Shown one piece after another: positions 1-39,862 of a stretch of 39,862 nt of DNA. Origin of the DNA: a bacterium (GTDB lineage: Bacteria > Sysuimicrobiota > Sysuimicrobiia > Sysuimicrobiales > Segetimicrobiaceae). The DNA is taken from NCBI GenBank assembly GCA_035945995.1, contig DASYZR010000169.1, positions 1 to 39,862 of the forward strand, read 5' to 3'. Position 1 is the first letter of the stretch. Every line of letters begins with the position of its first letter. The notes under the pieces are model-generated. The model saw only the letters and a list, made by a program, of their open reading frames with translations, searched no databases and was not told the origin of the DNA. A program made the position numbers and the translations under genes.

Positions 1-378
1 CTCGAAGAGGGGATCAAGGCCGTGGGCGCCGGCGTGCACCTGGGCGACGTCAGCGCGGCCATCCAGCGGTACGTGGAGCGGGCCGGGTTCTCCGTGGTGC
101 GCGAGTTCGCCGGCCACGGCGTCGGCCGGAGGCTGCACGAAGAGCCCCAGGTGCCGAACTTCGGCCGGCGGGGCGCGGGGGTCGTGCTGCGGCCCGGCAT
201 GACGCTTGCGATCGAGCCGATGATCAACGCGGGGACCGCCGCCGTGACGATCGACCGGGACGGATGGACCGTCCGGACGGCCGACGGCCGGCCGTCGGCG
301 CACTTCGAGCACACGGTGGCGGTTACCGACGCGGGCGCGGACGTACTGACTAGACTTCCCGCGGAAGCGTCGGTATAA
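1..378 (+). CDS. map: Type I methionine aminopeptidase, C-terminal part (5' end outside window)
   Basis: Removes the initiator methionine from nascent proteins in the cytosol. The frame is open from base 1, so only the C-terminal ~125 residues are seen. Metal-ligand and substrate motifs of the M24A family are present: [12 protein letters not shown] (His ligand and second conserved His), AIEPM (Glu ligand) and HFEHTVAV (Glu ligand). The first Asp ligands would lie upstream of the window. The gene ends at TAA 376-378, 29 bp before infA, on the same strand, as in many secY-adk-map-infA ribosomal operons. Family identification is secure; the N-terminus cannot be judged. Confidence 0.95.
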
Positions 379-407
379 TAAACTGTTGTTCGTCCACGGG
401 GTAGGGG

Positions 408-626
408 ATGGCCAAGAAAGACGTTATTGAGGTCGAAGGGACTATCGTCGAGGTGCTTCCCAACGCCATGTTCCGCGTGGAACTGGCGTCCGGCCACAAG
501 ATTCTGGCGCACATCTCCGGCAAGATGCGGATCCATTTCATCCGGATCCTGCCGGGGGACCGCGTGAAGGTGGAGCTCTCGCCGTACGACCCGACCCGGG
601 GACGGATCACCTACCGGTTTCGCTGA
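408..626 (+). CDS. infA: Translation initiation factor IF-1
   Basis: IF-1 binds the 30S A site and helps IF-2 and IF-3 select the start codon. The 72-residue length is that of the family, and the whole protein is one S1/OB-fold domain. It starts [11 protein letters not shown] and contains the conserved segments [26 protein letters not shown] and [17 protein letters not shown]-rich ribosome-binding site (GGGGTAGGGG) lies just upstream of the ATG. It sits between map and rpmJ, the standard place. Confidence 0.98.
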
Positions 627-640
627 ATGGAGGCTGTGTG

Positions 641-754
641 ATGAAAGTGCGGGCGTCGGTCAGACGGATGTGCGAGAAGTGCAAGGTGATCAAGCGCGGC
701 AACCGCGTCATGGTCATCTGCGAGAATCCCAAGCATAAGCAGAAGCAGGGCTAG
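641..754 (+). CDS. rpmJ: 50S ribosomal protein L36 (bL36), zinc-ribbon form
   Basis: A 37-residue large-subunit protein, too short for a usual ORF cut-off. Translation from ATG 641 gives [20 protein letters not shown]..., ending KHKQKQG before TAG 752-754. The zinc ligands Cys11, Cys14, Cys27 and His32 are all present, so this is the C+ (zinc-binding) form. An AGG-containing ribosome-binding site lies ~8 nt upstream, 14 bp after the infA stop. Infa-rpmJ-rpsM order is universal in bacterial alpha operons. Confidence 0.97.
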
Positions 755-776
755 ACCCCCCGAACGCCCCGGCAAA

Positions 777-820
777 CGGGGCAGGCCCCGGTGCACGGGG
801 CAGGCCCCGGTGCACGGGGC
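777..820 (+). repeat. 19-bp tandem repeat in the rpmJ-rpsM spacer
   Basis: Two perfect copies of the 19-mer CGGGGCAGGCCCCGGTGCA (777-795 and 796-814) plus the first 6 bases of a third lie between rpmJ and rpsM. Each unit contains GGGGCAGGCCCC, which can fold into a short GC hairpin. The array ends about 10 bp before the rpsM ribosome-binding site GGGAGG (831-836). It may affect rpsM translation or be a neutral slippage product. Confidence 0.85.
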
Positions 821-842
821 CGGGGGGCAAGGGAGGCATCGG

Positions 843-1253
843 ATGGCACGCATCGCGGGCGTGGACCTGCCGCGGGAGAAGCGGGTGGAGGTCGGGCTGA
901 CGTACATCTACGGCATCGGCCGCAGCCGCGCCCGGGAGATCTTGGGCATTACGGGCGTCAACCCGGACACGCGCGTGCGGGGTCTCACGGACGAAGAGGT
1001 CACCCGGCTGCGCGAGGTCATCGATCGCAACTACAAAGTCGAGGGCGATCTCCGGCGCGACGTGGCGATGGACATCCGCCGCCTCGTGGAAATCGGATGT
1101 TACCGCGGGCAGCGGCACCGCAAGGGTCTGCCGGTCCGCGGACAGCGCACGCGGACGAACGCGCGGACCCGGAAGGGCAAGAAGAAGACCGTCGGCGCGC
1201 GCCGGGCCAAGGCCGAGACGGCCGCGGCGACGCCGGCGCATGCCGCCGGCTAG
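843..1253 (+). CDS. rpsM: 30S ribosomal protein S13 (uS13)
   Basis: S13 sits in the head of the small subunit and contacts the P-site tRNA and bridge B1. The 136-residue product starts [21 protein letters not shown], the usual S13 N-terminus; an upstream in-frame ATG at 810 lies in the repeat and adds non-homologous residues. An H2TH-like region ([13 protein letters not shown]) is followed by the basic tail with the family signature [25 protein letters not shown] (shown in part as [14 protein letters not shown]). The C-terminus is extended by an Ala-rich tail past the usual KKK end. Ribosome-binding site GGGAGG at 831-836. Confidence 0.97.
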
Positions 1254-1274
1254 TCCCCATCTGGGGACGCCGGC
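1245..1274 (+). other. Bulged GC hairpin spanning the rpsM stop codon
   Basis: GTCCCC (1253-1258) pairs with GGGGAC (1263-1268) across an ATCT loop. Outer arms GCCGGC (1245-1250 and 1269-1274) extend the stem, leaving TA as a bulge on one side. There is no following T-run, so an intrinsic terminator is unlikely. It may be an mRNA processing or stability element inside the operon. Confidence 0.5.
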
Positions 1275-1312
1275 CGCCGGCTAATGCGTGGCAGATCGGA
1301 GGCTCCATCAGG

Positions 1313-1699
1313 ATGACGACACCGACCCGCGGCAAGCGCAAAGAGCGCAAGAACGTTCCGGCCGGCATCGCCCACATCCAATCGACGTTCAACAATACGG
1401 TCGTGTCGATCTGCGACCTCCAGGGCAACGTGCTGGCGTGGGCGAGCGCCGGAACGTCCGGGTTCAAGGGTTCCCGCAAGGGCACGCCGTTCGCGGCGGG
1501 CCTCGCCGCGGAGAACGCCGCGCGCAAGGCGATGGAGCAGGGCGTCCGGTCGGTGGAGGTCTTCGTGAAGGGACCCGGCTCGGGCCGCGAGGCCGCGATC
1601 CGGTCGCTGCAGGCCGCCGGCCTGGAAGTCAGCCTCATCAAGGACGTCACGCCGATCCCCCACAACGGATGCCGGCCGCCGAAGCGGCGCCGGGTCTGA
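1313..1699 (+). CDS. rpsK: 30S ribosomal protein S11 (uS11)
   Basis: S11 lines the platform of the 30S subunit near the E site. From ATG 1313 the product is 128 residues, [18 protein letters not shown]..., typical for the family. Conserved stretches include [51 protein letters not shown] and the C-terminal [18 protein letters not shown]. An upstream in-frame extension reaches back through rpsM and is not homologous to S11. Ribosome-binding site GGAGG at about 1298-1302 fixes the start. Confidence 0.98.
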
Positions 1700-1717
1700 T
1701 GAGCAGATCGTGCAGTT

Positions 1718-1737
1718 GACCCCGGCGGTACCGGGTC
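1718..1737 (+). other. Hairpin in the rpsK-rpsD spacer
   Basis: GACCCCGG (1718-1725) can pair with CCGGGTC (1731-1737), with one bulged C and a CGGTA loop. It lies in the 85-nt leader before rpsD. S4 autoregulates the alpha operon through an mRNA structure in several bacteria, but this structure is too small to be called such a site. Confidence 0.35.
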
Positions 1738-1784
1738 CGAGGCGGTGCTGACCGACGCGTTTTGAAGGGAAGAGAGGAGCAGGC

Positions 1785-2411
1785 ATGGGACGGTATCACG
1801 GACCGGTCTGCCGGCTGTGCCGGCGGGAAGGGATGAAGCTTTACCTCAAGGGCGAGAAGTGCTACACGGACAAGTGCCCGGTGGCGAAGGACACCACGCC
1901 GCCCGGCATGCACGCGCCGAGCCGGCGCAAGCCGTCCGATTTCGCAATCCGCCTCCGGGAGAAGCAGCGGCTGCGCCGCTTCTACGGGGTGTACGAGACC
2001 CAGTTCAAGCATTACTTCCGGATGGCCGCGCACGCGACGGGCGTCACGGGCACGCGCCTGCTGCAGATTCTTGAAAGTCGGCTGGACAACGTCGTGTACC
2101 GGCTCGGGCTCGCCGGAAGCCGCAAGGAGGCCCGGCAGCTCGTGGTCCACGGTCACATCGCCGTGAACGGGCGCCGCGTCACGATCCCGTCGTTCCTCGT
2201 CCGGCCCGGCCACAGCGTCGGCGTCGCCGAGGGGAGCCGGACCCTGCCGCGCTTCGCGGCGATCGCCGGACAGGCGCCGGGCCGCGGGACGCCGGGCTGG
2301 CTCGAGTATCAGCCGGACGCGCTGACCGGACGGGTGCTGACGCTGCCGGCCCGGGACGACATCGATGTGCCGGTGCACGAACAATTCATCGTCGAGTACT
2401 ACTCGAGGTAG
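1785..2411 (+). CDS. rpsD: 30S ribosomal protein S4 (uS4), zinc-binding type
   Basis: S4 is a primary 16S rRNA binder that nucleates 30S assembly and can repress its own operon. The 208-residue product has the usual length. The N-terminus carries the zinc motif of the C+ form, Cys9-x2-Cys12 (CRLC), Cys26 and Cys31. The RNA-binding S4 domain covers about residues 95-160 ([31 protein letters not shown]). A strong ribosome-binding site (AAGAGAGGAG) precedes ATG 1785. The distal part ([15 protein letters not shown]) also matches the family. Confidence 0.98.
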
Positions 2412-2455
2412 ATGCCGTGAGAGACGATCAGTTGGTCACATCAATGCAGAGCATC

Positions 2456-2488
2456 GCCCCTCCCGTGGGGGTCCCCGTCTCGGGGGGC
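2456..2488 (+). other. GC hairpin in the rpsD-rpoA spacer
   Basis: CCCCG (2473-2477) and CGGGG (2481-2485) form a tight stem with a TCT loop, and flanking CGCCCC/GGGGCG runs could lengthen it. The 119-nt spacer holds no recognisable gene; it is in frame with rpoA but has no alpha-subunit homology. No T-run follows. Confidence 0.35.
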
Positions 2489-2530
2489 GACGTGCTCGGT
2501 GGTGCGAGCGCAAAGAGGGGGTTGACGGGC

Positions 2531-3466
2531 GTGTGGGACATGAACAAGCCCAAGGTCGAGTACGCGGAGCTCTCTGACACGTACGGAAAATTTGTCGTCG
2601 AGCCGCTCGAGCGCGGCTTTGGGGTCACGCTCGGCAACGCTCTGCGGCGCGTTCTCCTTGCGTCCATTCCCGGGGCCGCCGTGACGTCGGTCAAGATCGA
2701 GAACGTGCTGCACGAGTTCTCGACGGTGCCGGGCGTGGTGGAAGACGTCACGCAGCTCATATTGAACCTCAAGGAGCTGACGTTCAAGCTGCACAGCGAC
2801 AAGCCGAAGCTGCTGCGCCTCGACGTCAAGGCGAAGAAGGAAGTCACGGCCGGCGATCTGCAGCCGGACGCGGAGGTCGAGATCCTCAACCCGGACCTCC
2901 ACCTGGCGACCCTCGACGGCAAGAGCGCGCACCTCGTCATGGAGCTCGTCGTCGAGCGGGGCAAGGGGTACGTGCCGGCGGAACGCCACCGGAAGAGCGA
3001 GCACGTGATCGGCGTGATCCCGGTGGACTCGATCTTCTCGCCGATCCAGAAGGTCAACTACTCCGTCGAGGACACGCGCGTCGGGCACGCCACCGACTAC
3101 GACCGGCTCGTGCTGGAAGTGTGGACCGACGGCAGCATCCGGCCGGAGGAGGCGCTCCAGGAATCGGCCCGTCAGCTGATCGAGAACTTCCGGCTGTTCG
3201 CCGGGACCGCGGCGGGCCCGGAGGTGGCCGCCGGCGAGCGGGTCGACGAGACGAACAAAGTCGCGACGATGCCGATTGAAGAGCTAGATCTTTCCGTCCG
3301 CCCGTACAACTGCCTCAAGCGGGCCGGGATCAACACGGTGGGCGACCTGCTGCAGCGCACCGAGGACGAGATCGTCAACGTCAAGAACTTCGGCCGCAAG
3401 TCGCTGGACGAGGTCAAGGAGAAGCTCGGCGCCCTCGGCCTCGAACTGCGGCGGCGGGGAGCCTGA
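2531..3466 (+). CDS. rpoA: DNA-directed RNA polymerase alpha subunit
   Basis: Alpha dimerises to nucleate RNA polymerase assembly; its C-terminal domain binds UP elements and activators. The chosen start is GTG 2531 ([11 protein letters not shown]..., 311 residues), placed 9 nt after GAGGGGG (2515-2521); ATG 2540 is an alternative. The open frame continues upstream to 2417, but that part has no alpha homology. The alpha-NTD shows [20 protein letters not shown] and [17 protein letters not shown]. The alpha-CTD follows the [19 protein letters not shown] motif and ends [20 protein letters not shown]. The stop is 1 nt before rplQ. Confidence 0.97.
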
Positions 3467-3467
3467 C

Positions 3468-3818
3468 GTGCTGGGGCAGCGCGGCCGCCGGCTCGGCCGT
3501 GACACCGGGGCGCGGCGGGCGCTGTTCCGCGGGCTCGTCTCGTCCCTCATCGCGCACGAGCGGATCCGGACGACCGCCGAGCGGGCCAAGGAGGCCAAGA
3601 AGGTGGCCGACCGCATGATCGATCTCGCGCTCGCCAACGACGTGAACGCCCGCCGCCGGGCGGCGCGCCTCTTGACCGACCCAAAGATCGTGCGCCGGCT
3701 CTTCGGGACGGTGGCGCCGCGCTACCAGAAGGGCCGCGGCGGCTACACCCGGATCGTGCGCCTGGGCCGCCGGCGCGGCGACGCCGCGGAGATGGCCCTC
3801 CTCGAACTCGTCACGTAG
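3468..3818 (+). CDS. rplQ: 50S ribosomal protein L17 (bL17)
   Basis: A large-subunit protein near the exit tunnel. The GTG start at 3468 is one base after the rpoA stop, so translation is probably coupled. The 116-residue product has the family pattern: GRDTGARRALFRGLVSSLI, HERIRTTAERAKEAKKVADR and the C-terminal PRYQKGRGGYTRIVRLGRRRGD. The usual ML.H...GRKLGR N-terminus is represented by MLGQRGRRLGRDTG. It closes the ribosomal part of the operon. Confidence 0.97.
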   Translation: MLGQRGRRLGRDTGARRALFRGLVSSLIAHERIRTTAERAKEAKKVADRMIDLALANDVNARRRAARLLTDPKIVRRLFGTVAPRYQKGRGGYTRIVRLGRRRGDAAEMALLELVT

Positions 3819-3847
3819 AGCCCGTACGTCCTTCACGACCGATCCAC

Positions 3848-3964
3848 ATGAGCAAGTCTCGACGGCTCGAGGTGGCGCAGGACAAGCTTCAGAGCGCCGT
3901 CGAGCGTGAAGTGCGCCCGCGCGAGGGCCTTGTGTCGGGGTCGAAAGTCGCAGCAAGGGCGTGA
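3848..3964 (+). CDS. Possible 38-aa small protein upstream of ecfA1
   Basis: The 145-nt gap between rplQ and ecfA1 contains an ATG ORF of 38 codons (MSKSRRLEVAQDKLQ..., ending KVAARA). Its TGA (3962-3964) overlaps the ATG of ecfA1 (3964-3966) in a TGATG arrangement typical of coupled genes. The product would be basic and partly amphipathic with no cysteines or membrane segment. There is no good ribosome-binding site and no family was recognised. It could be a coupling leader or chance. Confidence 0.25.
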   Translation: MSKSRRLEVAQDKLQSAVEREVRPREGLVSGSKVAARA

Positions 3965-4821
3965 TGCCCGAGGCCCTGATCCGCGTCCGGGGGCTGGCGC
4001 ACACGTACCACGCCGGGACCCCGGATGCCGTGCCGGCCGTCCGCGGCGTGGATCTCGACGTCCGCGCCGGGGAGTGTGTGGCGCTCCTCGGCGGCAACGG
4101 TTCCGGCAAGAGTACTCTCGCCAAACACCTCAACGCGCTGCTGCTCCCCACCGAGGGGTCCGTCATCGTCGACGGCTTCGATACCCGCGACGCGGACGCG
4201 GTCTGGGAAATCCGGCGGCGGGTGGGCATGATCTTCGAACACCCCGACGATCAGTTGATCGCGGCCGTCGTCGAGGAAGACGTGGCGTTCGGGCCGGAGA
4301 ACCTGGGGCTGCCCCCGGCCGAGATCCGCACCCGCGTCACCGCGGCGCTCCGCGCGGTGGGCCTCGAGGCGCTGCGCCGGCGCCCGCCGCACCTGCTGTC
4401 GGGAGGCCAAAAGCAGCGCGTCGCGATTGCCGGCGTGCTGGCGATGGCGCCCCGGTGCCTCGTACTGGACGAGGCGACGTCGATGCTCGATCCGGAAGGG
4501 CAGCGCGAGGTCATGGACACGGCGCTGCGCCTTTGCCGGAGCGAGCAGCTGGCGCTCGTCCTGATCACCCACGCGATGGAGGAGGCCGCGCTCGCCGACC
4601 GGGTCGTGGTGCTGGCGGACGGCCGCGTGGCCCTCGAGGGGACGCCGGCCGACGTGTTTGCGAACGAGGAGGCGCTCCGGCGCCTCCGGCTGGAGCCCCC
4701 CGAGATCGCCCGTCTGCGCCTCGGGTTGGCGCGTGACGGGCTGCCTCTCGGCCCCGAGCTCCTGACCATCGACCAGCTCGTCGCCTCGCTCCTGGCCCTC
4801 GGCGGTCCGCGGCGCGCATGA
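3964..4821 (+). CDS. ecfA1: ECF transporter energising ATPase EcfA1
   Basis: One of two cytoplasmic ATPases of a group II energy-coupling-factor transporter that powers uptake of vitamins or metals through exchangeable S components. Seen in order: Walker A GGNGSGKSTLAKH (about residues 43-55), Q-loop FEHPDDQL, signature LSGGQKQRVAIAG, Walker B CLVLDEATSMLDP and H-loop LITHAMEEA. The 285-residue length fits the family. Start ATG 3964; an adjacent in-frame GTG at 3961 would add one residue. It ends with an ATGA overlap into ecfA2. Confidence 0.95.
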   Translation: MPEALIRVRGLAHTYHAGTPDAVPAVRGVDLDVRAGECVALLGGNGSGKSTLAKHLNALLLPTEGSVIVDGFDTRDADAVWEIRRRVGMIFEHPDDQLIAAVVEEDVAFGPENLGLPPAEIRTRVTAALRAVGLEALRRRPPHLLSGGQKQRVAIAGVLAMAPRCLVLDEATSMLDPEGQREVMDTALRLCRSEQLALVLITHAMEEAALADRVVVLADGRVALEGTPADVFANEEALRRLRLEPPEIARLRLGLARDGLPLGPELLTIDQLVASLLALGGPRRA

Positions 4822-5732
4822 CACCGGCCGTGGCGCGCCCGGCCCCGCCCATCATCCGCTGCGAGCGCCTCTCATACGTCTACCACCGCGGCACCCCGTT
4901 CGAGACCGGCGCGGTCGACGACGTTTCGCTCGAGATCCGGGCGGGCGAGGCGGTCGGGATCATCGGCGCGACCGGGTCCGGCAAATCAACGCTGGTGCAG
5001 CATTTCAACGCGCTGTTGCGGCCCACCCACGGCCGCGTCTACCTCGACGCCGTCGATGTCAACGCGCGCGAAGTGGACCAGCGCCGGGTGCGCCAGCAGA
5101 TTGCGCTGTTGTTTCAGTACCCGGAGCACCAGTTGTTCGAGGAGACCGTCGCCGCGGACGTGGCGTTCGGACCGCGCAACCTCGGCCTCGGGGCGGAGGA
5201 GGTCCGCGACGGCGTGGCGCATGCCCTCCGTCTCGTCGGGCTCGATCCGGAGCGGTTCGGGCCGCGGTCGCCGTTTACGCTCAGCAACGGGGAGATGCGC
5301 CGCACGGCGATCGCCGGCCTGCTCGCGATGAGGCCGCGGATGCTGATTCTGGACGAGCCCACCGCCGGCCTCGATCCGGCCGGCCGGCGGGATATCCTGG
5401 GGCACATCGCGCGGCTGCGCCGCGACGCGGGCCTGACGCTCGTGCTGGTCACGCACAGCATGGACGCGATCGCCGCCTTGTGCGACCGGGTGATGGTGCT
5501 GGACCACGGCCGGCTCGTCGCGGATGGGCCGGTGCGGACCGTCTTTTCCGACGCGCCGCGGCTCCAAGGGCTCGGGCTCGATCTGCCGCAGGCGGCGCTC
5601 TGCGTCTACCGGCTCCGGCGGGAAGGCTGGCCGGTCCGGCCGGACGCGCTGAGCGTCGAGGAGGCGCGACAGGCCATCCTCGACGCCCTACGCCGCCGGG
5701 GGGTCCTCCCGGCCAGCAGGGCGGGGGACTGA
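4818..5732 (+). CDS. ecfA2: ECF transporter energising ATPase EcfA2
   Basis: Partner ATPase of EcfA1 at the cytoplasmic face of EcfT. Motifs: Walker A GATGSGKSTLVQHFN, Q-loop FQYPEHQLFEETV, Walker B MLILDEPTAGLDPAG and H-loop LVTHSMDAIA. The ABC signature reads LSNGEMRR instead of the usual LSGGQ-type sequence, a visible departure; asymmetric sites are common in EcfA pairs. The 304-residue length is slightly above average with a Pro/Arg-rich C-terminus. Start ATG 4818 overlaps the ecfA1 stop by 4 bp. Confidence 0.94.
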   Translation: MTPAVARPAPPIIRCERLSYVYHRGTPFETGAVDDVSLEIRAGEAVGIIGATGSGKSTLVQHFNALLRPTHGRVYLDAVDVNAREVDQRRVRQQIALLFQYPEHQLFEETVAADVAFGPRNLGLGAEEVRDGVAHALRLVGLDPERFGPRSPFTLSNGEMRRTAIAGLLAMRPRMLILDEPTAGLDPAGRRDILGHIARLRRDAGLTLVLVTHSMDAIAALCDRVMVLDHGRLVADGPVRTVFSDAPRLQGLGLDLPQAALCVYRLRREGWPVRPDALSVEEARQAILDALRRRGVLPASRAGD

Positions 5733-5806
5733 CGGAATGCCCCGTGCTCGTCTGCACCGCCTCGCGGACGCCGCCAATCGATCGGAGCGGGGGTAACGAC
5801 GCGACC

Positions 5807-6682
5807 GTGGATCCGCTGCGGGCCTTGCGGGCCCTGTCGTTCGGCCAGTACGTGCCGGTGGATTCCCCGATCCACCGGCTGGACCCGCGCACGAAGATCC
5901 TCGCGACCGTCGTCCTCGCGGTCGCCGCATTTCTCGCCCGAGACTTCGTCGCGCTGGCCGTGCTCGCCGCCGCCCTCGGCGCCGTCGTCGCCGCCGCGTG
6001 TCTCTCCCCGGGGTATGTCCTCGCCGGCCTCCGGCCGGTCTGGTGGCTGATCGCGTTCACGGTGGTGGCACAGATCGGCTTTGGGCCGGCGGGCGGCCAC
6101 CCCGTCTGGCACCGCGGGCCGCTCACGATCACCCGGGAGAATCTGAGGGACGGCGCTCTCTACGGCGGGCAGTTCGCGCTGTTGATCATCGCCACCACGC
6201 TCATGACCTTTACGACCTCGCCGGTGGAGTTGACCGACGGGCTCGAGCGGCTGCTGCGGCCGTTTCGCCGGCTCGGCGTGCCGGCGCATGAGTTGGCGCT
6301 TATGATGACAATCGCCCTGCGGTTCATCCCGACCCTCGTCGAAGAGACGGACAAGATCGTGAAGGCGCAGACGGCGCGCGGCGCAGAGTTCACTCGGGGC
6401 AGCCTGGGCCACCGGATGCGGGCCCTCGTTCCGCTCTTGGTACCGCTGTTCGTCGGGGCGTTCCGGCGGGCCGAATCGCTCGCGCTGGCGATGGAAGCGC
6501 GATGCTACCGCGGCGGCGATCAGCGGACCCGGATGCGGGAGCTCAGCCTTCGGCCTCGCGATTACGCCGCGTTCGCGGTACTCGCGCTTATCGCGGCACT
6601 GGTGGTCGTGCCCCACGGGCCGCCCGCTCCACGGACGCATTCCGCGTCCCCCCACCGGCCGGCGCCACCGCGCACGCCGTAG
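5807..6682 (+). CDS. ecfT: ECF transporter transmembrane protein EcfT
   Basis: Membrane scaffold linking the two ATPases to S components. Hydrophobic helices flank long coupling helices. The two short EcfT motifs, AQTARGAEF and MEARCYRGG, which contact the ATPases, are both present. The chosen GTG start (5807) gives MDPLRALRALSFGQYVPVDSP..., 291 residues, with the characteristic GQYVP..S.IHRLDPRTK N-terminus; the open frame extends far upstream into ecfA2 without homology. No S component is encoded in the window, so substrate is unknown. The C-terminus is a short Pro-rich tail. Confidence 0.92.
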   Translation: MDPLRALRALSFGQYVPVDSPIHRLDPRTKILATVVLAVAAFLARDFVALAVLAAALGAVVAAACLSPGYVLAGLRPVWWLIAFTVVAQIGFGPAGGHPVWHRGPLTITRENLRDGALYGGQFALLIIATTLMTFTTSPVELTDGLERLLRPFRRLGVPAHELALMMTIALRFIPTLVEETDKIVKAQTARGAEFTRGSLGHRMRALVPLLVPLFVGAFRRAESLALAMEARCYRGGDQRTRMRELSLRPRDYAAFAVLALIAALVVVPHGPPAPRTHSASPHRPAPPRTP

Positions 6683-6693
6683 CGGGCACCGAC

Positions 6694-7464
6694 GTGCGGA
6701 CGTTGAAACTGACCCTGGAATACGACGGCGCCGCGTACTGCGGGTGGCAGCGGCAGCGCGGCTCCGCCGCGGCGGGAGCGCCGTCCGTGCAGGCGACCCT
6801 CGAGCGGGCGGTGGCGGAGGTCGCGGGCGGGCCGGAGCAGGTGGTCGGCGCGGGCCGGACCGATGCCGGCGTGCACGCCCTCGGCCAGGTGGCGAGCCTC
6901 GTCACGTCGAGCCGCATTCCGGCCGGCCGCTTTCCCGGGGCGTTGAACGCGCATCTGCCGGCCGACGTGCGGGTGGTGGCGGCGGAAGAGGCGGCGGACG
7001 GCTTCCACGCGCGCCACGATGCGGTCGCGCGCACCTACCGCTATGAAATTCTGAACCGCCCCGGGCCGTCCGCGCTGCTGCGCGGGCTGGCCCACCACGT
7101 TCCGGAGCCGCTCGACGTGGTCACGATGCAGCGGGCGATGGCGCCGTTCCCAGGCCGCCACGACTTCGTGGCGTACCGTGGCGTCGGGACCCCCACGCGG
7201 ACCACGCTCTGCACCGTGAGTGATGCGGCCGTCGAGCAGCTGGCCGCGGACACGTTCCTCCCGGAGGCCCGCGTGCGGATCGTCATCACCGCCGACCGGT
7301 TTCTCCGCCACATGGTGCGTATGATCGCCGGTACGCTGGTGCGTGTCGGGCTCGGGCGGCTGCCGGTCGAGGCGCCCGGAGAGTTCCTTGCGGATCCCGA
7401 CAATCGCCGCACCGGTCCCAGAGCACCGGCGCACGGACTCTATCTCGTTCGCGTGGACTACTGA
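6694..7464 (+). CDS. truA: tRNA pseudouridine(38-40) synthase TruA
   Basis: Isomerises uridines 38-40 in the anticodon arm of tRNAs. The catalytic Asp is in GAGRTDAGVHALGQVASL (about residue 60). Other family segments: LTLEYDGAAYCGWQRQ near the N-terminus, RYEILNRP, HHVPEPLD, and FLRHMVRMIAGTLVRVGLG near the C-terminus. Start GTG 6694 gives 256 residues, normal for TruA, 11 bp after ecfT; no clear ribosome-binding site is seen. It ends 8 bp from the convergent gene at 7473. In many Firmicutes rplM-rpsI would follow; here that order is broken. Confidence 0.95.
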   Translation: MRTLKLTLEYDGAAYCGWQRQRGSAAAGAPSVQATLERAVAEVAGGPEQVVGAGRTDAGVHALGQVASLVTSSRIPAGRFPGALNAHLPADVRVVAAEEAADGFHARHDAVARTYRYEILNRPGPSALLRGLAHHVPEPLDVVTMQRAMAPFPGRHDFVAYRGVGTPTRTTLCTVSDAAVEQLAADTFLPEARVRIVITADRFLRHMVRMIAGTLVRVGLGRLPVEAPGEFLADPDNRRTGPRAPAHGLYLVRVDY

Positions 7465-7472
7465 CGGGCCGG

Positions 7473-7868
7473 CTATCGCGTGCGTCGTCGCAGGGCGCCG
7501 GGCGTGGTGCGCATGTGGAGCGCCTCCACGTCCTCGCGGCGAAACCATAGGAATCGGCCGATGCGCGTCGCCCGCAGGCGGCGATCCCGCACCGCGGCAT
7601 AGACGTCCTTCACCGGAATGTTGAGGTGCCGCGCCACCTCGTGCGCGCGCAACAGATCGTCGCGATCGACGCCCGGTGACGTCTCGGCGGGGGCGGCCGC
7701 CGTCCGGTCGAGCGCCCGCGCCGAGCCGGGCGTGTGCGGATCCAAATCCCCCAGGACCCTTCGCACCTTCTCAAGTGCGCCGCGGACCCGATCTAGGTAC
7801 TTACGGTGCGATTCGGGGGATGAATCCACGCGGCTCTGCCCCTCCCAACCGGCCATTGGGCCCGCCAT
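7473..7868 (-). CDS. MerR/excisionase-type (HTH_17) DNA-binding protein
   Basis: About 131 residues from ATG 7868 (GTG 7883 also in frame). The C-terminal ~50 residues form a winged-helix DNA-binding domain of the excisionase/MerR-like HTH_17 family: LLRAHEVARHLNIPVKDVYA, then RLRATRIGRFLWFRREDVEALH. The N-terminal half is charged and poorly conserved, with a segment RKYLDRVRGALEKVRRVLGDL that may be a coiled-coil. It converges on truA. No integrase or phage gene lies nearby, so a mobile-element excisionase role is not supported; a local transcription factor is more likely. Its target is unknown. Confidence 0.75.
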   Translation of the reverse strand: MAGPMAGWEGQSRVDSSPESHRKYLDRVRGALEKVRRVLGDLDPHTPGSARALDRTAAAPAETSPGVDRDDLLRAHEVARHLNIPVKDVYAAVRDRRLRATRIGRFLWFRREDVEALHMRTTPGALRRRTR

Positions 7869-8050
7869 GGCCCATTGAAACACCTGCGCGCCGGGCGCCT
7901 ACTATCTAGGTGCCCAGCTCAAAACCGGCCTAGACACGCGGCAAAGAGACACGAGCCACCGGATGTGCTACTGTTGATTTGGAAAGTAATACTCGATTGA
8001 TTGGGACATGGCACAGCGTTCCTATCTTGGGGACACGGGGGTGACCTGAG

Positions 8051-8356
8051 ATGACGCTGAGTGAGATTCCGGCTGATCTCCAGCAGGCCGTGACGTGGGT
8101 GGTGCGCTGGGTGCAGGCAGGGCTGTCGGGATTGCCGCCGCTGCTTGGGGATCTCTGGAGGTCCGTCGTTCAGTCGGTACGGGGAGCGCTCTCGTCGGCT
8201 CTTCCGGCGTTGTCAGGCAATCAACGGGATAATTTCGTGGTCGTGGCGGTCGTGGTCGGCGCCCTCGTGATCGCGTTTCTCATGATCGAGCTCCTACTGC
8301 TCCTGGTGTCGGCGCGCCGCGGCACACCGAACCACCTACGGCACCGGCACCAGTAA
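8051..8356 (+). CDS. Small single-pass membrane protein, unknown
   Basis: 101 residues, no recognised family. The N-terminal ~55 residues are amphipathic (PADLQQAVTWVVRWVQAGL), followed by one strong membrane helix at about residues 62-88 (NFVVVAVVVGALVIAFLMIELLLLLV) and a short basic His/Arg-rich tail. It is the only + strand gene between truA and 18.4 kb, and it converges on the sedolisin gene. The ribosome-binding site is a weak G-run. Coding probability is moderate. Confidence 0.5.
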   Translation: MTLSEIPADLQQAVTWVVRWVQAGLSGLPPLLGDLWRSVVQSVRGALSSALPALSGNQRDNFVVVAVVVGALVIAFLMIELLLLLVSARRGTPNHLRHRHQ

Positions 8357-8377
8357 TCTCGGCGAGCGCCGCCGCAC

Positions 8378-9583
8378 CTACGGCGCCGAAGACAAGGCTG
8401 GCAGCAATGTCGGCGCCTGAGGGCTCCCGAGGCCGGTCACGAAACTATACCCTCCTGATGGATTGGCGCACTGGCCGGTGCTGTTGCACCCTGTGGTGAT
8501 GCTGTTATACCCCGCCACGCCGTACAGGGAGTACGGCGACCAGTAGCCCTCCGGCAGGCAGGTACCACTGGTGCCGCAGTGCCGCAACTGGTCTGCGAGG
8601 GCGAACAGCGCGGCCCACTGAGGCGACCCCGCGCTCGTGCCGCCGACGGCAAACCAGCCCTTCTGCCCGTTGTAGGACGTCGTGTCATACACCGAGTAGC
8701 CCGGACTGATGTCGGCGTAGTAGGCGACGTCCGGGATGCCTCGCCAGCCTGTGCTTTGAACGCCCGTCTGATAGCTTGGCTCCGACTCCACGGCGCTTTG
8801 CCCGCCGCCCGAGGAGTACGGCAGGCCGAGGTAGGCGTCGTTCCAGGTGCATTCACGCGCGGCGCAGCGCGCATTCGCAAACATGGTGCCGCCCACCCCC
8901 ACGACGTAGGGCGATGCGGCCGGCCACGTCGGATTTCCGTAGTCGCCGGAGGCCGCCACGAATATGACGTTCGCGACATTGAAGTAGGAGTCGTACAATA
9001 CTTGGAAGAGGAACTCGTTCGTCCCCCAGCTCATCGACACCACATGTACGGCCGAGTTGTTGGAGGCAACCGTAACCGCGCCCAGCAGATCCGCCAGGCT
9101 GTTGCTCTGCGCTTCCACCAGGAGGATGTCTGCCTGCGGGGCGATGGCGTGGGCCCATTCGACATCGAGCGAGATCTCGAGCGCCCAGCCGCCGTCCGCC
9201 TTTGGCTTGCGTTGCGCGAAAACTTTCTGGAAGCAGGGAGTGTGTGCGCCCGCGGCGCCGACTTGACAGTTACGTGTTTGCATCGCGGGGAGGCGAAAGG
9301 TGGTGTTGAATACCCCGAGGTCGCCGGCGATCGTCGGATCGTCGTAGGCGTCGATGATGGCGATGACCTCGCCCGCGCCGTTGGTCGTCGATGCGAGCGA
9401 CGAAAAACCGTAAAAATCCCGAATCGTCTTTGGCGAGGATCCGGTGGGCGAGGCGGTCGCGGAGCCGCGCACGTGGATCGGCGGGTGCGCCGTGCGATCT
9501 CGGATCGCCTGCAGGTTCTGGGCAGAAACGCCCGCGGGCATCATCAGGGCAATCGCGGCAAGAATCAGTGCGACGCGCTTCAC
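8378..9583 (-). CDS. Secreted sedolisin-family (S53) serine-carboxyl peptidase
   Basis: 401 residues with a signal peptide ending near Ala21 (MKRVALILAAIALMMPAGVS). The S53 catalytic residues are in place: Glu136 and Asp140 in ALEISLDVEWAH, oxyanion Asp214 in AASGDYG, and nucleophile Ser317 in GGTSAGSPQW. A C-terminal VTGLGSP motif matches the family's calcium region, although the usual Asp ligands are not obvious. Only ~50 residues separate the signal peptide from the catalytic domain, so the large N-terminal activation domain of typical sedolisins is missing. It is the last gene of a - strand unit with TadG-like, DUF5658 and TadE-like genes, suggesting a role in processing surface or pilus proteins (inference). 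Confidence 0.88.
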   Translation of the reverse strand: MKRVALILAAIALMMPAGVSAQNLQAIRDRTAHPPIHVRGSATASPTGSSPKTIRDFYGFSSLASTTNGAGEVIAIIDAYDDPTIAGDLGVFNTTFRLPAMQTRNCQVGAAGAHTPCFQKVFAQRKPKADGGWALEISLDVEWAHAIAPQADILLVEAQSNSLADLLGAVTVASNNSAVHVVSMSWGTNEFLFQVLYDSYFNVANVIFVAASGDYGNPTWPAASPYVVGVGGTMFANARCAARECTWNDAYLGLPYSSGGGQSAVESEPSYQTGVQSTGWRGIPDVAYYADISPGYSVYDTTSYNGQKGWFAVGGTSAGSPQWAALFALADQLRHCGTSGTCLPEGYWSPYSLYGVAGYNSITTGCNSTGQCANPSGGYSFVTGLGSPQAPTLLPALSSAP

Positions 9584-9626
9584 GTCGACCCCCCCGGTTC
9601 AACAGCTTCGCGTGATGAACTGGCGC

Positions 9627-10094
9627 CTACTGCTCCGTGTGCATCTTCGAGACCGCGATGAGTTCGAAGTACCCCGGATAGTTGAGGTTGCCGATGAAGG
9701 GGACGTAGCCGGTGATGGGCATGAGCGTCTCGACCCGGTAGGCGACCACGACGCTGACGGAATTATCGGTCGACCAGTTCACCAAGGCGCACGAAGTGGT
9801 CCCGTTCGGCACCGGGTCCCCCGAGGCATTGCAGTACGTCGCCGTCTGCACGTCGAGGAACGAGGCGGTGTTGTGGACCTGCTGGACGATCGACGTGGTG
9901 GGGTCCGTGCCGCTGCACGTCTGCGAGGGCACACACTGGACGGCGCCGAAGCGCGCCCCCTCGTTGGCCGCGTTCGTGATGAGCAACCATGACCCGAAGA
10001 CCCGCCCGATCTCGAAGATGAGAAAGAACATCACGAGCAGGAGCGGCATGAGAAGCACGAGCTCGACCGTGGACTGACCGCGCTGCGTCTTCAT
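9627..10094 (-). CDS. TadE-like pseudopilin
   Basis: 155 residues. The N-terminus MKTQRGQSTVELVLLMPLLL has the TadE prepilin pattern: Gly6 as cleavage site, Glu at +5, then a hydrophobic helix. The rest is an extracytoplasmic domain with four cysteines. It is a paralogue of the + strand protein at 20922, sharing GRVFGSW-L-ITNAA-EG and the C-terminal region around TPITG/MPITG-VPFIG. It needs a TadV/CpaA-type peptidase, not encoded here. The ribosome-binding site is GGAGAG. It starts 13 bp after the DUF5658 gene. Confidence 0.88.
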   Translation of the reverse strand: MKTQRGQSTVELVLLMPLLLVMFFLIFEIGRVFGSWLLITNAANEGARFGAVQCVPSQTCSGTDPTTSIVQQVHNTASFLDVQTATYCNASGDPVPNGTTSCALVNWSTDNSVSVVVAYRVETLMPITGYVPFIGNLNYPGYFELIAVSKMHTEQ

Positions 10095-10107
10095 TTCGGC
10101 TCTCCGG

Positions 10108-10449
10108 CTACTGACTCGTCATCCCGTGTACCATCCACATCCCGGCCGCATTGCGGAGCGCGAGGTAGCCGAACCATGCCGTCGCCGCTCCCAGCGCGAC
10201 GATCACGACCCACCGCTGATCCGACGTCGCCCGCCACCATCGGGGCACTCCCTCGGTGCCCACGGCCGCGATGCCGAGGATCAGGAGCGCGCCCCCGCCT
10301 TTCAACACGACCAGCGCCGGCGCAAGCCCCCACGTCCTCACCACCAACCAGGCGAGCGCGCCCACTTCCTGTCCATGGAACCGCGTCACCCCGATCCACG
10401 TCGTTGCCCCGTCCAGCAGGTTGGCCAGGAGCGCCGCGTTCATGGCCAC
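10108..10449 (-). CDS. DUF5658-like integral membrane protein
   Basis: 113 residues, mostly hydrophobic with about three or four membrane helices. The pattern LLDGATTWIGVTRFHGQEVG near the N-terminus, followed by two hydrophobic helices and a polar bend (RATSDQRW), resembles DUF5658. A second protein of the same kind is encoded at 18473 (+). Function is unknown. It sits between TadG-like and TadE-like genes, so it is probably co-expressed with pilus components. Start is GTG 10449 or ATG 10443. Confidence 0.6.
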   Translation of the reverse strand: MAMNAALLANLLDGATTWIGVTRFHGQEVGALAWLVVRTWGLAPALVVLKGGGALLILGIAAVGTEGVPRWWRATSDQRWVVIVALGAATAWFGYLALRNAAGMWMVHGMTSQ

Positions 10450-10486
10450 CCGCAGCGCGCCGCCCGACCGTTTTGCTGCGTCCGTG

Positions 10487-11770
10487 CTATTGCACCAGGA
10501 TGATGGTCGTCACGCCGGTGTTCGGGCCGTTGGGGTTGCCGACGCCCGCCGTCACGAGGCTCACGAACCGTCCGAAGATCGTGAGCGTTTGGCCGCTGCC
10601 CATCTGGGTGCCGTTCCCCATCTTCGGACAATCGAGCTCGAAGGCCGTAAATCCCCATATGTCGATCGACGTCGAACTCCCGGACACCGCGGCCGTCGCC
10701 CAGATGTTGGGGTCGAGGAGCGGCAGGGTGACGATCCACTTGGACTGCTGCCCGGCGTACCCACCCGTCGTAGAAATATTTCCGGTGGTTGGATCAACGG
10801 GCCCCTTGTCCGCCTGGCAGAGCGCCGAGATCCCGCCCCTGATCCCGGTGTTGCCGTTCGCGCTCCCCGCCTGCATGCCGGGCTTTGTAAGGACCAGTGA
10901 GCACGCGGGCGCGGTATTGATGTTTTGGGTCGCGTTGATGCAATAGGGCGGCGGCCCGGAGGTCCCCGAGGACACGTACCCCGTACCGTTCTCCATCACG
11001 CACGCGAACCCGGAAGCACCGCCGGCGGTGCAGAGGGGGCTGCTGAGGTTGAGGGTTCCGGTGTTGCCGCTTCCCCACGTGCTGCTGGTGCTGATCGTCA
11101 TCGCCCAATCTGACGCGGCGTTCCCTGTATCGCCGGTGCCCGGTACCTGCGTGTATGCCGTGTTGGTCGTGGGGTCGGTGACCGTCTGGTTCTCGCAGGC
11201 GCTGATGTTGGTCTGGTAGATGTACGGACAGTTAGTGGTGCCGTTTGGAAGCGTCTTCTGGATCTGAGTGTACGTGCTTTGGAGCATCCCGACCGGCTGC
11301 AGCCCGGTCTGTGTCACCGGCACGATGCGCGCGGCGCACTGGACGGCGACGTTCATCGAGGGCGCGAGAATCTTCAAGAAGAACAGCGGCACGGTGGCCC
11401 CGATGGTGACCTGGACCTGCTTCGGGTTCACGCTGTCGGCCTGAAAGTTGACATCCTCCGCCGTCGCGGTAAGGCTATCCCACTGGATTCGGCTCGCGGT
11501 CATGTCCGCCGACGCGTACTGGGTGGCCTCGTTTTGCGCCGGGGCGGCGGCCGGCAGCGCCTGCGCCCCGGCCAGGGCGCCGGAGTCGCACGCGTTCTGC
11601 ATCGCCCGGCGGAACCGCAGCACGATCCCGAAGTCGGTCGCCATCCCGACAAAGAGCAGCAAAATGAGAAACGTGCCCACGATGAGAAACACCGAGCCCT
11701 GTTCGTCCCCCGCAAAGCGCCGTACCCAGCGTGCCGCCGCCCTCCGCATCATCAACCCCCGACGGAGCAT
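10487..11770 (-). CDS. TadG-like Flp pilus-assembly protein
   Basis: 427 residues. A basic cytoplasmic N-terminus is followed by DEQGSVFLIVGTFLILLLFV, the TadG-type membrane anchor, and VLRFRRAMQNACDSGALAGA, the conserved region after it. The remaining ~340 residues are extracytoplasmic, rich in Thr, Ser, Asn and Gly, with paired cysteines and no von Willebrand A motif that I can see. First gene of the unit TadG-DUF5658-TadE-S53, preceded by ACTACCC/GGGTAGT element 11883-11900 and a -10-like GATACT. The start could also be ATG 11752. Confidence 0.82.
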   Translation of the reverse strand: MLRRGLMMRRAAARWVRRFAGDEQGSVFLIVGTFLILLLFVGMATDFGIVLRFRRAMQNACDSGALAGAQALPAAAPAQNEATQYASADMTASRIQWDSLTATAEDVNFQADSVNPKQVQVTIGATVPLFFLKILAPSMNVAVQCAARIVPVTQTGLQPVGMLQSTYTQIQKTLPNGTTNCPYIYQTNISACENQTVTDPTTNTAYTQVPGTGDTGNAASDWAMTISTSSTWGSGNTGTLNLSSPLCTAGGASGFACVMENGTGYVSSGTSGPPPYCINATQNINTAPACSLVLTKPGMQAGSANGNTGIRGGISALCQADKGPVDPTTGNISTTGGYAGQQSKWIVTLPLLDPNIWATAAVSGSSTSIDIWGFTAFELDCPKMGNGTQMGSGQTLTIFGRFVSLVTAGVGNPNGPNTGVTTIILVQ

Positions 11771-11855
11771 CCGGACGTCCCGCCTCGGCGGCGGGGCCCA
11801 CGAACGACCATAATCAACCCTGACCGGAGCGCTCCACGCGTCCCAGCGAGAAAAC

Positions 11856-11900
11856 AGTATCAGGTGCGCCGTCCGGCGGCCTACTACCCTTGCGGGTAGT
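11856..11900 (-). promoter_or_regulatory. Heptamer-palindrome promoter of the TadG/TadE/S53 unit
   Basis: Read on the - strand, ACTACCC-GCAA-GGGTAGT is a perfect 7-bp inverted repeat with a 4-nt spacer (11883-11900). A -10-like GATACT (11861 down to 11856) starts 21 nt further. No -35 consensus is present, which suits an activator bound next to the -35 position. The TadG-like ATG is ~85 nt downstream. The same arrangement recurs at four other promoters in the window. Confidence 0.7.
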
Positions 11901-11910
11901 CTTTTGGCGG

Positions 11911-12492
11911 CTAGTACGAGGTGACCGTGGCGCGCTTGCCGTTGACCGCCTGATCGTAGCCCGCCGATACGTACGTGACGGCGATATCCGGATCATCCCC
12001 CGGGTCCGAGGTCATGGTCAGCAGGTTGCCCTGTCCGTCGGCCATCTCGATGACGGCGCCCATGTCATCGTCCACCGCGTACCGCCTGAGGAGGCCCGGC
12101 GCGTAGGAAGCGGCGAGCTGCGCTGCCACCGCCCGTGTGGCGAGCTGCCACCGGACGGTATCCTGCCGGAACGTGCCCTGCGGCCACGTGAGCACGATGG
12201 CGCCCAGCTTGTCCTCCGAGAAGCACAGCACCAGGCTCGCCGCGTACGGATAGCCGCCGACCGGCGCCGTAACCCGGCTGCCGTAGGCGGCCCCGTGCGC
12301 GGGCGTCCCGCAGACGGTCGTGGTGACGGCGGTGAGCGACGGGTCGGCCGTGAGCGCGTCCGCGGACGCCATCCCGAGCGTAAAGGGCGCCGTTCCCGTG
12401 ATCGTGTCCTTCGGGGCCGTCTGGGCGCCGGCCGGCGGGGCCCAGACCGCGAGACATGTGGCCAGAGCGATGAATCCCACCGCGCGCTTCAT
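11911..12492 (-). CDS. Small secreted protein, unknown
   Basis: 193 residues from ATG 12492, placed after a run of G's ending GGTGGAATAT on the - strand, a good ribosome-binding site. The signal peptide MKRAVGFIALATCLAV...PPAGAQ is clear. The mature part (~165 residues) contains APFTLGMASADAL, a pair of cysteines (Cys near VCGTP and VLCFSED) and an alternating polar/hydrophobic pattern typical of a beta-rich extracytoplasmic domain. No family recognised. Last gene of the glycosyltransferase-led - strand unit. Confidence 0.65.
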   Translation of the reverse strand: MKRAVGFIALATCLAVWAPPAGAQTAPKDTITGTAPFTLGMASADALTADPSLTAVTTTVCGTPAHGAAYGSRVTAPVGGYPYAASLVLCFSEDKLGAIVLTWPQGTFRQDTVRWQLATRAVAAQLAASYAPGLLRRYAVDDDMGAVIEMADGQGNLLTMTSDPGDDPDIAVTYVSAGYDQAVNGKRATVTSY

Positions 12493-12575
12493 ATATTCCA
12501 CCCCCCCCACGGTATCATGGCGCGATGTCTGATCGCGTCAACTGCGCCACCTTTCGCCAATACCCCGCCCGGTCC

Positions 12576-14093
12576 CTATCGGGCCGGGCTCCGTACAAAG
12601 AGGTCGGCGGCCGCATCCGCGGCCGCAAGCCGCCATCCCGTCGTCTGCTCGAGGGCGCCGGCCAGGGGGGTGCTCCTCGGGACGAGCACCCATGCGATGC
12701 CGTACTCGTCCAGGAGCGTGTTCCATCCCGGCCCGGCGCCGAGCGTCTGCCGGTAGCGTTGGATGAAGGCACTTCCGTAAAAGTCCAGGCGGTCGTCGAC
12801 GAAAACGCGCTGCCCGGTCTCATAGCGGATGTATCCGCCCCAGTTGTCCAGGGCCAGGCCACGGTCCCAGCGCAGCCCGGCGCGCGTCACGTACGTGAGG
12901 GTCGTCGTTGGCACGTCCCGGGGATCGAATCCGGAAGACACCAGGGCAGGGGCCCCTCGAACATGGGTCGCCGCCACGCAGGAGGAGGCCAGTACGACAA
13001 CGGTCGCGATCGGAACGAGATGCATCGTGCAGAGCCGTTCCATGGCGTCGAACGTGGCGGCGAGCCGCCGCCAGTATGCCGCCGCGGCGCCGATCCTGTC
13101 CGGGGAACGCCCGCCGGCGCCGATCAGCGTCCGGATGTCGGCCTGCGCCAGAAGGTCTGCGGCCACCGGGATCGCGACGATGACAAACAGCGGCACGTTT
13201 CGCGCCGCGCTCAAGGCGAGGTGTGCGAACGCGAGTAGAAGGAGCAGCTGACCCAGCCAGAGCCGCCGGCGCGACGCCGCCAGCCCGATCACGATGGCCG
13301 CGAACAACAACTCCAGGCACACGCCATATAGTTGGCCGCCAAACACCGGCGACATCCACTCCGTGATGCTGCTCCGGAGCGGGGCGGCGCGGAGAAGCGC
13401 CGCGATATACGGATACAGCGACACGCCGCTGGCATTGAGCAGCGACGCCGCGAGCACGGTCACCAGAATGCCGGCAAGCGCCGCGGTCCGGGCCCGGGCG
13501 CCTGCGCGCGCCTCTCCGGGTGGCAACGTCATCGCCGCGACCGCCTCGGCCGCAAGGTAGATTAGGACCATCGCGAAGCCGATGATGAACGCCGGATGCG
13601 CGTTCGACCACGCGGCCATCGTCACCGCGAGCGCGCCGCCTGCGCCGAGCGCGGACATTTGATTGCGGTGCAGCGCTTCGAGGCAGCCGGCAAAGATGTA
13701 GACGCCGAAGAATGTGACGAGGTGCGGGCGTGCGAGCCAGTGTATGGATGACGCGAGTGCGCCCGTCAGCGTGATCGCGAGCGCGATGTGGAACTGCAAG
13801 CCCCTCCTGCGCGCGTCCCTGTAGAGCAGGGCAAACAAGAACGCGATCGCGGACGCGGTGACGACGGCCAGCAGCGGGAGGCCCCCGGCCCGCACCAGCA
13901 GCGCCGCTACGACGTCGAAAAGCCACTCGTACGGCACCCAGGCTTTGTCGGCGTGCGTGTACGAGATCAAGTCGCGGTGCGGCACGCGCAGGTGGTCGAG
14001 GATATACTGTCCGGTCACGAGGTGCCAGCCTGTCGAGGCATCGCTGAACACGAAGGTCGGTCGTTGCACCAGCAGCAGGTAGAGCACCGTCAT
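12576..14093 (-). CDS. Large polytopic membrane protein, glycosyltransferase-like
   Basis: 505 residues with about ten membrane helices and a C-terminal soluble domain. The N-terminal segment SDASTGWHLVTGQYILDH followed by HRDLISYTHADKAWVPYEWL matches the D..WHL..G pattern of GT-C-like membrane proteins of unknown substrate. The C-terminal ~110 residues carry DNWGGYIRYETGQRVFVDDR, seen in this family. Start ATG 14093 follows GGAGGGG by 11 nt; GTG 14168 is an alternative 5 nt after the DUF1385 stop. The reading frame is open further upstream to 14915, but that part lies over the DUF1385 gene and is not real. Likely acts on envelope or surface glycans (inference). Confidence 0.7.
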   Translation of the reverse strand: MTVLYLLLVQRPTFVFSDASTGWHLVTGQYILDHLRVPHRDLISYTHADKAWVPYEWLFDVVAALLVRAGGLPLLAVVTASAIAFLFALLYRDARRRGLQFHIALAITLTGALASSIHWLARPHLVTFFGVYIFAGCLEALHRNQMSALGAGGALAVTMAAWSNAHPAFIIGFAMVLIYLAAEAVAAMTLPPGEARAGARARTAALAGILVTVLAASLLNASGVSLYPYIAALLRAAPLRSSITEWMSPVFGGQLYGVCLELLFAAIVIGLAASRRRLWLGQLLLLLAFAHLALSAARNVPLFVIVAIPVAADLLAQADIRTLIGAGGRSPDRIGAAAAYWRRLAATFDAMERLCTMHLVPIATVVVLASSCVAATHVRGAPALVSSGFDPRDVPTTTLTYVTRAGLRWDRGLALDNWGGYIRYETGQRVFVDDRLDFYGSAFIQRYRQTLGAGPGWNTLLDEYGIAWVLVPRSTPLAGALEQTTGWRLAAADAAADLFVRSPAR

Positions 14094-14173
14094 GAAGACG
14101 ATGTCCCCTCCGCTCGGCAGGGGGCTTCGCCCGGCGCGCGGCCGATGCGCGGGCCTGTCTTCGGCCACGGGCG

Positions 14174-15064
14174 TCAAGGGGTGGTGCCGCGGGTGCGGTC
14201 GCTCCACTCGCGCTCCCTCGCGAGCACCGTGTTCAGGGCCGCGAGGGCGACGCCCAGTTGCTGATCGTCGGGCTCCCGGGTGGTCAGACGCTGCAGCCAG
14301 AGTCCGAGAACAGCGAACACGCGGAAACCCCGGAACCGCTGCGCCAGCCGCAGCAACTCGTAGCTGACGGCGGCTACGAGGGGCAGCAGCACGATGCGCT
14401 CGACCAGCCGGACCGGCAGCGACGGATGTCCCAACGCCCCAAACACCACGACGGCCACCAACAACACGATGAGGAGAAACGTCGTCCCGCAGCGGGGGTG
14501 AAACCGGCTTGTCCGTCTCGCCGAGACCACGTCGAGCGGTAGGCCCGCCTCGTATGCGTGGATGACTTTGTGCTCGGCGCCATGGTATTGAAAGACGCGT
14601 TGAATCGCCGGGATGCGTCCGATGGCCAGGAGGAATCCCAGCACAAATGCGATGCGGATCGCGCCCTCGAGCAGGTTCTGACCCAGACCGGATGTCACCA
14701 CGCTGCCGAACGCGCGCGCGAGGAGCGCCGGGGCAAGGAAGAACAGGGCAATCGAAATTGCCAGGCTCCGGGTCAGAATCAGGCCGATTCTCTGCCGGCT
14801 CAGGGCGGGCCCGTCGGGCGAAGCTCGACGGGCGGATGCGGCCAACGCCCGTGTGCCCACGGACAGACTCTCGATGAGAGCGGCAACCCCCCGGAGCAGC
14901 GGCACGCGGAGCCACCGTCCGGACTGGAGCAGCGAGGGGAGGTACTGTGTATCGACGTCGCAGCGCCCCTGCGGTGTATGGACGGCGACGGACACAAATC
15001 GAGGCGATCGCACCATCACCCCTTCGATCACCGCCTGCCCTCCGAGCGTGAGGCGCGAAGCCAC
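14174..15064 (-). CDS. DUF1385 membrane protein (YqhQ-like)
   Basis: 296 residues from GTG 15064 (VASRLTLGGQAVIEGVMVRSP...). The GGQAVIEGVM motif, the central QYHGAEHKVIHAYE motif with conserved histidines, and RFHPRCGTTF with a conserved Cys are diagnostic of DUF1385, described as predicted metal-dependent membrane enzymes. Several hydrophobic helices surround them. Family biochemistry is not established. It starts 10 nt after the stop of the gene at 15075 and has a weak GAGGT ribosome-binding site, so it is part of the - strand operon. In Firmicutes this gene is usually near peptide-release-factor genes, not glycosyltransferases. Confidence 0.9.
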   Translation of the reverse strand: MASRLTLGGQAVIEGVMVRSPRFVSVAVHTPQGRCDVDTQYLPSLLQSGRWLRVPLLRGVAALIESLSVGTRALAASARRASPDGPALSRQRIGLILTRSLAISIALFFLAPALLARAFGSVVTSGLGQNLLEGAIRIAFVLGFLLAIGRIPAIQRVFQYHGAEHKVIHAYEAGLPLDVVSARRTSRFHPRCGTTFLLIVLLVAVVVFGALGHPSLPVRLVERIVLLPLVAAVSYELLRLAQRFRGFRVFAVLGLWLQRLTTREPDDQQLGVALAALNTVLAREREWSDRTRGTTP

Positions 15065-15074
15065 CGAACCCAGG

Positions 15075-16193
15075 CTACCTCGCGCCGGCAGGCCGGCGCG
15101 CTTGGGCGCCGGCGTGCGATCGACCCAGTGCGCCAGGGATGATCTGTCCGAACGCCGGCCCAGGCATCGTGGATCCGTTGCGGGTCGCGGCAAAGAGGCT
15201 GAACAGGACGTTATGGGGGGTGGTCCAATGGAGCCTTCGATACATCGCCCGGAGATCGACGCGATGATGAGTCCACTGGTTCAAGGGCGACCGAAGCACA
15301 ACAACCGCGTAGTCGCGCCCTACATACCAGCCCGCACCCGTGTCTGAAAATAGAATCCACAGAAGTCGCGAATCGCCGATGATCTGAATACCCAATGCGT
15401 TCCCGGGTTGCGCCGAACCGGTCGGCGCGAAGCCCTGCGTATAGTTGAAGGTGGGATAGACGAACACCGAAAGGCCGTTGTCGACCAACGCGGCGAGCTG
15501 CCGGTTTCCGTTGACGTTCTGATCAACACGAACTGCCCGCCAGCGAGCGGTGCGCACGCCGTCGCTGATCCGGAACGCCAACGCCTGACGGCCGGCAATG
15601 ATAGAATGCTGAACCCCAAGGTCGGGCCCTAGGGGCGCCCCGAAACTTGTGGGCTGCCATCCGAAAGGCGTGGGCTGGCCCGTTGCCGGATCCGTAACCC
15701 ACCACGTGAACCCTGGATTGACGAGGGCGAGCCGGGATTCGAGGTCCCCCCGCGTTGGTGGGGAGACGGCGTAAGTGTGCGTCCGAGTGTCGCCCATCCG
15801 AACCACAAATTCATCGCTAACGGCGATGCCCGTGCCTGGCGGCGGCTGGACATCGTACGAACCGATCGCGCCCGGCGCAAGCGACGCCGGTCCCGACGTG
15901 CGTCGCCATGAGATGGGATAAAACTGGGTCGACGACGATGAAAATGTTGCAAAGACGGGCGCAATGGCTGTAGTCCCGTGATTGGTAACCCTCAGGGTTA
16001 TGCGCGTTACGACCCCCACCTTCGACGGATCGCTCATGCCAACTATCTGGACAGCGACGGGATGCCCAGGTCCACGAGCGATCGCGCCGACACCCACGCT
16101 GATCATTAGCAGCAGCACCACCAAGACAGACAATCGTGCGAGCGATGGCTGCAATAGGTCGGGCTTGGCAGGCCTTGCGGCGTTAGACCGCAT
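15075..16193 (-). CDS. Membrane-anchored extracytoplasmic protein, CARDB-like N-terminal domain
   Basis: 372 residues. A hydrophobic segment at about 20-38 (ARLSVLVVLLLMISVGVGA) acts as a signal anchor. Residues ~45-150 look like an Ig-fold domain of the CARDB kind: VTRITLRVTNHGTTAIAPV, then LAPGAIGSYDV. The C-terminal ~200 residues have a beta-sandwich-like pattern (LVNPGFTWWVTDPATGQP, ALAFRISDGVRTARW) reminiscent of carbohydrate-binding modules, a weak impression. Its ATG overlaps the stop of the upstream gene by 11 bp. Function unknown; probably surface-exposed. Confidence 0.6.
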   Translation of the reverse strand: MRSNAARPAKPDLLQPSLARLSVLVVLLLMISVGVGAIARGPGHPVAVQIVGMSDPSKVGVVTRITLRVTNHGTTAIAPVFATFSSSSTQFYPISWRRTSGPASLAPGAIGSYDVQPPPGTGIAVSDEFVVRMGDTRTHTYAVSPPTRGDLESRLALVNPGFTWWVTDPATGQPTPFGWQPTSFGAPLGPDLGVQHSIIAGRQALAFRISDGVRTARWRAVRVDQNVNGNRQLAALVDNGLSVFVYPTFNYTQGFAPTGSAQPGNALGIQIIGDSRLLWILFSDTGAGWYVGRDYAVVVLRSPLNQWTHHRVDLRAMYRRLHWTTPHNVLFSLFAATRNGSTMPGPAFGQIIPGALGRSHAGAQARRPAGAR

Positions 16194-17469
16194 GGGTACC
16201 GATGTCTACGGGCGTCGCGGCCTCGAGCCCGAGTACCAGGGCCATGATCGGAATCCAAAAGACAAAATAGTTGTGCAGACTACGCGGAAGGAACCACGCG
16301 ATCAGCGCCGGGAAGAACCACATCAGATTGCGAAGTTGACGAAAATAGACAACATAGTTGATGAGCAGAAGAAAGGCAATCGCAGCTGTCATGATCACGT
16401 ACGCGTCCGTTGGTACAGGAAAGCCCAACTGGGTGAGGGTTGACGGTCCCTGGCCGAACGGGATCGGGTTCCCGATCGCGGGTGCGAGCGTTCCCAGAAT
16501 CCAGTTGACGGGGTCGTGAACGATGAACGGAGCATTAATCCCGAGGAAGACCGCGATGGCCGGCACTGCGAACGAAGCAAGACTGACGAGTCGCTGCCGT
16601 GTGCCGTGTACGCGATTCTTGCTGTCCTTGAAGAGATAAACCAACAAGAAGGGCGCGAGGAACCAGGGTACTTGTTTGATTCCACATGCTACCCCGTAGC
16701 AGAGTCCCATTAGCGCTGGGCGGCGCCGCCAGATGACCATGAGCAACACGGGGACCACCCACGGAAAATCGACGACGCCCCCTCCCGTGAACTCTATCAA
16801 TTCCTGAGCGCCGAACACCGGGAGAAGGACCAACGGACGCACACGCACGGGTGTCGCAAAGTAGACAACCCCGGTAGCCGCTAAATGGAATAGCAGGACC
16901 ACCCAGCGGACATCAGAGACGCCCAGGGCCACGAACGGCACAAAAATCAGGAACGACCCCGCCGGCCACGACACGCGATCGATAATCGTTCCATTTTGGA
17001 GCAGTGTTGAAAATTGCAATGGCATGTGAAACCTCTCGAGAGCGGGACGCATCGAAACCGCATACGGGTCGATGCCGCGCAGCACGAGCGTGGCGCTGTA
17101 ATGCTGAAACGCAATGTCGTCGGTGCCGTAGATTGACAGTACGCTATGGGTCCACACATAGACACCGGTTACCGTCGTGAGCACGACCGCGGCCAAGATG
17201 AGGGGGCCCGTCCAACGCCGCCACCGCGGGGCGTCAACCAGTGCGAGCCAAAACAACATGAAGCCGACCGCGTAGACAAGGAGATCCATCGCCGCAATTT
17301 CATGATAGATGAAGAGTTTTCCCGACATCCAAAATTGCCAGCCAAAATGGACGGTGATCGCGCCGGCCGCGGCGGCGGCAAAGCGGGCAACAGTTTCCCA
17401 CGTGAGTGGCGGGGCTGGGGCCGGTTCCTCCGATGCGGGCGCAGTACGGGCTTCGGTGGCTACCTCCAC
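16183..17469 (-). CDS. Polytopic membrane glycosyltransferase-like protein (GT87/DUF2029-like)
   Basis: 428 residues from GTG 17469, which follows AAGGAGAT by 7 nt, an excellent ribosome-binding site; it overlaps the preceding gene by 10 bp. About ten membrane helices. The first extracytoplasmic loop has YGTDDIAFQHYSATLVLRG then IDPYAVSMRP, the acidic-plus-GxDPY pattern of GT87-type polyprenol-phosphate-dependent mannosyltransferases. It follows a dolichol-phosphate-mannose-synthase-like gene, so the two probably make and use a lipid-linked sugar (inference). The substrate is unknown. The frame extends upstream to 17667, but that is inside the neighbour. Confidence 0.65.
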   Translation of the reverse strand: MEVATEARTAPASEEPAPAPPLTWETVARFAAAAAGAITVHFGWQFWMSGKLFIYHEIAAMDLLVYAVGFMLFWLALVDAPRWRRWTGPLILAAVVLTTVTGVYVWTHSVLSIYGTDDIAFQHYSATLVLRGIDPYAVSMRPALERFHMPLQFSTLLQNGTIIDRVSWPAGSFLIFVPFVALGVSDVRWVVLLFHLAATGVVYFATPVRVRPLVLLPVFGAQELIEFTGGGVVDFPWVVPVLLMVIWRRRPALMGLCYGVACGIKQVPWFLAPFLLVYLFKDSKNRVHGTRQRLVSLASFAVPAIAVFLGINAPFIVHDPVNWILGTLAPAIGNPIPFGQGPSTLTQLGFPVPTDAYVIMTAAIAFLLLINYVVYFRQLRNLMWFFPALIAWFLPRSLHNYFVFWIPIMALVLGLEAATPVDIGTHAV

Positions 17470-18278
17470 GCAGATCTCCTTGCGGGCAGATGAACCAGAC
17501 TTCGGATTCTGCTCTTCACCAGCGCCCCGAGGAGAAAGACACTGTACCGCCAGGCCACCGAGAGACTTAGCTTGCTCTTTCCCGCTTGGCGGTCTCTGAA
17601 CGTAATGGGTACTTCGGCAGTTGAAATGCCGGCGCGTTGGATGGCCAAACTCGCCAGCACGATCCATTCGAAACCGCTCGAGGCCGTGGCCTTGATGGCT
17701 TCGGTTGCGGCGGTTCGATCATACACGCGGTAATTCGTCGTATTCTCGGCGTGATGGCTGCCCATCAGCCTGCAGACCCAGTTTATGGTCCGGCTCATCA
17801 ACCGCCGATGCCACGGCCAATTCGAGATGTGCCCTCCCCGGACATATCGACTCCCCTGGACGAACCCCGCCCCATCAGCCGCCGCGAGAAGCGAACCGAG
17901 TTCGTGTGGGTCGTGCGACAAGTCTGCGTCGAGGGTGCAGATCCGGTCGCAGGAGGGATCGGCGAGAGCGCGCGTCAGGCCTTCCCGCAGCGCCGAGCCG
18001 AGTCCACGCTTTCCGAGCCGCCGGTACAGCACGATATTGTCGTAGGTTTTGTGAAATTCCTCAATGACGGAAGCGGTGGAGTCGGTGCTGGCGTCATCGA
18101 CGATGAGAATCCGGCGCGGCCTGCCCGCCGCCTGGGCCTCGAGCGCAGGAATGATGCGGCGTAGATTCTCCGCTTCGTTGTAGGTGGGTAGCACGATCCA
18201 AATCGTGCCGGAGGCCGCTCTGGCGGCCGCCTCGTGGCCGTGTCCGGCCCGCACCGGTAACGTGGAAGGCGCGCTCAT
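17460..18278 (-). CDS. GT2 polyprenol-phosphate glycosyltransferase (dolichol-P-mannose synthase-like)
   Basis: Transfers a sugar from a nucleotide donor to a polyprenyl phosphate on the cytoplasmic face. Seen: WIVLPTYNEAENLRRIIPAL at the N-terminus, ILIVDDASTDST, DxD metal motif in TLDADLSHDP, QGSRYVRGG and FRDRQAGKSKLS near the end, all matching DPMS-type GT2 enzymes. There is no long C-terminal membrane domain, only a hydrophobic patch. Start taken as ATG 18278 (272 residues); the frame is open to 18383, but the predicted -10 at 18384-18389 makes that start unlikely. First gene of the long - strand unit. Confidence 0.85.
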   Translation of the reverse strand: MSAPSTLPVRAGHGHEAAARAASGTIWIVLPTYNEAENLRRIIPALEAQAAGRPRRILIVDDASTDSTASVIEEFHKTYDNIVLYRRLGKRGLGSALREGLTRALADPSCDRICTLDADLSHDPHELGSLLAAADGAGFVQGSRYVRGGHISNWPWHRRLMSRTINWVCRLMGSHHAENTTNYRVYDRTAATEAIKATASSGFEWIVLASLAIQRAGISTAEVPITFRDRQAGKSKLSLSVAWRYSVFLLGALVKSRIRSLVHLPARRSAWR

Positions 18279-18383
18279 GCTGATGCTCTGATACCGCGCC
18301 TTTTCGATTCGGGACACACTGGCCACCTGCCTGCCGTTCGTCTGGATCGGCGCCGCAGTGTTCGGCGGCGCCTCCGTGCCCAA

Positions 18384-18450
18384 ATATAACGTTCGAAGAT
18401 ACCGTCGCGACCTACCCTGGCGGGTGGTTTTCAGGTGGGCGACAGGTGGG
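18384..18450 (-). promoter_or_regulatory. Heptamer-array promoter of the glycosyltransferase unit
   Basis: On the - strand: CCCACCT (18450-18444), CCCACCT (18439-18433), ACCACCC (18428-18422), then 4 nt and GGGTAGG (18417-18411). The three direct half-sites are exactly 11 bp apart. A -10-like TTATAT starts 21 nt downstream (18389-18384). The element is a divergent, degenerate relative of those before the Flp pilins. It could also affect the + strand DUF5658 gene at 18473, but no -10 is seen in that direction. Confidence 0.65.
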
Positions 18451-18472
18451 TCGGGCTGCGTCCGAGAAGCCT

Positions 18473-18853
18473 ATGGCCATGAATGGTATGACAGACGACC
18501 CGGTGAACGGTCGGTTCGCCACCCGGTTTCCCGCCCGCAACGGCCTCTCCGGGCAATTGTGGACGCTGTTCTGGCTCCTCGCGTTGCTCCAGGTCGTCGA
18601 TCTGGCAACCACATATTTCGCGATCGTGACGAAAGTCGCACACGAGGGGAACGCGTTCCTGACCGGTCTGGTCTTCACGCCCCTCGCCCCCGTGCTCAAG
18701 GCGTTTGCCCTGGTGTTTCTTGCGATTCTCATCGTCCGCAGCACGAACGGGGGACGCCCCGCGCCGGCGCGCCTTCTCGTCGCCGCCCGCGTGACGGTGG
18801 TGTTGTACCTCGCCATCGTTCTGAACAACGTGATCGTCCTTCGCCCGCACTGA
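18473..18853 (+). CDS. DUF5658-like membrane protein
   Basis: 126 residues from ATG 18473 with a weak GAGAAG ribosome-binding site; further in-frame ATGs at 18479 and 18488. After a polar N-terminus there are three hydrophobic helices: LWTLFWLLALLQVVDLATTY, a second around VFTPLAPVLKAFALVFLAIL, and VTVVLYLAIVLNNVIVL. The D-L-A-T-T-Y ... E-G-N-A-F-L pattern is that of DUF5658 (D..TT...., E.NP). Function unknown; a second member is encoded at 10108-10449. Confidence 0.65.
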   Translation: MAMNGMTDDPVNGRFATRFPARNGLSGQLWTLFWLLALLQVVDLATTYFAIVTKVAHEGNAFLTGLVFTPLAPVLKAFALVFLAILIVRSTNGGRPAPARLLVAARVTVVLYLAIVLNNVIVLRPH

Positions 18854-18867
18854 CCGCCGCGCGTCCC

Positions 18868-20112
18868 TCACCGCGCCGTAGGACGGTCCCGCCGCCATGC
18901 CGTGAGGCCGCCGTACGCCGCGAGGGCGATGAGCTGCGGCTCGATCAGGTGTCGAAACCGCGGGTCCGGATGGGTGACGTAGTAGATCAGCGGAAAGACC
19001 GCCGCGACCGCGGCAAACGGAAGACTCACCGGGGAACGCCGGACCACGGCCGCCCACAGGCCGGCAAATGCCAGAACCGTGAGCGCGCCGAAGAGTACCT
19101 CCGGGAACTGGAGGATGCGGGCCGGCGATCCTACGCCGAACCAAAAAAAGACAATGTGCACGATGGTTACGCGGGCGAAGTCCCCGGGGTGCCGGGTGAT
19201 GAAGTCGAGGGCCTGGCGCTGCTTCTCCGCCATGTAGCGGAGCTCACCCATCGTCCGGTATCGGCGCATTTCGGCGGGATTGCCCGCGGGGTGAAGCCGC
19301 TGCCATGCCCGGGGAGTGTTGGCGCCGGGAGTATTGCCGAGGACAAGCTCCAATCCAAGATTTGAGCGCAGGAGCACGTGACCGAACACGAGATCGTTGC
19401 GAATGAGCCAGGGAGCCAGTGTGATTCCAAACGCGATAATGGCAGCGGCCGCCGGACGGAGCCAGGATGCTCGGCGGCCCGCCGCGCGGTAGCCGAGCCA
19501 TCCGAGAAACACGGGGAGCAAAAGAAGGAACGTTGTGTTGGTCAGCACGACGACGCCCCATAGGAGGCCGTACCAGGCGCCATCAGCCGCGCCCATCGAA
19601 CCCGCCAGGCGCAGCGTCGCAAGGAAGACCAGGGCGAACAGCAGCGCGGACAGACTGGTATCCCAGACCCATACGATCGGCCAATAGACGGCGAACGGAT
19701 AGAACGCCCAGGCCCATCCCGCCCACGCCCCGGCGCGGTCGCCGAAGGCCGTCTTTCCGGTCAAATAGACCACGGCCGCGGTGAGCGCCGAAAAGAACGC
19801 GTTCAGGGTCAGCAACACGACCGCGGACGCCGTCGTGTAGATTCCCAGCACTTTGAAGGTCGCCGCGATCAGCAGAGGATATACCGGACCGACCATTGCC
19901 GTCGGCCCCGTCTCCCCGTGCAACGGCGAGGCGAAGCCGTGACCGATCGCCAATGAACGGGCGACGCGTCCCATTTCCGTGCCGAACAGGTAGTGGTCCT
20001 GGGCGGACGGGAATTCGTAGCTGTGTGAGAGCAACATCGCGGCCACTCGGAGGGCGAAGGCGGTGACCACCATCGCCTGGGGATTGTGCCGGAGAGACAC
20101 CCGCGGGCGCAC
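18868..20112 (-). CDS. ArnT/PMT-like (GT39/GT83) polytopic membrane glycosyltransferase
   Basis: 414 residues from GTG 20112 (GTG 20100 also possible, after a G-run). About eleven membrane helices. A first loop with SAQDHYLFGTEMGRVARSLA, then HGETGPTAMVGPVYPLLIAA, resembles dolichyl-phosphate-mannose-protein mannosyltransferase and ArnT-type enzymes, whose acidic residues in this loop are catalytic. The frame stays open to 20322, but that region holds the flp promoter and pilin gene on the other strand. It is divergent from flp1, 53 bp from that gene's operator. Substrate unknown. Confidence 0.7.
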   Translation of the reverse strand: MRPRVSLRHNPQAMVVTAFALRVAAMLLSHSYEFPSAQDHYLFGTEMGRVARSLAIGHGFASPLHGETGPTAMVGPVYPLLIAATFKVLGIYTTASAVVLLTLNAFFSALTAAVVYLTGKTAFGDRAGAWAGWAWAFYPFAVYWPIVWVWDTSLSALLFALVFLATLRLAGSMGAADGAWYGLLWGVVVLTNTTFLLLLPVFLGWLGYRAAGRRASWLRPAAAAIIAFGITLAPWLIRNDLVFGHVLLRSNLGLELVLGNTPGANTPRAWQRLHPAGNPAEMRRYRTMGELRYMAEKQRQALDFITRHPGDFARVTIVHIVFFWFGVGSPARILQFPEVLFGALTVLAFAGLWAAVVRRSPVSLPFAAVAAVFPLIYYVTHPDPRFRHLIEPQLIALAAYGGLTAWRRDRPTAR

Positions 20113-20164
20113 CCCCCAACGATAACGCAGCCGGGCGCCCCCGTAAACGGCTCGTCGTTGTCGC

Positions 20165-20223
20165 ACTACCCCGAAACTACCCGGGGCGGGTAGTATCGCG
20201 CAGTCGATCCGGGCGGATACGGT
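20165..20223 (+). promoter_or_regulatory. Operator and promoter of flp1
   Basis: ACTACCC (20165-20171), ACTACCC (20176-20182, 11 bp downstream) and, after 5 nt, GGGTAGT (20188-20194). A -10-like TACGGT (20218-20223) begins 23 nt later. No recognisable -35. The ACTACCC/GGGTAGT pair is the same palindrome as at 11883 and is repeated almost unchanged before flp2. Confidence 0.75.
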
Positions 20224-20274
20224 TAGGGTGCAAAAGAAGGCACGGACTCTGCGAGGAAGGAGGGTCTGACGAAC

Positions 20275-20475
20275 ATGGCGCTGATCACGTTCTTGCAGGC
20301 TTGGCTGGTGTCCTGGCTGCACCGAGAGGAGCGCGGGCAGGGGTCTATTGAGTACGTCCTGTTGATTCTGGCTGTCGTGCTCTTCCTGATCGCCGCGGCA
20401 TTCTTGCTGAGAGACGTGCTGGTTAGTGCAGTCAACTCGATCCAGAGCTGGGTCAACACCCTGTCCGCACCGTAA
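20275..20475 (+). CDS. flp: Flp-type pilin 1
   Basis: Major-pilin subunit of a Tad (type IVc) pilus. 66 residues, the small size of the Flp family. The prepilin motif is ERG-QGSIEYVLL: cleavage after Gly21, with Glu26 at +5 and Tyr27 at +6, followed by a hydrophobic helix (LLILAVVLFLIAAAFLL). The 21-residue leader is longer and more hydrophobic than usual (MALITFLQAWLVSWLHREER). The mature pilin would be 45 residues. AAGGAGGG (20257-20264) is ~10 nt upstream. Requires a TadV/CpaA peptidase not encoded here. Confidence 0.93.
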   Translation: MALITFLQAWLVSWLHREERGQGSIEYVLLILAVVLFLIAAAFLLRDVLVSAVNSIQSWVNTLSAP

Positions 20476-20491
20476 TGTCTATCATCGCCAC

Positions 20492-20549
20492 ACTACCCTG
20501 AAACTACCCGAGGCGGGTAGTGGTGCGCGGTCGATCCCGCCGGTATGGT
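20492..20549 (+). promoter_or_regulatory. Operator and promoter of flp2
   Basis: ACTACCC (20492-20498), ACTACCC (20503-20509), 5 nt, GGGTAGT (20515-20521), and -10-like TATGGT (20544-20549) after 22 nt. It has the same geometry as the flp1 copy, including the 11-bp spacing of the direct half-sites. Linker and flanking bases differ between copies while the heptamers are identical, which suggests selection on the heptamers. Confidence 0.75.
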
Positions 20550-20600
20550 GAGGGTGCAAAGGAGACACGGATTCTGCGAAGAAAGGAGGGTCTGACGAAC

Positions 20601-20801
20601 ATGGCGCTGATCACGTTCTTGCAGGCTTGGCTGGTGTCCTGGCTGCACCGAGAGGAGCGCGGGCAGGGGTCTATTGAGTACGTCCTGTTGATTCTGGCTG
20701 TCGTGCTCTTCCTGATCGCGGCGGCATTCTTGCTGAGAGGCGTGCTGACGGGTGCAATCAACTCGATCCAGAGCTGGGTCAACACCCTGTCCGCACCGTA
20801 A
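20601..20801 (+). CDS. flp: Flp-type pilin 2
   Basis: 66 residues, differing from pilin 1 at four positions only (D47G, V50T, S51G, V53I), all in the C-terminal part of the mature protein. The leader, cleavage site (Gly21), Glu26-Tyr27 and membrane helix are identical. It has its own operator, -10 and AAGGAGGG. It lies just before a strong hairpin (20866-20901) and tadE. The two copies may raise pilin dosage or give two pilin types. Confidence 0.93.
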   Translation: MALITFLQAWLVSWLHREERGQGSIEYVLLILAVVLFLIAAAFLLRGVLTGAINSIQSWVNTLSAP

Positions 20802-20817
20802 GACGGTACTGTACCAT

Positions 20818-20837
20818 AGTGTACGGTAGTGTACGGT
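20818..20837 (+). repeat. 10-bp direct repeat after flp2
   Basis: AGTGTACGGT occurs twice head to tail, preceded by a related GGTACTGTACC palindrome. It is in the spacer between the flp2 stop and the hairpin at 20866. It could be a protein-binding site or slippage. Confidence 0.6.
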
Positions 20838-20865
20838 GATGTTCGATCGGGGGAAGATCAATCTT

Positions 20866-20901
20866 GCGGCAGGCCACCCGCGCACGCGGGTGGCCTGCCG
20901 C
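20866..20901 (+). terminator. Perfect 17-bp hairpin between flp2 and tadE
   Basis: Arms 20866-20882 and 20885-20901 are perfect 17-nt complements around a CA centre (15-16 bp after allowing a loop). GC-rich, with no T-run after it, so rather an attenuator, RNase-protection or processing stem than a full intrinsic terminator. It would let the pilin transcripts be more abundant than the downstream assembly genes. Confidence 0.7.
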
Positions 20902-20921
20902 GCAGGCGAAACGGGCGGATA

Positions 20922-21434
20922 ATGAGGAACGAACGGGGAACATTTGCCCTGGAGATCGTCCTGCTGGCGCCGTTGCTTCTGGTGCTGGTGTTTCTCACGT
21001 TCGAATTCGGACGCGTCTTCGGCTCGTGGCTGGTGATCACGAACGCGGCTCGCGAAGGCACCCGGCTCGGGATGGAGTCGTGGTGCGACCCGGCGACGAC
21101 GAACGGAACGTCCAATTGTCCCTACGACGGGGCCATCGTCGCGCGCGTCCAGGCAACCGCCGGATTTCTGTCTCCGACGACGACCCAGACCTGCACCCCC
21201 ACGGGCGGCTCCGCGACTGCGGCTGCGACCACGGCATGCACCTGTCCGGCTTCCACGCTATGCGTCGGGATTTGGCGCTATACTGACAGTAACGGCGACC
21301 GCGTCGTGCAGGTGCTTGCCACCTACCAAGTGCAGACGGTCACGCCGATTACAGGAGCGGTCCCTTTTATCGGCAGCTTTAACTTTCAGCCCACGACCTA
21401 CGTCGTCGGGTTCTCGCACATGAGGTCGCTATAG
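20922..21434 (+). CDS. tadE: TadE-like pseudopilin of the Tad locus
   Basis: 170 residues from ATG 20922. MRNERGTFALEIVLLAPLLL has the prepilin pattern: Gly6 cleavage, Glu at +5, hydrophobic helix. The extracytoplasmic part has six or so cysteines and a Thr/Ala-rich insertion (TPTGGSATAAATTACTCP). FGRVFGSWLVITNAAREGTR links it to the - strand paralogue at 9627. Ribosome-binding site is weak (GGGCGG). An upstream in-frame extension to 20829 runs through the hairpin and is rejected. First assembly gene after the pilins. Confidence 0.88.
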   Translation: MRNERGTFALEIVLLAPLLLVLVFLTFEFGRVFGSWLVITNAAREGTRLGMESWCDPATTNGTSNCPYDGAIVARVQATAGFLSPTTTQTCTPTGGSATAAATTACTCPASTLCVGIWRYTDSNGDRVVQVLATYQVQTVTPITGAVPFIGSFNFQPTTYVVGFSHMRSL

Positions 21435-21467
21435 TCACGCGATTGGGTACGAGGGGAGACGAGCGCG

Positions 21468-22319
21468 ATGAATCGTAGATGGGTGGTACCGGTACTTGCC
21501 GTGTTCCTGGCGCTTATTACGACGGGGGTCGTCATCGGGTACCTGCAGACGCTGCAGCGCCGAAACGCAGTGGCGCCGCCGGTGCCGATGGTGGGCGTCG
21601 TCGTGGCCAAGAAAGCGATCCAGACCCGTCAGATCATCACGGCGGCCGATCTCGAGGTGCGCCAGGTGCCGGCGTCCGCCGTGCACCCCAGGGCGCTCCA
21701 CAGCACCGGCGAGGCCGTGAACCACGTGGCCACGACCGACATCTACGACGGCGAGCAGGTGATCTCCGACATGCTGGCCCCCGCCGACGTGGGCGCGAGC
21801 CTGTCGTACGTCGTGCCGAAGGGCATGCGGGCGGTCACGCTCGCCATGAACGAGGTCGCGGACGTGGCCGGGTTTGTCGCGCCCGGGGACCGGGTCGACG
21901 TGGTGGCCACCGTGACCCCCGAAGGTGGACAGCAGATCTCCCGAATCTTTCTGCAAAATGCTCTTGTGCTTGCCGCCGCGCAGCAGCCCAGTCAGAAGCC
22001 GGGACAGCCGGCCAAGGTCACGACGTCGGTGACTCTCGCGCTGACGCCCGACCAAGTGGAGGCGCTCACGCAGATCGACAACAGCGGGCGGGTGCGCCTC
22101 GCGCTGCGGCCCGCCGGGTCGAAGGCCATCGTGGAGACTCGAGGCCAGACGACGGTGACCGCGTTGAACGGGTCCGGGGCGCCCGCTCCGCGTCCGGCCG
22201 CCGCGGCGCCGAGCGTTCCTCGCCCCGTCGTCGTCGTGCAGCAGGTCGCGCCGGCGCCGGCGCCCAGCCAGACGATCGAGATCTGGCGGGGCGGGCAGAA
22301 GCAGACAGTGTCGTTCTAG
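21468..22319 (+). CDS. cpaB: Flp pilus assembly protein CpaB/RcpC
   Basis: 283 residues. One N-terminal membrane anchor (WVVPVLAVFLALITTGVVIG), then a SAF domain (VVVAKKAIQTRQIITAADLE, about 42-105) and the RcpC/CpaB domain with MRAVTLAMNEVADVAGFV and PGDRVDVVAT. The C-terminus is a Pro/Ala-rich linker and a short tail. CpaB is a periplasmic Tad component thought to link the secretin with the inner-membrane machine. It starts 33 bp after tadE, with GAGGGGAGA upstream, and shares the + strand operon. Confidence 0.93.
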   Translation: MNRRWVVPVLAVFLALITTGVVIGYLQTLQRRNAVAPPVPMVGVVVAKKAIQTRQIITAADLEVRQVPASAVHPRALHSTGEAVNHVATTDIYDGEQVISDMLAPADVGASLSYVVPKGMRAVTLAMNEVADVAGFVAPGDRVDVVATVTPEGGQQISRIFLQNALVLAAAQQPSQKPGQPAKVTTSVTLALTPDQVEALTQIDNSGRVRLALRPAGSKAIVETRGQTTVTALNGSGAPAPRPAAAAPSVPRPVVVVQQVAPAPAPSQTIEIWRGGQKQTVSF

Positions 22320-22347
22320 GGAGTGAGCATACGTTGAGAGGACCGTC

Positions 22348-23473
22348 GTGGCAGCGCTTCTTCGCATCGTCGTAGCGGCCGGGGATCAGGCGCTCCATGC
22401 CCTGATCGAAGGCACGGTCCTCAAGCACCCCGGCGCGCGCGTCGTGGCCGAGGTCGTACAGGCCGACGCGCTCGAGGATGTGGTGGCGCACCGCGCGCCG
22501 CAGCTCGTCTTCCTGGCGACGCGTTTGGGGGAGGCCAGCGGATTCGATCTGACCGCGAAGTTGTCGCGCCGCTATCCCGGGATGTACATCGTGCTGGTCT
22601 CGCCCCATCCGGCCTCGCCGGACGATCTCCGCCAGGCGATGCGGGCCGGGGCGCGGGAGATCCTCAGCGCCCCGCTGGACGAGGCCGCGGTGCTGCACGT
22701 GCTGGCGGAGACGGGCGACCTGGACAACGTGGTGGGCACCCGCCGCGGTCTGGTCCTCGGCGTGATGGGGAGCAAAGGCGGCGTCGGAAAGACGACGGTC
22801 GCCGTCAACCTCGCCATCGCCCTCAAGGGGATGCAGGACGGCCGGGTGGCCCTGGTGGACGGCGATTTGTACTTCGGCGACGTCGCCGCGCTCATGAATA
22901 TCCAGCCCGAGCGCACGATTCGCGAGATGAGCCAGACGCTCTCCGCCGAGATCGCCGAGCGGTTCCTGCACCGGCACGAGAGCGGGGTCGAAGTGCTGGC
23001 CGCGCCCCGCCGCACCGAGTTGGCGGAAGAGATTCCGCCCGACCGTTTCCGCGAGGGGCTGAACGTCCTGCAGGGGCTCTACGACCTCGTCGTGGTCGAC
23101 GCCAGCGTCTCGTCGTTCGAGGCGATGCTGGCGGCGCTCGAGGTCGCCGATCTGGCCGTCGTCCTCACCACGCTGGACGTGGTGTGTCTCAAGGACACCA
23201 GCCAGTTGCTCGAGATGCTGGCGCAGCTCCGCTTCCCCGCGCAGAACCTGTTGCTTGTCGGGAATCGCGCCGACGAGCGGCTCTCGCTTCCCCGCCGCGA
23301 CGTGGAGAAGGCCCTCGGAATGAAATTCACGGCGCTCCTGCCGCGGGACGACCGGGTGATCGCATCGGCCAACAGCGGCGTGCCGCTCGTGATGAGCGGA
23401 CCCGAGACGCCGTTTGCCCAGCAGGTCCGGGCGCTCGCCAAGACGGTAATGGCTTATACCGGGAGAATGGACC

Positions 23474-23487
<14 letters not shown>
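22348..23487 (+). CDS. cpaE: Tad pilus localisation ATPase CpaE/TadZ
   Basis: 379 residues from GTG 22348 (GAGAGGA upstream). An N-terminal receiver-like domain (1-125) lacks the phospho-acceptor: Asp is replaced where LVFLATRL stands, as usual in TadZ proteins. The MinD/ParA-type ATPase follows, with deviant Walker A GSKGGVGKTT (141-150), VALVDGDLYFGDVAAL and DLVVVDASVSSFEAM. TadZ-type proteins place the Tad apparatus, typically at a pole. Its 3' end overlaps cpaF by 14 bp. Confidence 0.93.
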
Positions 23488-24763
<1,276 letters not shown>

Positions 24764-24773
24764 GGATCGCACG

Positions 24774-25715
24774 ATGTGGCTGACCGCTGGGCTCGTGTTC
24801 ATCACCACCCTGTGGATTGCCGGGCTGCTGCTCAGCCGGGCGATGACGCCGCGCCTGGTGACCGTGGAGCGATTGAGCGGGTTCGTCCGTCCCGTGCGCG
24901 CCGCGACGTCCGTCGCCGGCGCGCGGTGGAGCGGCATCCCGTCGATCGACCGCGCGATGGCGGGGTTGCACCTCGGGCGCGATCTGGAGCGCCTGCTCGA
25001 CGCGGCCGACACGCCCGTCAAGCCGTTTGAGTTCCTCCTGATCGTCGCGGTGAGCGGGCTGGTGCTGGCGGTCCTCGGTCTCGCGGTCACCCGCACCGGT
25101 CTCGTCGTCGTGCCGGCGGCGATCCTCGGCGCCGGCGCGCCGTTTCTGTGGCTGCTGCTGAAGCGAAACCGGCGCCGCGAGGCGTTCAACCGGCAGCTGC
25201 CGGACGCGTTGACGGCGCTCGCCGGGGCGCTCCGCGTCGGACTCGGCCTGAACCAGGGGATCACGATGGTGGCATCCGATCATCCCTACCCGATCTCGGC
25301 CGAGTTCGCGCGCGCGCAGCGGGAGATGAACCTCGGACTCGGCATCGATGAGGTGCTCCAGAACATGGCGGTGCGGTTGCGCAGCGCCGATTTCGATTTG
25401 GCCGTGGCCGGCATCTTGATCAACCGGCAGGTGGGAGGCAACCTGGCGGAGCTTCTGGATCAGGTGGCCGCGACGCTTCGCGAGCGCGTCCGGCTGAAGA
25501 ACTTCATCCGGGTGCTCACCGCGCAGCAGCGCCTCTCGGCCATAATCATCGTCCTGGTTCCACCCATCCTGATGGTGATTCTCTTTCTCGGGCTGCGGGA
25601 CTACACAGAGTTCCTCGTGACGACCCAGATAGGCCATGTCATGCTCATCATATCGGTGGTCCTGCAGCTGCTGGGGATCTATTTTATCCGGCGCATTGTC
25701 GGGATCGAGGTCTGA
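24774..25715 (+). CDS. tadB: Tad inner-membrane platform protein TadB
   Basis: 313 residues with a T2SSF domain. Membrane helices at the N-terminus, in the middle (LLIVAVSGLVLAVLGLAV, then VVVPAAILGAGAPFLWLLL) and two at the C-terminus. The cytoplasmic T2SSF segment shows RQLPDALTALAGALRVGLGL, AREMNLG-type helix QREMNLGLGIDEVL and GGNLAELLDQVAATLRER. It pairs with TadC to form the platform that CpaF works on. It starts 10 bp after cpaF. Confidence 0.93.
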   Translation: MWLTAGLVFITTLWIAGLLLSRAMTPRLVTVERLSGFVRPVRAATSVAGARWSGIPSIDRAMAGLHLGRDLERLLDAADTPVKPFEFLLIVAVSGLVLAVLGLAVTRTGLVVVPAAILGAGAPFLWLLLKRNRRREAFNRQLPDALTALAGALRVGLGLNQGITMVASDHPYPISAEFARAQREMNLGLGIDEVLQNMAVRLRSADFDLAVAGILINRQVGGNLAELLDQVAATLRERVRLKNFIRVLTAQQRLSAIIIVLVPPILMVILFLGLRDYTEFLVTTQIGHVMLIISVVLQLLGIYFIRRIVGIEV

Positions 25716-25751
25716 CATGGCGGCGGGAATTCGCTCCAAGGGGCGGACGCG

Positions 25752-26696
25752 ATGATCCCAACGCTCATCGGGGCGCTGGTGTTTGCGACGGTCCTGCTCG
25801 CGGCGACCGCGATGCTGCAACGTGCGCCGGAGAAGCAACTGGTGGCCGAGCGCCTGCGGGAGATCGGGGAGTTGGGGATGCCCCGGGAGGCCACGCTCGC
25901 GCTGCCGTTCTCCAAGCGGGCGCTGCTCCCGGTCGTGAACGCCGTGGGCAGGATCGTGATCAGATTTACTCCGGCCGCGTCCCTCGCGGCCGTGCGGGCC
26001 AATCTCGTGCGCGCCGGCAACCGCCGGACCGATCCCGTCGTCTGGATCGCCTGGAAGTGGCTGCGGGCCGTCGGCGTGGGCGTGGTGGTGTTCGTCCTCA
26101 GCCGGCGCGTCCCGGCCGGCTCACCGCTCCTGTTCGCGGTCGCGGCCGCGGGCCTCGTCTATCTCTGGCCCGAGATCATGCTCCGCCGCGCCATCCTGCG
26201 GCGGCAGACGAAGATCATCCGGGAGCTGCCCGAAGCCCTGGACCTGTTGACCGTGACCGTGGAGGCGGGGCTGGGTCTGGACCAGGCGCTGGAGACGGTC
26301 TCCGCGCGGCAACGCGGGCCGATCGCCGAAGAGATCAGGGTCTACCTGGATGAGGTCGGGCTCGGCGGTGAGCGCGCCGCGGCGATGAAGGCCATCGGAA
26401 CCCGCACCGGAGTGGAAGATCTGGTATCCTTTACCTCCACGCTCGTGCGGGCGATGGAGTTCGGCGTGAACATCGCGGCCGTGCTGCGCGTGCAATCAGA
26501 CGAGGCCCGCACGCGCCGGCGCCAGCGGGTCGAGGAGAAGGCGTACAAGGCGCCGGTGAAGATGTTGTTCCCGCTCATCTTCCTGATCCTTCCGGCCCTC
26601 TTCGTGGTCGTGGCGGGCCCCGGGTTCGTAAGAGCCTACTATCAGTTCAGCGGCCACGGGCCAGGGTTTGCAAGCACACCGAGCCCGCCGCGGTAA
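25752..26696 (+). CDS. tadC: Tad inner-membrane platform protein TadC
   Basis: 314 residues with T2SSF domain: [53 protein letters not shown] and [20 protein letters not shown] near the C-terminal membrane helix. Helices at the N-terminus and at about residues 100-140. Same fold as TadB but different family half. Starts 36 bp after tadB. Sequence ends in a short Pro-rich tail. Confidence 0.93.
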
Positions 26697-26736
26697 CGGT
26701 CGCCGGCACGGCATGTGTCATTTTGGGGGGGAGAAG

Positions 26737-28152
26737 ATGTCAACGATGCGTCGCTCGATCGGAGTAGTCGTCGCGCTTTTCGTCGCAGTAGCCTTGGTGC
26801 CGCCGGCCGGGCAGGCGCAGGGAATCCCGGCGCTCGTCGTCCCGCTGAACTACGGCCGGCTGCTCAACGTCGTGAACCTCCAGCGCGTCGTGATCGCCGC
26901 GCCGGAGATCGCGGACGTGAACGTGATCACCAGGAATCAATTGATGATCCTCGGGAAGCACATCGGCGAGACCACCCTCACCGTTTGGACGGCGGCGGGA
27001 GTCAGCACCTACCGCATCGTCGTCGCCGCGGCCAGCAGCGCGGATCTCACCAAGACGTTGCAGGACGTGCTCGGGGAGCCGGGCATCCGGGCCAACGTCG
27101 TCGCCGGAATCGTCGTGCTGGACGGGACGGTGGGGACCGATGCCGCGAGGGCCCAGGCCGAGCAAATCGCCGGGGCGTTCGGCAGAGTCCTGGACCGGCT
27201 GACCGTCCGGCAACCGAGCGCGTCTCCCACCGACGTGATCACGCAACAGCTCCAGGCCGGCCTGCACGACTACCCCGGTGTCACGGTGACCGTCACGGGT
27301 CCGGATACGGTCCGCATCGACGGGGTCGTCGAAACGGGGTACGACTTGGCGAAAGTCGAGTCGATCGCGAAGACGTACTTCAAGAACGTCGTCATGACGG
27401 TCCGGGTGCACAACCCGGTCGAGATCCAGATCGCCACGGTGGTGGCGGAAATCAACCGCACGGCGCTGAGGGACATCGGCGTGCGGTACGGCGGGGGGAC
27501 CACGAGCAGTCCCTTCCTCGGGACTCCCGGGATTTTCGATTTCGGCCTGTTCACGGCACCCAATCAGGCCGCGAGCGCGCTGCAAACACTGATCGGGGAG
27601 ATCCACTTCCTCGAGCAGCACAATGCCGCGCGCACCCTGGCCAACCCGCGGCTCGTGGTGATGGACGGCCAGTCGGCCAAGCTCCTGGTCGGCGGGGAAG
27701 TGCCCATCCCGACCGTGAACACGAACGGGCAGACGACGATTACATTCAAGGAATTCGGCGTTCGGCTCGAGTTCAAGCCGGTCGTCCAGCCCGGTGCCCC
27801 GATCAACTTGAACCTGCTGACCGAGGTGAGCAGCCTCGACTTCGCGAACGCCATCGTCGCCAACGGCTTTACGATTCCGACGATCCGGTCGCGCCGTGCC
27901 GAGACCGCGGTCGCGATGGAGCCCGGGCAGTTTCTCGCGATCGGCGGCCTGATTCAGAATACCGATTCCAAGGTGGTCAACAAGCTGCCGGTCCTGGGCG
28001 ACATCCCGATCATCGGCGAGTTGTTCCGGAGTACGACCTTTCAGAGGGGCGAAAGCGAACTCGTGATCTTCGTTACGCCCAGCATCGTCCGGCCGGCGTC
28101 GACGCCTCCGCCCGTGCAGCCGCTCCCCAATCCGGAGCAGCTCAATCCCTGA
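26737..28152 (+). CDS. cpaC: Tad outer-membrane secretin CpaC/RcpA
   Basis: 471 residues from ATG 26737, preceded by GGGGGGGAGAAG. Signal peptide, then the pilus-secretin N domain ([20 protein letters not shown], about 35-110), a BON-like domain (about 155-225) and the secretin core with [20 protein letters not shown], then [14 protein letters not shown] and the conserved [16 protein letters not shown]. It would form the outer-membrane gate for the Flp pilus, evidence for a diderm envelope. In most Tad loci cpaC lies before cpaE; here it is at the end. An in-frame extension to 26668 lies within tadC. Confidence 0.94.
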
Positions 28153-28165
28153 TCGGGGTGCGGAC

Positions 28166-28579
28166 GTGTATGTCGTAAACCAAACACGGGGAACATTTCT
28201 CGGCGTCGACGTCAAGCGCGCAGACGGGTTTCGTGCGCGGCTGATCGGGCTGTACCGCCACCGGAAGCTGTCGTTGGGCGACGGTGTCTGGCTGGTGCCC
28301 TGCAGAGGGATCCAGACGATCGGCATGCGGGCTCCAATCGACGTCGTGTTCCTGGACGCGGGGCGCCGGGTGGTACGGCTCTACAATCACGTCCCGCCGG
28401 GCCGGGTTATCCTCTGGGTCCCGGGCGCGCATTCGGCGCTCGAGGTCCCGGTCGGCGCCGTCGGAAGCAGCGAAACGCGGGTGGGCGATGTGATCCAGTT
28501 CGCGGACGATCTGCCGAAGGATTTTCCCGGACTCCAGATGAGGCGCGAGAGCGCGTCGTTCTCGCCGACCCGAGCGTAA
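28166..28579 (+). CDS. DUF192 family protein
   Basis: 137 residues from GTG 28166, 13 bp after cpaC. DUF192 pattern: FRARLIGLYRHRKLSLGDGVW, LVPCRGIQTIGMRAPIDVVF and DAGRRVVRLYNHVPPGR, then GAHSALEVPVGAV. Members are often secreted or lipoproteins; this one has no signal peptide that I can see. DUF192 genes often neighbour pilus and secretion genes, but the role is unknown. It probably ends the Tad operon. Confidence 0.88.
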   Translation: MYVVNQTRGTFLGVDVKRADGFRARLIGLYRHRKLSLGDGVWLVPCRGIQTIGMRAPIDVVFLDAGRRVVRLYNHVPPGRVILWVPGAHSALEVPVGAVGSSETRVGDVIQFADDLPKDFPGLQMRRESASFSPTRA

Positions 28580-28591
28580 TCAGGCGCCGGG

Positions 28592-28648
28592 CCTACCCGG
28601 AAACCACCCCGTTGGGTAGCCTGACGGAAGTCGTTTTTTTGGTACAAT
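28592..28648 (+). promoter_or_regulatory. Operator and promoter of the 28.7-kb gene
   Basis: CCTACCC (28592-28598), ACCACCC (28603-28609, 11 bp on), 4 nt, GGGTAGC (28614-28620), then a -10-like TACAAT (28643-28648) after 22 nt, preceded by a T-run (28634-28640). Same geometry as the flp1 and flp2 elements, with one or two changes per heptamer and the same GGAA-type linker. It begins 13 bp after the DUF192 stop. Confidence 0.7.
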
Positions 28649-28722
28649 CCAACGGAGCGGTATGCACCCCGCGGCGCGACCACCGACGGCAAGGCGCAGA
28701 TGCGGGGAGGAAAGGGCACTCC

Positions 28723-29025
28723 ATGGTCGTGAAGACAATGGTCGTGCACGCGGCCGACATTGACGAGGACGTCCTTCGCGGAAACGGCACCGGCACCATT
28801 ACCGTGCGTCGGCACATGTTCGAAGACGAGGGCGGGGAGGCCACGCCGGCGTACGCGGTGTCGGCCGACTTCTTCCCGATGGGCACCGACCAGAGAAATT
28901 TTCGCACCCTCGAGCATGCCATGGGGTTCGTGTCCAGCCTGGTGCTTGGCGCGGAGCAGGCGGTGCGGCGGCTGCGCCTCAAACAATCGACGATCGAGAT
29001 TCAACTCGAGATCTCAGACCCGTAG
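28723..29025 (+). CDS. Unknown 100-aa protein under the Tad-type operator
   Basis: 100 residues from ATG 28723, with GGGAGGAAAGG upstream. No signal peptide or membrane segment; acidic overall. Segments DEDVLRGNGTGTITVRRHMF, PAYAVSADFFPMGTDQ and FVSSLVLGAEQAVRRLR suggest a small alpha/beta soluble domain. No family was recognised. A second ATG at 28738 is in frame. Its promoter carries the element shared with the pilins, so it is probably expressed with them. Followed 16 bp later by the GAF-GGDEF gene. Confidence 0.7.
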   Translation: MVVKTMVVHAADIDEDVLRGNGTGTITVRRHMFEDEGGEATPAYAVSADFFPMGTDQRNFRTLEHAMGFVSSLVLGAEQAVRRLRLKQSTIEIQLEISDP

Positions 29026-29041
29026 GAGTCCGCGGGCGTCG

Positions 29042-30031
29042 ATGAGCATATCGAACGGGTCGGAGAGGGCGCTCGCGGTCCTGGCCAAAATCGCGACGGA
29101 GTTTTCGGCGCTCACCGTCAGTCTGCCGGAGTTTCTCAATCGCGTCCTCAAGGTCCTGGGCCAAGAGATCGGCTTCGACCAGTGCCTGGTCGCGCTCGTC
29201 GACGAGCGGGGGGCGGGGCGCCTCGTCGTGCGGGCCGCCTCGGGGCTCGCCTCTCCGCGGGTTGGGAAGCCTCTCCCCCGCGGTGTGGACGAGGACGTGA
29301 TCGCAACCGGTCGGGCCGCGCTGATTCCCGACCTGGCGGCCGCGGGCCACGCCGACCCGGATTTTCGCTCCTGCATCTGCGCGCCGATTCTCGTGCACGG
29401 GCGCGCGATCGGCGTGCTGAACGCCTACCGGCCGGCTCCGCGGGACTTCACCGGGCAGGACTTGAACCTCCTCGTCGTCGTCACCCATTACTTCTCGAGC
29501 GCCATTGAGCTGGCCCACCTCCACGAGCAGCCGTTGGCCGGGCCTCAGGCGGATCCGCTCACCGACCTGCCGACGGAGCGCACATTTCGGGAGGCCGTAG
29601 AGCAAGAGCAGCGCCGGGCGCACCGGCATCGGGAGCCGCTCGTGGTGTTGTGGCTGGACATCGACAATTTCGCGGCGATTCGCGAGGAGTACGGCGCCGC
29701 GCGCGCCGACACCCTGCTGCGCAATCTCGCCAAGGTGCTGCGCGGGATGCTCCGCGAGTCGGACCTGGTCGCCCGTGCGCCGAGCGGCTTTCTACTCCTG
29801 CTTCCTCGGACGCCCAGGCGGGCGGGGGCGAGCGTCGCGGAGCGCATCCGCCAGCGCGCGCGAGGGGTCGTCGCGGAAGGCGGTCCCTCCATTACGGTCA
29901 GCCTCGGCGTCTCCGAAGCGCCGCAGGACGGCACCGCCGCCGATGCGTTGCTGGCCGCGGCCGGGGAGGCCCTGGAACAGGCCCGGCGGCACGGGGGCGA
30001 TCGCGTTCAAACGGCCCCGGCCGCAACCTGA
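29042..30031 (+). CDS. GAF domain plus degenerate GGDEF domain protein
   Basis: 329 residues. The GAF domain is about 10-160 (FDQCLVALVDERGAGRLVVR, CAPILVHGRAIGVLNAYRP). A GGDEF domain starts at DPLTDLPTERTFREAV (171). The active site is degenerate: where GG(D/E)EF should be, PSGFL (247-251) stands, and the YGHxxGD region reads YGAARAD. The inhibitory-site motif RxxD is kept (R238-E-S-D241), with the usual 5-residue spacing to the GGDEF position. So it likely binds c-di-GMP as a receptor without making it (inference). Starts 16 bp after the 28.7-kb gene. Confidence 0.85.
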   Translation: MSISNGSERALAVLAKIATEFSALTVSLPEFLNRVLKVLGQEIGFDQCLVALVDERGAGRLVVRAASGLASPRVGKPLPRGVDEDVIATGRAALIPDLAAAGHADPDFRSCICAPILVHGRAIGVLNAYRPAPRDFTGQDLNLLVVVTHYFSSAIELAHLHEQPLAGPQADPLTDLPTERTFREAVEQEQRRAHRHREPLVVLWLDIDNFAAIREEYGAARADTLLRNLAKVLRGMLRESDLVARAPSGFLLLLPRTPRRAGASVAERIRQRARGVVAEGGPSITVSLGVSEAPQDGTAADALLAAAGEALEQARRHGGDRVQTAPAAT

Positions 30032-30039
30032 GGACAGAC

Positions 30040-30483
30040 TTACGCGGTGGAACTCTCGCTGTTTTCGACCGGATCGAGTGTGTGGCGGACGCCCTTGGCG
30101 ATCATCATGGCCTGACCGCGATCCCGGATGCCCAGCTTGCGGAAGATGTTCTTGAGGTGGAATTTGACCGTGTTCTCGGACACCCAGCAGCGCGAGGCGA
30201 TTTCGCCGTTGGTTTGTCCGTCGGCCAGATAGCCGAAGATCTCCATTTCCCGCGGCGTCAGATGGACGGTCTGCAGCGGCGCTTCCGGCTTGCTCAACTG
30301 CATCAACCGGGCGAGCACGTCCGCGGCCCGCTCGAGGCGGACCGCTATATCGTTGAGGGCGTGTCCAAACTCGAGGCTCTGTTCCCGCGTAAGCCCCTTC
30401 TGCCCGTTGATGAGGGTTTCGCTCATCCGGGCGAGAATGTCGACGCTGTCTTTAGTGGAGCGGATCACCGTGCGTTTGGACAT
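30040..30483 (-). CDS. LuxR-family regulator without receiver domain
   Basis: 147 residues from ATG 30483 (GGAGA upstream). The C-terminus is a LuxR/GerE HTH: LTPREMEIFGYLADGQTNGE, IASRCWVSENTVKFHLKNIF. The N-terminal ~75 residues are helical (FGHALNDIAVRLERAADVLA) with no known sensor. The protein is convergent with the GAF-GGDEF gene, 8 bp apart. Being a small dedicated HTH protein next to the pilus locus, it is one candidate for the activator of the ACTACCC/GGGTAGT promoters (inference). Confidence 0.88.
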   Translation of the reverse strand: MSKRTVIRSTKDSVDILARMSETLINGQKGLTREQSLEFGHALNDIAVRLERAADVLARLMQLSKPEAPLQTVHLTPREMEIFGYLADGQTNGEIASRCWVSENTVKFHLKNIFRKLGIRDRGQAMMIAKGVRHTLDPVENSESSTA

Positions 30484-30585
30484 CGGGTCTCCGCGTCTGC
30501 GTCGCTCGGTCCGCGTTCTCTGGATCCTACGGTATTGGAAGTCCCGTCGTTCGTGAAGCGAAAGCGCCGCCACAGCGTAACAAAT

Positions 30586-30594
30586 AGTATATCA
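30586..30594 (-). promoter_or_regulatory. Extended -10 promoter of the LuxR gene
   Basis: On the - strand TGATATACT: TATACT (30591-30586) with the TGn extension. A TTGTTGACG lies close upstream but not at the usual -35 spacing. The start codon is ~95 nt downstream. The rest of 30484-30781 shows nothing I recognise. Confidence 0.5.
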
Positions 30595-30781
30595 TAGGCG
30601 TCAACAAAACTACGAAACCATGACAGGTCCGGCGTTTGCTGCTCCACTCTGCATAGACACCGGTTAGACCGCGTATACGGCACTCTTGTAGGATAAGGCT
30701 CCAGGCATCCGAGGTTCCAGGGTGCTTCCCCCTACCGTACGGCAAGGGCCGCGCCGCGCAGCATCGGTTCATGGATGTATT

Positions 30782-32212
30782 TTAGGGGAACTGAAGCGGT
30801 CGCAGCAGGTGATACACGATGACGGCGTTCTGCGAGAAGGTGACGTCGGCCGTCTGACGCCCGGACCCCACCTGCGTCCGGAGCCATGCCAGCTGCGCCG
30901 GGGCGTTGCCGAGGTCCGACGCCGTATGAGACGGATCGAGCACGACGTAGGTGCCGGCCGGAAAGATGGTGTGGTTCGGCAGGAGGCCGACCGTCCATTC
31001 CCGGTCCCGGTCGGCGAGGTGCGCCGCCATGAAGTCCTGCGTGATGACGGGCGCGTCCCTCGGAACGGCGGCGACCGCAGCCGCCAGCACCTTTGCGTCT
31101 CGAGGCCGATCTCTCCAATACGCATACACGATGACGTCAAGGACCAGCAGGCTTAGCATCGGCAAAATGAGCCACGCGACCGCCGTCCCGCGGGTCAACC
31201 GCGTGCGTCCTCGAGCGAGCAAGACCAGCATCGCGGTAAAGAAGGACGGCACCGCCAGAACGTACATCTCCGCGTACGGAGAGTCGAAGGGCCAGCGCGG
31301 CGACAAGAGATTGATCTCGGTGAGCGCGAGGCCCGGCAGCCACCACGCGGTCAGCGCGGGCGAACGGGAGACGAGCAGAATGGCGACGAGCGGCCCGAAC
31401 AGAAACGCCAGGCACGTCCAGGCGTCCGCGCGATGCGTCCAACTGACCAGCAGGACCGGGTCGCGCAGCAGGTGCGCGACGCCGTCGCCGGGGGTGGCGC
31501 CCAGATCGCCGTAGTAGTAGGCCCATTGATGCATGGGCGCGTGGCTCAATCCCGGGATCACGATCGCCACATCGACATACGCGGCGATCAACCCGAGGGC
31601 GACGGTGACCACACCCCAGACAAACTTGCGCTGCACGAGGAGGGCGGCGCCGAGACCGGCCACGACCACCGGTGCCGTGTCTTTGATCGTCAGCGAGGCC
31701 AGGAGCAGGATGAGGTAGGCCGACCGGCGGTCGGTCAGTGCAGACCACATCGCGCCGAACAGGACCGGAACGCCGAGCGCGTCCGGGTGGAAATCGAAGA
31801 GGTTGGCGCCGATGACCGCCGGGTAGATCAGGTACACGAGCCCCAAAAGGTGGCTGACGGGACCGCTTACCGACAGCGTCGAGCCGATCCGGCGGATGAA
31901 GAGGTATCCGAGCCCGAACCCAAACGCCTGCAGAATCAGGAGGCCGTATACGCCTCCGAACCAGTAGATCGGCGCGAGCGGCACGAGGATGTACTGGGCG
32001 GCATCGGCGAGGATGGGGTAGCCCATGTAGGTCGACGCGGCGCCAACCCCGCGGTGGAGGAGCAGCCACATGCCTTGCTGGAAAATCCAGCCGTCTCCCG
32101 GAACCCACAGGTGATACCGCAGAATGGAGAGCGCAGACAGGGCCGCGGTATAGCCGAACACCCATCCCCACATGGCTCGTGACTCGGAGGCCGGGTTCAC
32201 CCGTGTCCGCAC
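30782..32212 (-). CDS. DUF2079 polytopic membrane protein
   Basis: 476 residues, about ten membrane helices plus a C-terminal soluble segment. DUF2079 pattern: DGWIFQQGMWLLLHRG near the N-terminus, YILVPLAPIYWFGGVYGLLI, and YLIYPAVIGANLFDFHPDAL. DUF2079 proteins are GT-C-like but biochemically uncharacterised. Start GTG 32212; ATG 32173 (MWGWVFGYTAAL) is another. Convergent with nothing nearby; transcribed alone. Probably another surface-glycan enzyme (inference). Confidence 0.82.
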   Translation of the reverse strand: MRTRVNPASESRAMWGWVFGYTAALSALSILRYHLWVPGDGWIFQQGMWLLLHRGVGAASTYMGYPILADAAQYILVPLAPIYWFGGVYGLLILQAFGFGLGYLFIRRIGSTLSVSGPVSHLLGLVYLIYPAVIGANLFDFHPDALGVPVLFGAMWSALTDRRSAYLILLLASLTIKDTAPVVVAGLGAALLVQRKFVWGVVTVALGLIAAYVDVAIVIPGLSHAPMHQWAYYYGDLGATPGDGVAHLLRDPVLLVSWTHRADAWTCLAFLFGPLVAILLVSRSPALTAWWLPGLALTEINLLSPRWPFDSPYAEMYVLAVPSFFTAMLVLLARGRTRLTRGTAVAWLILPMLSLLVLDVIVYAYWRDRPRDAKVLAAAVAAVPRDAPVITQDFMAAHLADRDREWTVGLLPNHTIFPAGTYVVLDPSHTASDLGNAPAQLAWLRTQVGSGRQTADVTFSQNAVIVYHLLRPLQFP

Positions 32213-32302
32213 AGTCGGTCAGTTGAGCCTCCCCGTGCTGATCTCCTCTCGCCAAACAGCGCCTGCCGGCGCGAGTCAGAGCCGGAAGGGTGCTAGCCCC
32301 TC

Positions 32303-32308
32303 TATAAT
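32303..32308 (+). promoter_or_regulatory. -10-like TATAAT upstream of the 32.4-kb regulator
   Basis: A consensus TATAAT stands out in GC-rich intergenic DNA, ~80 nt before ATG 32390. The -35 region (around 32280) is poor. No ACTACCC-type element is present here. Confidence 0.4.
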
Positions 32309-32389
32309 TCCTCGGACATTTCGGGGGTCTGTCCTCTCCCGCATCATGCGGACACCGTGTAACATCAACGTGATTACACTGGTGAATTC

Positions 32390-33199
32390 ATGACCGATCC
32401 TACCACTGCAATCTTGCCGGCCGGCGGGCCGCAGCCACACCCGGGCGTTGCAATGGCGTCGCCTCAGGTGGCGGCGTTGGAGTCACCCCAGGGGGGCGGC
32501 CCGCACGAGGGGGCGACCGCTTCCGAGCGCATTCAGATCGTGGTGGTTGACGACGAGGATCTCTTCCGCGACTTGCTCTCGAGCGTCCTCTCAGCGTCGG
32601 GCAACGTGGACGTGATCGGCGCCTTTCCCGATGCCGAGACCGCTATGGAAGCGACGCGGCGGCTGCATCCCAGGGTCGTCGTGCTCGATATCGAGCTAAG
32701 CGGGTCCCTCAACGGTATTCAGGCGGGCCTCCTGATTCAAAAGGAGTTTCCCGACATCGGCATCGTCTGGCTCTCCGCTTACAAGCGGCCGTACCTGCCC
32801 GTGTCGTTCCAGCAGCAAATGACCAGCGGGTGGGCGTATCTGCTCAAGAAGTCGGGCACGAACGTGCGGACGCTGGCCGCGGCGATCGACGGGGTTGCGC
32901 GCGGGCTCGTCGTCCTCGATCCTGAGATCGCCGGCTCGATCCACCGCCTGCTCAACGCCTGGATTCCGCCGTTGAGCCCGTCGCAGTATGACGTGCTCGC
33001 CTTGATGGCCCAGGGCCTCGGCAACGCGGCGATCGCGCAGGCCCTGCACTTGCCCGAAAAGTCGGTGGAAAGCCAGGTCAATCAGATTTACCACCATCTC
33101 CGGCTCCACCGCGGCGTGGACGCAAAGCATCGTCGGGTCGAGGCGGTGCTCCGGTATCTCCGTGAGGGCTCCGCTCACACCAGGCCGGACCGAGCCTAA
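32390..33199 (+). CDS. NarL/LuxR-type response regulator
   Basis: 269 residues. A Pro/Gly-rich N-terminal tail (1-45) precedes the receiver, with acidic pocket Asp54-Asp55, phospho-acceptor Asp100 (VVVLDIELSG), Ser128 and Lys152. The HTH at the C-terminus reads LSPSQYDVLALMAQGLGNAA, IAQALHLPEKSVESQVNQIY. It is a paralogue of the regulator at 35122, sharing the unusual ...GWAYLLK..., ..ARG-VVLDPEI and SVE-QVNQIY features. Starts ATG 32390. No kinase is adjacent in the same operon. Confidence 0.92.
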   Translation: MTDPTTAILPAGGPQPHPGVAMASPQVAALESPQGGGPHEGATASERIQIVVVDDEDLFRDLLSSVLSASGNVDVIGAFPDAETAMEATRRLHPRVVVLDIELSGSLNGIQAGLLIQKEFPDIGIVWLSAYKRPYLPVSFQQQMTSGWAYLLKKSGTNVRTLAAAIDGVARGLVVLDPEIAGSIHRLLNAWIPPLSPSQYDVLALMAQGLGNAAIAQALHLPEKSVESQVNQIYHHLRLHRGVDAKHRRVEAVLRYLREGSAHTRPDRA

Positions 33200-33211
33200 C
33201 GCCGGCTTTTT
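33184..33211 (+). terminator. Intrinsic terminator after the 32.4-kb regulator
   Basis: GCCGG (33184-33188) pairs with CCGGC (33202-33206), followed by TTTTT (33207-33211). The left arm overlaps the last codons. The stem is short with a 13-nt loop. Confidence 0.5.
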
Positions 33212-33310
33212 GTCGTAAGGTCGCCCCCACCCGGTACCGTAGAAATCGTTGAATTTATCCGTCTATATCTGCGCGATTAAGGGAACAATGGTTGCTGTTA
33301 GTGCTCGCCT

Positions 33311-33390
33311 TCACGAACGGGCAAACCTGGGGCAATCCAGGGACGCAAAGCCACGGGGCCCTCCAACAGGGGTCAGCCGGGCTGCCGAAG
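33311..33390 (+). ncRNA. Class I cyclic-di-GMP (GEMM-I) riboswitch
   Basis: The conserved GEMM-I core is visible: GGGCAAACC (33320-33328), a hairpin CCUGGG-GCAA-UCCAGG with GNRA loop (33327-33342), the hallmark GGACGCAAAGCC (33341-33352), then a second GC-rich stem and the closing GCCGGGCUGCCGAA (33376-33389). The RNA is followed at once by a ribosome-binding site AGGGGG and GTG 33401, so c-di-GMP probably controls translation of, or transcription into, the CAP-domain gene. An A+T-rich promoter region lies at 33241-33290. Class and ligand come from established knowledge of the motif. Confidence 0.9.
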
Positions 33391-33400
33391 GGGGTGGGTA

Positions 33401-33937
33401 GTGGCTCGACCCCGCCAGCGCAGCGTTGCAGTCCTCCTGCTTGTCATTTCGGCCGCGTATTTCGTGGGCCCCGGTATCGTGGCCGGTTCGGCCCAATCGT
33501 CCCCCAACATAGGGTCCGTCGTGATCTCCCTCGGTCAGCGTGCCTCTCAGAGCGTCGACGAGCCAAGTGCGGAGCAGCAACTGCTCGACATGCTAAATGC
33601 CGTGCGCGCGCAACGCGGCCTCCGCCCGTTGCGGATGGACCGCGCGCTCCAATCGGTGGCGCGGGCGCATTCGCGCGACATGGCGACGGGGGGCTATATT
33701 GGTCACGGGTCCGTTTCGGGCGGGTCCTTTGTCGACCGGCTGTCTGGCGTGGTCTCCCGGGGCCTCGTGGGCGAGAACGTCGCGTTCGCGGTCAACCCCC
33801 CGACGGCGCATCGCGCGCTGGTCGCGAGCCCCCTGCATCTTGAGAATATGCTGGAGCCGCGGTTCCACCGCGTGGGCGTCGGCGTCTGTTCGGCGGGACA
33901 GATGGGCGTAGCGGTGACGCAGGATTTCGCTGAGTAG
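33401..33937 (+). CDS. Secreted CAP/SCP-domain protein
   Basis: 178 residues from GTG 33401. Hydrophobic signal segment (VAVLLLVISAAYFVGPGIVA), then a CAP domain from about 58: LLDMLNAVRAQRGLRPLRMD, ARAHSRDMATGGYIGHGSVS (His102), VGENVAFA (Glu125), SPLHLENMLEPRFHRVGVG (His146, His156) and VTQDF at the end. These match the CAP1-CAP4 motifs of bacterial SCP-like extracellular proteins. The role in bacteria is not settled. Its leader is a c-di-GMP riboswitch, placing it in the biofilm/surface programme. The 3' end overlaps the opposite-strand sensor gene by 146 bp. Confidence 0.9.
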   Translation: MARPRQRSVAVLLLVISAAYFVGPGIVAGSAQSSPNIGSVVISLGQRASQSVDEPSAEQQLLDMLNAVRAQRGLRPLRMDRALQSVARAHSRDMATGGYIGHGSVSGGSFVDRLSGVVSRGLVGENVAFAVNPPTAHRALVASPLHLENMLEPRFHRVGVGVCSAGQMGVAVTQDFAE

Positions 33938-35030
33938 CGGGCCCGGCCGTCGCGGTCGGGGTGGGAAGGGGGAACGACGCCGAGACGGTCGTGCGTCCGT
34001 CCCGCCTCTTCGAGATTGCGAGAGTCCCCCTGCACTCGTGGAGGCGGACGAGGATATCGCCGAGGGCCGGCCGGATGGCCTCACCGGCGTTCGTCACCGT
34101 CAGCACCAGGGCCGGCCCGGCCGATCGCGTCACCGTCGCCTCGACGCGTCCGGAGGCCGTCTTCGCCGCGTGCGCGAGGAGCGCTTCCGCGGTACGGTAG
34201 ACCGCCAGGCGCAGCGTCTCGGGCAGCCGGTTTTGAAACGGATCGTCCATCTCGCCCACGGCCGGATCGACGCGCAGCGCAATATCTACGGCCGGACGGT
34301 GCCGCTCCGCGAGGGCCTCGAGGGCGGGCGTGACGCTCATGCGGATGATGAGCGGGTAGAGCCGTCTTGTCGTTTCACCGATATCCCGCTCGCCGATGCG
34401 CTCGAGTTCGATCCGAGCGCTCTCGACGACGCCCGCCACCTTGGCCGGGTCCGCGGCCAGCAGGTGCCGGCTCTCGCCGAGTCGGTGCGCGATCGCAATC
34501 AGCGCGGCGTGCGTGCCGTGCAGCAGGGCGGCGGCGTCCCGGCGCGCCCGCTCTTCGTCCGCGATGAATTCCCGCGCGTCCTCTTCGAGTTCGACGACGA
34601 GCGACGCGAGGCGCGCGAGTCCTCGATACAGACGCGCCTGGACCGGCCGGGGCCGGCGCGCGGTGAGGAAGGCCAGCGCGCCTGCGACCCCGCGATGGCT
34701 TCGCAAGGGTACCACCGTCGCGTAGCCGGCCGCCGCCTGGCCCCGGGGCGAGCCCTGCGCGTATGCGCGCAGCGGTGCGGAGACAACGTGTCCCTTCACG
34801 TAGACCCGCCGGGCGTAGACATTGGCGTCGGCCCGCGGCGGGGTGGTCCACACGGCGGAGGCCCGGCGCGGCCGGCCGGTTCGTGGTGAAGCCGCGACGG
34901 CGATCGTCCACACACGCAGCGAGCCGGGTTCGACCCGGCTCAGGACGGCCCCGCGGGCCCCGGATAACTCCCGGGCTAAGTGCGCCAGTTTCTGGTACAC
35001 TGCAGCGTAGTGCCGTGTGCTGCTACCCAT
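33792..35030 (-). CDS. Degenerate NarX/DesK-like sensor histidine kinase
   Basis: 412 residues. The first ~150 resemble a GAF-type input domain (RGAVLSRVEPGSLRVWTIAV, VVPLRSHRGVAGALAFLTAR). A HisKA_3-like helix follows: ALLHGTHAALIAIAHRLGES. The C-terminal ATPase region aligns as LAVYRTAEALLAHAAKTASG then LVLTVTNAGEAIRP, but the N-box Asn and the G1 Asp-x-Gly are altered, so ATP binding is doubtful. The C-terminal ~45 residues are a Pro/Arg-rich tail that overlaps the CAP gene. Divergent from the response regulator at 35122, 91 bp apart, and likely its partner (inference). Confidence 0.72.
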   Translation of the reverse strand: MGSSTRHYAAVYQKLAHLARELSGARGAVLSRVEPGSLRVWTIAVAASPRTGRPRRASAVWTTPPRADANVYARRVYVKGHVVSAPLRAYAQGSPRGQAAAGYATVVPLRSHRGVAGALAFLTARRPRPVQARLYRGLARLASLVVELEEDAREFIADEERARRDAAALLHGTHAALIAIAHRLGESRHLLAADPAKVAGVVESARIELERIGERDIGETTRRLYPLIIRMSVTPALEALAERHRPAVDIALRVDPAVGEMDDPFQNRLPETLRLAVYRTAEALLAHAAKTASGRVEATVTRSAGPALVLTVTNAGEAIRPALGDILVRLHECRGTLAISKRRDGRTTVSASFPLPTPTATAGPATQRNPASPLRPSVPPNRRRRPRGGTAAPAYSQDAGGSRPARDAPSGG

Positions 35031-35121
35031 GGTGCAGGGTTTTCACGGCCATCAATCGAACACCTGCGCGCATTCGACAGCGCGACCGCAACTTGACCCT
35101 CATCCGAAGCAGGGTGGTAGC

Positions 35122-35796
35122 ATGCCCGTTGACACCGCGCTAGACAAGGTCACGATTGTCGTCGTCGAGGACGAGGATCTGTACCGGGACCTCCTCGTGA
35201 ACGCCCTCTCCTCGGTGCCCTCGTTCAAGGTGCTGGGGGCGCTGGCCGACGCCGAGGCGGCACAGCGGGCGATCTTGGAGCTTCGGCCCAAGGTCGCGAC
35301 CCTCGACATCGAGCTGAAAGGCGGGGTCAGCGGCGTGCAGGTCGGTCTGGCCGTGAAGAGCCAGCTCCCGGAGACCGGCATTGTGTGGCTCTCCAGTCAC
35401 GCCGAGCCGTACTTCGCCGTTTCGCTGGCGCGCGAGATCACGGCCGGGTGGGCCTACCTGCTGAAGCAATCGGTGGCCGACATCGGCGCGCTGGTCCGCG
35501 CCATCGAAGGCGCCGCCCGCGGCTTTGTGGTGCTCGATCCGGAGATCGTCCGCGGGATTCCCAAGAAAGTCACGGGTGACCTCGCCGTGCTGACGCCCCG
35601 GCAGCGCGAAATTGTCGCGCAGATGGCACAGGGGTACACCAACGCCGGGATCGCCCAGACGCTGTATATCACCGAGAAGTCGGTGGAGAATCAGATCAAC
35701 CAGATTTATCAGCGGCTGGAGATCGACCGGCAGAACGCCTCGATTCAGCCGCGGGTGCGGGCCGTCCTCAAGTATCTCGAGGCGATTCGGGCATAA
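35122..35796 (+). CDS. NarL/LuxR-type response regulator, paralogue of the 32.4-kb gene
   Basis: 224 residues from ATG 35122 with AGGGTGG upstream; an in-frame extension to 35017 is not homologous. Receiver pocket Glu16-Asp17, phospho-acceptor Asp62 (VATLDIELKG), Ser91/Ser92 and Lys115. HTH: LTPRQREIVAQMAQGYTNAG, IAQTLYITEKSVENQINQIY. It lacks the 45-residue tail of its paralogue. Divergent from the degenerate kinase; convergent with the receiver at 35768, with a 29-bp 3' overlap. Confidence 0.93.
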   Translation: MPVDTALDKVTIVVVEDEDLYRDLLVNALSSVPSFKVLGALADAEAAQRAILELRPKVATLDIELKGGVSGVQVGLAVKSQLPETGIVWLSSHAEPYFAVSLAREITAGWAYLLKQSVADIGALVRAIEGAARGFVVLDPEIVRGIPKKVTGDLAVLTPRQREIVAQMAQGYTNAGIAQTLYITEKSVENQINQIYQRLEIDRQNASIQPRVRAVLKYLEAIRA

Positions 35797-36187
35797 GCAG
35801 GGTCCTTCTGACGAGGGCGACGAGGTCCTCGAGCCCGAGGTTGGTCTTGATCGCGTACGCTGCGGCCCCCGCGTTGAGCGCCTGCTGCACGTCCGAATCC
35901 TGTCCCAGGTTCGTCAAGATGACGACCGGAATGCGCGCCGTGGCCGCGTCGTCCTTCAGGACTTTGAGCACTTGGTGGCCCTGCAGCCCCGGCATGACGA
36001 GATCGAGCAGGATGAGGTCCGGCGGCTCCGCGGCCACCGCGCGCAGAGCCTCGTCGCCGTTGGGGACGGCGACGACCCGGAACCCGCGCAGGCGCAGGGC
36101 GCTTTCCGCCGCTTTCCGCAGCAGCCGGTCGTCCTCGACCAGCAGGATCGTCGGGCCGCCGTCGCCCCTGCGCGGGCCGGGGGCCAC
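35768..36187 (-). CDS. Stand-alone receiver (REC) protein A
   Basis: 139 residues. Pocket Glu18-Asp19-Asp20, phospho-acceptor Asp62 (LILLDLVMPG), Thr92 and Lys114 intact. No output domain. Start GTG 36187 is 1 nt from the stop of the second receiver. Transcribed behind the histidine kinase at 36538 and REC B, so the three form a signalling operon. The lack of output suggests action through a protein partner, as in CheY- or DivK-like proteins. Confidence 0.9.
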   Translation of the reverse strand: MAPGPRRGDGGPTILLVEDDRLLRKAAESALRLRGFRVVAVPNGDEALRAVAAEPPDLILLDLVMPGLQGHQVLKVLKDDAATARIPVVILTNLGQDSDVQQALNAGAAAYAIKTNLGLEDLVALVRRTLLMPESPRDT

Positions 36188-36188
36188 G

Positions 36189-36575
36189 TCAGGAGGCCGT
36201 GATGAGACGCCGGACGCGCCCCCGCAGGTCCTCGAGGGACAAGTCCGCCTTGATCAGGTAGTCGGCCGCGCCGAGACCGATGGCGCGCTCGCGATCCTCG
36301 TCCCGCGAGGAATTGGAAAGGATCAACACGGGGACGTCGCGGGACCGGGCGTCGGCCTTGACGGCGCGGAGCACTTCGAGGCCGGGGACTTTCGGGAGCA
36401 GCCAGTCGAGGAGCACGACGTCCGGCAGTTCGGCCTGCACCTGGCGCAGCGCTTCTTCCCCGTCCTCGGCGGCGACGATGTCGTACCCGTCCTGCGCGAG
36501 TCCGGCGTGACAGGCCTTGCGGAGGAACGGATCGTCTTCAACGATGAGCACTCGCTTGCGCGGCGACGCTGCCAT
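36189..36575 (-). CDS. Stand-alone receiver (REC) protein B
   Basis: 128 residues. VLIVEDDPFLRKACHAGL with pocket Glu13-Asp14-Asp15, phospho-acceptor Asp57 (VVLLDWLLPK), Ser87 and Lys109. No output domain. The start overlaps the histidine kinase 3' end by 38 bp, so kinase and REC B are translationally coupled. Distinct from REC A in sequence. Confidence 0.92.
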   Translation of the reverse strand: MAASPRKRVLIVEDDPFLRKACHAGLAQDGYDIVAAEDGEEALRQVQAELPDVVLLDWLLPKVPGLEVLRAVKADARSRDVPVLILSNSSRDEDRERAIGLGAADYLIKADLSLEDLRGRVRRLITAS

Positions 36576-38484
36576 CGTCCGACCTCCTCGCGAGCGGCAG
36601 GGCGCAGAAGAAGGTTGCCCCTCGGCCCTCCTCGGATTCGCACCAAATGCGGCCGCCCAGACGTTCGGTGATCAGGCGGGCCACGGCCAGCCCCAGCCCC
36701 GTGCCTTCCGTGTTGATCGCCAGCGCGTTCTCCGCCCGGTAGAATTTCTGGAACAACAGCGGGATGTCGCGTGCGGGGATGCCGATGCCGGTATCTTCCA
36801 CGGACCAGTAGGCGCGCTCGGCGTCCCGGCGCATCGAGACGCGGATGGCGCCGCCCCGCGGCGTGTACTTGACCGCGTTCGAAATCAGGTTGCTGAAGAC
36901 CTGGCGGAGCAGCTTGGGATCGGTCGGCACCGGCGGCACGTCCGCGGCGCCGGCGACGGAGAGCTGGTGCGCCTTCTGCCGGATTGCCGGCTCGAGCTCG
37001 CCCACGACGCTCCGCGTCAGCGCGCCCAGGTCGGCCATCTGCACATCGACCTGCAGGGTGCCCGTTTCCAGCCGGGACAGATCCAACAGGTCGTTGACCA
37101 GCCGGACCATCCGTTCGTTGACCTCGCGCGCGTCCTGAATGTACGGGCGGGCGTCCTGCGCGTTCGGGGACTCCGCGGCCAGTTCCAGGAGCCACTTGAT
37201 CCCGGCGAGCGGCGTGCGCAGCTGGTGCGTGACGAACGAGACGAACTCCGATTTCATCCGGCTGACTTCGCGGTCCTGGGTCACGTCCCGCAGCGTGAAC
37301 GTCAGGCCGGTGAGCGCGCCCGCGCTGTCGCGGGCGGCCCGCGCCACCCAATGCACGACCTGCCGCGTCGGCAGCTCCGCGTCGCCCTGGTAGTCGTCGT
37401 CGAGGCCGTGCAGCACCGCCTGCGCCGCGGCGGTGAGCGCCTGCCGATCCTGCTGGCGGAATCCGATCTTCTCGAGCGCGGCCGCGACGCCGGTGCCGTT
37501 CGTGGAGACCGGGTCGAGCGACAGCATCGCCTGGGCCCGCCGGTTGACCGAGGCCACGTGTCCGTCCGACGATACGAACATGATGCCGTCCGACGTCGAT
37601 TCGACGATCGACCGGATGCGGGCCTCGCCCTCCCGCAGGGCGGCTTCCAGGCGCGCGCGCGCCGTGACGTCGGCAACGAACGCGTGAAACGAATACGAGC
37701 TGCCGTGGCGGAGGAGCGAGATCGAGAACTCGACGGGGAACTCGTGCCCGTTCCGATGCAGAGCCGGGAACTCGAGCCGCTTGCCGACGATGCGGGATTC
37801 GCCGGTCTGCGCAAACCGCTGCAGGCCGCTGGTATGCGCCTCCCGATATCGCGGAGGAACGACGAGCGTCGCGAGCTCCCGCCCCACCGCCTCTCTCCGG
37901 GTCCACCCGAACGTGAACTGCGCCGCGGTGTTCCACTCCGTGATGATGCCTTTCGAATCGATGGCGATGTAGGCCTGCCGCGCCGTGGCCAGGATCAGAC
38001 GGCTGCGCTCCTCGCTGATGCGCAGCGCCTCTTCCGCGCTCTGGAGGGCTTCTTCCGATTCCTTCTTGTCCGTGATGTCGCGGTAGGTGACCGCGATCGC
38101 CCCGACGCCGGGATCGTCAATGAGATTCGTCCCCCGGGCGGCCGCCGACCAGCCCGTGCCGTCTTTGCGCAGGCCGCGGCATTCGGCGGCGACGGTGGCG
38201 CCCGGTCGGGTCAGGAGTCCGGCAAAGGTCCTCCGCATGCGTGCGCGATCATCAGGATGGATCAGGGCGAACGGATCGGATCCGATCAGTTCGTCTGAAG
38301 AGTATCCGGTGATCTGCCCGGCCTGGGGCGACACGTAGCGAATCTTGCCGTCCGAGCCGATCAACACGACCGCGTAGGACGGCTCTTCGATGAGCGCGCG
38401 AACCCCTCCATCCGGCGCGCCGGCGTCCGACTCGTTGCGGCCGACGCGCCGTGTCATCGGCGAGGATCTGTGCCGCTCATCCAT
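36538..38484 (-). CDS. Three-PAS sensor histidine kinase
   Basis: 648 residues. PAS1 about 30-140 (PSYAVVLIGSDGKIRYVSPQ), PAS2 about 155-280, PAS3 about 285-405, with PAC-type ends (GAIAVTYRDITDKKESEEAL). HisKA: FVTHQLRTPLAGIKWLLEL with His420. HATPase: N-box NLISNAVKYTPRGG, G1 VEDTGIGIP, F-box FQKFYRAEN, G2 GTGLGLAV, all intact. No membrane helix, so a soluble cytoplasmic sensor, possibly of redox or small ligands. First gene of the operon with REC B and REC A. Confidence 0.94.
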   Translation of the reverse strand: MDERHRSSPMTRRVGRNESDAGAPDGGVRALIEEPSYAVVLIGSDGKIRYVSPQAGQITGYSSDELIGSDPFALIHPDDRARMRRTFAGLLTRPGATVAAECRGLRKDGTGWSAAARGTNLIDDPGVGAIAVTYRDITDKKESEEALQSAEEALRISEERSRLILATARQAYIAIDSKGIITEWNTAAQFTFGWTRREAVGRELATLVVPPRYREAHTSGLQRFAQTGESRIVGKRLEFPALHRNGHEFPVEFSISLLRHGSSYSFHAFVADVTARARLEAALREGEARIRSIVESTSDGIMFVSSDGHVASVNRRAQAMLSLDPVSTNGTGVAAALEKIGFRQQDRQALTAAAQAVLHGLDDDYQGDAELPTRQVVHWVARAARDSAGALTGLTFTLRDVTQDREVSRMKSEFVSFVTHQLRTPLAGIKWLLELAAESPNAQDARPYIQDAREVNERMVRLVNDLLDLSRLETGTLQVDVQMADLGALTRSVVGELEPAIRQKAHQLSVAGAADVPPVPTDPKLLRQVFSNLISNAVKYTPRGGAIRVSMRRDAERAYWSVEDTGIGIPARDIPLLFQKFYRAENALAINTEGTGLGLAVARLITERLGGRIWCESEEGRGATFFCALPLARRSDDGSVAAQASAHR

Positions 38485-38588
38485 TTCTCCTGACTTCGAC
38501 GGCCCTGGACCGGCGCCCTTCGCACGCGGCCCGTCACCCCCCCGGCTCCTCGGGAAAATTCCTTGCCATTACGTGTGGTGACACCCTT

Positions 38589-38616
38589 TTGACCGCCCGA
38601 CACCGGATCTTAGTCT
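38589..38616 (+). promoter_or_regulatory. Possible promoter of the 38.7-kb secreted protein
   Basis: TTGACC (38589-38594), then 16 nt, then TAGTCT (38611-38616). Spacing and -35 fit a housekeeping promoter; the -10 is weak. Start codon ATG 38661 is ~38 nt from the presumed transcription start. No ACTACCC-type element is nearby. Confidence 0.35.
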
Positions 38617-38660
38617 TGAGATCGCACGAGCGGACCTGGCCGGCAAGGGGGGAAGCAGCA

Positions 38661-39071
38661 ATGCGCGTGGGACGATGCCGCCGGACCGGCGTCACCGTCC
38701 TCGTTTTCATCCTTGCCGCCTCCTGGGTCCTGCCGTTCGCCCACGCGGCCGCCGCGCCGGCGCCGCCGGTCGACGAGACGAGAGGGATCCTCATCCAGGC
38801 GAGTTGCACCGAGGCGACCTGTACGACGCGGATCCTGGCGGTCATGATGGCGGCGGGCCCGCAACGATTCCTTGCGTCGGCGGCCGCGACGGCCGTCTAC
38901 GTCGGCAACCAAAGGGCCGCGCTGTCATCGCTCGACGGTTTCATCGGCATCGGGGTGTCCGTTCTGTCTCAACGGCTCGACTCGCAGCAGGTCGCTGGGC
39001 GGATCGACGTCTTCTTGTTCCGGATACGGCTCACGATTGCCCCTCCGGTCCACGAGACCGGAAACCGCTGA
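38661..39071 (+). CDS. Secreted protein, paralogue of the 39.3-kb gene
   Basis: 136 residues from ATG 38661, with AAGGGGGGAAG upstream. The signal peptide is clear (TVLVFILAASWVLPFAHAA). Mature part: GILIQASCTEATCTTRIL, AAGPQRFLASAAAT, then VLSQRLDSQQVAGRIDVFLF. These segments recur in the same order in the next gene, so the two are paralogues. The two cysteines in ASCTEATC are shared. No known family recognised. An upstream in-frame extension to 38451 is non-coding in appearance. Confidence 0.75.
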   Translation: MRVGRCRRTGVTVLVFILAASWVLPFAHAAAAPAPPVDETRGILIQASCTEATCTTRILAVMMAAGPQRFLASAAATAVYVGNQRAALSSLDGFIGIGVSVLSQRLDSQQVAGRIDVFLFRIRLTIAPPVHETGNR

Positions 39072-39260
39072 GGATCAGGCACCGGGCGGATTTGGGTGTC
39101 ATCACCCATCGACCGTGGTGGACGACCCAGGGCCGTGGTGGGTTTCCGCCAGAAAAACTTGTAAGTCCGTACCCGTGCCGCCACCCTTTGATGAGTCGAC
39201 CGCAAACGGTAGTCTAAGGCCGGCGGCTCGCGAGTTTCGCCAACGTTTGGGGGAGAAAGC

Positions 39261-39862
39261 ATGGTGGTTCATCTGAAGTGGGTCGGCTCGGCGGCTGTGA
39301 TTCTTGCGCTGGCGTGGCTTGGGTTCGGCGGCGCTGCGCGGGCACAAGACGCCAACAACAAAGTACAGGGCATTCTCAAGGGTGCGTCGTGTACCGATTC
39401 GTCCTGCCTGTTCTTGAAGGTAGACGTTGACACGACGGCCGGCCCGCAGACGTATCTTGCCTCAGCAGACGGTACCCGCGTGGACATCGCGTACACCGAA
39501 AAGGTTGAGACGGCGAAGCTGCCGCAGTTCATAGGATCGCCGGTGGAAGTCGTATCGCAGACGTGGGAGGGGCAGCAGGTCGCCGGCTTGATCGACGTTC
39601 TTGTGTTCCCGGCGTCGGCGAACGTCGGTCCGGCACCGCTTGGGCCACAGGGTGAAGACCGTGGGAAGGGTACAACCGGCGGCACGACCACGACGGGCGG
39701 CACCACCGGTGCCCCAGCCGCCACGGGCGGCACGACCACCGGCGGCGGCACGACGACCGGTGGCGGCACGACGACCGGTGGCGGCACGACGACCGGTGGC
39801 GGCACGACGACGACCGGTGGCGGCACGACGACCGGTGGCGGCACGACGACCGGTGGCGGCAC
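39261..39862 (+). CDS. Secreted repeat protein with Gly/Thr-rich tail, 3' end outside window
   Basis: From ATG 39261 (GGGGGAG upstream) the frame is open to the end of the window, at least 200 residues. Signal peptide (MVVHLKWVGSAAVILALAWL...RAQ), then a domain with GILKGASCTDSSCLFLKV, TAGPQTYLASADGT and VVSQTWEGQQVAGLIDVLVF, homologous to the preceding protein. After about residue 130 there is a low-complexity tail built on GGTTTG hexapeptides. Such tails occur on surface or matrix proteins. The C-terminus, and any cell-wall or secretion signal, are not seen. Confidence 0.8.
   Translation, partial: MVVHLKWVGSAAVILALAWLGFGGAARAQDANNKVQGILKGASCTDSSCLFLKVDVDTTAGPQTYLASADGTRVDIAYTEKVETAKLPQFIGSPVEVVSQTWEGQQVAGLIDVLVFPASANVGPAPLGPQGEDRGKGTTGGTTTTGGTTGAPAATGGTTTGGGTTTGGGTTTGGGTTTGGGTTTTGGGTTTGGGTTTGGG
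39727..39862 (+). repeat. 18-bp tandem repeat coding for GGTTTG units
   Basis: GGCGGCACGACGACCGGT repeats in frame from 39744 (39744-39761, 39762-39779, 39780-39797, ...), with one copy extended by ACG (an extra Thr) and less perfect copies before 39744. The array runs off the window. Near-identical copies at DNA level indicate recent expansion. Confidence 0.9.

What the first reader, a model, noticed from the sequence alone, without database searches (positions are those of the whole stretch)
33311..33400. GEMM-I c-di-GMP riboswitch in front of a secreted CAP-domain gene
The conserved GGACGCAAAGCC core, GNRA-loop hairpin and closing GCCGGGCUGCC strand are all present, and the riboswitch abuts the ribosome-binding site. 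GEMM-I riboswitches commonly control pili, chemotaxis and surface proteins; a CAP/SCP-domain target is less usual. It ties the cluster to c-di-GMP.
Basis: partly seen in the sequence, partly recalled or inferred. Interest (0 to 1): 0.68.

Follow-up and report, generated by a model that had tools for sequence, protein, structure and literature searches.

The report
c-di-GMP riboswitch controlling a CAP gene
A standard RNA sensor for the bacterial signal cyclic di-GMP sits so tightly against a gene for a secreted CAP-domain protein that its closing stem can hide the ribosome-binding site, and the same pairing recurs across a little-known bacterial order, making CAP proteins a repeated target of this signal.

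Summary
Window 33310-33390 (+) is a canonical class-I c-di-GMP riboswitch aptamer (RF01051: 69.1 bits, cut-off 35). The scan's own label, RF03167 'c-di-GMP-I-GGC' (59.7 bits, cut-off 59), is a near-neighbour call: the window has A, not G, at the base that sets that variant apart. Contact bases G33320, A33347 and C33385 fit c-di-GMP, not cGAMP. The gene behind it (GTG 33401-33937) encodes a secreted CAP (PF00188, YkwD-like) protein.

The pairing recurs. In the 12 genomes of the family, 13 of 25 CAP genes have such an aptamer directly upstream; three genera of a sister family have it too; 78 other organisms with related CAPs do not. CAP is the commonest target family found.

Best mechanism (inferred): a Vc2-like translational OFF switch, in which helix P1 runs into the Shine-Dalgarno. 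This layout occurs at 7 of 13 riboswitch-linked CAP genes but only 1-2 of 78 other copies. About 20 other copies carry terminators placed for ON control, in three genomes right beside a CAP gene. So c-di-GMP may lower CAP while raising neighbours. The window's riboswitch should control CAP alone, not the adjacent Tad cluster. Ordinary riboswitch, unusual recurrent target.

The parts
33310..33390 (+). class-I c-di-GMP riboswitch aptamer (RF01051)
   Evidence: RF01051 69.1 bits at 33310-33389; RF03167 59.7 bits at 33311-33390; model R1 88.4 bits
33320..33320 (+). ligand-contact base equivalent to Vc2 G20 (J1/2)
   Evidence: alignment; column invariant in 60 aptamers; junction positions after PMC6274999; Vc2 numbering partly from own knowledge
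33347..33347 (+). ligand-contact base equivalent to Vc2 A47 (J2/3); the GGC variant family has G here
33385..33385 (+). ligand-contact base equivalent to Vc2 C92 (J1/3)
33290..33312 (+). 5' strand of extended P1, complementary to Shine-Dalgarno and start region
   Evidence: minimum-energy fold; pairing as strong in only 2 of 1000 shuffles
33390..33411 (+). 3' strand of extended P1; contains Shine-Dalgarno 33390-33394 and start codon 33401-33403
33401..33937 (+). secreted CAP-domain gene, 178 aa, GTG start
   Evidence: PF00188 E 7e-15; YkwD family TIGR02909 83.9 bits, below its cut-off of 171
33192..33208 (+). terminator-like hairpin after the upstream response-regulator gene
   Evidence: pattern scan; 0.5 expected by chance in the scanned stretch

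Best explanation
The element is a canonical class-I c-di-GMP riboswitch that regulates translation of one gene, a secreted CAP-domain protein. When c-di-GMP binds the three-way junction it stabilises the closing helix P1. Here P1 is extended and takes in the Shine-Dalgarno and the start codon, so ribosomes cannot load: an OFF switch of the Vc2 kind. At low c-di-GMP P1 opens or fails to form and CAP is made. SHOWN: the aptamer, its contact bases, the target gene, the recurrence of the pair, and the complementarity of the P1 5' strand to the Shine-Dalgarno. INFERRED: ligand binding, the OFF direction, and that CAP acts in the low-c-di-GMP state.
For: Covariance scores far above cut-off. All three contact bases canonical and invariant in the family. 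Riboswitch-CAP pair at 13 of 25 CAP genes in 12 genomes and in three sister-family genera. Shine-Dalgarno directly after the aptamer and start 12-15 nt on in seven CAP leaders. Fold puts Shine-Dalgarno and start in P1, pairing reached by 2 of 1000 shuffles. P1 flanks match their own partners across 85 aptamers (0 of 2000 permutations). Vc2 is a translational OFF switch that depends on P1 (PMC9262584). The genome encodes at least ten GGDEF stretches with intact motif.
Against: No experiment. The whole leader folds no better than its shuffles (z -0.14), and with a shorter leader the minimum-energy fold differs and hides the Shine-Dalgarno in a local hairpin instead. The long 20-bp P1 is special to the window; orthologs have shorter ones, and pairing beyond the Shine-Dalgarno is not significant in most of them. 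No anti-P1 partner is conserved in this type. The transcript start is unknown.
Confidence: 0.62

Rival explanations
1. Same riboswitch, opposite sign: in the ligand-free RNA the Shine-Dalgarno is hidden by a local hairpin (GGGGGU with ACCCC), and aptamer folding frees it, so c-di-GMP turns CAP ON like the pilus and surface genes of the regulon.
For: The local hairpin is the minimum-energy solution with a shorter leader. Class-I copies can be ON switches, e.g. Bc2 (PMC4933901). About 20 other copies in the family look ON.
Against: P1 itself takes up the Shine-Dalgarno in all seven leaders of this type, so a folded aptamer should hide it, not free it.
Confidence: 0.2
2. The aptamer is a decayed or non-functional copy and CAP is expressed independently of c-di-GMP.
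For: No sigma-70-like promoter found nearby, and one related CAP leader (L054) keeps only a 21-bit remnant, so decay occurs.
Against: All contact bases and helices are intact; the sister-species ortholog (67% protein identity) keeps a 66.8-bit aptamer and the same abutting layout.
Confidence: 0.07
3. It is a variant aptamer with another ligand: the RF03167 GGC variant or a cGAMP (GEMM-Ib) sensor.
For: RF03167 reaches its cut-off by 0.7 bits.
Against: The variant-defining G in J2/3 is A in the window and in all 60 family aptamers; the base that is A in cGAMP sensors is G. The other intact GGDEF sequences seen carry the ordinary GHxxGD motif.
Confidence: 0.04

Closest known systems
c-di-GMP-I riboswitch (RF01051, GEMM-Ia), with Vc2 of Vibrio cholerae as the translational OFF example (PMC9262584)
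   Same: Three-helix aptamer, GNRA loop, contact bases, P1 as the switching helix.
   Different: Target is a CAP-domain gene; Shine-Dalgarno and start codon lie in P1 itself. Ligand response untested.
c-di-GMP-I-GGC (RF03167)
   Same: Overall aptamer; score just over cut-off.
   Different: J2/3 base is A, not G.
Bc2 riboswitch of Bacillus thuringiensis in front of 'cap' (PMC4933901)
   Same: Class-I c-di-GMP aptamer before a surface protein gene.
   Different: There 'Cap' means collagen adhesion protein, not the CAP domain; control is by terminator and ON.
YkwD-like bacterial CAP proteins (PF00188, TIGR02909)
   Same: CAP domain with invariant H102, E125, H146 in 15 relatives.
   Different: Below the YkwD cut-off (83.9 against 171 bits); spore link not tested.

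Membership tests
c-di-GMP-I riboswitch (RF01051) | covariance score over the curated cut-off | tested here: met
   69.1 bits against 35
c-di-GMP-I riboswitch (RF01051) | contact bases G20, A47, C92 | tested here: met
   G33320, A33347, C33385 by alignment; Vc2 numbering partly from own knowledge
c-di-GMP-I riboswitch (RF01051) | P2 hairpin with GNRA loop, P3, closing P1 | tested here: met
c-di-GMP-I riboswitch (RF01051) | tetraloop receptor in P3 | not tested
   no analysis made
c-di-GMP-I riboswitch (RF01051) | binds c-di-GMP | not testable with these tools
   needs in-line probing or ITC
c-di-GMP-I-GGC (RF03167) | score over the curated cut-off | tested here: met
   59.7 against 59 bits, marginal
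c-di-GMP-I-GGC (RF03167) | G at the J2/3 contact position (read from the model consensus; that the name encodes it is my inference) | tested here: not met
   A33347; A in all 60 family aptamers
cGAMP riboswitch (GEMM-Ib) | A in place of G20 | tested here: not met
   G33320; G20A gives cGAMP binding, PMC6274999
translational OFF riboswitch, Vc2 type | Shine-Dalgarno hidden by the aptamer-stabilised helix | tested here: inconclusive
   predicted in the full-leader fold, not with a shorter leader
translational OFF riboswitch, Vc2 type | expression falls when c-di-GMP rises | not testable with these tools
   needs a reporter assay
CAP superfamily (PF00188) | Pfam score over cut-off | tested here: met
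   56.3 bits against 21.1
CAP superfamily (PF00188) | conserved His/Glu residues of the CAP cavity | tested here: met
   H102, E125, H146 invariant in 15 relatives; assignment to the cavity from own knowledge, not from a structure

The most novel reading that the evidence does not exclude
In this bacterial order c-di-GMP moves secreted proteins in opposite directions through the same aptamer: CAP proteins are switched off by capture of the Shine-Dalgarno in P1, while other surface and pilus genes are switched on by terminator-type copies. In one locus of G004, G007 and G009 the two outputs stand side by side (aptamer, CAP; then two aptamer-terminator units before a secreted repeat protein). 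CAP would then be a factor of the free-living or dispersing phase.
Probability: 0.3. Interest if true: 0.55.

Novelty: new member of a known kind. Interest (0 to 1): 0.36.

Why it matters
Bacterial CAP proteins are widespread and mostly without a known role. A recurrent riboswitch in front of them places them in the c-di-GMP motile/sessile decision and makes that role testable. The loci where a CAP leader with Shine-Dalgarno capture stands next to terminator-type copies would be a compact natural test of how one aptamer gives opposite outputs. The riboswitch itself is ordinary.

Tried and rejected
(1) RF03167 'GGC' label: rejected on the J2/3 base. (2) An antisense riboswitch in sister-family loci L053, L055, L056, where the aptamer first seemed convergent with CAP: rejected, CAP is on the same strand as the aptamer; those loci were simply not oriented. 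(3) cGAMP as ligand: rejected. (4) Sign of control in the second type of CAP leader: unresolved. In the sister family the P1 5' strand GGCUUCCG has a perfect 8-9 nt second partner CGGAAGCC before the Shine-Dalgarno, which points to a two-state design but not to its sign. (5) A single origin of the riboswitch-CAP pair: a 33-protein tree needs at least 3 gains or losses on starred branches, but shuffled labels do nearly as well (45 of 500 as low) and the G005:C43 row was truncated, so little rests on it. (6) Phage origin: no phage match; plasmids not searched. (7) Earlier reports of CAP-domain genes under c-di-GMP riboswitches: none in the held library, which misses most subscription journals. 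(8) A simple gene caller chose wrong reading frames at first, the window's included; replaced by a codon-usage score.

Full report
WHAT IS THERE. The only Rfam match in the window is at 33311-33390 +. The scan names it RF03167 (c-di-GMP-I-GGC, 59.7 bits, cut-off 59), but the parent family RF01051 gives 69.1 bits against a cut-off of 35 for the same place. In the alignment the GGC consensus reads ACGCGAAgCC where the window reads ACGCAAAGCC. That base lies in the junction J2/3 next to the ligand. With the two other contact bases the window reads G33320, A33347, C33385, the canonical c-di-GMP set, and these columns do not vary in 60 aptamers of the bacterial family. I therefore file it as ordinary c-di-GMP-I, not as the GGC variant and not as the cGAMP type.

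THE GENE. GTG 33401-33937 encodes 178 aa with a signal peptide (by eye) and a CAP domain at 62-176 (PF00188, E 7e-15). H102, E125 and H146 are invariant in 15 relatives. It resembles YkwD-like proteins but stays below that family's cut-off. The best PDB sequence matches are 4ifa and 4d53. The gene stands alone: a weak terminator-like hairpin follows the upstream response-regulator gene, and the next gene is on the other strand.

IT RECURS. The 12 genomes of the window's family carry 94 c-di-GMP-I matches, one of them below the cut-off, and 25 CAP genes. Thirteen CAP genes lie directly behind an aptamer on the same strand: two each in G000 (the window's own genome), G002, G004, G005, G007 and G009 and one in G003. 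Three genera of a sister family (L053, L055, L056) have the same arrangement. In 76 first downstream genes of aptamers, CAP is the commonest Pfam family (12), before a sigma factor (7), T2SSE/PilT-like ATPases (4) and HD-domain proteins (4). Pilus, sigma, sensor and surface genes thus make up the regulon, as is usual for this class, and CAP is an additional recurrent target.

HOW IT PROBABLY WORKS. In seven CAP leaders of the window's type the aptamer end ..GCCGAA runs straight into the Shine-Dalgarno (GGAGG, GGGGG or GGGGC) and the start follows 12-15 nt after the aptamer; the bases just 5' of the aptamer are CCUCC-like and can pair with it as a continuation of P1. In the window the predicted P1 joins 33290-33312 with 33390-33411, taking in Shine-Dalgarno and start codon, with pairing reached by 2 of 1000 shuffles. 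With a shorter leader the prediction changes, so the transcript start matters. Across 85 aptamers the P1 flanks pair better with their own partner than with others (0 of 2000 permutations). Ligand binding depends on P1 in Vc2, the textbook translational OFF switch (PMC9262584), so OFF is the simplest reading. The layout is tied to CAP: 7 of 13 CAP leaders against 1 of 78 others (Fisher p 1.6e-6). That count corrects one script label by hand (G002:C29, whose 'terminator' lies inside the gene), and it becomes 2 of 78 if G005:C9 is read with its nearer ATG. Most other copies have terminators; about 20 of these begin within 3 nt of the aptamer end and so compete with P1, the logic of the ON switch pilM in PMC9262584.

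A LOCUS WITH BOTH LAYOUTS. In G004:C57 (L120) the order is aptamer, CAP, aptamer with terminator GCUGGAC..GUCCGGCUUCUU, aptamer with terminator GCUGGAC..GUCCAGCUUCUU, then a secreted repeat protein; G007:C39 and G009:C4 share it. If both inferences hold, c-di-GMP lowers CAP and raises its neighbour.

OTHER CAP LEADERS. A second type (G000:C15, G004:C73, G007:C49, G009:C53, G003:C189 and the sister-family loci) has a longer leader. In the sister-family loci the P1 5' strand GGCUUCCG has a perfect alternative partner CGGAAGCC before the Shine-Dalgarno. The sign of control cannot be read from these.

THE CLUSTER. The Tad-pilus genes, a GGDEF gene, response regulators, CAP and a histidine kinase keep their order in sister species G002:C11; in the more distant genomes checked the CAP neighbourhood differs. 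The local GGDEF gene is degenerate (APSGF, and SSSGL in the sister species), so it is an unlikely c-di-GMP source; at least ten other GGDEF stretches look intact. No EAL domain was found in the genome.

VERDICT. Real and correctly recognised: an ordinary riboswitch with an unusual, repeatedly used target. Ligand binding and the OFF direction are inferred and need the bench.

Noticed in passing
window 28985-30031 (+): GAF-GGDEF gene beside the Tad cluster has APSGF in place of GG[DE]EF, and its sister-species ortholog is degenerate too; it may be a receptor or inactive.
   Followed up: partly
window 38688-39071 (+): Encodes a homolog (34-36%) of the secreted repeat-protein family that sits behind terminator-type c-di-GMP-I copies in G004:C57, G007:C39, G009:C4 and behind single copies in G001:C27 and G002:C8; the window copy has no riboswitch.
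   Followed up: partly
L120 1458-1870: Tandem c-di-GMP-I riboswitches, each with its own terminator, before one secreted repeat-protein gene; also in G007:C39 and G009:C4.
   Followed up: partly
L148 600-660, L174, L175: Three CAP genes of genus g3 have no ATG, GTG or TTG in frame close to the Shine-Dalgarno; the conserved frame suggests an AUU or AUC start inside a hairpin.
   Followed up: no
leaders of 84 family aptamers: TTGACA occurs in 18 leaders against 0.9 expected in shuffles, and another set shares GGGCATA; by eye the CAP leaders have neither a TTGACA box nor a shared alternative.
   Followed up: no
L127, L130, L135, L136, L137, L138, L153: A sigma factor with regions 2, 3 and 4 lies behind c-di-GMP-I copies in seven cases, so the signal may reach further genes through it.
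   Followed up: no
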